A stretch of DNA of 64,000 nucleotides from assembly GCA_003053925.1 (NCBI GenBank), contig QBKD01000001.1, positions 744,001 through 808,000 on the forward strand, in the 5' to 3' direction. Origin of the DNA: Microbacteriaceae bacterium MWH-Ta3. GTDB taxonomy: Bacteria; Actinomycetota; Actinomycetes; Actinomycetales; Microbacteriaceae. Position numbers and translations under genes: made by a program. The number at the start of each line of letters is the position of its first letter. Position 1 is the first letter of the stretch. The notes under the pieces were generated by a model that worked only from the letters and a program-made list of their open reading frames with translations, did no database searches and was not told the origin of the DNA. Shown piece after piece: positions 1 through 64,000 of this stretch.

Positions 1-68
1 TGAGTGGACCACGCTCACCTGTTGTCGGACGCGCGGCGTTGTACTCAACCGGCGGATAGGCTCGAAGA

Positions 69-728
69 ATGAGTGAACCGATTGTCATTGATGTGTGGTC
101 CGATATCGCCTGCCCGTGGTGCTACATCGGGAAACGACACCTCGAGTCGGCGCTCGCCGAATTTCGTGCGGAATACCCAGGCCACGAGGTCGCGGTGAAT
201 TTCCATAGCTACTTGTTGAATCCCGCGATGCCCACCGATTACCCTGGCACACAAACCGATTATCTGGTGCAAGCCAAGGGCCTGGATCGCGAACAGGTCG
301 TGGCAATGACGGAACGGGTGGTGCAGGTTGCCGCCAACGCGGGACTGACCTACAACATGGCCGACATGGTCATGACGAACACGACGCTGGCGCATGAACT
401 GACGCACTTCGCCCGTGAGCGCGGCCTGGGAACGCAGATGACCGAGCGCCTCTTTGCCGCGCATTTCACCGAAGGCCGACACGTGGGACAGGTGGACGAA
501 CTGGTGGCGCTGGCCGCCGAGGTGGGCCTCGATGAATCCGATGCGCGCGCCGCGCTGGAATCGCACGCGTATGCCACTGCGGTTCAGGCTGATATCGATG
601 CCGCCGCACAGATTGGCGTCACCGGTGTGCCATTCTTCGTAATCAACGGTGTGCTGGGAATTTCTGGCGCGCAGCCGCCCAGCACTTTCCGCCGGGCCTT
701 GGCGCAGATTCTGGACGCAGCGGACTAG
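69..728 (+). CDS. DsbA family oxidoreductase (FrnE-like)
   Basis: 219-aa thioredoxin-fold protein of the DsbA/FrnE family, thought to act on cytoplasmic dithiols because no signal peptide is visible. A CPWC redox motif is at residues 15-18 (DIACPWCYIGKRH), a long helical insertion follows, and a GVPFFVING segment near residue 190 carries the expected cis-proline. Length is normal for the family. The ATG is preceded by TAGGCT (57-62) with a 6-nt gap and no Shine-Dalgarno (SD) sequence, so the mRNA is probably leaderless. Substrate unknown. The family call is firm; the exact role is inferred. Confidence 0.9.
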   Translation: MSEPIVIDVWSDIACPWCYIGKRHLESALAEFRAEYPGHEVAVNFHSYLLNPAMPTDYPGTQTDYLVQAKGLDREQVVAMTERVVQVAANAGLTYNMADMVMTNTTLAHELTHFARERGLGTQMTERLFAAHFTEGRHVGQVDELVALAAEVGLDESDARAALESHAYATAVQADIDAAAQIGVTGVPFFVINGVLGISGAQPPSTFRRALAQILDAAD

Positions 729-766
729 GGATTTACCGTCGCCGCTGGCCCCACTCGACTGCCGGG

Positions 767-1546
767 CTAGTCACCAAACGCGGCGATAAAGGCGGACAGC
801 GCCTCGTGCGAATCGCCCGAAGCCCAGCCTTCCAGGCCCACGACTCCGTCGAATCCCAGGGCCTTGAGTTCGGCACCAATTCGCGCGTAGTTGATCTCGC
901 CGGTTCCGGGTTCACAGCGCCCGGGGACATCGGCCACCTGGATTTCGCCAATCCACGGCAGCCCCTTACGGACGGTCTCGATCAGGTTGCCTTCGCCAAT
1001 CTGCGCGTGGTACAGGTCGAGATTCAACTGCAGGTGCGGGTTGTCAATGTGCGACACCAGCGCGATGGTGTCGGCGGCCAGGGCAAACGGCGTACCGGGG
1101 TGATCGACCGGCAGATTGAGGTTCTCGAGCATGAAGACGGCATCATGCTTCGCGCCGAGGTCAGCCAGACGCGCCAGAGTGTCGGCAGCCTTCAGCCACT
1201 CGACCCCCGTCACTACCTCACGCTTGCGGATCGATTGGCCGTTGCCATCCAGTCCCGTGCCGTGCACATTCAGTCGCGCACAGTTGATGATGCGCGACGC
1301 CTCGATTGATTCCCGTGCCGTCTGCAGGAAACGCTCGATTCCGTCGTCTTCCAGCAGGTCGCCCTCGATATAACCGGTCATCGAATCAAAGGTCGCGCCG
1401 GTCGCGGCAAGTGCGGGAAGGTCCTTTGTCGTCCAGTCCCAGATTTCGACATCGAGGCCGCGGCCATGGATTTCGCGAACCCGATCGATAAACGGCAGTC
1501 CGGTGAACAGCATCTCGGCGGATGCGGCGAGGCGATACGAGGGCAT
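767..1546 (-). CDS. Hydroxypyruvate isomerase-like TIM-barrel protein
   Basis: 259-aa sugar phosphate isomerase/epimerase (AP endonuclease 2-like TIM barrel). The C-terminal block IQVADVPGRCEPGTGEINYA followed by VGLEGW is characteristic of Hyi-type hydroxypyruvate isomerases. Likely metal ligands are the Glu in MLENLN, the Asp/His in LDLYHA and the Glu in GLEGW. I place the start at 1546 rather than the longer frame at 1582, because AAGGAG lies 4 nt before this ATG and the sequence from MPSYRLAASAEM aligns with the family start. Hyi converts hydroxypyruvate and tartronate semialdehyde, but related isomerases have other substrates. It points the same way as the next two genes but is separated from them. 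Confidence 0.82.
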   Translation of the reverse strand: MPSYRLAASAEMLFTGLPFIDRVREIHGRGLDVEIWDWTTKDLPALAATGATFDSMTGYIEGDLLEDDGIERFLQTARESIEASRIINCARLNVHGTGLDGNGQSIRKREVVTGVEWLKAADTLARLADLGAKHDAVFMLENLNLPVDHPGTPFALAADTIALVSHIDNPHLQLNLDLYHAQIGEGNLIETVRKGLPWIGEIQVADVPGRCEPGTGEINYARIGAELKALGFDGVVGLEGWASGDSHEALSAFIAAFGD

Positions 1547-1606
1547 GGGGCTCCTTGCGACTTTGTCAGGACAAACTAACACTACTGTGTCACAAGCGGC
1601 TCCTCC

Positions 1607-2413
1607 TTATTCCACAGCAGCCGCGTCATTCAATTGCCGAACCACCTGCCGAATGGCCTCGCTCACCAGGGAATAGTGGTCCGAGCCTCGGGGGGCGTCA
1701 CTCACGAAGTCACGGCGAATCTCGAGCATGACCGATCGCACTCGGGGTTCGCGGTGGTAATACCGCAGTGGCACATAGGTTCCGGCGAACGGGGTGTTGA
1801 GGGCCACATCGAAAATCTCCGATTGCGCGAACGCTGCCCTAACCGTGTCCACCAATTCAGGCGGGGTGTGGAATGGATCGGTTCCGATACACAATTCGGG
1901 GCGACGGGCATACGGGTCCAGTTCGTAACGCAAGGGCTGAACATGGTACGTGTGCAGATCGATGATCGTCACCGTCTCATGAATTTCCAGGCGTTGGGCC
2001 ACCACTTCCGTCAGTGCCCGCGAATACGGAAGGAAATAGTCACGAATAATGCGGGCATCACGAACGCGATCCGGCCGACGCAGCACCTGACGGTCCGATG
2101 TCTGCATGTACACGACCCCCATGCCCACCTGATTCATGATCTCGGAGTCGTCGGGGAACCGTTCCGGATCCATCACCAGGCGGGACATCTCGTTCTGGAA
2201 TAGCCACGGCCGATACCCGCTGCGGTCACGCACCTGGAAGGCAAGCTCGTGGGTGTCGAGGTCGGCCATGCGACGCGCCTCGGCTTTCAGGTCGGCTGGT
2301 GACAGCACGAAGCTCGGCAACTCCGAACGGGGAATGCGAAGGCCCGCATGAGGAATATGGATGATCACCGGCGACCGGTTGTCCCCAGTCACCACGGAAA
2401 ACGCGCCCAGCAT
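1607..2413 (-). CDS. N-formylglutamate amidohydrolase
   Basis: 268-aa enzyme of the N-formylglutamate deformylase family, which hydrolyses N-formyl-L-glutamate to formate and glutamate at the end of one histidine-degradation route. Visible signatures are IIHIPHAG near the N-terminus, MADLDTHEL, the QNEMSRLVMDPERF block and TIIDLHTYH. No hut genes are nearby, so the true substrate could be another N-acyl amino acid. The start at 2413 has an AAAGGGG SD and forms TAATG with the stop of the upstream gene, so translation is coupled to the 139-aa protein before it. Confidence 0.86.
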   Translation of the reverse strand: MLGAFSVVTGDNRSPVIIHIPHAGLRIPRSELPSFVLSPADLKAEARRMADLDTHELAFQVRDRSGYRPWLFQNEMSRLVMDPERFPDDSEIMNQVGMGVVYMQTSDRQVLRRPDRVRDARIIRDYFLPYSRALTEVVAQRLEIHETVTIIDLHTYHVQPLRYELDPYARRPELCIGTDPFHTPPELVDTVRAAFAQSEIFDVALNTPFAGTYVPLRYYHREPRVRSVMLEIRRDFVSDAPRGSDHYSLVSEAIRQVVRQLNDAAAVE

Positions 2414-2832
2414 TATTCGCCCCTTTCCACGGTCTTCAGTGCGCAAGGACGGGGGTCCTCGGCGATGTAGCCCAACTGGCGTGATCCGCCGGGGGTCCCA
2501 TCAGGCCCGGGGCATGTGACATAGAGAACGCGAAATCGAGGTTCGTACATCACCGTTTCGTCGGGAAGCGGCGTGATGAGAACCATCGGTCCCGACGAGG
2601 GCGTGGCCTGATTGGTGGACGGGTTGGTGATGCTGTCGATTGCGGCGAGCAACGAATCGCTGTTGTGGCACCAGCCCACGATTTCCTCATCGAGATACTG
2701 AACATGCAACCAACCGTCACCCAGGTCAGTTACCGTCGCGGGGTAGCGCGTTCGTTCGAGAGTCAATCTGCCGTGAATCCAGTGAATGTTGTGTCCTGGT
2801 AGGTACGACCCACAAATCGAGATGGTCGCCAT
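2413..2832 (-). CDS. Hypothetical protein, 139 aa
   Basis: Not recognised. The start at 2832 is chosen because AAGGAG lies 7 nt upstream; the longer frame to 3027 lacks a ribosome site. The product has no signal peptide or membrane span. It is rich in beta-type segments, has two WxH-like stretches (HWIHG, GWLHVQYLDEE) and Pro/Gly-rich loops. Its stop overlaps the start of the N-formylglutamate amidohydrolase by one base (TAATG), so the two form an operon and may act together. Probably a real gene given SD and coupling; function unknown. Confidence 0.65.
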   Translation of the reverse strand: MATISICGSYLPGHNIHWIHGRLTLERTRYPATVTDLGDGWLHVQYLDEEIVGWCHNSDSLLAAIDSITNPSTNQATPSSGPMVLITPLPDETVMYEPRFRVLYVTCPGPDGTPGGSRQLGYIAEDPRPCALKTVERGE

Positions 2833-3092
2833 TCGGGTGCTCCTTGTTTCCGAGGGGCCTCTCGGCCCACGTGTGACCATCCCGGCGGGCTGGCCGCATC
2901 TTCCCTCAGAGCACCCACACGTGAGAATGGGTTGCTGTGCGACCAGCTGAGTACTTACCGTCGCAACTCTTGATGCCCTTTCAGTGTACGTGCGACCTCC
3001 GACACGCAAAAGGCCGCGGCCCGGCAATCGCCCTCGCTACACAGGGCGGCACGCGGGATACCGCTCAAATGAGCAAACGATAGACTTGCCGC
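2833..3092. promoter_or_regulatory. Divergent intergenic region with leaderless dcd promoter
   Basis: 260 bp between the minus-strand operon and dcd. At the right edge TAGACT (3081-3086) stands 6 nt before the dcd ATG and fits an actinobacterial -10 of a leaderless transcript; no good -35 is seen. Nothing else in the region could be called: no tRNA fold and no conserved SRP RNA core. Confidence 0.5.
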
Positions 3093-3668
3093 ATGCTGCT
3101 GAGTGACCGTGATATCCGCGCCCAAATCGAGGCCGGCCGAGTTGGACTCGATCCCCTGGACATGGGAATGGTGCAACCGTCGAGCATCGACGTGCGCCTG
3201 GACCGTTTCTTCCGCCTGTTCGATAACCACAAGTATCCGTTTATCGATCCCGCCGCGGACCAGCCCGAACTGACTCGTGCCGTGGAGGTCGACCCGAACG
3301 AGCCGTTCATCCTGCACCCCGGTGAATTTGTCCTGGGCGCAACGTACGAAGTCGTCACGCTTCCCGATGACATCGCTGCGCGGTTGGAGGGTAAGTCGTC
3401 GCTGGGCCGCCTGGGCTTGCTGACGCACTCGACGGCCGGCTTTGTGGACCCCGGCTTCAGTGGCCACGTCACGCTCGAGCTGTCAAATGTTGCGACCCTT
3501 CCCATCAAGCTGTGGCCGGGAATGAAGATCGGACAACTGTGCTTCTTCCAGCTGACCTCGGCCGCCGAGAAGCCCTATGGGTCATCGGAATACGGAAGCC
3601 GATACCAGGGGCAACGTGGCCCCACGGCGTCGCGGTCATTCCAGAACTTCCACCGCACCGAAATCTAG
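3093..3668 (+). CDS. dcd: dCTP deaminase
   Basis: 191-aa deoxycytidine triphosphate deaminase of the trimeric dUTPase fold, supplying dUTP (or dUMP, if bifunctional as in mycobacteria) for thymidylate synthesis. The [20 protein letters not shown] block contains the catalytic and substrate-binding residues, followed by [12 protein letters not shown], and the C-terminal [15 protein letters not shown] closes over the nucleotide. Full length. TAGACT at 3081-3086 lies 6 nt before the ATG with no SD, so it is probably translated leaderless. Whether it is mono- or bifunctional cannot be decided here. Confidence 0.95.
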
Positions 3669-3684
3669 TAGCGGTACAACGTTG

Positions 3685-3714
3685 AAGGCCGGACCCCGTG
3701 AGGAGTCCGGCCTT
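3685..3714. terminator. Bidirectional hairpin terminator
   Basis: AAGGCCGGAC (3685-3694) pairs perfectly with GTCCGGCCTT (3705-3714) around a 10-nt loop. It sits between the convergent dcd and the LAxTG lipoprotein gene, so it can stop transcription from both sides. No long U-tract, as is common in actinobacteria. Confidence 0.75.
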
Positions 3715-3737
3715 CCGTCGTTACGACGTGGGTGATA

Positions 3738-4919
3738 CTACAGACGCGAGGTGCGACGACGAGCCACAACCAGGCCCAGTCCCGCAAACGCTAGCGCGGC
3801 AGCGATGCCCGCAGTCAGGCCGGCGTCAACACCGGTGTCGGCCAGTTCGGTGACTTCACCCTCGGTCTCTTCCTCGGGTTCTTCTTCAGGGTCCACTACA
3901 CCGGTCACGTCGGTAATCGCGAGCCCTGCCTCGGCGCTGTAGCTCATTGTCATGAAGACAACCTTTCCTGAATCACGGCCGTTTTCGGTACCGGCAATGA
4001 TGAAGAGCGCGTTGTAGTCACCGTCGGCCAATTGCTGGCTATCGCCGCCCACCAAGGTGAAGGGGATGTCGCTATCCAGAGTCAAATCACCGGTGATGGT
4101 GAGAGACGGGCTTACGTTCTGGCCCGACATCAGCGCCTCGAACCACAGATTTGCGAAGTCATCGTTCGGTACATCGGTGTTGTCAAGGTACAGGCTTGCG
4201 GTGGCCAAGCCAGCAGGGACAAAGTCACCGAACAAGGCTGCGGTTCCCTCGGGGAAACGCAGGGTTCCTTGGATGCCGCCGTCGATGGGCTCCTGGCTGA
4301 CGATCTCGAAGGGCTCAATCTTCATGTGACCAGGGAAAATAGGTGCTCCAGCATCGAGGCCCGGTGCTGCGAGGTAATCCGTGTCGTTGACGGTAGCCAC
4401 GGTGTCGATGGGGCTCGAGGTGATTGCTCCATCGCAGTTCACCAGAATTGCGCCGGGGACAAACTCGTACGAGTTAAATCCATCGACGTCGGCTTCGGTC
4501 AGCGAGGTGGCGCGTGCGCCGATGAGTTCTTGTGCGGTTCCCACAAATTCATAGGTTGTGCTTGCACCCGAGCCACTGATGGTCCAGCCCGCATCGGTCG
4601 AGGGGTCAAACACGACGAATCGCACGGTGCCGTTGTCCATTGTTACGGCGCGGCTGGCCGCCAGGCCACCGAAGTCGTCGTCGGAGTAGAACGCCTCGGT
4701 GTACGCCAGTTTTGCTTCTGCTGGTCCCGTGTAGGTGATCGTTAGTTCGCTACCCGCTGAATCCTGAGAAGTCGTGAGGGTGAAATCGCCGCCGGTGCAG
4801 TTACCTGCGCCGTTTCCGTTTCCGATCATCAGTTCATAGCAACCACTCAGGCTCAGTGCCAGTGCGGTCGAACCAGCAAGAACAGCGGCCGTACGGCGCG
4901 CGGTGCGTGAAATAGTCAA
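3738..4919 (-). CDS. Secreted lipoprotein with LAxTG cell-wall sorting tail
   Basis: 393-aa exported protein. The N-terminus (MTISRTARR, then a hydrophobic stretch ending LSLSGC at residues 22-27) is a lipoprotein signal with a lipobox cysteine. The C-terminus has an acidic Glu/Pro linker, LADTG, a hydrophobic segment and the basic tail ARRRTSRL, the layout of a class E sortase substrate. The central region looks beta-rich and matches no family I know. The start is TTG at 4919, with GAAAGG 6 nt upstream inside the perfect palindrome CCTTTCGAAAGG (4926-4937). A -10-like TAGTCT lies at 4947-4952. Having both a lipid anchor and a sorting signal is unusual. Confidence 0.8.
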   Translation of the reverse strand: MTISRTARRTAAVLAGSTALALSLSGCYELMIGNGNGAGNCTGGDFTLTTSQDSAGSELTITYTGPAEAKLAYTEAFYSDDDFGGLAASRAVTMDNGTVRFVVFDPSTDAGWTISGSGASTTYEFVGTAQELIGARATSLTEADVDGFNSYEFVPGAILVNCDGAITSSPIDTVATVNDTDYLAAPGLDAGAPIFPGHMKIEPFEIVSQEPIDGGIQGTLRFPEGTAALFGDFVPAGLATASLYLDNTDVPNDDFANLWFEALMSGQNVSPSLTITGDLTLDSDIPFTLVGGDSQQLADGDYNALFIIAGTENGRDSGKVVFMTMSYSAEAGLAITDVTGVVDPEEEPEEETEGEVTELADTGVDAGLTAGIAAALAFAGLGLVVARRRTSRL

Positions 4920-4964
4920 GGGGGGCCTTTCGAAAGGTAGACCCTCAGACTATCGGGCGAATGC

Positions 4965-5132
4965 CTATTTTGCGCCGAAAAGCTTTGCGAAGAAGCCCGG
5001 TTCCTTGGGGTCGTTCTCGTGGCCCTCGCAGCGCTGAGCCTTAGGGATACCGCGCATCACCATGTCAACGTGCTGTCCGCACCCCGACCACGTTGCTTTG
5101 CCGCACTTGCGGCAGGTCACCTGTTGGCACAT
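4965..5132 (-). CDS. Small zinc-ribbon-like protein, 55 aa
   Basis: A 55-aa protein with four to five cysteines (MCQQVTCRKCGKATWSGCGQ, then AQRCEGH) that fit a metal-binding zinc ribbon. The C-terminus PGFFAKLFGAK is basic and amphipathic. Similar short CxxCGKxTWxGCGxH proteins of unknown function are common in actinobacteria. The ATG at 5132 follows a GGAG-like SD. Its promoter has TATGAT (minus strand, 5166-5171) directly next to an ATACCCC/GGGGTAT palindrome, suggesting control by a metal- or sulfur-responsive repressor. A longer frame reaching 5546 is a shadow of idi. Confidence 0.72.
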   Translation of the reverse strand: MCQQVTCRKCGKATWSGCGQHVDMVMRGIPKAQRCEGHENDPKEPGFFAKLFGAK

Positions 5133-5171
5133 GTGTACTCCAATCGAGCGAAAAACGTCACTTCCATCATA

Positions 5172-5187
5172 ATACCCCAGGGGGTAT
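5172..5187. promoter_or_regulatory. CsoR/CstR-like palindromic operator
   Basis: ATACCCC (5172-5178), AG, GGGGTAT (5181-5187): perfect 7-bp arms with a 2-bp centre. It abuts the -10 TATGAT of the 55-aa zinc-ribbon gene on the minus strand, in the spacer position where a repressor would block RNA polymerase. The TACCCC..GGGGTA pattern resembles CsoR-family copper or persulfide sensor sites. No csoR gene is in the window. Confidence 0.55.
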
Positions 5188-5223
5188 ATCTCGGGCAACG
5201 CCGAGCCGCTCCGTGGGTCCGTC

Positions 5224-5748
5224 TTATTCCACTGCGGGCCACTGCTCGAGTTGCCACACCAGCCATGGGCTAAAAGCAAACGGAGCCGAAGCGGCACTCG
5301 TGCGCAAATCGGCGGGATCGACCCACTTCCACTGCATGACTTCATCGGCAGCGGGATTCGGGTTACCGACGGCACGCGCGGTGAACACGGGGCAGATCTC
5401 GTTTTCGACAATTCCCGAATCGTCGATGGCGCGATACCGGAAGTCGGGCAACACCTCGGTGATGTCGGTGATCGACAGACCAAGTTCGCGAAGTGCGCGG
5501 CGCTCAATGGCATCGGTGAGTGACTCGTTTGGCGCGGGGTGACCACAGAACGAATTCGTCCATACTCCGGGCCACGTCAGCTTCGTCAGTGCCCGCCGTG
5601 TGACCAAAACATGGCCCGACTCGTTGAAGACATGGCACGAGAAGGCAAAGTGCAAAGGCGTGTCGTCGGTGTGAACGGTTGCCTTTTCGGCTGTGCCGAT
5701 CGGGGTACCCGCGTCGTCGACAAGCACCACAAGTTCAGGAGTCTCCAT
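5224..5748 (-). CDS. idi: Isopentenyl-diphosphate delta-isomerase type 1
   Basis: 174-aa Nudix-fold enzyme interconverting IPP and DMAPP, the entry to carotenoid and other isoprenoid synthesis. Visible motifs: the TNSFCGHP active-site cysteine block, the Nudix-like helix around RRALRELGL, FRYRAIDDSGIVENEICPVF with the catalytic Glu, and WKWVDPADL. I choose the start at 5748 (METPELVVLVDD), not 5826, because TAGCCT (minus strand, 5756-5761) is 7 nt upstream, a leaderless arrangement, and homologues begin here. It is divergent from crtB. Confidence 0.93.
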   Translation of the reverse strand: METPELVVLVDDAGTPIGTAEKATVHTDDTPLHFAFSCHVFNESGHVLVTRRALTKLTWPGVWTNSFCGHPAPNESLTDAIERRALRELGLSITDITEVLPDFRYRAIDDSGIVENEICPVFTARAVGNPNPAADEVMQWKWVDPADLRTSAASAPFAFSPWLVWQLEQWPAVE

Positions 5749-5824
5749 GCGTATCAGGCTATCCTGAACATACGCGAATATCCCCGCCCGGCGGCGGGAC
5801 ACGTTACTGGCCACGGAGGTGTGC

Positions 5825-6703
5825 ATGAATCGTCTGGACCTCTACAACCGTGTCGCCCAGCGGTCAGCATCGCTCGTGATTCGCGACTATTCGACGTCGT
5901 TTGGGCTGGCCTCGCGCATCTTGTCGCGAGAATCACGGCAGCACATCGACAACATTTATGCTCTCGTGCGCGTTGCCGACGAGATTGTTGACGGCGTCGC
6001 TGTCGAGGCCGGTTTGAACGCCGACGCGGTGCGGGCGTCGCTCGATCAATTCGAGGCGGATACCGAGGCCGCGATGGCCACGGGTTATTCCTCGAACCTC
6101 GTCATTCACGCGTTCGCGCTCTCGGCTCGTGAGTGCGGAATCACGTCCGCCGAGACCGCACCGTTCTTTGCCTCGATGCGCATGGATATCACGGACCACG
6201 AATACGACCAGGCCGGATTCGACGCCTATGTGTATGGATCGGCCGAGGTTGTGGGGCTTATGTGCTTGGCGGTTTTTGTGCGCGACCGGCACGTTTCGGC
6301 CGACGAGGGCCACATCCTCGTGAAGGGGGCCCGCTCGTTGGGCGCCGCGTTCCAGAAGGTCAACTTCCTGCGTGACCTTTCGGCCGATGCCGACGGTCTA
6401 GGCCGCAGCTACTTCCCCGGGGTCACGGAGGCAACACTGACCGAAGAGGTCAAAAACCGACTTCTGGACGACATCGATGCCGATTTGGCGGCAGCCGATG
6501 CCACCATCGCCATGTTGCCGCGTGATGCGGCCCGCGCCGTCGCGCTGGCCCACGACTTCTTCCGGGAACTCTCCGTTCGTCTGCGGGCAACACCTGCGCA
6601 GGGGCTGCTCGCCGCACGAATTCGAGTCCCCAACAGCATCAAATACCTCATTGCCGCAAAGATTCTGCTGGGCATTCGCCCGCTGCGCGCCTCGGCTAAC
6701 TAA
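5825..6703 (+). CDS. crtB: Phytoene synthase
   Basis: 292-aa squalene/phytoene synthase condensing two GGPP molecules to phytoene. The two Asp-rich motifs are present: DEIVD (in VADEIVDG) and the NFLRDLSADADGLGRSYFP block. Length is normal. The start at 5825 is preferred over the GTG at 5819, since GGAGG ends 5 nt before this ATG. crtI follows after 9 nt, so the two form an operon. No crtE is in the window, so GGPP must come from elsewhere on the chromosome. Confidence 0.94.
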   Translation: MNRLDLYNRVAQRSASLVIRDYSTSFGLASRILSRESRQHIDNIYALVRVADEIVDGVAVEAGLNADAVRASLDQFEADTEAAMATGYSSNLVIHAFALSARECGITSAETAPFFASMRMDITDHEYDQAGFDAYVYGSAEVVGLMCLAVFVRDRHVSADEGHILVKGARSLGAAFQKVNFLRDLSADADGLGRSYFPGVTEATLTEEVKNRLLDDIDADLAAADATIAMLPRDAARAVALAHDFFRELSVRLRATPAQGLLAARIRVPNSIKYLIAAKILLGIRPLRASAN

Positions 6704-6712
6704 AGGAACACC

Positions 6713-8320
6713 ATGGACAACGGACGTTCGGTCATCATCATTGGCGGCGGCATTGGCGGCCTATCTGCCGCGGCGTTGCTGGCGAAGGACGGGCGGAAAG
6801 TAACGCTGCTCGAGGCGCTGCCCAATGTGGGTGGTCGCGCTGGCATGTGGGAACACGAGGGTTTCCGCTTCGACACCGGCCCCAGCTGGTACCTGATGCC
6901 CGAGGTATTCGACCACTTCTATAAGTTGATGGGCACGTCGGCCGCAGAGCAGCTGAACCTCGGCCTCTTGGACCCGGGATACCGCGTGTACTTCGAGCCC
7001 GAACCTGGCGAAATCGCGCCCGGTGAGCCCGCGCCTCATGTGGATATTCGGGCGAAGCGCGAGGACAACATTGCCGTCTTCGAGTCGCTCGAGCCGGGGG
7101 CGGGTGCGGCAGTGGATCGATACATCGATTCCGCCCAAGACACCTACAACATCGCCGTGAAGTATTTTCTCTATAGCTCGTTCGAAAAAATCACGCCCCT
7201 GTTGGTGAAGCCCGTGTTGGTGCGTATCGGCAAGCTGTTCCGATTTCTGACCTCGCCCATCTATGGATTCGTGTCGCGATTCGTGAAGTCTTTGCGCGCA
7301 CGGCAAATTCTGGGATACCCCGCCGTCTTCTTGGGTTCGAGCCCGTACAACGCCCCGAGCATGTTCCACCTGATGAGCCACCTCGATCTGAACGACGGTG
7401 TGCTGTACGCCCAGGGTGGCTTCACTCGTGTGATCGAGTCCATTCGCGACATCGCGGAATCGCACGGCGTCACGGTGATCACCAATGCGCGCGTCAGCCA
7501 GATCACGGTCGAAGAGACCGGATTTAAGCCACGTGCGACGGGCGTGAAGTACACCGATGCCGACGGCCAAGAACACATCCTGACCGCCGACATCGTGGTG
7601 TCCGGCGCCGACCTGCACCACACCGAAACCACCATGCTGCCGGAAAAGCTCCAGACCTTCCCCGAGTCGTACTGGGACAAGAAGGTGGCGGGCCCGGGTG
7701 CGGTGCTGTTGTACCTGGGTGTCAAGGGACAGATTCCCGAAATGATTCACCACAACCTGTTCTTCATCAAGGATTGGGAATCGAACTTCGGGCAGATCTT
7801 CACCGACAATCCCACAATGCCCAACCCTGCCTCGTTCTATGTGTGCATGCCCAGCGTGACCGACGACAGCGTGGCACCCGCGGGCGACACCAACATTTTC
7901 GTGCTGGTTCCCTGCCCTGCCGACCCGTCGATGGGCCGCGGTGGAATGGACGGTGCGGGCGATCCGATCATCGAAGACGTGGCCGAGCGCACGATTGACG
8001 CGATTGCCGAGTGGGCGAACATCCCCGACTTCCGCGAACGCATTGTGGTGCGCCGCACGGTGGGCCCCGGCGATTTCCAGGGTGATCTGAACGCCTGGAT
8101 GGGCAGCGCGCTGGGCCCGGCTCATGTGCTGAGCCAGTCGGCACTGTTCCGCAGCAGCAACATCAGTTCGCGCGTGGACGGCCTGTACTACGTGGGTTCC
8201 TCGACGATCCCTGGCATCGGGTTGCCCATGTGCCTGATTAGCGCCGAGGTGCTGCTGAAGCGTCTGCGTGGCGATGTGTCGCCCACCGCGCTTCCCGAGC
8301 CGTTGACGGCCACCGTCTAG
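6713..8320 (+). CDS. crtI: Phytoene desaturase
   Basis: 535-aa FAD-dependent carotenoid desaturase turning phytoene into lycopene or a partly desaturated product. The N-terminal dinucleotide-binding motif VIIIGGGIGGLSAAALLAKD (residues 6-25) and VGGRAG are clear, and the C-terminal YYVGSSTIPGIGLPMCLISA matches the CrtI signature. A ribosome site (AAAGGA) lies just before the start. It completes a minimal crtBI pair; no cyclase or lycopene elongase follows, the next gene being an MFS carrier on the other strand. Confidence 0.94.
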   Translation: MDNGRSVIIIGGGIGGLSAAALLAKDGRKVTLLEALPNVGGRAGMWEHEGFRFDTGPSWYLMPEVFDHFYKLMGTSAAEQLNLGLLDPGYRVYFEPEPGEIAPGEPAPHVDIRAKREDNIAVFESLEPGAGAAVDRYIDSAQDTYNIAVKYFLYSSFEKITPLLVKPVLVRIGKLFRFLTSPIYGFVSRFVKSLRARQILGYPAVFLGSSPYNAPSMFHLMSHLDLNDGVLYAQGGFTRVIESIRDIAESHGVTVITNARVSQITVEETGFKPRATGVKYTDADGQEHILTADIVVSGADLHHTETTMLPEKLQTFPESYWDKKVAGPGAVLLYLGVKGQIPEMIHHNLFFIKDWESNFGQIFTDNPTMPNPASFYVCMPSVTDDSVAPAGDTNIFVLVPCPADPSMGRGGMDGAGDPIIEDVAERTIDAIAEWANIPDFRERIVVRRTVGPGDFQGDLNAWMGSALGPAHVLSQSALFRSSNISSRVDGLYYVGSSTIPGIGLPMCLISAEVLLKRLRGDVSPTALPEPLTATV

Positions 8321-8369
8321 AGCCGCTCGGTGCACGGGCGATTGCTCACGACGCCTAAAGCCACAATCA

Positions 8370-9746
8370 CTAACGCGTGTATGTCGCACGCAGCGGCAGC
8401 ATGAGCGCCAGACCGGCCGCCAAGACAATCACGATTCCGAGGATGCCGAAGTGTGCGCCTCCGAATGCTCCCACAAGGACCGCAAACAGTGTGGGTGCGA
8501 GGAAACTGATGGAACGACCGGTCGTGGCGTACAGGCCGAACAGCTCACCTTCCTGGCCAACGGGTGCGAGGTGGCCGACGAACGCGCGGGCCGATGCCTG
8601 CGCGGGTCCAACGAAGAAGGTCAGCAGCAGGCCACCCACCCAGAACGTTCCAGCGCCACCGTCGTGCAGAACGAACAGGGCGGTGCCGGTGATAATCAGG
8701 CCGATCAGCGCGCCGACGATGACGATTTTCGAACCCAACTTGTCATCGATCCAGCCACCCAGGAACACACCGATACCCGCGACCAGATTTCCCGCCACCG
8801 CGAACAGAATGACCTCGGTGTACTCCAGGCCGAACACTGAACCTGCAAGGATGCCGCCGAATGCAAACACGGCAGACAGTCCATCGCGGAACACGGCGCT
8901 CGCCAAGAGGAAATAGAAGGTGGGGCGGTCATTGCGGAAATAGTGGCGAATACGTGCGAACAGGCGTCGGTACGATTCCACAAACCCAGCCTTCGCCTCG
9001 CCGTTTGCCACGCTCTCAGGGACCGCCAGCAGAATGGGCAACGCAAACAGCAGCGACCACACCGCGGCCAACACGGCCAGCACGCGAATGTTCAGGCCGT
9101 TATCGGCCGTCACGCCAAACCAATAGGGGCCATCACCCAGAATGAATCCTGCCAGCGCAATCAGCAGCACGACGATTCCGCCGATGTATCCCATGCCCCA
9201 GCCAAAGCCCGAGACGCGGCCCATGTTCGTGGGCGTGGACACCTGCAGCAGCATCGCATTGTAGTTCACATTCGCGATTTCATAGAAGACCGTCGAGGCC
9301 GCCAGCATCGCCGCGCCCACCAGAAAGAACTCGGGCTTGCCTTCAACAAAGAACATGGCGCCCGTAAGGACGATGACCAATCCCGTGTTGACGCCCAGCC
9401 ACTTCTTGCGGTTACCGCCGGCATCCGATCGTGCACCGATCAGCGGTGCGACCACGGCCACAACGAGCCCGCCCGCGGCAAGGGCCCACGCGACATTGCT
9501 GGTCAGCGTGGCCTTGGCGGTCTCGTATGCGGCGAGGGCAGCGCCGGTGGCTACACCGTCACCACCCGCGGATTCGTAGGCCGCGAGGACATCGGCCGGC
9601 ACAAAGTAATCCGACACGATGTACGTGGCAAATACGAAGGTCGTGATGATCGTGCTGAACGCCGAGGTGCCCCAGTCCCACAGTGCCCAGGACAGCACCT
9701 GGATGCGGGGGATGCGAACGGGGGTGGCGGCAACAGTGGCGGACAT
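8370..9746 (-). CDS. MFS transporter, UMF1/Atg22-like
   Basis: 458-aa major facilitator with about 12 hydrophobic helices, starting with WALWDWGTSAFSTIITTF, a hallmark of the UMF1/vacuole-effluxer (Atg22-like) branch. Substrate unknown; relatives are annotated only as MFS carriers. I place the start at 9746 (MSATVAATP) instead of 9755, because TAGCGT (minus strand, 9754-9759) lies exactly 7 nt upstream and would overlap the longer version. Convergent with crtI; no clear terminator in the 49-nt gap. Confidence 0.86.
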   Translation of the reverse strand: MSATVAATPVRIPRIQVLSWALWDWGTSAFSTIITTFVFATYIVSDYFVPADVLAAYESAGGDGVATGAALAAYETAKATLTSNVAWALAAGGLVVAVVAPLIGARSDAGGNRKKWLGVNTGLVIVLTGAMFFVEGKPEFFLVGAAMLAASTVFYEIANVNYNAMLLQVSTPTNMGRVSGFGWGMGYIGGIVVLLIALAGFILGDGPYWFGVTADNGLNIRVLAVLAAVWSLLFALPILLAVPESVANGEAKAGFVESYRRLFARIRHYFRNDRPTFYFLLASAVFRDGLSAVFAFGGILAGSVFGLEYTEVILFAVAGNLVAGIGVFLGGWIDDKLGSKIVIVGALIGLIITGTALFVLHDGGAGTFWVGGLLLTFFVGPAQASARAFVGHLAPVGQEGELFGLYATTGRSISFLAPTLFAVLVGAFGGAHFGILGIVIVLAAGLALMLPLRATYTR

Positions 9747-9859
9747 GGCATTCACGCTACCGTTTCTTTGTGAATCTGCACCTACCTACAGGCGAACGAT
9801 GCATTCTGACCGCGCTCGTTTGTTAACTTGTGGATAACGCGTACACGTGAGGAAGCACT

Positions 9860-9879
9860 CGTATTATCTGAGAAATACG
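9860..9879. promoter_or_regulatory. Palindromic operator over toxin-antitoxin promoter
   Basis: CGTATT (9860-9865) and AATACG (9874-9879) form a perfect 6-bp inverted repeat with 8-nt spacer. It covers TATTAT (9862-9867), a good -10 box for the HigB-like gene. This is the expected place for autoregulation by the antitoxin or the toxin-antitoxin complex. Inferred from position only. Confidence 0.5.
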
Positions 9880-9892
9880 TGAAATGAGGTAG

Positions 9893-10393
9893 GTGGTGAT
9901 TCGTCGAGCGATGGGCACTTCGCGAGCCTGTGACCCACACAACGCGCCCCTTATCTTTCACTGGTACAAGGCGGAACACGGCAAAGGACTTGCGAAATTC
10001 TTCACGGAAACGCTGCAGCTGAACGGTGTTCATGACGAACACCTCCTCGCGCTTGCGCGCCAGGAGCTTCTTCAACGATTGCGCGAATACACGGACGCAA
10101 CATTGGCCGAAGTTCGGGACATTAGAAGAATCGAGCGCAATCCGTCATATGAATTATTTGAGATTCTTCTGAAAATGCGTGGAGTGGGCCTTGTTCGCTT
10201 GTACTTCATCGAGCCAGAGATTTTGGGCGCAGTTGGAGTGGGGCTTCACCTGCACATCAAGTCGACAGCACACGCGTCCGATCGTGCAGTCAAAGACATG
10301 CAAGACGTCGAAATTGATATAGCAGCTCGTCGTTGCGCACAAGGGAAGTTCACAAATTGGGATTTTCCGGTTGATGGATTAGGTAAGCAATAA
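9893..10393 (+). CDS. HigB/Gp49-like toxin of a type II toxin-antitoxin pair
   Basis: 166-aa protein resembling the phage Gp49/HigB group of the RelE superfamily, predicted mRNA interferases. The family-like core is YELFEILLKMRGVGLVRLYFIEP followed by a basic helical region and an alternating segment (KDMQDVEIDIAARR) typical of the C-terminal end. The N-terminal 50 residues are less typical. Start GTG at 9893 with GAGGT upstream. An XRE-type antitoxin gene follows after 13 nt, in the toxin-first order of higBA. Sequence similarity is judged by eye, so the toxin call is moderate; the gene pair context supports it. Confidence 0.6.
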   Translation: MVIRRAMGTSRACDPHNAPLIFHWYKAEHGKGLAKFFTETLQLNGVHDEHLLALARQELLQRLREYTDATLAEVRDIRRIERNPSYELFEILLKMRGVGLVRLYFIEPEILGAVGVGLHLHIKSTAHASDRAVKDMQDVEIDIAARRCAQGKFTNWDFPVDGLGKQ

Positions 10394-10406
10394 TAAACTG
10401 CAATTT

Positions 10407-10739
10407 ATGAAAGCAATGAGCGACTTCGACGAATTCGACACGCCCCTCGATCGACGGGCTCGCATTCTGGTACGCAACGATGCGAACTTTCTCGCGGAAC
10501 TCGTGGCGGCGCGGAAGCGACAAGGTATTTCCCAGGGGGCAGTGGCCGAACGAATGGGCGTATCCCAACCGGCAGTTGCTGCTTTTGAGCGGGCAGAGAA
10601 TGACCCGAAATTATCGACAATTCGCCGGTATGCGATGGCGGTCGGGCTACTAGTTGTTCACCTTGTTGAAGAGGACCATGGTGAACCAATTCGTGTCGGT
10701 CATCGATTTGCCACGTCGACAGACATCGTCACGAACTAG
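10407..10739 (+). CDS. XRE-family antitoxin (HigA-like)
   Basis: 110-aa DNA-binding protein with a Cro/C1 helix-turn-helix at about residues 38-78: ISQGAVAERMGVSQPAVAAF then ENDPKLSTIRRYAMAVG. It follows the toxin gene by 13 nt. It has its own -10, TAAACT at 10394-10399, 7 nt before the ATG, so it can be made from a separate leaderless mRNA independent of the toxin promoter. An alternative start at 10416 exists but does not fit that spacing. Expected role: neutralise the toxin and repress the operon at the upstream palindrome. Confidence 0.72.
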   Translation: MKAMSDFDEFDTPLDRRARILVRNDANFLAELVAARKRQGISQGAVAERMGVSQPAVAAFERAENDPKLSTIRRYAMAVGLLVVHLVEEDHGEPIRVGHRFATSTDIVTN

Positions 10740-10766
10740 ATCGTGAGATTGATGGCATTAACTGTC

Positions 10767-10797
10767 ATGACCCCTGCGCACAGTGCGCAGGGGTCAT
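10767..10797. terminator. Strong bidirectional hairpin terminator
   Basis: ATGACCCCTGCGCA (10767-10780) pairs perfectly with TGCGCAGGGGTCAT (10784-10797) around a 3-nt CAG loop. It lies between the convergent antitoxin gene and the LAxTG surface protein gene and can end both transcripts. Confidence 0.82.
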
Positions 10798-10821
10798 CAC
10801 GTAAGTGCGGTGCGAGGGCGA

Positions 10822-11661
10822 TTACGCCTGGCGACGGCGGACGGCGACGAGGCCACCCAGTGCAACCAGTGCGCCACCAGCTGCGGCTGCCACGTACAGC
10901 GAGTCGCTGGCGCCGGTGTCGGCAAGCGCCTCGGTGTTGTCTTCGACTGCCTCGATTACCTGTCCGATCCACAGGCGCTGCGAGCTGACGTTGTTGTCTT
11001 CGGTGTAGATCTGGATGCTGACCGTGGCAACCGAATCGGAAGGGCGAATCCAGCCAGTGGATCCGTCGGTGCCGTCGGGTGCATCAAACATGCGAACGGC
11101 TTCGAGTTCGTATGCCTCGACAACGGGGATATCGGTGGCAGAGGACGGGTCAGCCCAGTTGAAGCCGGTCTGGGTAGCCGAACCAATGATCTCGTCGCCC
11201 GTGAGGTTTTCGCCCTCGGCGTTGGTCATGGTGATGCGCGACCAGTCCGAGTCGATGTCGCTGAGCGCCAGAACTAACTGACCGGCGGGAACGGGCGAAT
11301 CGAACGTGATGTTAACGTTTGCTGCGACGCTGTTATCCGCGAATGTCTCAATCTTCAGGAACAATTCGTCGGTCGAATCGGCGTTTGCGCCAATCAGTGC
11401 GCCCAGCGGATCGTCAATCGTGAAGCCCTCTTCCTCGGACGACGGGCTGTAAATGTCAATGTAATCGACATCGCTGTAGTCGAGACCTGCACCAATAAAT
11501 GCGGGGTCGGTGTAGGTCAAGTCGTAGTCAAAGCTGTCGGCGCCACCGGACCATGTTCCCCACTCGCCCGTAGTGGCGGCCGAGGCGGGGAGTGCAACAG
11601 TGAGACCGGCGATGGCTGCGAGGCCGAACGCCGCGCCGATTTTACGTGCGGTGTTGTTCAT
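10822..11661 (-). CDS. Secreted surface protein with LAxTG sorting tail
   Basis: 279-aa exported protein. A standard Sec signal peptide (residues 1-28, ending PASA-ATTG) is followed by about 210 residues of acidic, beta-rich sequence with many Asp/Tyr/Ser, then LADTG, a hydrophobic segment rich in Ala/Gly and the basic tail RRRQA. This fits a wall-anchored protein cleaved by a class E sortase. The extracellular domain is not recognised. The start at 11661 has AAAGGA 7 nt upstream; a possible -10, TAAGAT, lies on the minus strand at 11690-11695. The longer frame to 11967 runs into the exonuclease remnant and is not coding. Confidence 0.8.
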   Translation of the reverse strand: MNNTARKIGAAFGLAAIAGLTVALPASAATTGEWGTWSGGADSFDYDLTYTDPAFIGAGLDYSDVDYIDIYSPSSEEEGFTIDDPLGALIGANADSTDELFLKIETFADNSVAANVNITFDSPVPAGQLVLALSDIDSDWSRITMTNAEGENLTGDEIIGSATQTGFNWADPSSATDIPVVEAYELEAVRMFDAPDGTDGSTGWIRPSDSVATVSIQIYTEDNNVSSQRLWIGQVIEAVEDNTEALADTGASDSLYVAAAAGGALVALGGLVAVRRRQA

Positions 11662-11725
11662 GATGAAGTCCTTTCGAGGGGTTGTAAGAATCTTATCCAC
11701 CAATGAACCAGTGGAAAGTAGTTGA

Positions 11726-12160
11726 TTAGAAACGCGGATACTGGCGCCGCAACGACGTGGTGTGGTCCGAGAATTCCGTGATGCGCTTCGTGCCAATATT
11801 GCGATCGGTGTCCAGGTGCCCCGGCGCAATCTGCAGTGCGTCCGGCAGGGCATCGAACCAGTCGAGCCCGGCCGCGGACAGAAGGTGCAGTGCAACTTCA
11901 CCGGCGACCCGGGCGTCGTCGCCCGCACGGTGTGCTGCATATTGAGGCACGCCAAAGTATTCGGCAACGTTGGCCAGCCGATTGCTGGGTAGCGACAAAA
12001 TCCGTCGCGACATGACGACCGTGCAAAAGTACGGCGTGGGTGGAATGGTCAGATTCAGGAACCCCGCGGCATCGAATAGTGCGCCCATGTCGAACGATGC
12101 GTTGTGGGCCACAAGGGGGTCGCCGGCGATAAAGTCCCACAGCGCGGGCCACAGAATATC
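11726..12160 (-). pseudogene. 5'-truncated DnaQ-like 3'-5' exonuclease
   Basis: The minus-strand reading frame matches the middle and end of a DEDDh exonuclease (DnaQ/epsilon-like): LVAHNASFDMGALFDAAGF is the ExoII region and AAHRAGDDARVAGEVALHLL is the ExoIII His/Asp region. The frame is open upstream to residue D at 12158-12160 and then meets a TGA (12161-12163). The N-terminal ExoI block with the catalytic DxE, normally about 60 residues earlier, is missing. The break falls 3 bp from the first HAIR element of dnaK. Without ExoI the product cannot be a normal exonuclease, so I treat it as a decayed gene. A short GTG-initiated protein from 12112 remains possible. Confidence 0.72.
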
Positions 12161-12165
12161 TCAGA

Positions 12166-12186
12166 CTTGAGTCACCTCTTATCAAG
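12166..12186. promoter_or_regulatory. HAIR element 1 (HspR operator)
   Basis: CTTGAGT (12166-12172), 7-nt spacer, TATCAAG (12180-12186). The left half equals the HAIR consensus CTTGAGT and the right half matches ACTCAAG at 5 of 7 positions. It lies upstream of the dnaK promoter, and hspR is encoded in the same operon. Confidence 0.75.
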
Positions 12187-12202
12187 TTCTTAGCCTCCGG
12201 GC

Positions 12203-12231
12203 TTGACAAAGTTATCCACAGGGTTCAAACT
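12203..12231 (+). promoter_or_regulatory. dnaK operon promoter
   Basis: A consensus -35 TTGACA (12203-12208) is separated by 17 bp from a -10-like CAAACT (12226-12231), predicting a start site near 12238. The second HAIR element overlaps the -10 and start site, so HspR binding there would block initiation. Confidence 0.65.
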
Positions 12232-12250
12232 TGATACCAGACGGCTCAAC
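12230..12250. promoter_or_regulatory. HAIR element 2 (HspR operator)
   Basis: CTTGATA (12230-12236), 7-nt spacer, GCTCAAC (12244-12250); each half matches the HAIR consensus at 5 of 7 positions. It overlaps the -10 box and predicted start of the dnaK promoter. Confidence 0.65.
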
Positions 12251-12324
12251 TTCGAAAGATGTCGCCGTCACTAACTTCCTCGCAACAGCGAACAGAAATC
12301 GCCCTCGGGCGGAAAGGACACACC

Positions 12325-14163
12325 ATGGCTCGTGCAGTCGGTATTGACCTCGGAACCACCAACTCGGTAGTTGCCGTGCTTGAAGGTGGCGAACCCACCG
12401 TTATTGCGAACGCGGAAGGCTTCCGCACCACTCCCTCGATCGTGGCGTTCACCAAGGATGGCGAAGTACTCGTCGGTGAAACCGCAAAGCGTCAGGCCGT
12501 GACCAACGTGGACCGCACCATCGCATCGGTGAAGCGTCACATGGGCACTGACTGGACCATCGAGATGGACGACAAGAAGTACACCCCTCAGGAAATCTCC
12601 GCCCGTATCTTGGGCAAGCTCAAGCGTGATGCCGAGACCTACCTGGGTGAAAAGGTGACCGACGCGGTTATCACCGTTCCCGCGTACTTCAACGACGCCG
12701 AGCGCCAGGCCACCAAGGAAGCCGGCGAGATTGCGGGTCTGAACGTCCTGCGCATCATCAACGAGCCCACCGCTGCCGCGCTGGCCTATGGCCTGGACAA
12801 GGGCAAGGAAGACGAGCTCATCCTCGTGTTCGACCTTGGTGGTGGAACGTTCGACGTGTCGTTGCTCGAAGTGGGCAAGGACGAAGACTTCTCGACCATC
12901 CAGGTGCGTGCAACCAGCGGTGACAACCGACTGGGAGGCGACGACTGGGATGCCCGCGTTGTGGACTACTTGGCCAAGCGCTTCAAGGAAACCACGGGTG
13001 TCGATGTCTCGAGCGACAAGATCGCGAAGCAGCGTCTGAAGGAAGCTGCCGAGCAGGCCAAGAAGGAACTGTCCAGCTCGATGAGCGCCACCATTCAGCT
13101 GCCGTACCTGTCGCTGACGGAAAACGGCCCGGCGAACCTCGACGAGACTCTGACGCGTGCCAAGTTCGAAGAACTGACCGCAGACCTCATCGAGCGCACC
13201 CGTAAGCCCTTCGAGGACGTCATTCGCGAAGCCAAGGTGTCTGTCGACGAGATCGCACACGTTGTACTTGTGGGTGGTTCGACTCGTATGCCCGCCGTTG
13301 CCGAACTGGTAAAGAAGCTGACCGGCGGCAAGGAGCCCAACAAGGGCGTCAACCCCGACGAGGTTGTGGCCGTGGGTGCATCGCTGCAGGCCGGCGTGCT
13401 GATGGGCGAGCGCAAGGACGTTCTGCTGATCGACGTGACCCCTCTGAGCCTCGGAATCGAGACCAAGGGTGGCATCATGACCAAGCTGATCGAGCGCAAC
13501 ACCGCGATCCCCACCAAGCGTTCGGAAACCTTCACGACTGCCGACGACAACCAGCCTTCGGTATCGATTCAGGTCTTCCAGGGCGAGCGCGACTTCACTC
13601 GCGACAACAAGTCGCTGGGCAACTTCGAGCTCACCGGTATCGCCCCCGCACCCCGCGGCGTGCCTCAGGTCGAGGTCACGTTCGACATCGATGCGAACGG
13701 TATCGTCCACGTGTCGGCGAAGGACAAGGGCACCGGCAAGGAGCAGTCGATGACCATCACCGGTGGTTCGACCCTGTCGAAGGAAGACATCGAGCGCATG
13801 GTGCGCGAGGCCGAAGAACACGCTGCCGAGGACAAGGCGCGGCGTGACAACGCCGAGAAGCGCAACGTAGCCGAGCAGATGGTGTACTCGGTCGAGAAGA
13901 TCCTCGACGAGAACGCCGACAAGCTGCCCGACGATGTGAAGAACGAGGTCCGTGCCGACGTCGACGCGCTGAAGGCCGCACTGGCCGGAACTGACGACGA
14001 GGCCGTGGCCAAGGCTTCGGACACCCTCAGCGCCAGCCAGAGCAAGTTGGGCGAGGCACTGTACGCCGCAGAACAGGCTGCTCCTGCCGAGGATGCCGCA
14101 CCCGAGGATGACGAGAACATCGTAGACGCCGAGGTTGTGGACGACGAGGACGACAAGAAGTAG
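12325..14163 (+). CDS. dnaK: Chaperone DnaK (Hsp70)
   Basis: 612-aa Hsp70. The ATPase domain begins [20 protein letters not shown], with [14 protein letters not shown] and [13 protein letters not shown] further on; the substrate-binding domain includes [20 protein letters not shown], and the C-terminus is an acidic tail ending DDEDDKK. The start at 12325 has GGAAAGGA upstream; the longer frame from 12259 would begin within the leader. First gene of dnaK-grpE-dnaJ-hspR-clpB, behind one promoter and two HAIR elements. It folds new and heat-damaged proteins with GrpE and the J-protein. Confidence 0.98.
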
Positions 14164-14165
14164 TC

Positions 14166-14738
14166 ATGACCGACAACGAGAACACTCAGCCCGCCGAGGG
14201 GGAGGCGCCGGACGGCGTCACCCCCGAGGCCGAGGCCGCGCCCGAATCGGGTGCCACCGACAACGCCACGGAAAGCTCGGCAGAGGAAACGCTCGAGGCG
14301 CTCCTTAGTGAAGTAGAGCGCAACCTGGTCGAGGAATATCGCGACCGCGCCGCGCGCGCCGAGGCCGAACTCGCGAACTTCCGCAACCGCGTGGAACGCG
14401 ACCGCCAGGCAAACCGCGAGGCAGTCATTGCCGAGGTCATCCGCGCATTGCTCCCCGCAATCGACGACCTCAACCGTGCCGAAGGCCACGGAGATTTGGC
14501 GGGCAGCCCGCTGGAAATCGTGGCCCAGAAGATTCGTACCGGCTTCGAGCGCTTCGGCCTCGCGGCTGTGGGCGAAAAGGGCGAGAACTTCGATCCCAAC
14601 CGTCACGAAGCCATCGTGCGTCTGCCGCTCGCGGGCGCCGAGGGCGAAACCGTCGCCGATGTCGTCGAGGTGGGCTACCTGCTGGGCGAGCGCCTGCTTC
14701 GCCCCGCCAAGGTCGCCGTTCAGGTGCCTCAGGACTAA
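14166..14738 (+). CDS. grpE: Nucleotide exchange factor GrpE
   Basis: 190-aa GrpE that releases ADP from DnaK. The N-terminal 45 residues are acidic and disordered-looking, then a long helix (about residues 48-90, [20 protein letters not shown]) forms the dimer coiled coil, and the C-terminal beta domain ends [15 protein letters not shown]. It starts 3 nt after the dnaK stop, so the genes are translated together. Confidence 0.96.
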
Positions 14739-14765
14739 TACTTCACCCGAAAGGAGGGACGCCGC

Positions 14766-15737
14766 ATGGCGAGCCAAGATTGGTTCGATAAGGACTTTTA
14801 CGCAATCCTCGGCGTCTCGAAAGACGTCTCGGATGCGGAACTGAAGAAGGTCTACCGCAAGCTCGCGCGCACGTATCACCCGGACTCGAATCCGGGCGAT
14901 ACGGTCGCCGAGTCGAAGTTCAAGGAAATCAGCGAGGCCTATTCGGTGCTCTCGGATTCTCAGTCGCGTGCGGAATACGACCAGGTTCGCGCCATGGGTG
15001 GCGGTGCCCGATTTACCTCGGGTAACGGCGCCGGCGGCGGGTTCGAGGACATGTTCGGTGGAATGTTCGGCGGGCAGCGTATGCGCTACGAATCCGGTGC
15101 CGACGATCTGTTCAGCGGCTTGTTCGGTGGTGGCGGGGGCAACCCGTTCGGCGCCGGCGCGGGCCGCGGTCGCCCCAGCCAGCCCCGCAAGGGCGTGGAC
15201 ATTGTGGCGTCGGTGACCATCGATCTGCTAACCGCAGCACGCGGTGGCGAGATCACGGTGGATCGCACGGGCCTCAAGCCCCTGCACATCGCTGTTCCCG
15301 CCGGTGTCGCCGACAACCAGAAGATTCGAGTGCGCGGCAAGGGCGAACGCAGCACCACGGGCGGACCCGCCGGTGACCTCGTGCTGACCGTCAGCGTTAC
15401 GGATCACCCCGTGTTCGTGCGCGACGGCATCAACCTGCGCGTCGACGTTCCCATCACCATCTCCGAGGCCATCCTGGGCGCAACGGTCGAAGTGCCCACG
15501 CTGGGCGGCGACCGCGTGAAGATCAAGGTCAACCCGGGAACCCCCAGCGGCCGCGTGCTTCGTGTTCGCGGTCGAGGAATCGACACCAAGGGCAAGTCGG
15601 GCGACCTCCTGGCCACCCTGCTGATTGTCACGCCGGAACACATTTCCGAGGCGGCCCGCGGGCTGATCGAGAAATTCCGTGAGACCGTCGACGAGGGCAA
15701 CCCGCGCGACGCCCTGTATTCCAAGGCCGAGATCTAG
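14766..15737 (+). CDS. dnaJ: J-domain co-chaperone DnaJ (no zinc finger)
   Basis: 323-aa Hsp40. The J domain covers residues 10-75 with HPD at 38-40; a Gly/Phe-rich region follows (about 80-135, [14 protein letters not shown]); then two beta-sandwich substrate domains to the C-terminus. The central CxxCxGxG zinc repeats of class I DnaJ are absent, so this is a class II (CbpA/DnaJ2-like) J-protein in the usual dnaJ place. AAAGGAGG lies 8 nt before the ATG. Gap to grpE is 27 nt. Confidence 0.95.
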
Positions 15738-15748
15738 AGGGCAGACAG

Positions 15749-16168
15749 ATGACGGAAGACGACCCGATTTTCCCCATCGCCGCCGCCGCGGAACTGACCG
15801 GCATGCACCCGCAGACCCTGCGCCAGTACGACCGGCTGGGGCTTGTTTCCCCCACCCGCACCGCCGGACAATCGCGGCGCTATTCGATGCGCGACATTGT
15901 GCAGTTGCGCGAGGTGGCGAAGCTGTCGAACGAGGGACTGAACCTCGAGGGCATTCGCCGCATTGTGGAACTAGAGAATCAGGTGCAACACCTGTCGGCC
16001 CGCGTGCGCGAACTGGAAGCCGCAATCGCCGATGAAATCCTGCAGCGCCCCGGCAGCCGTGTGTTTGCGGCCGGAACCCGCGGCGACGTGGTGTCGGTGA
16101 AAGCCGGCACGCGAATCAAACGATCCAACCAAGTTGTTCTGTGGCGAGAGCTGCCCTGGAACCGCTGA
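15749..16168 (+). CDS. hspR: Heat-shock repressor HspR (MerR family)
   Basis: 139-aa MerR-type regulator. The winged helix-turn-helix is at residues 5-75 ([20 protein letters not shown], then RRYSMRDI), followed by a coiled-coil helix ([19 protein letters not shown]). HspR proteins bind HAIR repeats and repress their own operon with DnaK as co-repressor; two HAIR-like sites are present before dnaK. It starts 11 nt after dnaJ. The basic C-terminal tail is variable in the family. Confidence 0.93.
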
Positions 16169-16214
16169 CCCACATTTTTCGGCGCGACAACGCCACAACC
16201 CGCAAGGAGACATC

Positions 16215-18371
16215 ATGGCAAACATGCAAGGCGCTCCCACCAGTCAGGGAGATAACAAGACCGCGCTGCAACAGTACGGTGTGAACCTCACCGAGATCGC
16301 GAAGACGGGAAAGCTCGATCCCGTGATCGGCCGCGATGCGGAAATTCGTCGGATCACGCAGGTGCTGACTCGGCGTACCAAGAACAACCCGGTGTTGATC
16401 GGCGAGCCCGGCGTGGGTAAGACCGCGGTCGTCGAGGGCCTCGCCCAGCGCATTGTGTCGGGCGATGTTCCCGATTCGCTGAAAAACAAAGACCTGATTT
16501 CCCTCGACATCGCGGCACTCGTGGCCGGCGCGAAATACCGCGGCGAATTCGAAGAGCGCCTGAAGGCCGTTTTGCAGGAAATCAACGACTCCGAGGGCCG
16601 CGTCATTACGTTCATCGACGAGCTGCACACACTGATGGGCGCGGGCGGCGGCGAGGGTTCCGTGGCGGCGGCGAACATGCTGAAGCCCATGCTGGCGCGC
16701 GGCGAGCTGCGCCTGATTGGCGCGACGACGCTGGACGAATACCGCGAATTTATTGAAAAGGATGCGGCGCTGGAGCGCCGGTTCCAACAGGTCTATGTGG
16801 GCGAACCCAGTGTGGAGGACACGGTGGCGATTCTGCGTGGTCTGAAGGAACGCTACGAGGCGCACCACAAGGTGGTCATCGCCGACAGCGCTCTGGTGGC
16901 TGCCGCTACGCTCTCGAATCGCTACATCACCTCGCGCCAACTGCCCGACAAGGCGATTGACCTTGTCGACGAGGCCGCCAGCCGCTTGAAGATGGAGATC
17001 GAATCCTCGCCCATCGAGATCGACGAACTGAAGCGTGCCGTAGACCGCCTGATGATCGAGGAACTGGCGCTGAAGAAAGAGAAAGACGAGGCCTCGCGTG
17101 AGCGTCTGGCCAAGTTGCGCGTCGACCTCGAAGAGAAGCGTGCCGTCCTGGCCACGCTGAACGAGCGCTGGGCTGCCGAAAAGGCGTCGCTGCAGGGCGT
17201 GGGCGATCTGAAAACGAAGCTCAACGAAGCCCGTATCGAACTGGACCGCGCCATGCGCGAGGGCAACTACGAAAAGGCCGCGAAGCTGAACTACGAGACC
17301 ATTCCCGGGATCGAATCCAGTATCGAGCGCGCCGAATCGGCGGAACAGTCGGGCGACCGCATGGTCAACGACCAGGTCACGGAAGAGGACATCGCTGCGG
17401 TGGTGGCCGCTTGGACCGGCGTTCCCGTCGACCGCCTGACACAGGGCGAGACCGAGAAGCTACTGGGGCTCGAGCGCGAACTGGGCAAGCGCCTCGTTGG
17501 TCAAGTGGATGCCGTCAAGGCCGTCAGCGATGCGGTACGCCGCACGCGCGCCGGAATCTCGGACCCCAACCGCCCCACCGGCTCGTTCCTGTTCCTCGGC
17601 CCGACCGGCGTGGGCAAGACCGAACTGGCCAAGGCCCTGGCAGATTACCTGTTCGACGACGAGCGCTCCATGGTGCGCATCGACATGAGCGAATACGGCG
17701 AAAAGCACTCCGTCTCGCGGCTGATTGGTGCCCCTCCCGGATACATCGGATACGAGGCGGGCGGGCAGCTGACCGAGGCCGTGCGCCGTCGCCCCTACTC
17801 GGTGATTCTGCTGGACGAGGTGGAAAAGGCCCACCCCGAGGTCTTCGATATCTTGCTGCAAGTTCTGGACGACGGGCGACTGACCGATGGCCAGGGTCGC
17901 ACCGTGGACTTCCGGAACACCATCCTGATCCTGACCTCGAACTTGGGCTCGCACTTCCTTGTGGACCCGGATCTGGATTGGGATTCCAAGAAGGCCGCCG
18001 TTCACGAGACCGTGCGCCACGCGTTCAAGCCCGAGTTCATCAACCGCCTGGACGACATCGTGATCTTCTCGCCGCTGTCCAGCATCGACCTGGCCCAGAT
18101 TGTGGACATCACGGTGGATCGACTCGAGGCGCGCCTGAAGGAACGCCGGTTGGCCCTCGCTGTCACTCCCGATGCCCGCATGTGGCTGGCCGAACGCGGA
18201 TACGACGCCATTTATGGCGCCCGCCCGCTGCGCCGCCTGATGCAGCACGAGATTGATGACCGTTTGGCAACTGCCCTGATTGCCGGGAATATTCGCGACG
18301 GTCAGACCGTTGCAGTAGACGTTGCCCCCGATGGCGATTCGCTCGCCGTTTCCGCAGCACAGATTTCGTAA
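16215..18371 (+). CDS. clpB: ClpB-type disaggregase lacking the N-terminal domain
   Basis: 718-aa AAA+ protein with two ATPase domains: Walker A GEPGVGKT near residue 78 and GPTGVGKT near 462, arginine-finger region [13 protein letters not shown], a coiled-coil middle domain (about 280-400, [20 protein letters not shown]) and the Clp C-terminal domain. The middle domain and sequence identify ClpB rather than ClpC/ClpA. It starts directly before the first ATPase domain, so the roughly 140-residue mobile N domain is missing. The start at 16215 has AAGGAG 5 nt upstream; no N-domain-like sequence is encoded upstream in frame. Last gene of the HspR operon; rescues aggregated proteins with DnaK. 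Confidence 0.93.
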
Positions 18372-18387
18372 ACCCAAGGAGAAAACT

Positions 18388-18954
18388 ATGAGCCGTACCG
18401 CCGTAACCGAAGCCCCCATCGTGGACCTTCTGGCCACCCGTTGGAGCCCCCGCTCGTACGACCCCACCGCGGTTCTGACGATCGACGACCTGCGTGCCTC
18501 GTTCGAGGCCGCCCGTTGGGCGCCTTCGGCAAACAACCTGCAGCCCTGGCAGTTCATCGTGGGCTTCCGCGGCGACGACACGTTCAACGCCATCGCCGGT
18601 GCCCTCGCGGGATACAACTCGGCATGGGCTCCGGATGCCGCCGCGCTGGTGGTGAACCTCGCCGAGGTCGTGACGGCCGACGGCAAGCCCAACACGTATG
18701 CCCAGTACGACCTGGGCCAGGCCGTGGCGCACTTCACCGTGCAGGCCACCGCCGACGGCTATTTCGTGCACCAGATGGGTGGCTATGACGCCGCCGCGAT
18801 CGCCGAGAAGCTGGGCGTCGAAAGCCCCTGGGAGGTCACCTCGGTGATGACCGTAGGCCCTCGCGGCGACGCCGACCGCCTGCCCGAGGGCGGCCTCTAT
18901 GAACGCGAGGTTGCTCCCCGCGTGCGCAAGCCCCTGGACGAGGTCGTTCGCTAA
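18388..18954 (+). CDS. Nitroreductase family protein
   Basis: 188-aa FMN-dependent nitroreductase-fold protein. The N-terminal TRWSPRSYDPT provides the phosphate-binding Arg-Ser-x-Arg-like cluster, and AARWAPSANNLQPWQFIVG is the FMN-binding signature. AAGGAG lies before the ATG. It is 16 nt after clpB, so it may be read with the heat-shock operon. Substrate unknown (quinones, nitro compounds or flavin reduction). Confidence 0.88.
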   Translation: MSRTAVTEAPIVDLLATRWSPRSYDPTAVLTIDDLRASFEAARWAPSANNLQPWQFIVGFRGDDTFNAIAGALAGYNSAWAPDAAALVVNLAEVVTADGKPNTYAQYDLGQAVAHFTVQATADGYFVHQMGGYDAAAIAEKLGVESPWEVTSVMTVGPRGDADRLPEGGLYEREVAPRVRKPLDEVVR

Positions 18955-18997
18955 CACGACACGCGTCACCGAGGCGCCGCCCTCGATTCGCTTCACT

Positions 18998-19034
18998 CAC
19001 GTGCCCGCTGCCGAAGTTCGGTGGCGGGCACGTG
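18998..19034. terminator. Long hairpin terminator
   Basis: CACGTGCCCGC (18998-19008) pairs with GCGGGCACGTG (19024-19034), and the inner CCGAA/TTCGG extends the stem with two G-T pairs between. It stands 44 nt after the nitroreductase and likely ends the dnaK-clpB-nitroreductase transcript. Confidence 0.75.
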
Positions 19035-19168
19035 TGTGTTGGCGGGGCATTCGTGACGATCGCGAGGAGCCATGCGGCAATATCGTCGACACCGTGGACG
19101 GCGGGAATCGATAGGCTTTGGTCGCCCGCTTTTCGCGGGTACACCCGCGACCGAAGGAGCAGCGCCTC

Positions 19169-19417
19169 ATGACGTTCAACCCGGCCGGTGCCTCGATTCC
19201 CTCACTGTTTGACTGCGATCTGGAACAGCTTCGCCGGCGCATGCAGGAGCTAGATACCCTGGCCCAAGCGCTGGAGGGCGGATGGCCTGAAGCCTCCGAA
19301 CTTCATGACCGCGCCTTTGCGCTGGGCGGCACAGACGACGACGCGTGGAACGACTATCACGCGGTGCGCAACGAATACGACCGCCGGGCCGCCGAGGAGT
19401 TTGATCTGGGGCAGTAG
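19169..19417 (+). CDS. Hypothetical protein, 82 aa
   Basis: Small acidic, mostly helical protein of unknown function, with no signal peptide. Sequence shows paired helices (LEQLRRRMQELDTLAQALEG; WNDYHAVRNEYDRRAAEEF). The ATG at 19169 follows AAGGAG by 9 nt, and TAGGCT about 50 nt upstream could be the -10 box. Codon use agrees with neighbouring genes, so it is probably real. Confidence 0.62.
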   Translation: MTFNPAGASIPSLFDCDLEQLRRRMQELDTLAQALEGGWPEASELHDRAFALGGTDDDAWNDYHAVRNEYDRRAAEEFDLGQ

Positions 19418-19507
19418 CTAGTCGACGCAATTTGGCCTCCACGCCGATGTCGAGGAATTAGCTAGCATGAGGGAAATGTCTGTTCTATTCGCGACGAAGG
19501 ATTTTCC

Positions 19508-20440
19508 ATGAAGCTCGGCAAATTGCGCACGGTTGATATCCGCTCCGTCTGGCCCGACGAGGCACGCGACTTCACACCATGGCTATTGGCCAACACCGAT
19601 GAGCTGTCGCAGGCATTGGGGCTTGACCTGGATCTTCACCGCGCAGAACATGCCGTGGGCAACTACTCGCTCGACCTTATTGGCACAATTGCCGAATCAG
19701 AAGAGGTTGTGATTGTCGAGAATCAGTTGGAACAAAGCGACCACCGGCATCTTGGCCAGTTGATGACCTATGCGGGTGGAACCAATGCCAGCTACATCAT
19801 CTGGATATCGACGAACTTCCGCGAAGAACATTTAAGCGCCGTGCGGTGGTTAAACGACGGAACCGTGGAAGGAATTCGGTTTTTCGCCGTCGAAGTTTCT
19901 GCGGTGCAGATCGATGATTCCATCGCCGCACCACACTTTACGGTCGTTGCCCAGCCCAATGAATGGCAAAAACAAACGCGTGCGAAAGCTAATGACGCAA
20001 TTATTGGCGAACGCGGCCAACAACAGAAGGAATTCTGGAACCTTTACCTTCAGCGCATTCGCGAAGCACATCCGGACTGGACCAATGCGAAGAATGGCCA
20101 GCCTCAAAATTGGTACGCGTTGTCAACGGGAATCAGTAGCATCAGCTTCACGTCGTTCTTCAGCAAAGGCGGCGAACTTGTCGCTCGACTTGCCTTTACT
20201 TCGTCAGATGGCGAACTTAATCAAGATCGTTTCGAACGTTTTGAGAACCGCCGCCAAAATATCGAGGCACTATTCGGCCATGAGTTGGAGTGGGATGATT
20301 CGCGCAAACACTGCAGCATTTCTGTCCGCACTCCCGGCGCCTTCGGCGATAGTGCCGATTGGGAACAGCAGATTCGGTGGTTCATTATGCAACACGAACG
20401 ATTCCGTGAAGCCTTCGGGCAGGTGCGTGCGCAACTGTAG
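19508..20440 (+). CDS. DUF4268 protein with PD-(D/E)XK nuclease-like N-terminus
   Basis: 310-aa protein. The N-terminal half (residues 40-120) contains NYSLDLIGTI, EEVVIVENQLEQSDHRHLGQ and LMTYAGG, the layout of a restriction-endonuclease-like fold with Asp and Glu separated by a beta hairpin. The C-terminal half (about 180-310) is the DUF4268 type. Such proteins often sit in defence or mobile regions. The gene looks less G+C-rich than the chromosomal genes before it and is followed directly by a tRNA-like 3' end and the integrase element, so it is probably acquired DNA. No partner gene on this strand; role unproven. Confidence 0.75.
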   Translation: MKLGKLRTVDIRSVWPDEARDFTPWLLANTDELSQALGLDLDLHRAEHAVGNYSLDLIGTIAESEEVVIVENQLEQSDHRHLGQLMTYAGGTNASYIIWISTNFREEHLSAVRWLNDGTVEGIRFFAVEVSAVQIDDSIAAPHFTVVAQPNEWQKQTRAKANDAIIGERGQQQKEFWNLYLQRIREAHPDWTNAKNGQPQNWYALSTGISSISFTSFFSKGGELVARLAFTSSDGELNQDRFERFENRRQNIEALFGHELEWDDSRKHCSISVRTPGAFGDSADWEQQIRWFIMQHERFREAFGQVRAQL

Positions 20441-20450
20441 CTCCACGTAA

Positions 20451-20494
20451 CTGCGGATCAGAAGGTAGGGGGGTTCGAATCCTCTATTCTCCGC
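20451..20494 (+). other. Partial tRNA-like 3' end (possible integration target)
   Basis: The stretch contains ATCAGAAGG, GGTTCGAATCC (a standard T-arm with TTCGAAT loop) and the acceptor-like CTATTCTCCG with a G at the discriminator position. I cannot find a matching 5' acceptor (GGAGAAT) or D-arm upstream, and the 5' T-stem pairs poorly, so this is a fragment or decayed tRNA. tRNA 3' ends are classic targets of tyrosine recombinases, and the integrase gene follows 160 bp later. Confidence 0.5.
20486..20494 (+). repeat. Candidate attL core
   Basis: ATTCTCCGC, at the acceptor end of the tRNA-like fragment. The same 9 bp recur at 31054-31062; counting flanks, 13 of 17 positions agree. Confidence 0.42.
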
Positions 20495-20499
20495 GGCCG

Positions 20500-20523
20500 C
20501 GATTTGGACAGAAATCCAAATCG
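20500..20523. repeat. Perfect hairpin next to attL
   Basis: CGATTTGGA (20500-20508) and TCCAAATCG (20515-20523) form a 9-bp stem with a CAGAAA loop. It may be part of the recombination site or a weak terminator. Confidence 0.5.
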
Positions 20524-20528
20524 AAGCA

Positions 20529-20568
20529 AAACGCCTAAACCCCTTTACTCATTGGGGTTTAGGCGTTT
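20529..20568. terminator. Bidirectional hairpin terminator
   Basis: A perfect 15-bp stem, AAACGCCTAAACCCC (20529-20543) with its complement (20554-20568), around a 10-nt loop, ending in TTT followed by TCTC. It insulates the integrase from upstream transcription. Confidence 0.75.
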
Positions 20569-20603
20569 CTCATTCTCCCTGTCCAAACTCTCAAAGTGCA
20601 GCC

Positions 20604-20637
20604 TTGCTCAGTTTGCTTAGTTTCTTGCTACTTATTC
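20604..20637 (+). repeat. Direct repeats, putative integrase arm sites
   Basis: TTGCTCAGT (20604-20612), TTGCTTAGT (20613-20621) and TTGCTACTT (20625-20633, extending to TTGCTACTTATTC at 20637) are three near-tandem copies. The last recurs exactly near the other end of the element. They overlap the integrase promoter, so binding could also autoregulate it. Confidence 0.55.
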
Positions 20638-20652
20638 CCTATAGTGAGATGT

Positions 20653-22086
20653 ATGGGGCGAAGAACGAATGATGAACTTTGGGCAGCAAAAACAGCGCCA
20701 AAGAAACGGGGTGAGGGTTCGGTCTTCCTCGTCCGACCAAAGGACGGAACAGAGCCGTTTTATCGAGCGACCAGAACAATCAGTTGGGATGCGAAGGCGC
20801 GCAGGTCGAAACAGATAACTGGCTCAGGGCAAACTCCAGAGGAAGCGATCCAACGTCGCGAACTGAACTACCTTCGCCACCTTGCCAAGTTGGGCATCGC
20901 TCCTGAGCAAGATGTGCCCCTGAAGAAGGGCGAAAAAGAGCACTTCTTCCAGGATGTCGCCGACGAATGGTTCCGCTGGAAGAAAAGCCTGGACGAAGAG
21001 AGCAAGGGGATTGCTCCCTCCACAGCAAAGCAATACGAAACTTTGATCCGGCTCTACATCCATGATTCAAGATTGGGCAGAATGCCCATCAGAAGCATCA
21101 CAAGGGTAGACGTGAGGGACTTCTTCTCGGACTTGAAGCAACTGCAGCGTGACGGTCTCGTAAAAGACGATTTTGGAAAAGTAGTTGGACGCCAGCAAGT
21201 GCCAAAACTCGGACTCAGCAACAGGCGAGCGATCTACGGCATAGTCTCCATGATTTTCAAATACTCTATGGTCGAAAAGGAGTACATTTTCGCCAACCCC
21301 GCCTACGGCCTGGAGCCACCGCCAAAGCCCAAGGTCAAAAAGGATGCTGAGGTTCTCGAGAAGAAGAAGTATGTCGCGAAGAATCTTGCACTCTATCTGA
21401 AAGGCCGTCCAGACGAGTTGCGCTGGATTTTCGCGATGGCTACTGGATGCCGACAATCGGAAGTTTTGGGACTCACTTGGGATTGCTTCAGTTACACACT
21501 TGAGGCACAAACTGATACTCCCAGAGTCATAATCAAGCAACAACTACAGCCTGATTTTGTGGGCAAACAAAAGAAGACCTGGGTCATTGACGACAGAACG
21601 AAATCTGAAAATAGCCATCGAATCATTCCGCTAGACAAAAGGCTCGTCGAACTCATCCGTGAGCATAAGAAACAACAAAATGAGTGGAAGAAATCTGAGA
21701 AGTGGGATCCCATGCCTGGCAAAGGGATGAACAACCTGGTTTTCACTCTGCCCAATGGACACCCAATCACCCACCAACGTGACAACAAGCGCTGGAGGCA
21801 ACTTCTTCAGGAGTTCAATCTTCCTTACATTCCCCTACATTCACTGCGGCACTTTGCGGCGTCAATGATGATTGCGAACGGAGCAAACATCAACGCAGTC
21901 TCCTCGATTCTGGGGCACGGCTCCGTGAGCATCACGCGAGCCGTTTACATTCACGATGACTTGCGCCCGATGGTCGCACCTATGAAAGGCTTGCTCGACA
22001 CACTCTTCCGAGATAGGGACCGGGGATTTATTGAGGAGTGGGACGAAAATGGCCCACTCCCCAAAGATCAAAAACCCGAAAGTTAG
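20653..22086 (+). CDS. Tyrosine recombinase (phage-type integrase)
   Basis: 477-aa site-specific recombinase. Residues about 20-75 form an arm-binding-like N-terminal domain, about 95-215 the SAM-like core-binding domain, and the catalytic domain follows with Arg in MATGCRQSEVLGLTW, HSLRHFAASMM (His-x-x-Arg) and the final Tyr in SITRAVYIHDD. The start at 20653 is chosen because TATAGT (20640-20645) is 7 nt upstream (leaderless) and earlier sequence does not resemble the family. It integrates and excises the element. It overlaps the convergent downstream gene at the stop codons. Confidence 0.93.
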   Translation: MGRRTNDELWAAKTAPKKRGEGSVFLVRPKDGTEPFYRATRTISWDAKARRSKQITGSGQTPEEAIQRRELNYLRHLAKLGIAPEQDVPLKKGEKEHFFQDVADEWFRWKKSLDEESKGIAPSTAKQYETLIRLYIHDSRLGRMPIRSITRVDVRDFFSDLKQLQRDGLVKDDFGKVVGRQQVPKLGLSNRRAIYGIVSMIFKYSMVEKEYIFANPAYGLEPPPKPKVKKDAEVLEKKKYVAKNLALYLKGRPDELRWIFAMATGCRQSEVLGLTWDCFSYTLEAQTDTPRVIIKQQLQPDFVGKQKKTWVIDDRTKSENSHRIIPLDKRLVELIREHKKQQNEWKKSEKWDPMPGKGMNNLVFTLPNGHPITHQRDNKRWRQLLQEFNLPYIPLHSLRHFAASMMIANGANINAVSSILGHGSVSITRAVYIHDDLRPMVAPMKGLLDTLFRDRDRGFIEEWDENGPLPKDQKPES

Positions 22087-22535
22087 AACGGGTTTTCGGC
22101 TTCACTTTCCTCGACAGCCCTTTGCGTCAAAGACCGCTCTTGAGATTTTCGATACCTGACTTTTGCCGCGTTCGAGGCGTGCTCAAATCGCTCTCGCTTG
22201 GCCGCCAGGGAACTTGCGACACCAACTAGCCAACCGTCCCTGCCACCTCTAGACTCTGGGGCCCAAAGCCCTACCGAGCACAAGGCCTCAGCGGCAGCCA
22301 ACTTTGACTCTTTAGTTCCCGGGATTAGAGATCGAAGCACTTCATTTCGACTAACCCAATCTTCATCTTTTGAGAGACACGCTGCTAAAGCCGCAACCAT
22401 GAGGCCAGCCGCAGCCAGCGTTAGATTCTCGTCTTCGATATCGGCAAAGGCCTCGTCGCGTCCGAAATCAAGTGAGATTGGAACCCATCCAACGGTTGGG
22501 GTATTCAACTCTCTAACAACAGGTGATTCAGTCAT
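22083..22535 (-). CDS. Phage-type winged-helix-like protein, 150 aa
   Basis: 150-aa protein. The core LTLAAAGLMVAALAACLSKD, then VSRNEVLRSLIPG and AAAEALCSVGLWAPE, then a basic end KRERFEHASNAAKVRYRKS, resembles the small helical domain seen in phage replisome-organiser-like and related hypothetical proteins. This is a by-eye resemblance. The start at 22535 has GGAG upstream. A perfect 12-bp inverted repeat lies 11 nt before the start and may be its operator. Convergent with the integrase, overlapping at the stop codons. Probably an element maintenance or replication function. Confidence 0.55.
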   Translation of the reverse strand: MTESPVVRELNTPTVGWVPISLDFGRDEAFADIEDENLTLAAAGLMVAALAACLSKDEDWVSRNEVLRSLIPGTKESKLAAAEALCSVGLWAPESRGGRDGWLVGVASSLAAKRERFEHASNAAKVRYRKSQERSLTQRAVEESEAENPF

Positions 22536-22545
22536 TTTCCACTCC

Positions 22546-22573
22546 ATTTCTGTCCACTTCTGTGGACAGAAAT
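22546..22573. promoter_or_regulatory. 12-bp inverted repeat before the 150-aa gene
   Basis: ATTTCTGTCCAC (22546-22557) and GTGGACAGAAAT (22562-22573) with a TTCT loop. It ends next to the SD sequence of the gene starting at 22535, so it could be a repressor site or an mRNA hairpin that affects ribosome access. Confidence 0.6.
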
Positions 22574-22785
22574 GCCATCGGCTAGGCAAACGTTTCGGTC
22601 GTCAGCCCTCATCGAGAGCAATGCTCGAGCAGATCGCGGGCGCTGCCAACAAACAAACAAATAAACCAAATGAAGAAATCTAGGGATAAATCACGGAAGG
22701 AAATCAAGATTTGTTCGCTCATTTCTTCGAAATCGAGCGATGACTAAAAACCCTGACGATAAAAGTTTGAGCGGAAGGAAGTCAG

Positions 22786-22829
22786 CCCTGAAAACCCTGA
22801 CCGGCTTTAGCCTGTCAGGGTTTTCAGGG
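22786..22829. terminator. 16-bp stem hairpin, likely terminator
   Basis: CCCTGAAAACCCTGAC (22786-22801) pairs perfectly with its complement at 22814-22829; the loop contains a further GGC/GCC pair. It stands 24 nt beyond the stop of the minus-strand 174-aa gene and would end its transcript. Confidence 0.75.
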
Positions 22830-22853
22830 TGACGGTGGGATATGAAATAACCC

Positions 22854-23378
22854 CTAAATGGCTAAAAGCCATGACATCCGGCCCTCTAGGCGCTCTCCGA
22901 TAGCGGATCTCCACGCACGATCGTCAAGGCTTGACAGATGAGATTCTTTTGTGCGACAGAAAAAGAAGCCTGTGTTGAGTGGTATGGCACAAATCTCGCG
23001 CTCTCGCTCTAACTCGATAACGAAAGTTTCCAACTCTTGAAGATGGATATCAGTCGCTAGGTATTTGTAGAACTTGACCAGATCCACATGGATAGGCAGT
23101 AAATCCAGCCCAAGGGTGGATCGACGACCCCAGATGCCGAGTCCTCTTTTGGTAATCGCATCAATCAGGCTTTCTCCCGCATCTAGAGTGAGGGATTTAG
23201 CGATTTCCACGTAGTGTTCTCGCGAGATTGAATGGTGTTCTAGCAGGCCCTTGTGAACGGCGTAAATACTGTCCCACTCGAGAGCCGCGACCACTTGTCT
23301 TTGCTCGACTGAAATGTCTGTCTCGTGTGGTTCGGGATGAATAAGGGCGAGTCTACCTGACGTGTTGATTGTTGGCAT
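22854..23378 (-). CDS. Hypothetical protein of the integrative element, 174 aa
   Basis: Not recognised. TAAAGGAG lies 4 nt before the ATG, so the start is well supported. The protein is mixed alpha/beta with no signal peptide or membrane span; segments include VAALEWDSIYAVHKGLLEHH, HVDLVKFYKYLATDIHLQEL and a C-terminal LEGRMSWLLAI. Terminator hairpin downstream at 22786-22829. It is transcribed away from the hsd genes and may serve element regulation or defence; nothing in the sequence decides this. Confidence 0.65.
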   Translation of the reverse strand: MPTINTSGRLALIHPEPHETDISVEQRQVVAALEWDSIYAVHKGLLEHHSISREHYVEIAKSLTLDAGESLIDAITKRGLGIWGRRSTLGLDLLPIHVDLVKFYKYLATDIHLQELETFVIELEREREICAIPLNTGFFFCRTKESHLSSLDDRAWRSAIGERLEGRMSWLLAI

Positions 23379-23468
23379 TTTGCTCCTTTATAAAGGAGGC
23401 AGTTTGCTTGGGTTTCAGGCCGAGGCTTCGGCTTTACGGGTTCTGCTTTCTGTCTCAGTTGGTCTGTG

Positions 23469-23789
23469 ATGGTTCATTTATACAAAAGGCCACTGACATT
23501 TATTCGTGCCGATATCCAGCCCATGAGCAAACTATTCAGACTTTTAGCGGGGCTCTTCTTCAGAGGAGTAAAACCTGAGGAACTCCTCCCTGACCGTTTT
23601 CCGGGGAAGAAACCTCCAACGGCTGCTCCCTCGATACCCAACCGTCCAAAAGTGGATTCTTCCGCATCTGGGAATCAGCAGATTCTTAGGCACTACAAGT
23701 CTTTTCGTCGTCACTACCCCAATGGCTACAAAATCAAGCGTGACGGGCGAGATTGGCTCAACGATGTCGACTCAACAGACAATGGATGA
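23469..23789 (+). CDS. Possible small protein, 106 aa
   Basis: Open frame with a basic product (MVHLYKRPLTFIRADIQPMS at the start, FRRHYPNGYKIKRDGRDWL near the end). There is no convincing SD at the first ATG, and an internal ATG at 23523 also lacks one. No family resemblance. Lys/Arg and aromatic residues in the last third look protein-like, hence the listing, but it may be chance. Confidence 0.3.
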   Translation: MVHLYKRPLTFIRADIQPMSKLFRLLAGLFFRGVKPEELLPDRFPGKKPPTAAPSIPNRPKVDSSASGNQQILRHYKSFRRHYPNGYKIKRDGRDWLNDVDSTDNG

Positions 23790-23825
23790 AAAAGATGACG
23801 GTAGGGCAACCTAAACTTGAAACGC

Positions 23826-23840
23826 GTCCAGATTCTGGAC
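23826..23840. promoter_or_regulatory. Inverted repeat in the hsdM leader
   Basis: GTCCAG, ATT, CTGGAC: perfect 6-bp arms. It begins 8 nt after a TAAACT -10-like box (23812-23817), so it would cover the transcription start of hsdMSR. Possible operator delaying restriction after entry into a new host; inferred from place only. Confidence 0.42.
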
Positions 23841-23911
23841 ATGGGGGTGGGTATGTCTGTTGCATCTATGGAGATGCCCGCTCAAAATCCGGTTGTTATT
23901 TAGGAGTTTGA

Positions 23912-25525
23912 GTGGCACAGAAAAAGAAGCCGACAGGGGCTCAAGGTCTCGAGGCATCACTGTGGGATGCGGCTGACCGGCTACGTTCCAACATGGACGC
24001 TGCTGAATACAAACATGTGGTGCTGGGTCTCATCTTCCTCAAGTATGTTTCCGATGTATTTGGAAAGCGCCAAGACGAACTTTCGAAACTCGTTCAAGAT
24101 CCAACCACTGAGTACTACATGCCCACGGATGCAGCCCGCAAATCAATCCTCGAGTCTCGAGATGAGTACACCTCCGAGGGTGTTTTCTGGGTGCCCGAAG
24201 GCCACCGTTGGGATGACCTAAGAAAAGCCGCAAAGCAATCGGACATTGGTTCTCGAATCGACGCCGCCATGGACGCAATCGAAAAGGAAAACCCAACCCT
24301 AAAAGGCGTTCTGCCGAAGAACTACGCACGCCGTGAACTCACCCCTGCCACTCTCGGTGGTCTTATTGACACGTTCTCTCGCGAGGACCTCACGGCGGCC
24401 GAGCACGAGAACCTCGATGTTCTCGGTCGAGTATTCGAGTACATGGTCAGCCAGTTCGCCTCCGCTGAAGGAAAACTGGGCGGCGAGTTCTACACACCCC
24501 GCTCAGTCGTGAAACTCATGGTCGACATGCTTGAACCGTTCAACGGTCGCGTTTACGACCCTGCCTGCGGTTCAGGCGGCATGTTCGTGCAAGCCGACAA
24601 GTTCATCAAGGCCCACGGTGGTGTTCGCAACGACATCTCGGTATTTGGCCAGGAGATGAACCCGACCACTTGGCGTTTAGCGAAGATGAACCTGGCCCTG
24701 CGCGGCATCGACGCGAACCTCGGAGCGCAGTGGGGCGACTCATTCGGCAACGATCAGCACCCAGACCTGCGCGCTGACTTCATCATCGCCAACCCGCCGT
24801 TCAACATCAAGGAGTGGGGCGGGGAGACCCTCCGTGACGATCCGCGCTGGCAGTACGGCACGCCGCCCGCTGGCAACGCGAACTACGCGTGGATCCAGCA
24901 CATGCTCCATCACCTGTCGCCCACAGGAACCATGGCAACCGTCCTCGCCAACGGTTCACTCTCATCTAAGACATCGGGTGAAGGTGAAATCCGCAAGAAC
25001 CTCGTCGAAGCCGACCTTGTCGAGTGCATCGTCGCAATGCCGGACAAGTTGTTTTACACAACGGGGATTCCGGTCTCGATCTGGTTCCTTACCAAGGACA
25101 AGACCGCTCAGGGAGTGAAGACCGAGCGACCACAGCGTGACCGTCGCGGCGAGATCCTCTTCATCGATGCTCGCCAGTTGGGTTCTATGGTCACCCGCAC
25201 TGTGCGTGAACTCTCTGATGAGGAGATTGCGAGGATCGCCGACACCTACAACGCATGGCGAGGTGAGCCAGACCTCGAGCCCTACGCAGATGTCCCCGGC
25301 TTCTGTGCTTCGGTCAAGTTGGAGGACATTCGCACACACGAACACGTTCTGACACCTGGGCGCTTTGTTGGCTCTGAAGATGTTGCAGGGGACGACGAGC
25401 CCCTCGATGCAAAGGTGAGCCGACTAAATGCGTCGATCAAAGCGGGATTCCGCTTGAGGAGCAACCTTCAAGCCGAGGTCGAAAGAGCCCTAGATGCGCT
25501 GGTTGTCGAGGGCTTCGATGCGTGA
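23912..25525 (+). CDS. hsdM: Type I restriction-modification DNA methyltransferase subunit
   Basis: 537-aa N6-adenine methyltransferase subunit. The N-terminal helical HsdM domain ([20 protein letters not shown]) precedes the catalytic domain with [11 protein letters not shown] (AdoMet motif, about residue 215) and [11 protein letters not shown] (catalytic NPPF, about residue 292). Start GTG at 23912 with TAGGAG upstream. The last 8 nt overlap hsdS (ATGCGTGA), a tight coupling. With HsdS it methylates the recognition site and protects the host. Confidence 0.96.
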
Positions 25526-26672
25526 GATTCCACTCGGGGATCTACTCGAAACTGTCATCGATCACCGTGGAAAGACGCCCAAGAAACTCGGCGGTGACTT
25601 CACGGCATCGGGAGTGCCCGTCGTCTCGGCGATACACATCAAGAATGGTGTAATCGAGTGGTCTGAGCGTGAGCGGTACGTGTCACCTCAGATGTTCGCA
25701 AAGTGGATGCCGGTACGGTTGAAGAAGGGTGATGTGCTGCTGACTTCCGAGGCTCCACTTGGTGAGACTGCGCTTGTCCCCAGTAACGACGACTTGGTCC
25801 TAAGTCAGAGATTGTTTGCTCTCCGCGGCAAGCCTGACCTTCTAGACAATGGCTATCTGAGGTATTTTCTTGCCTCTTCAGTGGGTCAAGAGCGGCTCAA
25901 TGAGCGATCGACGGGGACCACTGTCGTCGGAATCCGCCAAGCGGAACTTTTGAAGGTCCTTGTTCCGGTTCCCTCGCTTGATGAGCAGCGTCGTATTGCG
26001 GGGGTCCTGGGTGCTTTGGATGACCTCATCGACGTGAACCGTGCACTCGCAGGCGATTGTGAACGTCTGGCTCGGTTGTTGGCTTCAACTGCTTCTGCCA
26101 CCACCACACTGTCCTCGTTCACGACTTGGGGAGGATTGTCAACGGTCAAGCCCGCCGGCACTGTCGACCACTACTCGCTGCCGGCATTTGACGATGAGCA
26201 GACCCCTGAGCGACTTGATGGCTCCTTGATCAAGTCGAACAAGCAGCAGATTTCTCAGCCGTGTGTGCTGGTGGCGAGATTGAACCCCCATATTCCGCGA
26301 GTGTGGATGGTCTACCCGAACACCGCGGTCTCCAGCCTCGCTTCGACTGAGTTTGTGCCGATCTGTGCTGCAGGTGTGCCGAATGAGGTTGTCTACGCGG
26401 TCTGCTCGGCACCCACCTACTTGGAACAGATGAATGGCCTCGTCACGGGAACCACCGGCAGTCATCAGCGTGTCGACAAGGACGCGCTGACAAGCGTTGA
26501 GGTGCCCGACGTAAGAACCCTTCCGGCAGCGAATCTGGAGGCAATAGCGCTCCTTGTGAAACAGGCTCATGCCCTACGAGTTGAGATCCGTGAACTCTCG
26601 AGTACCCGCGACGAACTCCTCCCGCTTCTGATGTCTGGTCGTATGCGCGTGACCGAGGAGGTCGCGGCGTGA
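25518..26672 (+). CDS. hsdS: Type I restriction-modification specificity subunit
   Basis: 384-aa HsdS with two target-recognition domains. TRD1 spans about residues 1-145 and ends with a conserved helical spacer ([20 protein letters not shown]); TRD2 spans about 190-345 and is followed by a second helix ([20 protein letters not shown]). The [11 protein letters not shown] end is typical. The recognition sequence cannot be read from the protein. Start at 25518 inside the end of hsdM; it overlaps hsdR by 4 nt. Confidence 0.93.
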
Positions 26673-29600
26673 GCATGATCCCGACTGAGTCTGACCTCGA
26701 GTTCCTTGTTCTGGAGTTCTTGAAATCCGAGGGATGGGGTGTCGTCTTCGGCCCGGACATTGCTCCGGGTGAGCCGGGCGCGGAGCGCACCGATTACCGC
26801 GACGTGGTGCTTGTGGGTCGTCTTCGGACGGCTGTGGCGGAGTTGAATCCGTTCTTGCCGCAGGATGCGGTTGAGGATGCGGTGAAGACCGTGCTGCGCG
26901 CCGAGTCTCAAGTAGTGATGACGGAGAACTGGCGCGCCTACCAACTCCTGACTGAGGGTGTCCCGGTCCAGTACCGGGACGAATCGGGAGCAATCAAGGA
27001 CGTGCGTGCACGTCTGGTCGACTGGAACGAGTCGGCGAACAATAACCTGGTGGCAATAAATCAGTTCACGATCAAGGGCAAGTCAGAACGCCGTCCAGAT
27101 GTACTGCTGTTCGTGAATGGCTTGCCATTGGTGCTATTCGAGTTGAAGCGCGCTGGGGCAAAGAATGCGACTCTCCGCGGTGCGTTCAACCAGATCGAGA
27201 CCTACCGCAATGAGATCCCTGACGTGTTCACTTGGAATCAGGTCACCATCATTTCCGACGGGGTAAACGCCCGCGCGGGAACTTTCACAGCCGGGTGGGA
27301 GCACTATGCCCCTTGGAAGACCATAGACGGAACGAACCTGCCTAAGGGTGTCTCGGAGATTGAAGTCCTCACAAAGGGAATGTTCACCCCGGACCGGCTG
27401 CTGGATCTGGTCCGTAACTTCACGGTTTACACCGGTGACGGTGCGTCCATGGTGAAGAAGACCGCAAAGTACCACCAGTACTGGGCAGTGAACAAGGCAA
27501 TCGACTCCACGGTCGAGGCTGTTGGGGGCGATGGCCGCGCAGGTGTCGTCTGGCACACTCAAGGCTCCGGCAAATCCTTGGAGATGGAGTGGTATGCCGG
27601 CAAGATCATGCGCCACCTGGCCATGGAAAATCCGACAGTCGTGGTACTGACTGATCGAAATGACTTAGATGACCAGTTGTTTGACGACACATTCGCCGCC
27701 TCCAAACCTGGAGCACCACTACCAGAGTCTCCTGTTCAGGCAGACTCACGAAGTCATCTAAAAGAACTGCTGAACCGAAGGCAGTCCGGTGGAATCATTT
27801 TCTCCACTCTTCAAAAGTTTGGGCTGTCAAAAGAGGAGAAGGAAGCGGGCTCATCGTTCCCAACTCTTTCGCAGCGCTCAAACATCGTTGTGATGGTGGA
27901 TGAGGCTCATCGTTCGAACTATGACTTCATTGATGGATTTGCCCGCCACCTCCGCGATGGATTGCCAAACGCAACTTACATCGGATTTACTGGGACGCCG
28001 ATTGAAGCAAAAGACAAGTCAACTCGTCAGGTCTTTGGCGAATACATCGACGTATACGATTTGACCCAGGCCGTTGCCGACGGAGCCACGGTCAAGGTTT
28101 TGTATGAACCAAGGCTTGCCAAGGTTGAACTGCCTCGTGAGGCTCTCGGTGCTTTGGATGAAGAGTTTGCCAACGCTACATCTGGATCTGAGGAAGAGGC
28201 CAGGGAACGACTCAAAACTCGCTGGGCGCAAGTGGAGGCGATTGTTGGTTCAGATAAACGAATCGCGGAACTTGCTAAGGACATCGTGTCCCATTGGGAA
28301 GCACGACGCGACGCAATGTCTGGTAAGGCAATAATCGTGGCCATGTCGCGAAGAATCGCGGTCGCTCTTTACGACGAGATCACCAGACTTCGTCCAACAT
28401 GGGCTAGCGATGACGACCAGACTGGCAAAATCAAAGTTGTCATGACTGGCTCCGCTTCTGACGATGCAAGTTTCCAACCGCACATCCGATCTAAAGAGGC
28501 GCTTAGAAATCTGAAGAGCCGCGCGAAAGATCCAAACGACGAACTTGAACTTGTGATTGTTCGCGACATGTGGCTGACCGGATTCGATTCACCATCAATG
28601 CACACGATGTATGTCGATAAGCCAATGAAGGGTGCCAACCTGATGCAGGCTATCGCTCGCGTCAATCGAACCTTCAAGGACAAACCCGCTGGTCTCGTTG
28701 TTGATTATTTAGGTATCGCCGAAGACCTCAAGAGCGCGCTGTCGGATTACACCGCGCGAGACCAAGAGAACCAGGAACTCGGACAGGACCTTCGTGTTCA
28801 GGCCATCCCTGCGATGGTATCTAAGCATGAAGTTGTTGGTTCGATTCTTCACGGACATGAATGGCGTAAGGGGCTTGCTGGTGGCGGGCCAAAGGCGTTC
28901 ATCGACACTTTGTCAGGCACCGTTGAATATCTGCTGTCGAAGCACGTAGACGCCCCTTCGGAACAGGCTTGCACCAAGGAGAATCCATGCCTAAAGCATC
29001 GATTCATGGCTCAAACCAGAGATTTGATCGCCTTGTACGTTATGTGCGTCCCGAGTGACGAGGCTATGAAAATACGCGACGACGTAGCGTTTTTCGAGGC
29101 TGTGCGTTCACAAATCTCGAAAATCGAAGGTGTTGACCGAGAGGGTGGAGACCCGGGTGCAGCCCTGGACACGGCCATCCGACAGATTGTCTCTGAAGCC
29201 ATGACAGGCAGCGGGGTCATTGACATCTTCGCTGAAGCAGGGCTCGCAAAACCTGACATCAGTTTGATTGACGAAGACTTTGTCAAGAACTTCAAAAAGG
29301 CGTCCAACCCTAACCTTCAGTTGGAAATGCTCAAGAGGATTTTGGCAGCGGAGATCTCAAAGGTTGGCAAACGAAACATCGTCACCGGCCGCGCTTTCTC
29401 TGAAATGTTGGAGCGTTCGTTGCTTAGGTATCAGAACAGAACTATTGATGCGGCACAAGTAGTGGCGGAACTTGTGGAACTAGCCCAGTCACTCAAATCA
29501 GAGACTGATCGCGGAGTAAAACTGGGTCTCAATGAAGACGAACTTGCTTTCTACGATGCAATCAGAACCAATGATTCTGCCGTACTTGAAATCGGCGATG

Positions 29601-29812
29601 ACACCCTCAAGAAGATTGCGCACGAACTACTTGACATCGTTAGACGCGACGCGAAAACAGACTGGAATGTCAAAGAGCAAGTTCGGGCAAAACTTAGAGC
29701 AACCATCAAGCGTTTACTTCTCAAGTACGGCTACCCACCAGATCAAGAACCAAATGCGACACAGTTGGTTTTGGAGCAAGCGGAAGTAATCGCCACGGAC
29801 GAAGCAGCCTAG
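26669..29812 (+). CDS. hsdR: Type I restriction endonuclease subunit R
   Basis: 1047-aa motor and nuclease subunit. The N-terminal PD-(D/E)XK domain shows RRPDVLLFVNGLPLVLFELK (about residues 140-160); the helicase has Walker A HTQGSGKS (about 292-300), DEAHRS (about 410) and FTGTPIE; the C-terminal helical domain binds the methylase. No frameshift, so the system looks intact. Start GTG at 26669 overlaps hsdS; ATG at 26675 is an alternative. The second half appears less G+C-rich than the first, suggesting a mosaic. Confidence 0.95.
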   Translation: MSMIPTESDLEFLVLEFLKSEGWGVVFGPDIAPGEPGAERTDYRDVVLVGRLRTAVAELNPFLPQDAVEDAVKTVLRAESQVVMTENWRAYQLLTEGVPVQYRDESGAIKDVRARLVDWNESANNNLVAINQFTIKGKSERRPDVLLFVNGLPLVLFELKRAGAKNATLRGAFNQIETYRNEIPDVFTWNQVTIISDGVNARAGTFTAGWEHYAPWKTIDGTNLPKGVSEIEVLTKGMFTPDRLLDLVRNFTVYTGDGASMVKKTAKYHQYWAVNKAIDSTVEAVGGDGRAGVVWHTQGSGKSLEMEWYAGKIMRHLAMENPTVVVLTDRNDLDDQLFDDTFAASKPGAPLPESPVQADSRSHLKELLNRRQSGGIIFSTLQKFGLSKEEKEAGSSFPTLSQRSNIVVMVDEAHRSNYDFIDGFARHLRDGLPNATYIGFTGTPIEAKDKSTRQVFGEYIDVYDLTQAVADGATVKVLYEPRLAKVELPREALGALDEEFANATSGSEEEARERLKTRWAQVEAIVGSDKRIAELAKDIVSHWEARRDAMSGKAIIVAMSRRIAVALYDEITRLRPTWASDDDQTGKIKVVMTGSASDDASFQPHIRSKEALRNLKSRAKDPNDELELVIVRDMWLTGFDSPSMHTMYVDKPMKGANLMQAIARVNRTFKDKPAGLVVDYLGIAEDLKSALSDYTARDQENQELGQDLRVQAIPAMVSKHEVVGSILHGHEWRKGLAGGGPKAFIDTLSGTVEYLLSKHVDAPSEQACTKENPCLKHRFMAQTRDLIALYVMCVPSDEAMKIRDDVAFFEAVRSQISKIEGVDREGGDPGAALDTAIRQIVSEAMTGSGVIDIFAEAGLAKPDISLIDEDFVKNFKKASNPNLQLEMLKRILAAEISKVGKRNIVTGRAFSEMLERSLLRYQNRTIDAAQVVAELVELAQSLKSETDRGVKLGLNEDELAFYDAIRTNDSAVLEIGDDTLKKIAHELLDIVRRDAKTDWNVKEQVRAKLRATIKRLLLKYGYPPDQEPNATQLVLEQAEVIATDEAA

Positions 29813-30297
29813 AGATTCACTGATTCAAATACTTCCACTCGAAAACCAAAGCCTCGAAGCAAACTCACTGCCTCTGCGCCCATAAGTGAATGCTCGTCCA
29901 AGGCAGTTACCCCGATTTTGATTCGGTTGCTCAAGTCCCTGATGCAGCAGTTACGAACATCATCAGCGAGATCCCAATAAGGCGCAATCACCGGCTTGCC
30001 ATCGTCGGGGAAAATCAAGTTTTGACTCTCCCTTAGTAACCAGTTCAATGATTCGCTTCCAAAAACTGCGCCCAAAAGCAAAATCAGGGAATCAGCAACA
30101 AGTTCAGGTTCGATGCTGTCAATAACCATGGATTCGATTTTCAAGTGATCTTCGAAACTCGGAAGTGGCAGCCAGTAAGGCCCACCTGAGGAACCTTCCA
30201 CAAGATTTGCGCACCAGTTGACCCGATATTCATCCGAGTAGAACGATCCAACGCCGAGTGGGCTGGCAAACACCAGCGCCGAGGTAAATCTGGACAT
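29809..30297 (-). CDS. Hypothetical protein convergent with hsdR, 162 aa
   Basis: Not recognised. The frame extends to 30426, but the part before MSRFTSALVFASP looks non-coding and there is only a weak GGGG-type SD before 30297. The product has acidic and aromatic patches (FYSDEYRVNWCANLVEGSSG, PYWLPLP) and a hydrophobic helix VADSLILLLGAVFG. Its stop overlaps the hsdR stop (CTAG at 29809-29812). Possibly an accessory or immunity-type gene of the RM element; no direct evidence. Confidence 0.55.
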   Translation of the reverse strand: MSRFTSALVFASPLGVGSFYSDEYRVNWCANLVEGSSGGPYWLPLPSFEDHLKIESMVIDSIEPELVADSLILLLGAVFGSESLNWLLRESQNLIFPDDGKPVIAPYWDLADDVRNCCIRDLSNRIKIGVTALDEHSLMGAEAVSLLRGFGFRVEVFESVNL

Positions 30298-30530
30298 GTT
30301 GCCCCAATCTCCCACACCGGTGCAATCATCTCGTCCAGGTCCGACATTGTTTGAATGGAAATCACGCCGATATACCTGATGACCGTGAGCCCACCCTCTT
30401 CTTCGGTCAACAGAACGCCCGGCCACCCCACACCAACCGGGCGTTCTGTCGTCCTGAATGGTCGAAAGGTTGGGGTGCCGATAAGTCTCAGTAACCCCGG
30501 CTTGATCGGGTTATCAAGAAGAGGCTCATC

Positions 30531-30824
30531 ATGAGAATCATTGTGGAAACAAACGAAGAAACCTTTGCCGCGACCTACACGGGCGGTGATTACATCACCA
30601 TCCACTCAACCCCAGACAGTGATGGGATTGACGACTTGATCAAAGTCTGGGACTACGAGGAGAACATCTCCGTGTTCAAAATGTCCCCGCGTGAACTGGC
30701 CCTGACCGTCCAGGACTGGCTCAGAGACATGAAACCCGATTCGAGAGTGAAGCGCGTCACCGTCCAGACGACACTTCTCCCAGTCGATCAATCTGACCTT
30801 CAAGACCTGCAATCGCTGGACTAA
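30531..30824 (+). CDS. Hypothetical protein of the integrative element, 97 aa
   Basis: Small acidic protein of unknown function, predicted alpha/beta: MRIIVETNEETFAATYTGGD forms a likely beta hairpin and MSPRELALTVQDWLRDM a helix, with a final beta strand and acidic tail. AGAGG precedes the ATG. The 3' end overlaps a possible antisense small ORF (30757-30900, minus). No homologue known to me. Confidence 0.55.
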   Translation: MRIIVETNEETFAATYTGGDYITIHSTPDSDGIDDLIKVWDYEENISVFKMSPRELALTVQDWLRDMKPDSRVKRVTVQTTLLPVDQSDLQDLQSLD

Positions 30825-30900
30825 CAATCTCCGATGCCACGTAATCGACCGCTAAAACGCCAAATATGACCATGACAGCCGCCAAAATCGCCTTAGCCAC
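30757..30900 (-). CDS. Possible 47-aa membrane peptide, antisense
   Basis: Short ORF with GTG start at 30900 and a strong GAGGAG SD 5 nt upstream. The product begins MAKAILAAVMVIFGVLAVDY and continues VASEIVSPAIAGLEGQI to a stop at 30757-30759: one hydrophobic span followed by a polar tail. Its last 68 nt lie antisense to the 97-aa gene. Such size and layout recall small membrane toxins or holin-like peptides, but there is no family match. Given weight because of the good SD and coherent TM segment. Confidence 0.38.
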   Translation of the reverse strand: MAKAILAAVMVIFGVLAVDYVASEIVSPAIAGLEGQIDRLGEVSSGR

Positions 30901-30962
30901 GTCTACTCCTCTTTACCGGTTCTAGGACCTCTCTAGCGCTAAAGAGCAGGGGTTGGTGTGTT

Positions 30963-30984
30963 TTGCTACTTATTCTGCTACTTA
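30963..30984 (+). repeat. Right-end integrase arm-site repeats
   Basis: TTGCTACTTATTC (30963-30975) equals 20625-20637, and a second copy, CTGCTACTTA (30975-30984), follows directly. The position 70 bp inside the proposed right end fits arm-type binding sites. Confidence 0.55.
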
Positions 30985-31053
30985 CATCAAAAGTTGGACG
31001 ATTTTACTGCCCATGTTTTATCTGCGTTGTAGGGCAGATGAATAAAGTCCGAC

Positions 31054-31062
31054 ATTCTCCGC
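31054..31062 (+). repeat. Candidate attR core
   Basis: ATTCTCCGC, followed by CA, so the end reads CCGCCA like a tRNA 3' end. Same 9 bp as 20486-20494. It stands 9 bp before the stop of the core ubiB-like gene. Confidence 0.42.
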
Positions 31063-31070
31063 CACGCAAC

Positions 31071-32792
31071 CTAAGGCAACCGCCTCGACACCACATCGGC
31101 GAAGAGCGCGTGCAGCAGGGGCAGGCCGGATACGCCCAGCAGGATGAAGCCCAGCGTTTCGGCGCGGTCCAGCACAATCAGGCCGCCCACGAAGAGGGTG
31201 CCGAAGAGCAGGGCGGATACCACGCGGCGCACGGTGCGGTTCAGTGCGGTCACGCGGCGTTCCAGTTCGGGGGTGCGCAGCGACAGCTCGCCGCGCTCGG
31301 CGCGAGTGATCACGGTGTCCAGGCGCTGGGGCAGGCGCGACAGGGTGCCTAGGGCGGCCATGCCGTTGCGCAGCAGGTCTTGCACGACGTTGCCGCCCTC
31401 GGCGCGGATCAGTTTGGCCGAATAGGGTTCGATGGCGTTCCATATATTGAAGTGCGGATCGACGGTGCTGCACACGCCCGAGGTCAACGAGATGGCGCGA
31501 ATGACCAGCAGGAAGTTTTCGGGAAACTGGAAGGGCAGGGCGCGCACGATTTCCGAGAACTCGGTGGCGAACGCCAGGAATTCACGAGGATCCACGCGCT
31601 GTAACTCGACGAAACTGATGCCGCCAAACCGGCGAAACACGGAGGTCAGCGCGCGTTCCAGTTCCACGGTGTCGGCCGAGGGCATCAGTACGCCCACTTC
31701 GCGCATGCCCTCCACCATGCCGGCGCCGTCACGCGAGGCGGCGGCGATTACCGTGGTGCGCAGTGCAACACCCAGGCTGTCGGGCACGCGGCCCATCATG
31801 CCGAAATCGATAAACGTCATGCGCCAGTCGGGCGTGGTGCTGCCCTCGGCGGCGGGCAGTGGCTGAATAAACACATTGCCGGGGTGCGGATCGGCGTGGA
31901 AGAAACCGTGCACGAACACCTGGTCGAACATCACCGAGGCGAATTCCTCGGCCACGTGCGCCGGATCGATTCCCGCAGCACGCAGGCCGGCAACATCGGA
32001 AATCTTGATGTCCGACACATCCTGCATTGTCAGAACGCGGCGGCTGGTGCGCTCCCACACTACCTCGGGCACCCGCACACGCGGGTTGTCGGCAAAGTTG
32101 TGGGCGAACTGTTCGCTGTTCGCAGCCTCGTTCAGGTAGTCGATTTCCTCGAGGCACGTGGTGGCGAATTCGTCCATGAGCGCGGGCACATCGGCACGCC
32201 GATTGATCAGCTGGATGCGGTTCAGCCATCCGGCAATCCGGCGCAGGGCGCGCAGGTCCACGTCGACAATTGCATCGATGCCCGGTCGTTGCACCTTGAC
32301 CACCACGGCCGACAGGCCCGACAGTTCCGCATCGCGGTCGGCCAACACGGCCCGGTGAACCTGGCCCAGCGATGCCGCGGCCAGTGGCGTGGGGTCGAAC
32401 GAACGAAACACGGAGTCCAGCGGCACACCCAATTCGTGTTCAGCCAAAGCACGAATGGCCGCAAAGTCGACGGCGGGAACCTCGTCTTGCAGGCCTTCCA
32501 GTTCCTTGGTGATTTCGCGCGGCAGCAGGTCCAGGCGCGTGGACATGAACTGGCCCAGCTTGATGAGAAGACCCGAGAGGTCCAGCGCCAAGCGCTGGAA
32601 ACTGCGCGCAATCCGCTGTAATCGCCGAGTGCGCGTGCGATTCGAGATGCCGCCCAACCCCACCTGCGGCAGGATTAGTTCGTACCACCACAGCACCACC
32701 AGGTGCCGTGAGGCAAAACGCAGGATGCGCCGGTACCGCGCGCGCTCGGATCGCAGATTACGTTCCGGCGCGGCGGCGTTCGATTCGGTCAC
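31071..32792 (-). CDS. ABC1/UbiB-family atypical kinase
   Basis: 573-aa member of the ABC1/AarF/UbiB family, linked in other organisms to ubiquinone or menaquinone and lipid metabolism; the actinobacterial role is unclear. Motifs: KLGQFMSTRLDLLP (KxGQ), AAASLGQVHRA (Ala-rich loop), HADPHPGNVFIQ (catalytic loop) and FIDFGMMG (DFG). Two hydrophobic helices at the C-terminus (about 515-560) probably anchor it. It lies 3 nt after the PadR gene on the same strand, so they form an operon. Confidence 0.92.
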   Translation of the reverse strand: MTESNAAAPERNLRSERARYRRILRFASRHLVVLWWYELILPQVGLGGISNRTRTRRLQRIARSFQRLALDLSGLLIKLGQFMSTRLDLLPREITKELEGLQDEVPAVDFAAIRALAEHELGVPLDSVFRSFDPTPLAAASLGQVHRAVLADRDAELSGLSAVVVKVQRPGIDAIVDVDLRALRRIAGWLNRIQLINRRADVPALMDEFATTCLEEIDYLNEAANSEQFAHNFADNPRVRVPEVVWERTSRRVLTMQDVSDIKISDVAGLRAAGIDPAHVAEEFASVMFDQVFVHGFFHADPHPGNVFIQPLPAAEGSTTPDWRMTFIDFGMMGRVPDSLGVALRTTVIAAASRDGAGMVEGMREVGVLMPSADTVELERALTSVFRRFGGISFVELQRVDPREFLAFATEFSEIVRALPFQFPENFLLVIRAISLTSGVCSTVDPHFNIWNAIEPYSAKLIRAEGGNVVQDLLRNGMAALGTLSRLPQRLDTVITRAERGELSLRTPELERRVTALNRTVRRVVSALLFGTLFVGGLIVLDRAETLGFILLGVSGLPLLHALFADVVSRRLP

Positions 32793-32795
32793 TCG

Positions 32796-33341
32796 TTAAT
32801 CTTGCGCCAAGAGACGCGTGAGTGCATGCGTGGTGTCGTTAATAAGAGCCGTTGCCCGGTCGATTTGTTCCGTGCTGCCGGTGCGCGCCACCTCGGCCGC
32901 GGCCTTCGCCAGGTGCACACCCGCAACAGCCAGGTTTCCCCGAGGCCCGCTGGGGTGCGACATGCCCACTTCCCAAGGCGCGGGCGATTCGGATTCGGCG
33001 GCTGCGGCCTCGGTGCCGGTGCCGGTCAGCGAATACGTGCGGCGGCCATCGGCTTCGGCCGACGTGATCAGACCTTCGTCCACCAGCAACTGCAGCGTGG
33101 GGTACACCGAACCGGGGCTGGGCTTCCAGGCGCCGTTGCTGCGCGATTCGATCTCGTGAATGATTTGGTATCCGTGCATGGGCGCTTCGTGCAGCAGACG
33201 CAGAACAGCCGAACGCACATCGCCGCGCTTCATACGCACGTCCACCGTGCGCTTAACCTGGCCGCCCAAATCTTCCAGCGTCTTCAGGGCCGCGGCCACC
33301 GACCAATCGGCGCCAAGGTTTTTCTTCCAGGATTCGTTCAT
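32796..33341 (-). CDS. PadR family transcriptional regulator
   Basis: 181-aa regulator. The PadR winged helix is at about residues 40-110 (VRSAVLRLLHEAPMHGYQII; GSVYPTLQLLVDEGLITS; GRRTYSLTGTG), with a helical C-terminus for dimerisation. GGAGG precedes the ATG. A perfect palindrome 45-62 nt upstream is a likely autoregulatory site. It controls itself and the ubiB-like gene behind it. Confidence 0.9.
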   Translation of the reverse strand: MNESWKKNLGADWSVAAALKTLEDLGGQVKRTVDVRMKRGDVRSAVLRLLHEAPMHGYQIIHEIESRSNGAWKPSPGSVYPTLQLLVDEGLITSAEADGRRTYSLTGTGTEAAAAESESPAPWEVGMSHPSGPRGNLAVAGVHLAKAAAEVARTGSTEQIDRATALINDTTHALTRLLAQD

Positions 33342-33385
33342 GTCAACCTCCGGGCTTGGGTGAATCGTCGCGATACGTCGCTTGT

Positions 33386-33403
33386 TTAACGATACATCGT
33401 TAA
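33386..33403. promoter_or_regulatory. Palindromic operator of the PadR gene
   Basis: TTAACGAT, AC, ATCGTTAA: perfect 8-bp arms. It is placed in the promoter region of padR. An A+T-rich palindrome in G+C-rich surroundings stands out. Confidence 0.68.
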
Positions 33404-33458
33404 CGCCCGGGTGTCGAGTGGTCGAGTCGTCTCATGGTCGAGACCCCGAACCTCGGTA

Positions 33459-34529
33459 TTAGGCCGAGGCCCGCAGCGCCTCGCCGATCGTCGCCGCAAA
33501 CGCCAGCACATCGGATTCCTGTGTGTCGAACGCCGTCATCCAGCGCACCTCGCCTGCCGATTCATCCCAGTCATAAAAGTGGAACGACTCGCGAATCTTC
33601 GCCGTGGCCTCGGTGGGAAGCGCGGCAAAGACGGCGTTGGCATCGGTGGGGTGAGTGAACGTGAGGCCCGGGGCATCGCCTCGGGATTCCATCTGTTCCA
33701 GCGTGCTGCGCAACAAGGTAGCCATCGCATTGGCGTGGCGGGCGGCATTCATGCCCAAGTCGTTCTGCAGGAGGGTCAGGAACTGCTGCGAAACGAACCG
33801 CAGTTTGCTGCCCAGCTGGCCCGTGGACTTGCGCAGGTACAGCAGGCCATCGGCCACATCCGGGTTGATCACAACGACGGCCTCGGCGCCCATACCGCCA
33901 ATCTTTGTGCCGCCCCACGACAGAATGTCCACGCCCGAATCCACGGTAAGTTCGCGGAACGTGCAGCCCATTGCGGCGGCCGCGTTCCACAGTCTCGCAC
34001 CATCCATGTGCACAACCATTCCCTTGTCGTGGGCGAAGTCGGCCAGCGCGCGCACCTCGTCGAGTGTGTATACGGCGCCCAATTCAGTGGTCTGCGTGAT
34101 TGACAGAACCAGAGGCTGCGCCCGGTGTTCGAACCCATAACCCCAAGCCTCGGTGGCCACCCGTTCGGGAGTCAGTTTCGCATGAGGCGCGGGAACGGGG
34201 TACAACTTCAGGCCCGTCATGCGTTCGGGCGCCCCGCCCTCGTCGGTGTGAATGTGGGCGTCGGCACTGGCAATAACAGCGCCCCATCGAGGCATCACCG
34301 AGGTCAGCGCAACAACATTCGCCCCGGTGCCGTTGAACACGGGGAAGATTTCGGCGCGGTCGCCGAAGTGTTCCTGTACGGCGTCGTTAAGTGCGGCGGT
34401 GTACGGATCGTCGCCATAGGCACTGACGTGGCCGCCATTGGCCTGTGCCAGCGCCGCGAGAATTTCGGGGTGAACGCCGGCATAGTTATCGCTGGCGAAC
34501 GTTTTGCGTGAAATATCGTGAAGAGGCAC
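33459..34529 (-). CDS. Low-specificity L-threonine aldolase
   Basis: 356-aa PLP enzyme of the beta-eliminating lyase/threonine aldolase family, cleaving threonine to glycine and acetaldehyde. N-terminal SDNYAGVHPEILAALAQAN and SAYGDDPYT match the family; HMDGARLWNAAAA and DILSWGGTKIGGMGAEAVVV contain the PLP Asp and Lys. Start codon GTG at 34529, with no obvious SD; CACAATAAAC lies just upstream. A hairpin (33451-33469) overlaps the stop codon. Confidence 0.88.
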   Translation of the reverse strand: MPLHDISRKTFASDNYAGVHPEILAALAQANGGHVSAYGDDPYTAALNDAVQEHFGDRAEIFPVFNGTGANVVALTSVMPRWGAVIASADAHIHTDEGGAPERMTGLKLYPVPAPHAKLTPERVATEAWGYGFEHRAQPLVLSITQTTELGAVYTLDEVRALADFAHDKGMVVHMDGARLWNAAAAMGCTFRELTVDSGVDILSWGGTKIGGMGAEAVVVINPDVADGLLYLRKSTGQLGSKLRFVSQQFLTLLQNDLGMNAARHANAMATLLRSTLEQMESRGDAPGLTFTHPTDANAVFAALPTEATAKIRESFHFYDWDESAGEVRWMTAFDTQESDVLAFAATIGEALRASA

Positions 34530-34612
34530 CTGTTTATTGTGTCACGCGCGGCGGACTCGCTAGATTGGGGCGAAGGCACTGTGTGCCGATAGGCCCCTTT
34601 CGAAGGAATATT

Positions 34613-36826
34613 GTGAATAAGAAGACTCTGTCCATTGCGTTGACCGCAGGACTTGCATTGGGTGCGGCATTTGCCGCCAGCCCGGCACTCGCCGTTTCGC
34701 GCGACGCGGGTGAACTCAACCTGGACTTCGGTGGCCCCGAAGCCCTGGGAATTCAGTACAACGACGTCGCGGTAGACACCACGTACGAGTCGGCTGTGTG
34801 GACCACATCGGTGTCGGACGGCACGAACACCTACGTTGCAGGATCGAACCAGGCAAATGGCTGGGGAAACCGCGCGATTCTTGTCTCGAAGTACACCAAC
34901 GGTGTCCGTGACAACAGCTTCGGTGGCGATGGTGTAGCCGAGTTCAAACTGGACAACCCCGACGTGACACTTAACCGCGTCAAAGACATTCAGTTCGCAG
35001 CGAACGGTGAGCTGGTTATTTTCGGTAGTGGCTGGGACGACCAGACGAAGCTCGTGGAACAGGAAGTAGCGTTCGCACTGCGTATTTCTGCAACGGGAAC
35101 GAACACCATCGCGGGCGTGTGGGGTAACGCCGCTGGAGACGCCGTCGAATTGGGCGACAACCTGAACTTGGGTCTGTACTACGACCCTTTCCTTCCTTTC
35201 AACGAGGAAACGTATACGGAAACCTGGTTCACCGGTGCGGTCACGTATAACTACGACGGCATGCAGAAGTGGGCCGTCGCGGGTGGCAGCTGGGTGTACG
35301 ACGAATACGGTTGGGTTCTGTCACTGACCGATGACGGCCAGATTTACGGCGCCGACGGTGCCGGCGAGGTAGCTGGCTACCAGTTCACTGACTCGAACTA
35401 CAACGTCGATGCAGCGACCGGCCCCAGCTGTGGCGGGTACTCGTGGACCACCGACATTGAATATGACGAGCTCAACAGTCGCGTTATTCTTCTGGCGTCG
35501 TGTGCCGAAACCGAAGCGCTGTATGCATTCGACTCCAGCAACCTGATGCCCGTCGTGGGCTGGGGACTCACCAGTTGGACCGACGGCTACCTGGAAACGC
35601 ACGTGCCGTTCACTGATCTGGACTGGTCCTCGCAACTCGAGCTGCGCAACAACAACGGTTCCATGGAATACATCCTGGGCGGCTCCAGCTGGAGCACCGG
35701 CATGCCGTGGCTGGGTCTGCTGGACAGCACCGGGGCGTTGATTGTGGAAAACACCGACTCGTCACTTGAGACGGACCCCAAGTACTCGGGTTATGACATC
35801 AACGACATGATCATTGGTGCCGACGGTCTCGTGTACTTCACGGGAACGGTGAACACGGGATACGACGACGACCTGTGGTCAATGCGTTGGGATTCCAACA
35901 ACCAGACCGACACCACGTGGAACGCATCGGGACTGTCCAACCACCAAATCGATGGTTCGTGTGTGAGCGAAAACGCCTACTCGATGGGCATCAGCGGTAC
36001 TGAATTGATGTTGTTCGGTGAATCGTCGGCACCCGAGCCCGACCAGTTGGCCTATTACGGCGACGGCGACTGGGGCACGCTTGTGTCGTCGGTATTCACA
36101 GGCGGCGCAACGCAGACCGCAACGGTCGGATCGGCTCCCGAATGGGACGACACAACCGTAGAGCTCGAAGCCTGGACGACCGAAGAATATTCGGACAGCA
36201 TCGCGGCTCAGGGCACCGACATCATGTACTACGTCAGCGGATCGTCGTTGAACGAAGGACTCACCTGGGAAGTCGTGAACGGCGTCGTCCAGATTTCGGG
36301 CACACCGACGAACACCGATGACGACCAGTTCATCAATGTTTGTGCTCAGAACGAGTTCGGTCACGTATGGACCACAATCGAAATCGACACCGTGTCGCCC
36401 CTGCCCTACGCGCCAGTATCGACCGGCCCTGCCGACCTGGGTGACGTCGCAGCCGGCGGTGCAATCGAGCACACCATTCCCGTGGATGCATCGCCTGTTG
36501 CGACTTGTGCAATCACCGACGGCGAACTTCCTGCGGGATTGACGCTGGACACCGACACCTGCGTGATTTCGGGAACGCCCACAACGCCGGGTGACTACAT
36601 CTTCATTGTCACCGCCACCAACAGCGAGGGTTCGTTCGACTTCGAGTATTCGGGAACTATCGCTGAAGAGCCCATCGATGTGGTCGAAGAAGAGGAAGAA
36701 ACACAGGAACTTGCCTCGACCGGTGTCGACTCGGCAGCACTGACGGCTTTGGCTAGCATTGCGGCATTCGCCGTAATTGCGGGAGCAGGTGCCTCGATGC
36801 GCCGTCGTGAAGGTGCACGTCGCTAG
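34613..36826 (+). CDS. Large LAxTG surface protein with beta-propeller-like and Ig-like regions
   Basis: 737-aa exported protein. Signal peptide at residues 1-28 (ends ASPALA-VSRD). Residues about 50-510 contain repeats of the delta-60 type (ILVSKYTNGVRDNSFGGDGV; DIQFAANGELVIFGSGW), suggesting a beta-propeller. Residues about 530-700 hold two putative Ig (He_PIG-like) domains (GVVQISGTPTN; CVISGTPTTPGDYIF). The end is an acidic linker, LASTG, a hydrophobic helix and RRREGARR. Start GTG at 34613 with AAGGA. Function probably adhesion or surface structure; inferred. Confidence 0.82.
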   Translation: MNKKTLSIALTAGLALGAAFAASPALAVSRDAGELNLDFGGPEALGIQYNDVAVDTTYESAVWTTSVSDGTNTYVAGSNQANGWGNRAILVSKYTNGVRDNSFGGDGVAEFKLDNPDVTLNRVKDIQFAANGELVIFGSGWDDQTKLVEQEVAFALRISATGTNTIAGVWGNAAGDAVELGDNLNLGLYYDPFLPFNEETYTETWFTGAVTYNYDGMQKWAVAGGSWVYDEYGWVLSLTDDGQIYGADGAGEVAGYQFTDSNYNVDAATGPSCGGYSWTTDIEYDELNSRVILLASCAETEALYAFDSSNLMPVVGWGLTSWTDGYLETHVPFTDLDWSSQLELRNNNGSMEYILGGSSWSTGMPWLGLLDSTGALIVENTDSSLETDPKYSGYDINDMIIGADGLVYFTGTVNTGYDDDLWSMRWDSNNQTDTTWNASGLSNHQIDGSCVSENAYSMGISGTELMLFGESSAPEPDQLAYYGDGDWGTLVSSVFTGGATQTATVGSAPEWDDTTVELEAWTTEEYSDSIAAQGTDIMYYVSGSSLNEGLTWEVVNGVVQISGTPTNTDDDQFINVCAQNEFGHVWTTIEIDTVSPLPYAPVSTGPADLGDVAAGGAIEHTIPVDASPVATCAITDGELPAGLTLDTDTCVISGTPTTPGDYIFIVTATNSEGSFDFEYSGTIAEEPIDVVEEEEETQELASTGVDSAALTALASIAAFAVIAGAGASMRRREGARR

Positions 36827-36848
36827 CGTTTATCGCTTCACCGCTGCT

Positions 36849-36875
36849 GGCCTCGAATCCACGTGATTCGGGGCC
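36849..36875. terminator. Hairpin terminator
   Basis: GGCCTCGAATC (36849-36859) pairs with GATTCGGGGCC (36865-36875) with one T-G pair and a CACGT loop, directly after the LAxTG gene. Confidence 0.62.
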
Positions 36876-36902
36876 ATCAGCCATTTCGGCCAGAATGTCA
36901 TC

Positions 36903-37829
36903 ATGCTTGCTGTCGCCTTTGGTTTCGCCATTATTTTCGTGATTGCCGGAGCGGGATACGCGATGCGCCGCACGGGATTCCTGGCGGAAACCGCGGTGCC
37001 CATCATTCACAAGCTCACGTTCTTTGTCCTCACGCCGTCGCTGTTCTTCACCGCGTTGTCAACCGCGGACATTCACGTGCTGGTGTCCACGTATTTCCCC
37101 GTCGTGGCTGTGGTCTCGGTCGTAGGTCTTGTTGTGGCCGCGGTCTTGGCGCGCACGCTGTTTCGCGAAAAGTTCGCTACGGCGATGGCGACGGCCACAA
37201 GCGCCTCGTACATGAACGCCAACTTCGTGGGAATCCCGCTGGCGACCTATGTGCTGGGCGATGCGTCGTTGTCGACTCCGGTCATGTTGTTCCAGCTGCT
37301 GGTGGTGACGCCCGTGCTGCTGGCAATATTCGATCACGCGACGAGCGGACACATCACCGTGAAATCGGTTCTATTGCAGCCCGTGAAGAACCCGATTGTG
37401 GTGGCAAGTCTGGCGGGCGTGCTGGTATCGGCGTTAGGAGTGACACTGCCGTTTGTGGTGACCGAGCCTATTCGGTTGATGGGAACCGCCGCCGTGCCGT
37501 TGGCACTGCTGATGTTGGGCATGACCTTCCACGGCGATTCGCTGTTTGACACCAGCCGTCGCGGCCCGGTTGTGATGGCTACGCTCGTGAAGCTGGTTCT
37601 CATGCCTCTGGCGGGATGGGGCCTTGCGGTCTGGGTGTTCCAGCTGGATGCGTGGTCGACGTATGTGGTGGTGTTGCTCATGGCACTGCCCACCGGCCTC
37701 AATGCTCAGAACTACACGATGCGCTACGGGTTGTCCGATGCCGTGGCACGCGACACGATTGCGCTGACAACACTGCTGTCGCTGCCGGTCATGATGGGCT
37801 TTGCGGCCATTTTGTTGCCCGCGGCATAG
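36903..37829 (+). CDS. AEC family transporter
   Basis: 308-aa carrier of the auxin efflux carrier (AEC) family with about ten hydrophobic helices. Typical parts are MLAVAFGFAIIFVIAGAGYA at the N-terminus, ASYMNANFVGIPLATYVLGD in the middle (conserved N-x-x-F-x-G-x-P) and LPTGLNAQNYTMRY near the end. Bacterial members often move malate or other small anions; the substrate is unknown here. CAGAAT is 6 nt before the ATG, close to the leaderless pattern. Confidence 0.88.
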   Translation: MLAVAFGFAIIFVIAGAGYAMRRTGFLAETAVPIIHKLTFFVLTPSLFFTALSTADIHVLVSTYFPVVAVVSVVGLVVAAVLARTLFREKFATAMATATSASYMNANFVGIPLATYVLGDASLSTPVMLFQLLVVTPVLLAIFDHATSGHITVKSVLLQPVKNPIVVASLAGVLVSALGVTLPFVVTEPIRLMGTAAVPLALLMLGMTFHGDSLFDTSRRGPVVMATLVKLVLMPLAGWGLAVWVFQLDAWSTYVVVLLMALPTGLNAQNYTMRYGLSDAVARDTIALTTLLSLPVMMGFAAILLPAA

Positions 37830-37873
37830 CGCGAAACACCAAAGGGGGTCATTTGTGGAGATAGCCCCATGAC

Positions 37874-38713
37874 CTACCAAAACATGGGGCGGTCGTCGTC
37901 CTCGTCGTCGCCGTGTGACAGTTCCACCACAACAGGCACGTGATCGCTGGGGGCATCGCCCTTGCGTTGGTCGCGGTCGATGAAGCCGTCCGCAACCCGG
38001 TCGGCGAACGCCGGCGAGCCCAGGATGAAGTCAATGCGCAGGCCCTCGTTGCGCGGGAAACGCAGCTGCTTGTAGTCCCAATAGGTATAGCCCTCGGGGT
38101 GCAGCGGGCGAATCACATCGGTGACGGGCACAGCAGCGAACGCCGCGAACCGTTCCCGTTCGACGGGGCTGATGTGCGTCGATACCCCGGGAATCATCGT
38201 GGGGTCACCGCAGTCTTCGTCGAACGGCGCAATGTTGAAGTCGCCCATCAGCGCGAGTTCGAGGGTGGGGTTCGCGGCAATTTCGGCCCGCGCCGAGTCC
38301 TGCAGCGCCTCGAGCCAGCGCAGTTTGTAGCCGAAATGAGGGTCGTCTAACGCGCGGCCATTGGGAACGTAGAGGCTCCACAGTCGAACTCCGTCGACTG
38401 TCACGCCCAGTGCGCGCGCCTCGGCCGGGGCATCGTCGCCCTCGTGGCCCTTCAGAAAGCCGGGCATACCCGGGAAACCCACCGAAACGTCGGTCATCGG
38501 CAGGCGCGAGGCGAAGGCCACGCCGTTCCACTGGTTCAGTCCGTGTGCAACAATGTCGTAACCCGCGGCCTCGAATGCGGCACGGGGGAACTGTTCGTCC
38601 TTGCACTTGGTCTCTTGCATCGCCAGCACGTCAATATCCGAGGTCACCAGCCAATCCACCACCCGGTCAACGCGGGCACGGATCGAGTTCACATTCCAGG
38701 TTGCGATACGCAC
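37874..38713 (-). CDS. xth: Exodeoxyribonuclease III
   Basis: 279-aa AP endonuclease/3'-5' exonuclease of the ExoIII family for base excision repair. Catalytic motifs: TWNVNSIRAR, QETKCKDEQFP, SLYVPNGR, LMGDFNIAPFDEDCGDP, LRIDFILGS and the final APSDHVPVVVEL. Start GTG at 38713, with TAAAGT (minus strand, 38721-38726) 7 nt upstream and no SD: leaderless. Divergent from pyrE, with 35 bp between the start codons. Confidence 0.94.
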   Translation of the reverse strand: MRIATWNVNSIRARVDRVVDWLVTSDIDVLAMQETKCKDEQFPRAAFEAAGYDIVAHGLNQWNGVAFASRLPMTDVSVGFPGMPGFLKGHEGDDAPAEARALGVTVDGVRLWSLYVPNGRALDDPHFGYKLRWLEALQDSARAEIAANPTLELALMGDFNIAPFDEDCGDPTMIPGVSTHISPVERERFAAFAAVPVTDVIRPLHPEGYTYWDYKQLRFPRNEGLRIDFILGSPAFADRVADGFIDRDQRKGDAPSDHVPVVVELSHGDDEDDDRPMFW

Positions 38714-38748
38714 GAACTCAACTTTATGGCGTTCGATAGAATCGACGA
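38714..38748. promoter_or_regulatory. Compact divergent leaderless promoters, xth/pyrE
   Basis: Only 35 bp. TAAAGT for xth (minus, 38721-38726, gap 7 nt to GTG) and TAGAAT for pyrE (plus, 38737-38742, gap 6 nt to ATG). Each promoter's -35 region must lie in or at the start codon of the other gene. Confidence 0.65.
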
Positions 38749-39297
38749 ATGAGCAACGCCAAGAACCAACTCGTCGACTTCATCAGCTCCGAGGCCGTAT
38801 TTCACGGGGACTTCACGCTGACCAGCGGCAAGAAGGCGACTTATTACATTGATTTGCGTAAGGTCAGCCTGGACCACCGCGTTGCGCCTCTGATTGGCGA
38901 TGTCATGGTCGACCTGATCAAGGACATTCCCGACATCGCGGCAGTGGGCGGACTGACTATGGGCGCCGACCCCATTGCATCGGCCGTTCTGCACCGCGGC
39001 GTTCTGGCAGGCAAGACCTACGACGCGTTCGTGGTGCGCAAGGAACCCAAGGATCACGGCCGCGGCAAGCAGGTCGAAGGCCCCGAACTCGAGGGCAAGC
39101 GTGTCATCGTTCTGGAAGACACCAGCACCACGGGCGGCTCGCCACTGGCGGCTGCAAAGGCCCTGGAAAAGGTTGGTGCGATCGTTGTCGCCGTCGCAGT
39201 CGTTGTTGACCGCAACACGGGCGCACGCGAAATCATCGAGGCCGCGGGCTATGACTATTACGCCGCCATCAGCCTGGACGATCTGGGGCTCGCATAA
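38749..39297 (+). CDS. pyrE: Orotate phosphoribosyltransferase
   Basis: 182-aa enzyme making OMP from orotate and PRPP in pyrimidine synthesis. The PRPP-binding signature VIVLEDTSTTGGSPLAAA is at about residues 121-138; the N-terminal HGDFTLTSGKKATYYIDLR is typical of the family. Leaderless start after TAGAAT. Its stop overlaps the next gene's ATG (TAATG). Confidence 0.95.
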   Translation: MSNAKNQLVDFISSEAVFHGDFTLTSGKKATYYIDLRKVSLDHRVAPLIGDVMVDLIKDIPDIAAVGGLTMGADPIASAVLHRGVLAGKTYDAFVVRKEPKDHGRGKQVEGPELEGKRVIVLEDTSTTGGSPLAAAKALEKVGAIVVAVAVVVDRNTGAREIIEAAGYDYYAAISLDDLGLA

Positions 39298-40436
39298 TGA
39301 ACGAGGATTTGCCCGAGGGCGGCCACAAGTCCGACGCCGACTGGCTGCAGGCCGCATTCGATCGTGCCCTGCGCGGCGATAACGGCACAACCGACGACGC
39401 TGCAGCCCCTGCGGTCTCGCCGTTTGCTGGTGCTGCGGAATCCAGTGATGTTTCCGGCGAACCGGCAGCGTCGGAAGCGGCGGAGGCACCCGAGGTACCT
39501 GCATTCGATCCCAATGCCACCGTTCCCATTGAGCCGTGGGAGTTGCCCACGGCACCCGAGGCGGAACCTGAGGCGGAACCCGCGAGCGTGACCGGGGTAA
39601 CGCCGATCGAACCGATTGCGGCACCCGAAAGCCCCGCCGCAGCGGAACATGACCTGGACCCTTCGCTGTATTACTCGGGACCAATCGTGGTCGAGGCCGC
39701 ACTCGCCGCGGAAGAGCGCGACGGCCTGGACATTCTGTTTAACTCCACTCCGGTTCCTGCCGAAACCGTGGCGACCGAGGTCATTACAACGGCGGCGGCA
39801 ACTGCTGCGGCTGCACCGCCCGTTCGCGAGCGCGCGCCTCGTGATCCCGCTGCTGCAGCGCGCACGCGCACCATCCTGATTGCCGTGGCCAGTGGACTGG
39901 GCGTTCTGGTCTTGGCCATCGCCGCATTCTTTGGCGGCGCGATGATGTCGAACCCTGCACCGACCGCAACACCCACGCCCACGGAAACGGCGTTGCCCGA
40001 CAGCGCCCGTCCCGCGGGTGTCTGGGCATGGAATCAGCTTGTGGGTGGCGAATGTGTGTCGCCGTTCGAATCGGCATGGCAGCCCGAATACACCGTGGTG
40101 GACTGTGCGAATCCGCACGCCGCGCAGCTGGTGTACCGCGGCAATCTGGCAGTCGACGAAGGTATCCCCACCTACCCCGGTGACACCGAAATCATTACCT
40201 TTGTGAGCTACTACTGCTCGAGCCAGGGAATCGTGGATTATGCCGCCGCAGGCGACCTGACCGACATTGTGGTGTCGTATTCGTACGCATCCAGCCAGGC
40301 GGAATGGGATGCCGGCAACACGTCGTACTACTGCTTCGTGTCACGCACGGGTGGCGACCTCACGGGATCGCTGGCGGGTGCCGCACTGACCGACGGCGTG
40401 ATCAATTCCATGCCGACCGAAGACGCCACCAACTAG
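39297..40436 (+). CDS. Membrane protein with septum-formation-like domain
   Basis: 379-aa protein with a long Ala/Pro/Glu-rich cytoplasmic part (1-180), one membrane helix (about 196-218, TILIAVASGLGVLVLAIAAF) and an outer domain (about 240-365) with four cysteines: GGECVSPFESAW, TVVDCANPHAAQ, YYCSSQG and SYYCFV. This matches the actinobacterial septum formation-type domain found in envelope proteins. Translationally coupled to pyrE. Precise role unknown. Confidence 0.75.
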   Translation: MNEDLPEGGHKSDADWLQAAFDRALRGDNGTTDDAAAPAVSPFAGAAESSDVSGEPAASEAAEAPEVPAFDPNATVPIEPWELPTAPEAEPEAEPASVTGVTPIEPIAAPESPAAAEHDLDPSLYYSGPIVVEAALAAEERDGLDILFNSTPVPAETVATEVITTAAATAAAAPPVRERAPRDPAAAARTRTILIAVASGLGVLVLAIAAFFGGAMMSNPAPTATPTPTETALPDSARPAGVWAWNQLVGGECVSPFESAWQPEYTVVDCANPHAAQLVYRGNLAVDEGIPTYPGDTEIITFVSYYCSSQGIVDYAAAGDLTDIVVSYSYASSQAEWDAGNTSYYCFVSRTGGDLTGSLAGAALTDGVINSMPTEDATN

Positions 40437-40439
40437 TCC

Positions 40440-41096
40440 ATGACCGAGCCCACCGTCGTGCCGGCCGGCGCGGAACCGCACGCCGAACAATCCACGCACG
40501 GCGTGGGTCCGTGGGTGGGCGAGTGGCCCACCGGCGACCAGTGGGATCCCGAACTGCTGCGCAACGGTGACACCCGAAATGTCACGGACGCGTATCGGTA
40601 CTGGACGGTCGAGGCGATCGTCGCCGACCTCGACACTCGTCGCCACGAATTCCACGTGGCCATCGAAAACTGGCAGCACGATCTGAACATTGGGTCCATC
40701 GTGCGCACCGCCAACGCATTCCTGGCCGACACCGTGCACATTGTGGGCCGCCGGCGCTGGAATAAACGCGGCGCGATGGTGACCGATCGCTATCAACACG
40801 TGATGCACCACCCCACTATCGAGGACTTCCTGGAATGGTCACGCGCGCACGATCTGGTGGTTGTGGGCGTGGACAATGTCGAGGGATCGGTGCCCGTCGA
40901 AACGACCACCCTTCCCAAGCGTTGTGTGTTGCTGTTTGGCCAAGAAGGTCCGGGGCTGTCGCCCGAAGCCATCGCCGCGTCCGACATGGTCGTGGAAATT
41001 CTGCAGTTTGGTTCCACCCGGTCGTTGAATGCTTCCGCCGCCGCTGCCATCATCATGCACGAATGGATTTCCGAGCACGTCGTACCGCGCGGGTAG
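40440..41096 (+). CDS. TrmH family RNA 2'-O-methyltransferase
   Basis: 218-aa SpoU-type RNA methyltransferase with a trefoil knot. The three motifs are visible: NIGSIVRTANAF, CVLLFGQEGPGLSPEAI and RSLNASAAAAIIMHEW. Substrate could be tRNA or rRNA. It starts 3 nt after the previous gene, so probably one transcript from pyrE. Confidence 0.9.
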   Translation: MTEPTVVPAGAEPHAEQSTHGVGPWVGEWPTGDQWDPELLRNGDTRNVTDAYRYWTVEAIVADLDTRRHEFHVAIENWQHDLNIGSIVRTANAFLADTVHIVGRRRWNKRGAMVTDRYQHVMHHPTIEDFLEWSRAHDLVVVGVDNVEGSVPVETTTLPKRCVLLFGQEGPGLSPEAIAASDMVVEILQFGSTRSLNASAAAAIIMHEWISEHVVPRG

Positions 41097-41135
41097 ACTG
41101 GCACTGTTCATTTTTCGCGTAACAAAGGACCCGTC

Positions 41136-42422
41136 ATGCCCGCCGTTGTGATTGTTGGCGCCCAGTGGGGCGACGAGGGCAAGGGTAAGGCAACCGACCT
41201 CTTGGCCGAACACATCGACTATGTCGTCAAGTTCAACGGCGGCAACAACGCCGGCCACACCGTCGTGATCGGCAATGAAAAGTACGCGCTGCATCTGCTG
41301 CCCTCGGGCATCCTCACCGAGGGCGTGACCCCGGTCATTTCGAACGGCGTGGTCATCGACCTCGAGGTTTTGTTCTACGAGATCGACGCGCTGAATGCCC
41401 GTGGGATCGATACCTCGAAACTTCGAGTCTCGGCCAACGCCCACGTGATCACCGCGTATCACCGCACCATCGACAAGGTCACCGAACGCTTCCTGGGTAA
41501 GCGCCAGATTGGCACGACCGGCCGTGGCATCGGCCCCACCTACGCCGACAAGATCAACCGCGTGGGCATTCGTATTCAGGACATCTTCGACGAAAACATT
41601 CTGCGCCAGAAGGTCGAAGGTGCGCTGGACAGCAAGAACCACCTGCTGGTTAAGATTTACAACCGCCGCGCGATCTTGGTCGAGGAAATTGTGAGCGACC
41701 TGCTGTCGTATGCCGACCGTCTGCGCCCCATGGTGGCCGACACGGCACTGGAATTGCACCAGGCGCTCGAGGCCAACAAGGTCGTGCTGTTCGAGGGTGG
41801 CCAGGCCACGATGCTCGATGTCGACCACGGCACCTACCCCTTCGTCACGTCGTCGAACTCGACCGCAGGCGGTGCGTCGACCGGCTCGGGTATTGGTCCT
41901 GGCGCATTCCAGCGCGTGATTGGAATCGTCAAGGCGTACACGACGCGTGTAGGCGCCGGCCCCTTCCCCACCGAACTTTTCGACGAATCGGGCGAATTCC
42001 TGCGCGCCACGGGCTTCGAGTTCGGCACCACCACGGGCCGCCCCCGCCGCTGTGGCTGGTACGACGCCCCCATCGCACGCTACTCGGCGCGAATCAACGG
42101 TCTGACCGATTTCGTGCTGACGAAACTCGATGTCCTGACGGGTCTGAAGGAAATCCCCGTGTGCGTGGCCTACGAGGTTGACGGCGTACGTGTCGAGGAA
42201 GTTCCCGTCTCGCAGAGCGACTTCCACCACGCGAAGCCCATCTATGAAACCTTCCCCGGATGGGACGAAGACATCACGGGCGCACGCGAATTCACCGATC
42301 TTCCGAAGAACGCACAGGACTACATCCTGGCCGTGGAAAAGATTTCGGGCGCACGCATTTCGGCGATCGGAGTCGGCCCCGCGCGCGACGCGATTATCCA
42401 GCGCTACTCGTTGCTGGACTAA
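41136..42422 (+). CDS. purA: Adenylosuccinate synthetase
   Basis: 428-aa GTP-dependent enzyme converting IMP and aspartate to adenylosuccinate. N-terminal [18 protein letters not shown] is the P-loop signature, NAGHTVV and [16 protein letters not shown] follow. Full length. TAGACT (41094-41099) overlaps the previous stop and may be a -10; AAAGGA is the SD. Confidence 0.97.
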
Positions 42423-42430
42423 ATCCAAGA

Positions 42431-42451
42431 TTTGTCCAAAGAACGGACAAA
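42431..42451. terminator. Hairpin after purA
   Basis: TTTGTCC (42431-42437) pairs with GGACAAA (42445-42451) around 7 nt, 9 nt after the purA stop. Short stem, moderate support. Confidence 0.5.
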
Positions 42452-42478
42452 GCCAGTACCCCCGCAATTCACGCGCTT

Positions 42479-42504
42479 TACACTGAAAAGGTAGTCAAAC
42501 TACC
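42479..42504 (+). promoter_or_regulatory. Promoter with 5'-terminal mRNA hairpin for the acidic protein cluster
   Basis: TACACT (42479-42484) is a -10-like box; the predicted start near 42491 coincides with a perfect hairpin GGTAGT-CAA-ACTACC (42490-42504), directly followed by the SD GAGGAG. A hairpin at the very 5' end often stabilises mRNA, which would fit high expression. Confidence 0.5.
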
Positions 42505-42511
42505 GAGGAGC

Positions 42512-43357
42512 ATGAATCCCGTGATCAAGATGTTCAGCATTGGGGCCGTAGTGGCCGTGAGTATTGCACTGGCTGGCGCACCCGCATTTGCGGCAGATGC
42601 CGATGTCGTCGAAGAGGTCATTGTGACCGATGTCCTCGACGACCTCGAGGTTGTGGCCGGGGACGAGCTTATCGACGACCTGCTGGAAGACATCGATAGC
42701 GATGTACTCGATGACGAACTGGTCGACGACGTAACGGACGTGCTGGATGACAGCGGCGACCCCACCGAAGTCATCGACGAGGACACCACGGAAAACCTCG
42801 ACGAGCAGTCGGCGGTGTGGGCCGAGTTTGGTGATGTCTGGCACGTGGCCTTCGAGGCCATCAAGTCGGATTTCACGGCGTGCCGCGAGGCAAACCCCAC
42901 CCAGTCCGCACGTGAGTGTGCCGCGGCCTTCACCAGCACCCTGCATGTCGCTCACGCTCAGGCTATGGTCTCCTGGGCTCAGGAACAACTGGCGCTCGTC
43001 GCCACCCTGCCGGAAGACCAGCAGGCTGCTGCCGCAGCCGAGATTCAGGCGGCGATTGCTCGTGCCGAGACGCGCCTTGCCAAGGTAATCGAGCGTGAGG
43101 CGGACGCCGCCGCGCGGGCGCAGGAGAAGCTCGAGGAACAGGCAGCCAAGGCTGAAGAGCACGCGAATAACGGCAAGGGCAATTCGGGATCGAACGGATC
43201 CGACGATGACTCCACTGATACGACCGACTCCACCGACTCCACGGACACCACCGACGATTCCGACACATCGAACACAGACGACTCGAACGGCTCGAAGCCG
43301 GACAAGCCAGCCAAGCCCGAGAAGCCGGCAAAGCCCGAGAAGGGCGAGAGGGACTAA
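42512..43357 (+). CDS. Secreted acidic coiled-coil protein, 281 aa
   Basis: Exported protein with a Sec signal peptide (residues 1-28, ending APAFA-ADAD). Residues 30-100 are very rich in Asp/Glu with hydrophobic spacing (LDDLEVVAGDELIDDLLEDI). A WAEFGDVW motif is at 103-110. A helical region with two cysteines follows (FTACREANPTQSARECAAAF), then a long Ala/Glu coiled coil (about 170-225) and a Ser/Thr/Asp tail ending in KPEKPAKPEKGE-type repeats. SD GAGGAG. No known family. First gene of a three-gene secreted cluster. Confidence 0.75.
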   Translation: MNPVIKMFSIGAVVAVSIALAGAPAFAADADVVEEVIVTDVLDDLEVVAGDELIDDLLEDIDSDVLDDELVDDVTDVLDDSGDPTEVIDEDTTENLDEQSAVWAEFGDVWHVAFEAIKSDFTACREANPTQSARECAAAFTSTLHVAHAQAMVSWAQEQLALVATLPEDQQAAAAAEIQAAIARAETRLAKVIEREADAAARAQEKLEEQAAKAEEHANNGKGNSGSNGSDDDSTDTTDSTDSTDTTDDSDTSNTDDSNGSKPDKPAKPEKPAKPEKGERD

Positions 43358-43359
43358 TC

Positions 43360-43662
43360 ATGACCACCACGTTTCCCCGCATTGCCGCAATCGCACTGAT
43401 TGCTCTGAGCCTCACCGGTTGTGCGAGCGGCGTTCCCACCGAAACCACCAATGTGATCTCTGGTAACGACATTCTGACCGCCGATCTGTCTGCCGACCTC
43501 ACGGCACGCGGCGTTGTGCTTGCCGCCGTGCTGCTTGTGGCAGGCGATATCGAGGTTGCTGTTTCCAACGGAACCGTGACACCCGCCGAAGTCGATGCCG
43601 CGCAGAAGGCAATCGATGAGGGCACTCTGGACCTGTGGCGCCAAAGGGCAGAGGCGGAATAA
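43360..43662 (+). CDS. Small putative lipoprotein, 100 aa
   Basis: Signal peptide with lipobox LSLTGC (Cys at residue 21), so probably a membrane-anchored lipoprotein. The mature part is about 80 residues: a polar linker, a helix GVVLAAVLLVAGDIEVAV and an EF-hand-unlike helix pair VTPAEVDAAQKAIDEGTLDL. It starts 2 nt after the stop of the acidic protein and its stop overlaps the next start. Unknown function, presumably acting with its neighbours. Confidence 0.7.
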   Translation: MTTTFPRIAAIALIALSLTGCASGVPTETTNVISGNDILTADLSADLTARGVVLAAVLLVAGDIEVAVSNGTVTPAEVDAAQKAIDEGTLDLWRQRAEAE

Positions 43663-44216
43663 TGATGAACCTCCGAGCAATCGCCGTTGCAACCACGCTG
43701 GCGCTTGCGCTGGGTGTGCAACCCGCGTCGGCGTCAATCACGGATGCACACCGCGTGATCGTTCAGACGGTGCTGGCGAATCTGGGTGTCGAGGCCTCGC
43801 CCGAACTTATTGACGAGATCCTCGCCGAACTGGACCCTACGCTCTACGATCCCAACCTCGTGTCCGCGGTCGATTCCGCGCTGGCAAATGGCGATGATAT
43901 CGCCGCGTTGATCACCGGCGCAGCGGCAACGCACTTTGCAACGCAGGTGGATTTGTGGGCGAAGTACGGTGCCGACTGGGCGGCCGAAGCTGCAGAAGAT
44001 GCTGACGACGACGCCGATGATGACGACACCGACGAAGCCGATGACGATGCTGACGACACGGATGACGATTCCGACACAGACGACGACAGCGATGACGTCG
44101 ATACGGATGACGCCGACGACGTAGACGATGACGACACCGACGAAGCCGATGACGACGAGTCCGACGATGAGGACGAAGCCGAATCTGACGACGACGAGGA
44201 CGAAGAAGACGACTAG
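43662..44216 (+). CDS. Secreted protein with very acidic tail, 184 aa
   Basis: Signal peptide (1-25, ending PASASI). A small helical domain (26-110) contains LIDEILAELDPTLYDPNLV and WAKYGADW at 99-106, similar to WAEFGDVW in the first protein of the cluster. Residues 111-184 are almost only Asp, Glu, Ala, Thr and Ser. The coding DNA has a 29-bp direct repeat. Start ATG at 43662 forms TAATG with the preceding stop; 43665 is an alternative. Could bind calcium or other cations at the surface; no family known. Confidence 0.72.
   Translation: MMNLRAIAVATTLALALGVQPASASITDAHRVIVQTVLANLGVEASPELIDEILAELDPTLYDPNLVSAVDSALANGDDIAALITGAAATHFATQVDLWAKYGADWAAEAAEDADDDADDDDTDEADDDADDTDDDSDTDDDSDDVDTDDADDVDDDDTDEADDDESDDEDEAESDDDEDEEDD
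44019..44155 (+). repeat. 29-bp direct repeat in the acidic tail
   Basis: Identical 29-bp copies at 44019-44047 and 44127-44155, encoding DDDTDEADD within the Asp-rich tail. They suggest tail growth by duplication and allow length change by slippage. Confidence 0.8.
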
Positions 44217-44246
44217 TCCACGGCCCGCCTCGGTAGGCTAATCATC

Positions 44247-44546
44247 ATGGACGACGCAACACAGAACCAACTCGCATCGCTGCGCAAGAGCATCGACAAC
44301 ATTGATTCGGCGTTGGTTCACATGCTGGCAGAGCGTTTCAAATGCACCCAGCAGGTGGGAGTCCTGAAGGCCACCTCGGGGCTTCCCGCGTCGGACAAGA
44401 CCCGTGAATCCGAACAAATTGAGCGGCTGCGTAGCCTCGCCCTCGATGCCAATTTGGATCCGGCGTTCGCCGAGAAATTCCTGAACTTCATCGTTGCCGA
44501 GGTCATTCGCCATCACGAACAGATCGCGGGCGATCACGGCGGTTAG
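44247..44546 (+). CDS. Chorismate mutase (AroQ type)
   Basis: 99-aa all-helical chorismate mutase, making prephenate for Phe and Tyr. N-terminal LRKSIDNIDSALVHMLAERF, then KATSGLPASDKTRESEQIER, match the AroQ class with its conserved Arg and Lys. TAGGCT (44234-44239) is 7 nt before the ATG with no SD: leaderless. Stand-alone domain. Confidence 0.88.
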   Translation: MDDATQNQLASLRKSIDNIDSALVHMLAERFKCTQQVGVLKATSGLPASDKTRESEQIERLRSLALDANLDPAFAEKFLNFIVAEVIRHHEQIAGDHGG

Positions 44547-44586
44547 CGATGACCGAATCTGACGCCGCTCGGCTTCCGTCGGGCGC

Positions 44587-45216
44587 CTAGCGCTGCTCGT
44601 CGCGTAAAGCGAGTGCGGCATCGCGCGCGGCGATCAGCCGGTGCGCCACATCAATACACCGGTCAATCGTGGGCTGGTGGCGCTTGACGGTCAAATACTT
44701 GGGGCCGGGCCACGCGGGCACAAATTCCTTATTGCGCTGACGGCGCAATTGCCATGCGAACAGGCACTCCTCGGCGCCCGTTACAAACAGCTGCCATTGA
44801 ACCTGGCGGTGATACGCCGGGTTGACCTCGTCCCACGATGCCCAATCCTTACCGGTGGTCTTGACCTCGACAATCGTTCCGTGATCGGGCGACAGCCCAT
44901 CGGGGGTCGCCATCATCCACGAGGCCTCGGCCGATGCAATGAGCCAGTCGTTGCCTTCAATATCGAATCGTGTTGCCAGCTTGTCGATGATGATGGGTTC
45001 CTGCTGGCGCCCGAACGCCATGTAGGCATTGTCGGCGATGGGAGTGGGGTCAATCATCTGGCCTACGGTCTCGCGAAAACCCGCGGAATCGAACGCACGG
45101 CCCACCATCGTGGCAGTGACACCTGTGGCGCGCACACGCAACCACTCGTCGCGGTCGGCGCTCTGCACAAGAAACCTACTGGGCTCAATCACGGCGAAAC
45201 CACCATCCTTCTGCAC
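44587..45216 (-). CDS. YqaJ-type viral recombinase/exonuclease family protein
   Basis: 209-aa PD-(D/E)XK protein of the YqaJ/lambda-exonuclease type. FGRQQEPIIIDKL carries the first Glu, MATPDGLSPDHGTIVEVKTT the catalytic D...E-x-K, and YHRQVQWQLFVTGAEECLFA the following helix. The start codon is GTG at 45216 without a clear SD; a downstream GTG could be used. No phage genes surround it, so it is either a domesticated phage gene or a host DNA-processing enzyme. Confidence 0.78.
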   Translation of the reverse strand: MQKDGGFAVIEPSRFLVQSADRDEWLRVRATGVTATMVGRAFDSAGFRETVGQMIDPTPIADNAYMAFGRQQEPIIIDKLATRFDIEGNDWLIASAEASWMMATPDGLSPDHGTIVEVKTTGKDWASWDEVNPAYHRQVQWQLFVTGAEECLFAWQLRRQRNKEFVPAWPGPKYLTVKRHQPTIDRCIDVAHRLIAARDAALALRDEQR

Positions 45217-45327
45217 AAGGTTACCCGAGGCCCCCGACGTCCTGCGGGTGCCGTTCCGTGCGGGTGAGGATATCCGTGACGGCGCGCCTCGAATTGTTCA
45301 CTTCGAGTTTGCGCCGGGGTCACTACG

Positions 45328-45990
45328 ATGCTTCACACTCGTGTCGTGCCCGCTCAGATTCCCGCTTGTGACACCCTGTACGGTTTCGGCCTGGTGCTGG
45401 AACCATTCCGCCCAGGTCACCTTGACGACCTGTTCACGGCGATTGCGCACGAGTCCGTCTTCGACCAGGGATTCGGCGGAGGCCCGCAAGCGCTGGCCCA
45501 CACCAGCACAGATTTCGCCAAGTGGGCGCTGCGACACTTCCGCTGGAACGACGGCCACGTCTATGTGGTGCGACAAGCAACGGGACCATTCGCGGGGGCG
45601 ATCGTCGGAATTACGACACTGGGAGATTGGGATGTCGATCGCGAGCACGCACACATTTTTTCGTCCGCCTTTGCGCCCCACACGTGGGGATCGGCCGTGA
45701 ACCCTGCCACCAAAATGATCCTGTTGGACCGCGCCTTTGCGCACGGATTCGGCCGGGTGCGAATTCAGGCTGATGCCGTGAACATTCGGTCTCGACGCGC
45801 GATTGAGGCTCTGGGTGCCACCTTCGAGGGCGTCATTCGCCGAGATAAGCAACGGCTGGATGGCACCTGGCGTGACACCGCCATCTATTCAATCGTGGTC
45901 GAGGAATGGCCCGAGGTTCGTGCCCGTCTTGCTGCCCGAGTCACTGCTCGTCTGGCCCGCGACGAGGCTCGCTACGCGACCCCGGCGTAA
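45328..45990 (+). CDS. GNAT family N-acetyltransferase
   Basis: 220-aa acetyltransferase of the RimJ/RimL-like GNAT type. Core features: LVLEPFRPGHLDDLFTAIAH, VGITTLGDWDVDREHAHIFS, WGSAVNPATKMILLDRAFAH (acetyl-CoA region) and NIRSRRAIEALGATFEGVIR. The ATG at 45328 overlaps a -10-like TACGAT, and the GTG at 45346 is another possible start. Substrate unknown. Confidence 0.85.
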   Translation: MLHTRVVPAQIPACDTLYGFGLVLEPFRPGHLDDLFTAIAHESVFDQGFGGGPQALAHTSTDFAKWALRHFRWNDGHVYVVRQATGPFAGAIVGITTLGDWDVDREHAHIFSSAFAPHTWGSAVNPATKMILLDRAFAHGFGRVRIQADAVNIRSRRAIEALGATFEGVIRRDKQRLDGTWRDTAIYSIVVEEWPEVRARLAARVTARLARDEARYATPA

Positions 45991-45992
45991 CA

Positions 45993-46022
45993 GAGGCCCC
46001 GGCGCGCGAACGCCGAGGCCTC
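45993..46022. terminator. Bidirectional hairpin terminator
   Basis: GAGGCC-C-CGGCG pairs with CGCCG-A-GGCCTC (one mismatch) around a 6-nt loop, between the convergent GNAT and purL genes. Confidence 0.68.
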
Positions 46023-46039
46023 GGAAGGTGTGAGCGGGT

Positions 46040-48340
46040 TTAGCCGCCGACGACAGGCCCGAAGTGGGCGGGCAGGGTGGCGCGGTGGACCGCAGCCAGC
46101 TGCTCGACCGAGACCTCGAACTGGCCCTGGACCTCCAGTGACGCGGAACCGGTGTCGGTCACGCCGATGCGCAGCACGGGCACGTTGCGGCCTTCGCACA
46201 GTCCGCGGAAGCGCACGTCGTCGGTGCGGTCGACCGAGACAATGACACGAGCCGTGGTCTCTGAGAACAGTGCTGCGGTGGCGTCGACGCCGTCGCGCTG
46301 CTGCAGTTCGTCGATCCACACGCGGGCGCCCACACCGAAGCGCAGTACGCCGTCGGTGAGTGCCTTGATGAGTCCACCGGTGCCGAGGTCGATGGCGCTG
46401 GTGACAATGCCCTCGTGAGCGGCCGCAGCCAGGAGGCCAGCCAGCGCCTTTTCGGCGGGGAAGTCCACGACGGGAGGCTTCCCGCCCAGGTGGTTGTGCA
46501 CGGCTCCGGCCCAGCTGGATCCGTCGAGCTCATCGCGCGTGACACCCAGCAGGTAGATGTTCTCGCCCTCGTCCTGCCAACCACTGGGAAGACGGCGTGC
46601 CACGTTGTCGATCGACCCCATGACCGCCACCACGGGGGTGGGGTGAATCGGTACGTCGCCGGTCTGGTTGTAGAACGACACGTTTCCACCGGTGACTGGG
46701 ATACCCAGTTCCAGGCAGCCATCCGCCAGGCCCTCGACCGCACGGGCGAATTGCCACATGACCTCAGGGTTTTCGGGGCTACCGAAGTTCAGGCAGTCGC
46801 TGACCGCCATCGGGGTCGCGCCACTGGTGGCAACGTTGCGGTACGACTCGACGAGCGCAAGCTGCGCACCCACATAGGGATCCAGCTGGCAGTAACGGCC
46901 GTTGGCGTCGGTGGCGAGTGCAACACCAAGACCCGATTCCTCGTCGATACGGATCATGCCCGCGCCGTCGGGGGTGTGCAGGGCGGTGTTACCCATCACG
47001 TAATAGTCGTACTGGTTCGTGATCCAGTCGGTGTCGGCCTCGTTGGGCGAACCCAGGAGCGCGAGGAACTGGTCACGCAGTTCCGTGCCCGTTTGTGCAC
47101 GCGCAAACTTGGCGGCGGAATCGGCCTGCAGGGCATCAATCCAGCTGGGGTATTCCATGGGGCGGTTGTACACGGGGCCATCGACCGCGACAGTGCGCGG
47201 GTCGACGTTGACGATGGTTTCGCCCTGCCATTCGATGATCAGGCGGCCGGTGTTCGTGACCTCGCCCAGCACACTGGCCTCGACATCCCACTTGGTGGTG
47301 ACGGCAAGGAAGGCCTCGAGCTTCTCGGGGCGCACAATCGCCATCATGCGCTCCTGGCTTTCCGACATCAGAATTTCTTCGGCGGTCAGCGTGGGGTCGC
47401 GCAGCAGAACGTTGTCCAGCGTGATGTGCATGCCGCCGTCGCCGTTCGACGCCAGTTCGCTGGTGGCACACGAGATTCCTGCGGCACCCAGATCCTGGAT
47501 TCCCTCGACGCAGTCGCCCTGGAACAGTTCCAGGCAGCATTCGATCAGCACCTTTTCGGCAAAGGGGTCGCCTACCTGAACTGCGGGGCGCTTCGTGGGG
47601 CCTCCCTCGGCGAAGGTGTCCGATGCCAGAATCGAGGCGCCGCCAATGCCATCGCCGCCGGTACGTGCACCGAACAAAACCACCAGGTTGCCCACGCCCT
47701 TGGCGTTGGCCAGGTGCAGGTCTTCGTGACGCAGTGCGCCCACGGCCAGCGCGTTGACCAGCGGGTTCGCCTGGTATACCGAGTCGAACCAGGTTTCGCC
47801 ACCGATGTTGGGCAGGCCCAGGCAGTTGCCGTAGAACGAGATCCCCGAGACCACGCCGTTGACAACGCGGTGGGTGTCCTCATGGTCGATTGCGCCGAAA
47901 CGCAGGGCGTCCATGACGGCCACGGGGCGCGCGCCCATCGAGATGATGTCGCGCACGATTCCGCCAACGCCGGTTGCGGCGCCCTGGAAGGGTTCGATGT
48001 ACGAGGGGTGGTTGTGGCTCTCGATCTTGAAGGTGACCGCCCAGCCTTCGCCGATATCGACGACGCCGGCGTTCTCGCCCATTCCCACCATGAGGTGCTT
48101 CTTCATGTCCTCGCTGACCTTCTGGCCAAACTGGCGCAGGTGCACCTTCGACGACTTGTACGAGCAGTGCTCGGACCACATGACCGAGTACATGGCCAAC
48201 TCGCCACTGGTGGGGCGACGGCCCAGGATCTCGCGGATCTGTGCATACTCGTCGGCCTTCAAACCCAGCAGTTCATACGGCTGGTGCTTGTCGGGTGTTG
48301 CGATGGCGTTGTCGACGGTGTCGGGAACGTGCTCGGTCAA
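46040..48340 (-). CDS. purL: Phosphoribosylformylglycinamidine synthase subunit PurL
   Basis: 766-aa small-type PurL, the synthetase subunit converting FGAR to FGAM with ammonia from PurQ. N-terminal [20 protein letters not shown] and [12 protein letters not shown] are typical; internal ATP-binding repeats of the PurM-like fold follow ([13 protein letters not shown]). 9 nt after purQ. A long open frame on the opposite strand is not real. Confidence 0.97.
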
Positions 48341-48349
48341 CGGGTTTCC

Positions 48350-49045
48350 TTACTTCGAGAGGACGGTGTCGGTGAGGACCGACACAAACATGGCCAGACC
48401 ATCGGTGCCGGACTGCATGCGATCGGCATCCGGGCCAAAGCCCGCCTCGACGGCGTGCTCGGGGTGGGGCATGAGGCCCACAACGTTGCCGCGCGCATTA
48501 CGCAGGCCGGCGATGTCGTTGAGCGAACCGTTGGGGTTCACGTCGAGGTAACGGAACGTCACCAGGCCTTCGCCCTCCAGGCGCTTGAGGGTTTCGTCGT
48601 CGGCGATGAATCCGCCCTCGCCGTTCTTCAGCGGAATGGTGATTTCCTGGCCCAGTTCGTAGGTGTTCGTCCAGGCGGTGTCGACGTTTTCAACACGCAG
48701 CTTCTGGTCGCGGCGAATGAACGTGCCGTGGTCGTTGCGAATGAGCCCGCCATCCAGCAGGTGTGCCTCGACCAGCACCTGGAATCCATTGCAGATTCCC
48801 AGCACGGGCAGTCCCTTGTTGGCGGCGTCGATGACCTCGCGCATGATGGGCGAGTGCGCGGCGATTGCGCCACAGCGCAGGTAGTCGCCGTACGAGAACC
48901 CGCCGGGGATGATGAGGGCGTCAACGCCCTGCAGGTCGTGGTCGTCGTGCCACAACGAGACAGGCTCGCCGCCCGCCAGTCGCACGGCACGCAGTGCATC
49001 GCGGTCGTCGAGCGACCCGGGGAAAGTGATGACTCCGACGCGCAC
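48350..49045 (-). CDS. purQ: Phosphoribosylformylglycinamidine synthase subunit PurQ
   Basis: 231-aa class I glutamine amidotransferase supplying ammonia to Pur[16 protein letters not shown] holds the nucleophile Cys, and MPHPEHAVE holds the catalytic His/Glu. Starts 3 nt after the purS stop. Confidence 0.96.
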
Positions 49046-49048
49046 GGA

Positions 49049-49297
49049 CTAGTCCGCCACGTGAATCGAGGTGACGTCCTCGATGACCTGGTTCGACAGT
49101 ACGTCGCGGGCCAATTCACCGATGTGCTCGAGCAGTTCGGGAGTGACGTCGGTGTTCAGCGTGATTTCGAAACGCTTTCCGATGCGAACATCCGTGATTT
49201 CGCCGTCGCCAAAGCGCTGCAGGGCGCGGGCGGTTGCTTTACCGGCCGGGTCCAGAAGCACTTCTTTGGGCATGACCTCAACGATTACAGTGGGCAC
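49049..49297 (-). CDS. purS: Phosphoribosylformylglycinamidine synthase subunit PurS
   Basis: 82-aa bridging subunit of the PurLQS complex. VIVEVMPKEVLLDPAGKATA and FEITLNTDVTPELLEHI fit the family. GTG start with a GAGGAG SD. First gene of purS-purQ-purL. Confidence 0.94.
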   Translation of the reverse strand: MPTVIVEVMPKEVLLDPAGKATARALQRFGDGEITDVRIGKRFEITLNTDVTPELLEHIGELARDVLSNQVIEDVTSIHVAD

Positions 49298-49367
49298 GAA
49301 TGCTCCTCAAAATTGGGCGGATACCGGCCTTCAGTCTATCGGCTGCGATGTGCTCATTTGCGCAGGA

Positions 49368-50183
49368 TTATGGGGCAGAAAGTGCCGAAATCACGCCGCG
49401 CTCGCGCATTTCCGCAACAGCCGCGTGAGCCCATCGCTCGTACCCCACCGCACTCGGGTGGAACAGGTCCGAGGCGAAGAATCCCTCGCCATACGGCGAC
49501 GGCGGTCGGTTCATCGAGGCGCGATCCAGCGCATTCACCAGCGGCCGGGCCGTGCGCTCGATGGCCTGCGAGTGTCGGTACAACCCCGACCGCAGAGGTT
49601 CGGGCAGTAACGCGAATCGATAGAACGCGGGCAGGCACGACACCTCGATGTGAGCCGTTGGATTCGCCGCGCGCAGAGTGGTGACTATGCGCAGCAGGTC
49701 GCGGGCGACGGCCGTGCGGGATCGAAACGCGAGGGTGTCGTTGGCGCCCAGGGTCACGTAAATCAGATCCGCCAGATGTGTCACCGCATCGGCGAGGTAA
49801 TCGCGAATGAATTCATCGGTGCGCGCACCATTTTCGCCAATGGCACGGTATTCCACGGCGCGGTTCGTGTGCGCCGCGAGGTGGTGCGCCATGCGGCCTG
49901 GCAGCGAATCAGCGAAGTCCGTCACGCCGCAGCCCACCGCGGTGGAATCACCAACAACAACGAGGCGCACAGGCTCGCTCGCGGCGCTCGCCGCCTCGGG
50001 CGCCACCGTACCCACCCACGGTTTGCGCGCATCGGGTAATCGCACCACCGTTCGTTTCAGGTGGATTCCCTGGGGCAGCGCCCGGGGCGCTTCGAGGGCC
50101 AGCGCCACGCGCGACAGGCGGTGTTCCCACCTCAGTGGCCATGAGGCCTCGAGGTCGGCACCGGTGCGGTAGCGCCAGGGCAT
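49368..50183 (-). CDS. SGNH/GDSL hydrolase family protein
   Basis: 271-aa SGNH-fold esterase. VVVGDSTAVGCGV holds the nucleophile Ser (block I), ENGARTDEF block II, TLGANDTLAF block III and FHPSAVGYERWA the Asp/His block V. No signal peptide, so cytoplasmic or envelope-associated. Start at 50183 (MPWRYRTG) forms TAATG with the stop of the VOC gene, so the two are coupled. Substrate unknown. Confidence 0.85.
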   Translation of the reverse strand: MPWRYRTGADLEASWPLRWEHRLSRVALALEAPRALPQGIHLKRTVVRLPDARKPWVGTVAPEAASAASEPVRLVVVGDSTAVGCGVTDFADSLPGRMAHHLAAHTNRAVEYRAIGENGARTDEFIRDYLADAVTHLADLIYVTLGANDTLAFRSRTAVARDLLRIVTTLRAANPTAHIEVSCLPAFYRFALLPEPLRSGLYRHSQAIERTARPLVNALDRASMNRPPSPYGEGFFASDLFHPSAVGYERWAHAAVAEMRERGVISALSAP

Positions 50184-51037
50184 TAGGCGATCTTCAACGT
50201 GACGATATTGCCCCACGGGTCGTCGACAGCGACGATCTGTCCGTCATCGCGCACCTGGTGGCCCTCATGGGTCAGGCGTTCCACAATGGCCCCGCGGTCG
50301 TCCGCGGTCGGAAGCGTAATGTCCAGCAGCCCGAGGCCCAGTGCGGGTTGGCGCACACCCGCGCCTCGGGACTTCCAGGTGTTCATCGCCATGTGGTGAT
50401 GGTACCCACCGGCCGACACGAACATTGCCTGTCCGCCGTAACGGAAGGTCTCGTCGAATCCCAGCCGGTTCACATAGAACTCGTGCGCAGTCTCGACATC
50501 GCCAACCGACAGGTGCACGTGACCCACGGTGATGGTGTGCGACCCGTGTGCGGCAACCGCATCCTCGGTGATGTGCGCGGTGAGGAACGCGTTGGGGTCC
50601 AGCGGCAGAGTGTCCATCTGAATCGTGTGGCCGCTGACCTGCCACTGCTCGCGGGGACGATCCCAGTACAGCTCGACGCCATTGCCCTCGGGGTCGTCAA
50701 AATAGAAGGCTTTCGACACTAGGTGGTCGGCGCTGCCCGTGAACAGGGTGGGGTGGTTCTGCGCAACGCGCAAGACGACGGCGGCAAGACCGGGTTCGGT
50801 TTCGAAAAGGATTGCGGTGTGGAACAGTCCGGCCTCGCGAGGACCGGCATGCTTCAGCCCCGGTGTGTGGCGCAACACCATCAATATTGTCGAGCCGCGA
50901 CCGAGAGTGGCCACCCCGCCCTCGTTGGTCAGAAGGGTCAGGCCCACGCCGTCACGGTAGAAACGAATCATCGCGTCGAGGTCGGCAACATCCAGGGTGA
51001 CCGCGCCCATGCGCGTGTCTGCGGCAATTGACGTCAT
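50183..51037 (-). CDS. VOC-family dioxygenase-like protein
   Basis: 284-aa protein with two vicinal-oxygen-chelate modules, like glyoxalase/ring-cleavage dioxygenases (YfiE/CatE type). N-terminal module: VTLDVADLDAMIRFYRDGVG, LFHTAILFE; C-terminal module: VGHVHLSVGDVETAHEFYVN and HHHMAMNTW. His/Glu metal ligands are plausible. The substrate is not determined. Coupled to the SGNH hydrolase gene behind it. Confidence 0.83.
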   Translation of the reverse strand: MTSIAADTRMGAVTLDVADLDAMIRFYRDGVGLTLLTNEGGVATLGRGSTILMVLRHTPGLKHAGPREAGLFHTAILFETEPGLAAVVLRVAQNHPTLFTGSADHLVSKAFYFDDPEGNGVELYWDRPREQWQVSGHTIQMDTLPLDPNAFLTAHITEDAVAAHGSHTITVGHVHLSVGDVETAHEFYVNRLGFDETFRYGGQAMFVSAGGYHHHMAMNTWKSRGAGVRQPALGLGLLDITLPTADDRGAIVERLTHEGHQVRDDGQIVAVDDPWGNIVTLKIA

Positions 51038-51085
51038 ACCGTGTCTAATTCACCGGGTCCGACAGTATTCCGAATCCACGCACAT

Positions 51086-51946
51086 TTAGTAAGTGAGTCG
51101 CTCAATAAGTTGACGGTACCGAGCGGCCGTGCGTTCGACGATGTCCGCGGGAAGCACGGGCGGGGTGCCCGTCTTGTCCCAGTTCGCGGCCAACCAGTCG
51201 CGCACAATCTGCTTGTCAAAGGATTCCAGGCGGTTCATGCCGCCAGCGGAATATGTCGCTGCATCCCAGTAGCGGCTGGAGTCGCTGGTGAGTACCTCGT
51301 CGCACAGTGTCAGCTGGCCAGTTACGCGGTCGCGACCAAATTCAAACTTGGTGTCCGCCAGAATTAGTCCGCGTGCTTCCGCAATCGCCGCAGCGCGGGT
51401 GTAAATAGCAAGGCTGGTGTCGCGCAGTTCCGCTGCGGTTTCGGCGCCGACCAGTTCGACCGTCTGGTCGAACGAAATGTTCTCGTCGTGCTCGCCCAGC
51501 GGAGCCTTGTATGCGGGGGTGAAGATGGGGGCTGGCAGGCGGTCGCCGTTCGAGAGGCCAGCGGGAAGAGGGATGCCGCAGACCGTGCCGCTGTCCTGGT
51601 ACTCGGCCCAGCCCGATCCCACGAGGTAGCCGCGAACGACACATTCCACGGGAAGCATATTCAGCGTACGCACAACCATCGAGCGCTCGGCGACTTCGGC
51701 GGGTGCCTCGATATCTGCCAAGTGATTGGGGAACTCGGCAAGCTGGTCAAACCACCAGCGCGACAGCTCGGTGAGCAGGGCGCCCTTGCCGGGGATGCCC
51801 GGTTCCAGCACGTGGTCAAATGCGCTGACGCGATCGCTGGCCACCATCAACAGAGTGGGGGACTCGACCAGGCTAGATTCCGAATCGGGAATATATAGGT
51901 CGCGCACCTTGCCGGAATATGCCAGACTCCAGCCCGTCAGGCTCAT
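51086..51946 (-). CDS. purC: SAICAR synthetase
   Basis: 286-aa ATP-dependent phosphoribosylaminoimidazole-succinocarboxamide synthase. [10 protein letters not shown] near the N-terminus, [20 protein letters not shown] and [13 protein letters not shown] are diagnostic. Overlaps the purD stop by 4 nt (ATGA). Confidence 0.96.
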
Positions 51947-53193
51947 GACACAACCCGCAGCGCGATATCCGTGCGGAAGTGCGAGCCATCCAGCTGGATG
52001 GAATCCAGTGCCGAATACGCCGCGGTACGAGCATTCGCGAAGGAATCCGCGCGTGCGATAACCGACAGTACGCGACCGCCCGTCGCAATGAAGCCGCCCT
52101 CGCTGGCAGCCGTCGCGGCGTGGGCGATGGTGACACCCGGAACCGTCAGGGCTTCGTTCAGGCCGAAGATGGCGCGTCCCGTCTCGGGCGACTCGGGGTA
52201 GCCCTCGCTGGCCAGCACCACGGTGAGTGCGACATCGTCCGAGAACACGGGCGCGGGCGCCTCGTGCAACGTTCCCGTGGCCGTCGCATACAAGAGGTCG
52301 GCAAGAGAAGAATCGAGGCGCTCCAGGACAACCTGGGTTTCGGGGTCGCCGAAACGTGCGTTGAATTCAATCACGCGAACACCGCGAGCGGTGATGATCA
52401 GACCGCAGTACAGCAGGCCGACAAATGGCGTGCCGCGTTCGGCCATCTCGCGGATAGTGGGCAGGGCCACGGTGCGAACGATGTCGTCCACGAACCCAGT
52501 CGGAAGCCAGGGAAGCGGCGAGTAGGCGCCCATGCCACCCGTGTTGGGGCCTTCGTCGTTGTCATACGCACGCTTGTAGTCCTGCGCGGGGCTGAGAGGA
52601 ACAACGGTGGAACCATCGGACAGCACGAACAGCGAGACCTCTTGGCCATCAAGGAATTCCTCGACCAACACAGGACCGTACTGCACATAGTGTGCGGCAT
52701 GAGCGTGTGCGGCCTCGCGGTCGCTCGTGACGATAACGCCCTTGCCCGCGGCCAGACCATCAGCCTTTACAACGTAGGGGGCACCGAATTCATCGAGAGC
52801 GGCGTTGACCTCTTCGATCGACGAGGCGCGAACAGCACGTCCCGTGGGCACACCAGCCGCATCCATGATTTCCTTGGCAAAATCCTTGGAACCCTCGAGG
52901 CGGGCGGCCGACTTATTGGGGCCGAAGACGGCAATACCGCGGGCGCGAAGCGCATCGGCGACGCCCGATACGAGTGGTGCCTCAGGTCCGATAACAACCA
53001 GATCGACGGCCGTATCCTCGGCATAGGCAGCCACGACGTCGCCCTTGGTGATGTCCATGGCGACCGTTTCCACAACCTGGGCGATGCCCGCGTTGCCGGG
53101 GGCGGCGATGATGTCGTGTCCGGCGGGGTCGCGCAGCAGGGTCGAAACGATGGCGTGCTCGCGGGCGCCCGAACCAAGTACAAGAATCTTCAC
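51943..53193 (-). CDS. purD: Phosphoribosylamine-glycine ligase
   Basis: 416-aa GAR synthetase with ATP-grasp fold. [12 protein letters not shown] at the N-terminus, [17 protein letters not shown] and [10 protein letters not shown] are family marks. I set the start at GTG 53193, not TTG 53199, because TAGGGT (minus strand, 53200-53205) lies exactly 6 nt before this GTG, the leaderless spacing seen elsewhere, and the family starts at this residue. Operon with purC. Confidence 0.95.
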
Positions 53194-53232
53194 CCTCAAA
53201 CCCTACCGAAACGCCCTGCTAGCGTGAATTCC
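53194..53232. promoter_or_regulatory. Compact divergent leaderless promoters, purD/SCP gene
   Basis: 39 bp. TAGGGT (minus, 53200-53205, gap 6 nt to the purD GTG) and TAGCGT (plus, 53220-53225, gap 7 nt to the ATG). The two -35 regions must overlap the opposite promoter or coding start. Confidence 0.62.
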
Positions 53233-53595
53233 ATGGCCAAACCCAGCATTGCCCCCGAACGCGGGATGGAATACGTGCGCGCCGCGACCAGCGAGAATCC
53301 GACCCGGGAGGACACCGCTGGCGCCGTGCGGTATCTGCTGCAGGTTCTGGGGGATCGCGTGCCCGGCCACGCCGTCGAAGTTCGGGTGCCACCATTCGGA
53401 GCTGTGCACTGCGGGGAAGGGCCGACCCACACGCGCGGGACTCCGCCCAATGTCACCGAGATGAATGCAGAGACATGGATTGCCCTGGCGACGGGCCGCG
53501 AAACCTGGGCCGATGCCGTTGCCCGCGGTGCGGTGCTGGCCTCGGGCATTCGCTCGGATATTTCGCCGCACCTTCCCGTGCTGCGCTTTTCCTGA
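53233..53595 (+). CDS. Bacterial sterol-carrier-like (SCP) family protein
   Basis: 120-aa protein of the small actinobacterial SCP-type family found between purD and purF. Sequence blocks VRYLLQVLGDRVPGHAVEVR, GAVHCGEGPTHTRGTPPNVT and ETWIALATGRETWADAV fit. It probably binds a hydrophobic ligand; role in purine metabolism is only contextual. Leaderless start after TAGCGT. Confidence 0.8.
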   Translation: MAKPSIAPERGMEYVRAATSENPTREDTAGAVRYLLQVLGDRVPGHAVEVRVPPFGAVHCGEGPTHTRGTPPNVTEMNAETWIALATGRETWADAVARGAVLASGIRSDISPHLPVLRFS

Positions 53596-53609
53596 GGCAC
53601 AATAAACGT

Positions 53610-53954
53610 ATGACCGAACAGCAGACTGTCACCGTACGCCGCGCACCGAAGGTGGGCGCTTTCATCAGCACGTTTGCCGCCCTGGGCTTCGTGGTGTCCA
53701 CGATTATCACCCTGTTCTTCCCCGCAAACGGCGAGGTGGGCATTGGCGAGACCATCGGGTATATGAGCGTCTATGGAATTGGAATCGGCGCCACCGTGGG
53801 TGCACTGATTTTTCTGTTAATCGATTCGCGCGGAACTGTGGGTTCGGGTGTCGCGGAATTTAGTGCCAGTCCGGCAACGGGCGATGCCGGGGCCGGTGTT
53901 GGCGATGCCGGGGCCGGTGTTGGTGACGGTGGATCGGGCGCGTCGGCGTCCTAG
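53610..53954 (+). CDS. Small membrane protein with Gly-rich tail, 114 aa
   Basis: Two membrane helices (about residues 16-38 and 53-70: GAFISTFAALGFVVSTIITL; VYGIGIGATVGALIFLLI) and a soluble tail with a tandem GDAGAGV repeat. Start at 53610 is chosen from the MTEQQTVTV sequence; the longer frame overlaps the SCP gene. Similar two-helix proteins near purD/purF are common in actinobacteria, function unknown. Confidence 0.72.
   Translation: MTEQQTVTVRRAPKVGAFISTFAALGFVVSTIITLFFPANGEVGIGETIGYMSVYGIGIGATVGALIFLLIDSRGTVGSGVAEFSASPATGDAGAGVGDAGAGVGDGGSGASAS
53880..53921 (+). repeat. Perfect 21-bp tandem duplication
   Basis: Two identical 21-bp units (53880-53900, 53901-53921) encoding GDAGAGV twice in frame at the C-terminus of the small membrane protein. 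A recent slippage event. Confidence 0.85.
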
Positions 53955-53957
53955 CCT

Positions 53958-55415
53958 TTAGGAAACCTGGTTCTCTTCCACCCACGCCAGGTATTCGGGC
54001 GTGACGGTGCCCGTGACGTAGTCACCGGTGAAGCAGGACATTTCCAAAGCCGTGACGTCGCTGCCCTCGATGATGGCGGCCTCCATGTCGGCGACCTCCT
54101 GGTAGATCAAATAATCCGCACCGATTTCGGCGGCAATCTCGGGAATCTTGCGGCCCGACGCCACCAATTCACCGCGAGACGGCATGTTGATGCCGTACAC
54201 ATGGGGGTAGCGAACCGGGGGCGCGGCCGAAGTGAAGATTACGCTCTTGGCCCCGGCGGCTCGCGCCATTTCGACGATCTCGCGTGACGTGGTTCCGCGC
54301 ACGATCGAGTCGTCGACAATCAGAACGTTCTTGCCCGCGAATTCGGAGTGCATTGCGTTGAGCTTCTGCTTGACGCTCTTCTTGCGTGCCTCTTGGCCGG
54401 GCATGATGAAGGTGCGGCCCACGTAGCGGTTCTTGTAGAACCCCTCGCGGTATTCCACGCCCAGCTTGCGGGCCACTTGCATGGCGGCGGGGCGCGCCGA
54501 GTCGGGGATGGGCATGACCACATCGATGTCGCTGAGCGGCACGTACTTCATGATGGTGTCGGCCAGGCGGTCGCCCAAGCGCAGTCGCGCCTCGTAGACC
54601 GAAATGCCGTTCATGATCGAGTCGGGGCGCGCCAGGTAGACGTATTCGAACGAACAGGGGATCAGCACCGAATTCTTGGCGCACTGACGCGAGGTCATTT
54701 CGCCGTCTTCCGAAATGAAGACCGCTTCGCCCGGTGCAATTTCGCGCACGATTTCGTAGTCGCCGTGTTCCAACACCAGTGATTCGCTGGCAACAATCCA
54801 GTCGGCGCCAACAAGGCCGGCATTGCGACGGCCCAGCACGAGGGGACGGATGCCGAAGGGATCGCGGAACGCCAGCAAGCCGTGTCCCGCAATTAGCGCG
54901 ATGGCGGCGTACGAGCCCTCAACGCGCTCGTGCAGCACCTCGACCGCATTAAAGACGTCGTCGGGCGAAAACGCACGAACGGTGGTGGCGGCCTGCAGTT
55001 CGTGGGCCAACACGTTGACCAGCAACTCGGTGTCGGAACTGGTGTTCAGGTGACGGCGATCGTGCAGGTGCAGTTCGTTGGTGAGTTCGCGCGTGTTCGT
55101 CAGGTTTCCGTTGTGAACGAGGATGATGCCGTACGGCGCATTCACATAGAACGGCTGGGCTTCTTCCTCATTCGAGGCGGTGCCGCGGGTCGCGTATCGC
55201 ACGTGCCCCAGGCCCATGTTTCCCAGCAGGCCGCGCATATCGCGGGTGCGGAATGCCTCGCGAACCTGGCCCTTGGCCTTGCGCTGGTGGATGGTACGGC
55301 CCTCGCACGTGGCGATACCAGTGGAGTCTTGACCGCGGTGCTGAAGGAGGGCCAAAGCGTCGTAAACCTGCTGGTTTGCTGGTGTCGTCGAGACCAGACC
55401 CACAATGCCGCACAT
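53958..55415 (-). CDS. purF: Amidophosphoribosyltransferase
   Basis: 485-aa first enzyme of purine synthesis, PRPP plus glutamine to phosphoribosylamine. MCGIVGLVST puts the nucleophile Cys at residue 2 with no propeptide; LLQHRGQDSTG, SSDTELLV and the PRPP site VLIVDDSIVRGTTSREIV follow. AAGGAG precedes the start at a wide 12-nt spacing. Divergent from purM. Confidence 0.97.
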   Translation of the reverse strand: MCGIVGLVSTTPANQQVYDALALLQHRGQDSTGIATCEGRTIHQRKAKGQVREAFRTRDMRGLLGNMGLGHVRYATRGTASNEEEAQPFYVNAPYGIILVHNGNLTNTRELTNELHLHDRRHLNTSSDTELLVNVLAHELQAATTVRAFSPDDVFNAVEVLHERVEGSYAAIALIAGHGLLAFRDPFGIRPLVLGRRNAGLVGADWIVASESLVLEHGDYEIVREIAPGEAVFISEDGEMTSRQCAKNSVLIPCSFEYVYLARPDSIMNGISVYEARLRLGDRLADTIMKYVPLSDIDVVMPIPDSARPAAMQVARKLGVEYREGFYKNRYVGRTFIMPGQEARKKSVKQKLNAMHSEFAGKNVLIVDDSIVRGTTSREIVEMARAAGAKSVIFTSAAPPVRYPHVYGINMPSRGELVASGRKIPEIAAEIGADYLIYQEVADMEAAIIEGSDVTALEMSCFTGDYVTGTVTPEYLAWVEENQVS

Positions 55416-55512
55416 GTCGCCGGCTTCTCCTTCGCGGTTGACGCCCTGACAATTCGGCGTGGGGACATTCTTTCACAGTTCTGCGCGAATGAGCATTCGC
55501 TAAACTGAGCTG

Positions 55513-56613
55513 GTGACGGCGAAAAATTCTTATGCACAAGCTGGTGTCGATACCGAGGCGGGCGATGTTGCCGTCGAGCTAATGAAGGCCTCGGTGAAGG
55601 CGACTCACGGCCCCGAGGTGCTGGGTGGTGTCGGCGGATTCGCCGGCATGTTCGATGCTTCGGCGTTGAAGGATTACCGCAAGCCGCTTCTGGCCACATC
55701 GACGGATGGTGTGGGCACCAAGGTAGCGATCGCTCAGGCGCTGGATATTCACGACACCATCGGACAAGATCTTGTCGCCATGGTGGTGGACGACATTGTT
55801 GTTGTCGGCGCAAAGCCCTTGTTCATGACCGACTACATCGCCTGCGGGAAGCTTGTTCCCGAGCGCATCGCCGCGATTGTTGCGGGCATCGCGCGCGCCT
55901 GTGCCCAAACTGGCACCGCTTTAGTGGGCGGCGAAACCGCCGAACACCCCGGTCTGTTGGGCGCCGATGATTACGACGTGGCGGGTGCCGCAGTGGGTGT
56001 AGTCGAAGCCGACGATATGTTGGGCGCGCACCGCGTTCAGCACGGTGATGTTGTCATTGCGATGGCCTCCAGTGGCCTGCACTCGAATGGTTTCTCGTTG
56101 GTGCGCCACATCATTGCGCAGCGCGGGCTGGCCTATGATTCCACCGTCGCCGAGTTCGACCGCGTTCTGGGCGAGGAACTGCTGGTTCCTACTCGTTTGT
56201 ACACCGCTCCCCTGCTCGAGACCCTGGCGGCACATCCCGGTTCGATTCACTCGTTGTCGCATGTGACCGGTGGCGGCATTGCCGCAAACCTCGCGCGCGT
56301 TCTGCCGGATGGCGTGTGGGTCGATGTCGATCGTTCCACGTGGATGCCCCCTCAGGTTTTCCAGGTGTTGACCCAGTGGTCTGGCGACTCGCTGGAGTCC
56401 ACGGAAGAAACCTGGAACCTAGGCATCGGAATGTTTGCCGTTGTTTCGCAGGAATCGGCCAGCACCCTGACGCGCGAATGGACCGAGGCGGGAATCGCCT
56501 CGTGGGTGGTCGGCACGATTTCAAACACTGCCCGCGACCTGGACGGCTTCGTTCGTGGCGCCAAGGGCGTGGATGGCGGCGCGGTGCGTCTGGTGGGTTC
56601 CTACGCCGGCTAG
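55513..56613 (+). CDS. purM: Phosphoribosylformylglycinamidine cyclo-ligase
   Basis: 366-aa AIR synthetase. YAQAGVDTEAGDVAVELMK, LLATSTDGVGTKVAIAQ, DIVVVGAKPLFMTDYIACGK and ALVGGETAEHPGL are diagnostic. GTG start at 55513, with TAAACT (55501-55506) 6 nt upstream and no SD: leaderless. Confidence 0.96.
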   Translation: MTAKNSYAQAGVDTEAGDVAVELMKASVKATHGPEVLGGVGGFAGMFDASALKDYRKPLLATSTDGVGTKVAIAQALDIHDTIGQDLVAMVVDDIVVVGAKPLFMTDYIACGKLVPERIAAIVAGIARACAQTGTALVGGETAEHPGLLGADDYDVAGAAVGVVEADDMLGAHRVQHGDVVIAMASSGLHSNGFSLVRHIIAQRGLAYDSTVAEFDRVLGEELLVPTRLYTAPLLETLAAHPGSIHSLSHVTGGGIAANLARVLPDGVWVDVDRSTWMPPQVFQVLTQWSGDSLESTEETWNLGIGMFAVVSQESASTLTREWTEAGIASWVVGTISNTARDLDGFVRGAKGVDGGAVRLVGSYAG

Positions 56614-56634
56614 TGCCTCGATTCACTGTCGTAC

Positions 56635-56676
56635 TTAACGTCAAAAGCCGCGGTCACCCGCGGCTTTTGACGTTAA
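56635..56676. terminator. Long bidirectional terminator
   Basis: A perfect 19-bp stem (56635-56653 with 56658-56676) and TCAC loop; the stem contains CAAAAG/CTTTTG. Between convergent purM and the DUF3073 gene. Confidence 0.85.
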
Positions 56677-56688
56677 CAGACTGACACG

Positions 56689-56895
56689 CTATTTCGTGTC
56701 GTCCGACTCTTCGTCCGAATCGTCGTCGTCAGAATCATCGGCATCGAGGTACTCCGACCACTTTTCCAGATCTTCTTCCAGGCGAGGGTTGCCGCCCAGC
56801 TCGCGCTGCAGGCTGCTGAGGTCGGTGTCGGGGCTGAAGTATTTCAGCTCGCGCGCGACCTTCGTGTGCTTGGCTTTTTGCCGTCCACGTCCCAT
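56689..56895 (-). CDS. DUF3073 family protein, 68 aa
   Basis: Small protein starting MGRGRQKAKHTKVARELKYF, the signature of DUF3073, a family nearly restricted to actinobacteria and usually next to purM. The C-terminal 25 residues are Asp/Glu/Ser-rich. Start at 56895 with a GAGGGGG SD. Function unknown; the basic head and acidic tail suggest nucleic-acid or ribosome contact. Confidence 0.88.
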   Translation of the reverse strand: MGRGRQKAKHTKVARELKYFSPDTDLSSLQRELGGNPRLEEDLEKWSEYLDADDSDDDDSDEESDDTK

Positions 56896-56978
56896 AAAGG
56901 ACCCCCTCAATCGGCTGTGCACCTATCGACATCAACGATGAGTCGACCACACAGCGTACGAATCAGACGCTCAGTTTA

Positions 56979-57353
56979 TCACGCGGCGACTAGCGCGCTG
57001 ACGGCCAGGTGGCCCACACCACACAACAATGCGCCGCCGGCCAGGTGCACGACTCCGGTCGCTACGGCGGCCGTCCACTTCCCTGTACGCGCGCTCTGCA
57101 CAATATCGACCATGAGCGTTGAGAACGTGGTGAGCCCGCCGGTGAACGCGATGGCTACCACCAACCAGGCCTCGGACGACCAGCTCAGTGCGAGAATAAT
57201 TCCCAACGCCAGGCTGCCGCCCAAGTTCACAAACAGCAATCCCGCGGTGAAGCCAGCAGTTCCCCCCGCGCGCATCACCAACCAGCGCAGCAGCGCACCG
57301 GCAGCACCACCAGCGGCCACGGCCGGGGCCAGAACGGCAAGGTTGTCGATCAT
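56979..57353 (-). CDS. crcB: Fluoride channel subunit CrcB/Fluc (second copy)
   Basis: 124-aa four-helix membrane protein of the fluoride exporter family. GGAAGALLRWLV, FVNLGGSLALG and FTGGLTTFSTLMVD (conserved Thr-Phe-Ser-Thr) are the hallmark pieces. It overlaps the other crcB by 4 nt; such pairs usually make a heterodimeric dual-topology channel. Confidence 0.92.
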   Translation of the reverse strand: MIDNLAVLAPAVAAGGAAGALLRWLVMRAGGTAGFTAGLLFVNLGGSLALGIILALSWSSEAWLVVAIAFTGGLTTFSTLMVDIVQSARTGKWTAAVATGVVHLAGGALLCGVGHLAVSALVAA

Positions 57354-57748
57354 GCTGCAGCCTCCCGTGCTGCAGTGAGCCGTTCGCCCAGGCGCAGTCC
57401 CAGATAGGCAAGCCCCAGCCCGCCGATGATGGTAATCGCCAGGTACCAGGGCAGTTCGTCGATGAAGGCGGGCTCGGTCAGAGCACTGTATCCGCTGAGC
57501 GCCGAGAGCGTGGTGAACGTGCCCAGAAAGCCCGTCGTGATTCCGGTGCGAAGCCACAGAGGAACCGAGGCGCGAAGTCCCGTCGCGGCAAGACCCAAGG
57601 CAAAGGTTCCCGCCAGATTGGCGATGAGTACCCCGTCAAGAAGAGCAATCGAGGCGCCAGCCATGCCGTCGGTCAACAGCTGCCGCGCAAGAGCACCCAG
57701 TGCGCCGCCCACCACAACGGCGACAGCGGTTCGCAGAAAATCAGGCAT
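57350..57748 (-). CDS. crcB: Fluoride channel subunit CrcB/Fluc (first copy)
   Basis: 132-aa partner of the downstream crcB. GGALGALARQLL, IANLAGTFALG and GFLGTFTTLSALSGY match the family. The start at 57748 is chosen because TACATT (minus strand, 57755-57760) is 6 nt upstream (leaderless). No fluoride riboswitch can precede it if transcription starts at the ATG. Confidence 0.92.
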   Translation of the reverse strand: MPDFLRTAVAVVVGGALGALARQLLTDGMAGASIALLDGVLIANLAGTFALGLAATGLRASVPLWLRTGITTGFLGTFTTLSALSGYSALTEPAFIDELPWYLAITIIGGLGLAYLGLRLGERLTAAREAAA

Positions 57749-57853
57749 GGTGACAATGTACGGCACGACATCTGGACGCGCGCGAACCCGGTGCGCATAC
57801 TGTTAAGGACGAACGTCGCGCACGACACCGTGAACCACAATCCGGGAGACACC

Positions 57854-58246
57854 ATGACTGCTCAGCACACGGCAATAGATCACGAGGCATACGCCGACGA
57901 GGTAATCGAACGCTGGGGTCAGGATGCCTACGACCGCAGCGCAACGTGGTGGACATCGTTGGGTGAATCGGGTCGTGCTGACTTCATGGCGGAAAGTTCG
58001 GCGCTCGGCGAGGCATGGAATGCTGCCGCTGCGGATTCACTGTCGGTCGAATCCGAGAACATTCGTGATCTTGTCATTCGTCACGCCGCGTGGATCACGC
58101 GTGCGTGGGGTGGGGTTGTACCCACTCGCGAACAGCTGGTGGGCTTGGCTGACATGTATGTTGCCGACCCGCGATTTGCAGCGAATTATGGCGGCGAGGC
58201 GGGAGCAACCTTCGTGCGCAACGCCATCGTGCGCTGGGCCGTCTAA
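57854..58246 (+). CDS. TipAS-domain protein without a MerR domain
   Basis: 130-aa helical protein matching the TipAS antibiotic-recognition domain: YADEVIERWGQDAYDRSATW, then AAWITRAWGGVVPTREQLVG and the end FVRNAIVRWAV. TipA regulators carry this domain behind a MerR DNA-binding domain; here it stands alone, like the TipAS form, and could bind thiopeptide-like or other drugs. GGGAGA precedes the ATG. Confidence 0.8.
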   Translation: MTAQHTAIDHEAYADEVIERWGQDAYDRSATWWTSLGESGRADFMAESSALGEAWNAAAADSLSVESENIRDLVIRHAAWITRAWGGVVPTREQLVGLADMYVADPRFAANYGGEAGATFVRNAIVRWAV

Positions 58247-58309
58247 CCCAACGCTTGGGGGATTCATAGGAAACAGGACAAGAATGGAAGCCTCTGTGAA
58301 AGGTCTTCC

Positions 58310-61300
58310 ATGAACCTGCTATCCAAATTCTCTCTTCGAAACCGTGCGCTGATCGCTCTTGTCACCATCGTGGTGGCCATCTTTGGTGGCATCTCGATGT
58401 CGTTGCTGAAGCTCGAGCTGATCCCCTCGGTCACATTCCCGCAGTTGGTTGTCGTCACCAACTACCCCGGCGCATCGCCGCTGGTCGTGGAAAACGAAGT
58501 CTCGACGCCCATCGAAACCGCGATTCAGTCGGTGCCCGGCCTCGAAACCACCACGGCCACATCACAGACCGGTGTCTCGCAGGTCAGCGCCTCGTTTGCG
58601 TATGGAACGAACCTCGAATCGGCGGAACAAAAGGTGCAGTTGGCCATCAACCGCATCATCACCTCGTTGCCCGCCGATGTCGAACCACAGATTATTGCGG
58701 GATCGTTTGATGACATCCCCGTGATGCAGATTGCGGTGACGAGCGACCAGGAACAAGACGCACTGGCCGCAGCCCTGGAATCCATTGCGGTCAAGGAACT
58801 TAACGATGTGTCGGGCGTGCGCGAAGTCAACATCATTGGCGCTACGGGTCAGCACATCGAGATCATTCCCAGCGCCTCGAAGCTGGACGATGCGGGTTTG
58901 ACTCCGCAGAACATCACCGACGCCCTGCGATCGAACGGTATTCGCCTGGGAGCGGGAACGGTCACCGATGACGGTGCCGAACGTTCCGTCGTTGCCGGTG
59001 TGCCGCTGGATTCGCTGGATGCCATCGCGGATATTCCCCTGTCGGACATCTCGTCGGCAAACCCGCTGACGGGAACGGTCGAGGTCACCACCATCGGTGA
59101 TGTCGCCGACGTTGTCATTGTCGACGACACCGTCACCAGTGTGTCGCGCGTCAACGGCGAACCCGCGCTGACCATGGCCATCACCAAGACCGCTGATGCT
59201 AACACCGTTGACGTGGCCCGCGATATTCGCGCGGCACTTCCGGAAATTGGCACCCTCTTGGGTGCCGGCACGACCCTGACGATTGTGTTCGATCAGGCGC
59301 CGTTCATCGAAAGTTCAATCGAGTCGCTCGCGACCGAAGGCATGTTGGGTCTAGCCTTCGCGATTCTTATCATCCTTGTGTTCCTCATGTCGGTTCGGTC
59401 CACCCTGGTGACCGCGATCTCGATCCCCGCCTCGGTGCTCTTGACCTTCATCGGTATGTGGGCGAGCGATTACACGCTGAACATTCTGACCATCGGCGCT
59501 GTCACCATCTCGATTGGTCGCGTTGTGGACGACTCGATTGTGGTGGTCGAAAACATCAAGCGTCACCTGGCGCTGGGTGAAGAACGCATGCAGGCGATTC
59601 TGACCGGTGTGCGCGAGGTCGCCACCGCCGTTACCGCCTCGACGGTTACCACCGTCGCTGTATTCCTGCCGCTGGCATTCGTCGGCGGTATTACCGGCGA
59701 GCTGTTCCAGCCCTTCGCGGTAACCGTCACGATTGCTCTGCTGGCATCGCTGTTCGTCTCGCTCACCATTGTTCCCGTGCTGTCGTACTGGTTCCTGCCC
59801 GCATCGGACAAGAGCATCGACAAGGAAACGGGCGAAGAGAAGCTGGGACGCTTGCAGCGCGGTTACCGTCCCGTTGTGGGCTGGACCATTAAGCACCCGT
59901 TGGCGACCATCATGATTGCAATCCTGACGCTGGGTGGAACGGTCGCGTTGATTCCCAGCATGAAGACCAACTTCGTGGGGGACAGCGGCCAGAACACCAT
60001 CGCCATTCGCCACGCGACGCCCGCCGGACTCAGCCTTGCCGAGCGCGTCGAGGTTGCGGCCACGGTGGAAGACGAACTCATGGCCTTCGACGGTGTCGAA
60101 ATCGTGCAGTCGTCGATCGGTGGCGGTAATTCGTTCGCCGCGCTGTTCGGCAGCTCGAGCGACATCACCTATTCGGTCACCCTGGACGAGACCGTCGATG
60201 TGGATGCCCTGCAGGCGGAAATCACCGCCGAACTGGACAGCCTCTCGGATGTCGGTACCCTGACGGTCGCATCGGGTGGATCGGGATTCGGTTCCAGCAC
60301 CATCGACGTGACGGTCAAGTCACCCACCGAAGAAACCCTGAACCGCATCACCACCGACATCGAGGCCGCTATCGCGGACACAGGCGTCGCGGAAGAAATT
60401 TCGTCATCGATTGCCGAAACTCAGGACTACGTGTCGGTTTCGGTGGATCGTGTCGCCGCCGCGGAGTTCGGCATGAGCGAGACCCTTGTGTCCTCGACCA
60501 TCGCGGGTGCCTTGGCGCCGAATTCGGTGGCCAAGGTCATCATCAATGACCAGACCCTGCAGGTCTTTGTGATGACGGCCAATGCTCCCGAGACACTGGC
60601 AGAGCTCAAGGCCTACGAACTGACGACGCCGTTCGGCAAGACCGTCGAGGTACGCGATATTGCCGACGTCACGATCGACACCACGGCAGCACGGCGCACC
60701 ACAGAGCGCGGTGTGCTGAGCTCGACCCTCGAGGTCACGCCCGCAACAGACGACCTCACGACGGCAACCGCCGATATTCGTGCCGCGCTGGATTCGGTCG
60801 AACTGCCCTCGGGTACCACCGCCACCATCGGCGGTGTGGCCGAAGACCAGGCGGAATCGTTCCAGCAGTTGGGCCTCGCGCTGCTTGCCGCGGTCCTGAT
60901 TGTGTACGTCGTCATGGTGGCCACCTTCCGCTCGTTGCGCCAGCCCTTGTTGCTGTTGGTCTCGATTCCGTTCGCGGCCACCGGTGCCATTGGCCTGCAG
61001 ATCGTGTCGGGAATTCCGTTGGGACTGTCGTCGCTGATCGGAATGCTCATGCTCGTGGGTATCGTCGTGACGAACGCCATCGTGTTGATCGACCTTGTAA
61101 ACCAGTACCGCGATCGCGGTCAGACCGTACCGACCGCGTTGCTCGAGGGCACCACGCGTCGTGTACGCCCTGTGCTCATGACGGCGCTCGCCACCATCTT
61201 CGCGCTCACGCCGTTGGCGCTGGGTGTTACGGGCAGCGGCGGGTTTATCTCGCAGCCGCTCGCGATTGTCGTGATCGGCGGATTGCTGTCCTCGACCATC

Positions 61301-61429
61301 TTGACGCTGCTGGTTCTGCCCGCACTGTATTCGTTGGTCGAAGGCCGCAAGGAGCGTCGTGCGCTGCGCCGCGAAGCCAAGGCTGCTGCGCAGGCAGCAT
61401 CGGTGACTGCGCCCGAGGTTACGAGCTAA
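58310..61429 (+). CDS. RND efflux transporter permease (AcrB/HAE1-like)
   Basis: 1039-aa RND pump with two repeats of six membrane helices and two large outer loops. N-terminal NRALIALVTIVVAIFGGIS, GRVVDDSIVVVENIKRHL (conserved Asp pair of helix 4) and GIVVTNAIVLIDLVNQYRDR in the second half. No membrane-fusion or outer-membrane partner is nearby, as expected for a monoderm. Substrate unknown. AAAGG precedes the ATG. Its stop overlaps the convergent DMT gene. Confidence 0.93.
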   Translation: MNLLSKFSLRNRALIALVTIVVAIFGGISMSLLKLELIPSVTFPQLVVVTNYPGASPLVVENEVSTPIETAIQSVPGLETTTATSQTGVSQVSASFAYGTNLESAEQKVQLAINRIITSLPADVEPQIIAGSFDDIPVMQIAVTSDQEQDALAAALESIAVKELNDVSGVREVNIIGATGQHIEIIPSASKLDDAGLTPQNITDALRSNGIRLGAGTVTDDGAERSVVAGVPLDSLDAIADIPLSDISSANPLTGTVEVTTIGDVADVVIVDDTVTSVSRVNGEPALTMAITKTADANTVDVARDIRAALPEIGTLLGAGTTLTIVFDQAPFIESSIESLATEGMLGLAFAILIILVFLMSVRSTLVTAISIPASVLLTFIGMWASDYTLNILTIGAVTISIGRVVDDSIVVVENIKRHLALGEERMQAILTGVREVATAVTASTVTTVAVFLPLAFVGGITGELFQPFAVTVTIALLASLFVSLTIVPVLSYWFLPASDKSIDKETGEEKLGRLQRGYRPVVGWTIKHPLATIMIAILTLGGTVALIPSMKTNFVGDSGQNTIAIRHATPAGLSLAERVEVAATVEDELMAFDGVEIVQSSIGGGNSFAALFGSSSDITYSVTLDETVDVDALQAEITAELDSLSDVGTLTVASGGSGFGSSTIDVTVKSPTEETLNRITTDIEAAIADTGVAEEISSSIAETQDYVSVSVDRVAAAEFGMSETLVSSTIAGALAPNSVAKVIINDQTLQVFVMTANAPETLAELKAYELTTPFGKTVEVRDIADVTIDTTAARRTTERGVLSSTLEVTPATDDLTTATADIRAALDSVELPSGTTATIGGVAEDQAESFQQLGLALLAAVLIVYVVMVATFRSLRQPLLLLVSIPFAATGAIGLQIVSGIPLGLSSLIGMLMLVGIVVTNAIVLIDLVNQYRDRGQTVPTALLEGTTRRVRPVLMTALATIFALTPLALGVTGSGGFISQPLAIVVIGGLLSSTILTLLVLPALYSLVEGRKERRALRREAKAAAQAASVTAPEVTS

Positions 61430-62277
61430 AGCGCGAGCATCGAACAGGCGGCAACGGCAAGCCCGAGGCCGCACCACTGGGTGATCGTGATTTTCTCGTG
61501 CCCGGCGACAGCAGACAGCAGGATTGTTGACGCCGGGTACAGGGCCACGAGCGCGGACACGATGGACAACTGCCCCGATTGCATGGCAAACAGCATCAGG
61601 GTGTTCGCGGCGTTATCGAAAAAGCCACTGCCGACCGCCAACCACAGGCCGCGCGAATTCAGAACGCGCTCCTGCCGCTTGCGAGCCCGGGCAATGACGA
61701 ACAGCACGGCGACACCCATGAACAGCACGTGCGCCAACCGGTTGAAGACCAGAGGCGCCAGGCCCGCGTCGGCGGGAGCCTGAGCGATCAGGACGAGAAA
61801 TCCGCCAATGAACAGACCGCTGAGGATGCTCAGCACGAGGCCCTTCGCGCTCGGACGCACCGCCTGCGGGTCGGGAACGAAACCCACCAGGACGATGGCA
61901 ATCAACACGAGGCCCAATGCCACGTAATTCCACACCGACAGTGTTTCGCCCAGGGCAAGGCCTACCGAGATGGGGAAAATCGCGGACACCAGGGCAGTCA
62001 ACGGCGACAAAATGCTGATGGGTCCAATGGACAACGCCGCGTACAACAGGGTGATGGCAATCGCGCCAACGAAACCTGCCGCGAATCCCCAGCCCATAGC
62101 CTCGGGCGTGAATTTCGCCCCGAAAATCAGCGATCCTAAAGACAGCAGGATGAGTCCCACGAACGCACCCACGGTCGTTACGACGATGGGGTTGATGCGG
62201 CGCGACGCCATACCACCCACGAAGTCTGCGGTTCCATAGACGGCCGCCGCAGAAAGGCCGAGCACAACAGTGAGCAT
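61426..62277 (-). CDS. DMT superfamily transporter (two EamA domains)
   Basis: 283-aa membrane protein with ten hydrophobic helices in two EamA repeats (about 1-135, 145-283): VVLGLSAAAVYGTADFVGG at the start, SALVALYPASTILLSAVAGH near the end. A metabolite exporter of unknown substrate. TAGTCT lies 9 nt before the ATG, nearly leaderless. Convergent overlap of 4 nt with the RND gene. Confidence 0.88.
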   Translation of the reverse strand: MLTVVLGLSAAAVYGTADFVGGMASRRINPIVVTTVGAFVGLILLSLGSLIFGAKFTPEAMGWGFAAGFVGAIAITLLYAALSIGPISILSPLTALVSAIFPISVGLALGETLSVWNYVALGLVLIAIVLVGFVPDPQAVRPSAKGLVLSILSGLFIGGFLVLIAQAPADAGLAPLVFNRLAHVLFMGVAVLFVIARARKRQERVLNSRGLWLAVGSGFFDNAANTLMLFAMQSGQLSIVSALVALYPASTILLSAVAGHEKITITQWCGLGLAVAACSMLAL

Positions 62278-62395
62278 GATGCTTCCAGACTAGCGAAATG
62301 GGCGTAACAGAAGGAAACACCCTGTCGCGCACGCGGCCCGCAACATAGGCTGGAGGAAACTGCTCGCTCGTAATGATCTTCACGGAGGCAACACC

Positions 62396-63328
62396 ATGGC
62401 TCGCATTCACAACGACATCACCGAAACGTTCGGAAACACCCCGCTCGTTCGCTTGAACAAGGTCACTGCGGGCTTGGGAGCCACCGTCCTGGCGAAGCTC
62501 GAGTTCTTCAACCCCAGCTCGTCGGTCAAGGACCGTCTGGCCGTCGCGATTGTGGACGCTGCGGAAAAAGATGGGTCGCTGAAGCCCGGCGGAACGATTG
62601 TCGAAGCCACGTCGGGTAACACCGGTATTGGTCTGGCCATGGTGGGTGCAGCCCGCGGCTACACCGTGGTACTGACGATGCCCGAGACCATGAGCATCGA
62701 GCGACGTGCGCTTCTGCGCGGCTACGGTGCCGAATTGGTTCTGACCCCCGGCCCCGAGGGCATGAAGGGCGCCGTCTCGCGCGCCGAACAAATCGCCACC
62801 GAACGCGGCGCCGTGCTGGCCCGCCAGTTCGAAAACGAAGCGAACGCGGCAATTCACCGCGCGACGACCGGCCCCGAGATCTGGAACGACACCGATGGTG
62901 ACGTAGACATCTTTGTTGCGGGCGTGGGAACGGGTGGCACGGTCACGGGTACCGGCCAGTACCTCAAGGAGCGCAAGCCCGGCCTGCAGGTTGTCGCCGT
63001 CGAGCCCGCAGAATCGCCCATTCTCAATGGTGGAGCACCCGGCCCCCACAAGATCCAGGGAATCGGCGCAAACTTTGTCCCCGATGTTCTGGACCGTGAA
63101 ATCTACGACGAGGTCATCGACGTCAACGTTGCCGAAGCGGTCGAGGTCGCACGCCGACTGTCGACCGAAGAGGGCATCCTGGCGGGAATTTCGTCGGGCG
63201 CAACCGTGAAGGCAGCATTGGATCTGGCTGCTCGTCCCGAGAACGCCGGCAAGACGATTGTTGTGGTTGTCGCCTCGAATGGTGAACGTTATCTGTCGAC
63301 GGTGCTGTTCGAGGGTATCCTCGATTAA
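62396..63328 (+). CDS. cysK: Cysteine synthase (O-acetylserine sulfhydrylase)
   Basis: 310-aa PLP enzyme making cysteine from O-acetylserine and sulfide. The PLP lysine is in [12 protein letters not shown], the substrate loop [14 protein letters not shown] follows, and [15 protein letters not shown] binds phosphate. GGAGG SD. cysE starts directly after its stop (TAAGTG). Confidence 0.96.
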
Positions 63329-63844
63329 GTGAACCCCTTTTCCCGCCTTCGTGAAGACATAACTGAAGCGAAGAGGCGGGACCCCGCGGCACGTCACGGG
63401 TTGGAAGTTTTCCTGGTGTCCAGCGGCCTGCATGCAGTGTGGGGTTATCGCTTCGCGCACATGCTGTGGAAATGGCGTCTGCGCCTCATCGCGCGCATGG
63501 TGTCACAGCTGGTGAGGTTCCTGACGGGCGTCGAGATTCACCCGGGCGCCACCATCGGCCGCCGCTTGTTTATTGACCACGGCATGGGCGTTGTCATCGG
63601 TGCAACCGCCATCATCGGCGACGACGTGCTGTTGTTTCACGGAGTCACTCTGGGTGGTCGCGGTATCGAGAAGGACTGCCGCCGTCATCCCACCGTGGGT
63701 CACCGCGTGGAGATCGGTGCGAATGCCACCGTGCTGGGCCCGGTTCACATTCACGACGATGCGCGCATCGGCGCAAATGCCGTGGTGCTGGTCGATGTCC
63801 CGATGGGCAAAACCGCTGTGGGCGTACCTGCGCGTATTGTGTGA
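63329..63844 (+). CDS. cysE: Serine O-acetyltransferase
   Basis: 171-aa short-type SAT making O-acetylserine. Hexapeptide left-handed beta-helix: [40 protein letters not shown] and [18 protein letters not shown], with catalytic Asp/His in IDHGMG. GTG start at 63329. Forms a two-gene cysteine operon with cysK. Confidence 0.94.
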
Positions 63845-63881
63845 TGTGCCCACCATTATTCGGACGTAGAGGAGCGTAGTC

Positions 63882-64000
63882 GTGATCAAGTTCATCACCC
63901 GCATCCTGTTTCCGCCGTTGATTCGTCTGTTCTTCGCGGCACGAATCGTGGGCCGTAAAAATATGCCGGCGCACGGTGGCGTGATTATCGCCTCGAATCA
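63882..64000 (+). CDS. Lysophospholipid acyltransferase, partial (runs off the window)
   Basis: Only the first 39 complete codons are present, from GTG 63882 with a GAGGAG SD. The sequence MIKFITRILFPPLIRLFFAA then GRKNMPAHGGVIIASN, with the beginning of the NHx4D motif at the window end, matches PlsC-type 1-acyl-glycerol-3-phosphate acyltransferases. The rest lies outside. Confidence 0.7.
   Translation, partial: MIKFITRILFPPLIRLFFAARIVGRKNMPAHGGVIIASN

Follow-up and report, generated by a model that had tools for sequence, protein, structure and literature searches.

A conserved gene pair for a secreted protein and a lipoprotein in Actinomycetota, and its putative place in the regulon of a two-component system

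The window, a stretch of 64,000 nucleotides from Microbacteriaceae bacterium MWH-Ta3 (genome size 1.56 Mb), contains three real genes on the forward strand, which we call A, B, and C. Gene A (42512..43357, starting at the ATG at 42512) encodes a secreted protein of 281 amino acids with a predicted all-helical fold and a low-complexity tail. Gene B (43360..43662) encodes a small lipoprotein of 100 amino acids with a strongly conserved helical domain, and gene C (43662..44216) encodes a secreted protein of 184 amino acids whose N-terminal domain is shared with A and whose tail is rich in aspartate. As read by eye, the signal peptide of A ends in AFA-ADA, the lipobox of B is LTG-C21, and C has a signal peptide as well. 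The three genes lie between what we take to be purA (adenylosuccinate synthetase; 41136..42422, forward strand) and what is presumably a chorismate mutase-like gene (44247..44546, forward strand), and both neighbors are kept in several genera. A and B are separated by 2 nt, and B and C overlap in TAATG, which agrees with the spacing from which an earlier sequence-only reading proposed translational linkage.

That reading also proposed that A and C have a common origin, based on a tryptophan motif and on LID(D/E)-type segments. Both features are there: the motif is WAEFGDVW in A and WAKYGADW in C, and the segments are ELIDD and ELIDE. With the tails removed, a local alignment of the two cores scores 106, as compared to no more than 60 in any of 2000 shuffles (z = 13.4), and a genome search with A as the query also recovers C (E = 9e-8). 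So, A and C share an N-terminal domain beyond any compositional bias. The tails have the expected makeup: C's is rich in Asp, and A's has an Asp/Ser/Thr stretch followed by Lys-Pro-Glu. The net charge of the last 60 residues is -45 for C and -9 for A.

No known family was thought to fit these proteins, and this was upheld by searches of Pfam, NCBIfam, PDB sequences, and folds. The window's A, B, and C had nothing above the cut-offs of Pfam and NCBIfam, and scanning a wider set against Pfam (9 A, 20 B, and 13 C proteins) gave no further convincing match. Comparing PDB sequences to a profile of B gave 0 matches; for the profile of A, the best match was ZapB (E = 0.0085). AlphaFold2 predicts that the core of A is all-helical, with long helices (mean pLDDT 81.0, pTM 0.55, from 12 sequences), and that B is helical with a low-confidence N-terminus (mean pLDDT 74.8, pTM 0.57, from 23 sequences). 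Foldseek found no match to the PDB for either protein at E <= 0.001. VIA-align of A gave generic helical matches only (best Z of 9.2). For B, it gave one weak match (Z = 3.1), and because just 3 chains were compared, this was a weak test for a known fold. Rfam had 0 matches across 41000-45000. We found no description of A, B, C, or the repeats discussed below in the titles and abstract starts of the open-licence literature, which is not proof of absence. Within these searches, the proteins appear to be undescribed.

To describe the distribution of these genes, we used profiles of A and B. The B profile matches 17 of 299 genomes from the family, representing 8 of 81 genera. We rejected the match in one of these genera (G073), which is marginal (E = 5.8e-4), lies in a phage-like region, and has no A- or C-type neighbor. 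The other 16 B-positive genomes all have B next to a gene of the A or C type; one of them, G020, has its B split between two frames. A full-length copy of A is found ahead of B in Microcella, Yonghaparkia, Aurantimicrobium, Terrimesophilobacter, Cryobacterium sp. BB307, and several metagenome-assembled genomes. The loci read from 12 further members of the window's genus have purA, followed directly by B, and then by C or by the start of C at a contig end; A is absent from the purA locus in all 12. Thus the B-C pair occurs in sister species, and the complete trio was seen in the window genome only, so we dropped the three-gene unit as a conserved entity. What stands of the proposed three-gene order is two coupled pairs, A-B and B-C.

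The A-B pair is also found outside of the window's class, in the phylum-level genomes G392 and G450, the latter with two pairs (loci L070, L071, and L074), as well as on a named Actinomycetota contig (L068). In a small test set of 356 sequences, the B copies from outside the class match the B profile with E-values of 1.5e-13 or better, and the A copies match the A profile with E-values of 1.6e-5 to 7.6e-5, while the best decoy for A has 0.13. We disregarded a match in G674 that overlaps an apparent solute-binding lipoprotein and low-complexity matches of A in G017 and G058. Further matches were considered by E-value alone (9.7e-4 in G554 and about 1e-4 in G651 and G685). Overall, A-B is a conserved pair across the Microbacteriaceae and in Actinomycetota beyond the window's class.

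The junctions within the pairs are tight. Among 25 measured junctions, overlaps are found in 21 (1 or 4 nt long in 20 of these), and the remaining four have gaps of 1 to 18 nt. Both proteins have invariant positions. In 16 A sequences, W103, W110, F121, C124, and C136 do not vary, so that a W-x6-W and two cysteines are kept throughout. In 20 B sequences, 13 columns are invariant, and B has a conserved face with W73 and R76 (mature numbering). Because of the regular pairing, the coupling, and the export of both proteins, we lean towards A and B working as partners, and the two proteins may touch.

These patterns bear on another explanation of the locus, which is that it encodes fast-evolving secreted filler that is kept by hitch-hiking between purA and chorismate mutase. 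The tails are indeed of low complexity and freely variable, and A is missing from the sister-species loci that were read at the purA site. However, the genera g93 and g7 have the A-B pair without purA in the roughly 12 kb that was fetched, and B retains its invariant columns at unlinked loci. This conservation of B already disfavors the filler explanation, which we consider very improbable.

Upstream of A are three tandem 11-bp direct repeats, TAAATCCAAGA, TTTGTCCAAAG, and AACGGACAAAG (42420..42452, forward strand), which are presumably bound by a response regulator of the OmpR/PhoB type. The repeats are of the TTTGTCCAAGA type, and the first unit overlaps the stop codon of purA. TACACT, the presumed -10 hexamer, lies 26 nt past the third repeat (42479..42484, forward strand). 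Among the 15 genomes of the genus, the operon repeats are present in all 13 members whose region was read. For G012 and G013, which are 75% and 68% complete, a pattern search found no repeats. All 13 have TAnnnT exactly 26 nt downstream of the repeats, and 11 of these hexamers fit TA[CG]A[CG]T. We dropped the idea that the repeats are a terminator for purA because they recur at two other loci, a gene that we call D and the gene of a response regulator.

Just past TACACT, at the presumed 5' end of the mRNA, is a hairpin, GGTAGTCAAACTACC (GGUAGUCAAACUACC; 42490..42504, forward strand), which had been taken as a sign of strong expression. If folding starts from the presumed 5' end, then the hairpin is present with z = -1.75, and 11 of 200 shuffles are as stable; if folding begins 2 nt inside the stem, there is no signal (z = 0.05). 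The hairpin was not found in the leaders of the sister species, so it exists but is not conserved in the genus. The durable findings at this locus are the A-B pair and the two-component regulon with tandem 11-bp repeats, while the trio and the hairpin are local.

To find other sites, we used two models of the repeats. R1 is a sequence-only model trained on 12 operon sites and was run on six whole genomes; R2 was trained on 10 operon sites and 4 D sites and was run on 9 genomes. In the window genome (G000), R1 had three matches at E <= 1. One is the operon, and the other two are promoters, one for the gene of an OmpR-type response regulator (E = 0.044) and one for D (E = 0.056). These last two E-values are modest. 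Across the six genomes, R1 had 22 matches at E <= 1, of which 6 were at the operon, 3 at the regulator, 4 at D, and 9 elsewhere; several of those elsewhere are at genes without an evident link. R2 had four matches in the window genome, all at the same three loci, and two of these are training sites. Within the window, the operon site was the sole R2 match at E <= 5 (E = 1.2e-5; this site is in the training set). The connection between the repeats and a two-component system elsewhere in the genome was invisible to the sequence-only reading.

D encodes a secreted, acid-tailed protein downstream of rplT. It matches the A profile (E = 3.3e-5), and its pairwise similarity to A or C alone is not significant. 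D was found in 12 of the 15 genus genomes, and a kinase next to the regulator was found in 13 of 15. G010 has no match to D; there, the rplT-linked locus carries the sites in front of the gene for a shorter exported protein that also has an acidic tail.

We scored the 200 bp upstream of each gene with a unit matrix that was trained on the operon sites only. A D locus with no resolved start (L144) was excluded, which left 11 D promoters. As a null, we used 40,000 random 200-bp windows from a pool of the window and L111, with the sites removed (mostly coding DNA); upstream regions from other genera were a second comparison set. Two-unit scores were 22.5 to 29.0 for the regulator promoters (13/13 genomes) and 15.4 to 25.8 for the D promoters (11/11), so that even the lowest of these is above the maximum of the random windows, which is 10.2. 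With three units, D remains far above the null. The regulator promoters have mostly two-unit sites, and their three-unit scores go as low as 3.4 (in G014), which is within the null (maximum 5.3). The spacing to the promoter also recurs: all 11 D promoters have TAnnnT at the 26-nt offset, as compared to 2 of 297 at other offsets. Three regulator promoters that we checked do not have this spacing. We are quite confident that there is a regulon with shared sites at three loci and a fixed promoter spacing at two of them.

The regulator gene and the adjoining kinase gene are at G000:C1:675.3-677.4 kb, with the regulator at 675.3-676.0 kb. The regulator has Response_reg (PF00072) and Trans_reg_C (PF00486) domains above the cut-offs, and the kinase has HAMP (PF00672), HisKA (PF00512), and HATPase_c (PF02518), with sCache_3_2 just under its cut-off. 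There are no cysteines in the kinase before the HAMP domain. Judging by these domains, this is a two-component system of the OmpR/PhoB type with a transmembrane histidine kinase. The regulator could not be placed in a specific NCBIfam type such as MtrA, PhoB, CseB, or CreB: the 25 matches listed, out of 81, are all below the cut-offs, and the best is to CreB (197 bits as compared to a cut-off of 273). An operon that is divergent from the regulator encodes E (an acid-tailed exported protein), F (an exported protein rich in Ala and Ser), ApbE, and a PF01794 membrane protein. This membrane protein carries Fer2, and its NAD-binding part is under the cut-off. The FMN-binding domain had no match in the neighboring proteins that were scanned.

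We consider it likely that the adjoining regulator, whose own promoter has the repeats, binds them. Tandem sites with 11-bp spacing are common throughout the OmpR/PhoB family, though, and a site in a regulator's own promoter does not prove autoregulation, so another OmpR-type regulator (for phosphate or the cell wall, say) might bind the repeats, with the system we found being one more of its targets. Against this, the site stays with the regulator promoter in all 13 genus genomes that were scored and in three other genera, where the scores are 23.0 to 27.4 (the null maximum is 7.6). At E <= 0.5, R2 matches a single site in G108 (Yonghaparkia), which is the regulator promoter. Also, the one paralogous regulator that we examined lacks the repeats (its score is -11.6), and the genome-wide matches in the window genome are at the three loci only. 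Control by another regulator therefore seems unlikely to us.

Outside of the genus, the A-B genes appear to be independent of this system. Of 17 upstream regions of A-B from other genera, 16 score 1.4 or less, and the 99th percentile of the null is 3.4. The remaining region, from G127, scores 5.0, which is above that percentile and under the maximum of 7.6; the sole genome-wide match in G127 is upstream of B, but it is weak (E = 0.28) and reversed. In G108, from the Yonghaparkia/Microcella group, the regulator keeps its repeats and A-B has none. Furthermore, the genera g80, g93, and g7, which contain A-B, have no match to the kinase at E <= 1e-40. Because some genera with A-B have no match to the kinase, and because A-B promoters outside of the genus are poor in repeats, A-B can do without this system. 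Its tie to the two-component system thus looks like a feature of this genus alone, and autoregulation, as judged from where the repeats persist, looks older.

The locus had been described as an acidic cluster. This holds for the C-type proteins, whose last 60 residues have a net charge of -14 to -45 in all 11 cases that were measured (of 13 proteins), but not for A: 14 A-type tails range from -13 to +7, and many are rich in Gly, Asn, Lys, or Pro. So, we no longer regard an acidic tail as a hallmark of A. Calcium binding, which had also been raised, is better supported in the sister species. Their C proteins carry D-x-[DN]-G-D-G at a single alignment position in 10 of 10 complete cases, but the window's C lacks this loop, as do two C proteins from g13. 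Because C-type tails are acidic and A-type tails are not, and given the loop in C from the sister species, the idea of acidic proteins that bind cations fits C better than A. Judging from these tails and loops, cation binding by C is plausible, and cation binding by A is weakly supported. That binding cations is the purpose of the acidic proteins is a tentative suggestion that we lean against somewhat.

A more specific proposal would be an EF-hand-like, calcium-responsive surface system, in which C and D bind Ca2+ and control adhesion between cells or between cells and surfaces. The conserved loop in the sister species and the very acidic tails of C, D, and E are what one would expect. However, the loop is missing not just from the window's C but also from the 11 D proteins that were read (some of them partial), and among 13 C proteins, a single one matches EF-hand, and weakly at that (E = 0.052). 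We consider such a calcium-responsive system to be quite unlikely.

Another possibility is that A-B is an envelope chaperone or a feedback device for a sensor kinase, similar to CpxP, Spy, or ZraP, without any role in cation binding, and that C, D, and E act as spacers on the surface, being acidic only to stay soluble. A is predicted to be all-helical, it is exported, and in this genus it is apparently under the control of a two-component system; also, A-type tails are near neutral in most genera. On the other hand, LTXXQ (the Pfam family of CpxP/Spy/ZraP) is not among the matches of the window's A at E <= 1 and is not listed for 9 members of the A family at E <= 0.1, and some genera have A-B but no match to this kinase. 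We view the chaperone or feedback explanation as improbable.

Our preferred reading is that the A-B-C locus is one target of an autoregulated two-component system of the OmpR/PhoB type. The kinase would sense an external signal through an extracytoplasmic, Cache-like domain. Upon receiving the signal, the regulator would bind the three 11-bp repeats, which lie immediately before the -35 region, and activate the TAnnnT promoter, giving a single mRNA for A, B, and C. A would be exported by Sec and would adopt an extended helical fold, probably with one disulfide (C124-C136). B would sit on the outer side of the membrane through its lipid and, as a regular partner of A, would most likely be its anchor or receptor. 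C may be a shortened A-type protein that has turned into an acidic, exported, and probably cation-binding polypeptide. The same regulator would drive the acid-tailed D and possibly E, the acid-tailed protein encoded divergently beside the regulator gene, so that an external signal would lead to a coating or buffering of the cell surface by the anionic proteins of the regulon. For the combined reading, that an autoregulated OmpR-type system drives exported acidic proteins and that A-B is a secreted protein with a lipoprotein partner, we estimate a probability of about 50%, because the last steps of the reading are ones that we infer.

A more ambitious version, which we consider doubtful, is that A-B is an undescribed two-protein export module, present in more than one class of Actinomycetota, with a disulfide-bearing helical protein that is secreted and a lipoprotein receptor dedicated to it. 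Within this genus, A-B would have been captured by a dedicated, autoregulated two-component system into a regulon of Asp-rich exported sponges. These would buffer hard cations (Ca2+, Mg2+, or Fe3+) at the cell surface, perhaps alongside the flavin-based electron export that would be encoded beside the sensor.

The genes of two families without a match in Pfam or NCBIfam are conserved as a pair, which opens their function to testing in named strains, including Terrimesophilobacter mesophilus DSM 19267, Microcella alkalica, and Aurantimicrobium minutum. The tandem repeats define a testable regulon for an unassigned two-component system in actinobacteria with small genomes, and they connect acid-tailed exported proteins with one specific sensor and with redox genes that are linked to flavins.

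Several known systems resemble parts of this one. SilE and PcoE are exported, mostly disordered metal sponges that are rich in His and Met and are controlled by the OmpR-type systems SilRS and PcoRS. The likeness, which is an analogy and not membership, is in the export of mostly disordered polypeptides under OmpR-type control; the tails here have Asp and Glu instead of His and Met, and we found no relation in sequence. CpxP, Spy, and ZraP are small, exported, all-helical proteins under envelope two-component control. They, too, serve as an analogy and not as a family assignment for A, an exported protein that is predicted to be all-helical and is apparently under two-component control. Besides having no LTXXQ match, A differs in its predicted disulfide, its tail, and its lipoprotein partner B.

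For the genes beside the sensor, the nearest comparison is to the MsrQ-like flavinylation clusters, which are said to be widely conserved in Actinobacteria (Meheust et al. 2021, PMC8238504). As in those clusters, ApbE is encoded with a PF01794 membrane protein that carries Fer2 and, below the cut-off, an NAD-binding part (PMC8238504). Unlike in those clusters, there is no FMN-binding match among the neighbors scanned here, and the operon includes E and F. The terms "response regulator" and "lipoprotein" are absent from the main text of that paper (PMC8238504).

The closest regulatory parallel is CutRS from Streptomyces. CutR is reported to bind TAWATAAA (PMC12802291), which differs from the tandem GTCCAAG/GTCAAAG units with 11-bp spacing that we found, and we rejected a CutR site as the identity of the repeats for this reason. 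Also, CutS is reported to sense through two cysteines, whereas the kinase here has none before HAMP, and the targets differ (PMC12802291). What the two systems would share is a transmembrane kinase with an extracytoplasmic sensor, a regulator of the OmpR type, and some targets that are exported (PMC12802291).

The tandem repeats of 11-bp direct units upstream of the A-B-C operon, which are presumably the site of an OmpR/PhoB-type regulator, are also found within the promoter of an OmpR-type two-component system from the same genome (G000:C1:670500-682500, L111). The operon divergent from this system encodes two exported proteins, one with an acidic tail and the other rich in Ala and Ser, together with ApbE and a membrane protein that resembles ferric reductases. 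The same repeats accompany D, the acid-tailed relative, which is encoded downstream of rplT (G000:C1:130380-131000, minus strand; L078/L134). In G010, the rplT-linked locus is occupied by a shorter acid-tailed protein, also with such repeats (L180).

Matches to the repeats also lie near the gene for a DUF4349 lipoprotein in two genomes, G010 (L125) and G004 (L089); the assignment is a Pfam match for the G010 copy and a resemblance only for the G004 copy. This lipoprotein is a possible further member of the regulon. In another genus, a two-unit repeat lies upstream of a gene for an exported protein (L173, G144:C2), which looks to have a C-terminal membrane anchor.

The gene for the small lipoprotein B is broken across two frames in G020 (L042; G020:C1, near 2139.4-2139.7 kb), reflecting a genuine frameshift or else a mistake in the assembly. 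Upstream of A, all five leaders from the Microcella/Yonghaparkia group (L055, L059, L060, L061, and L062) contain the hairpin-forming CCCGTTCGCGGG; this hairpin differs from the 5' hairpin of the window's operon.

Elsewhere in the window, G+C content is about 50-57% at 19500-29800, versus about 61% in the surroundings. By sequence recognition, we take the ORF at 20596-22086 to be integrase-like and the genes at 23912-29812 to be type I restriction-modification-like.
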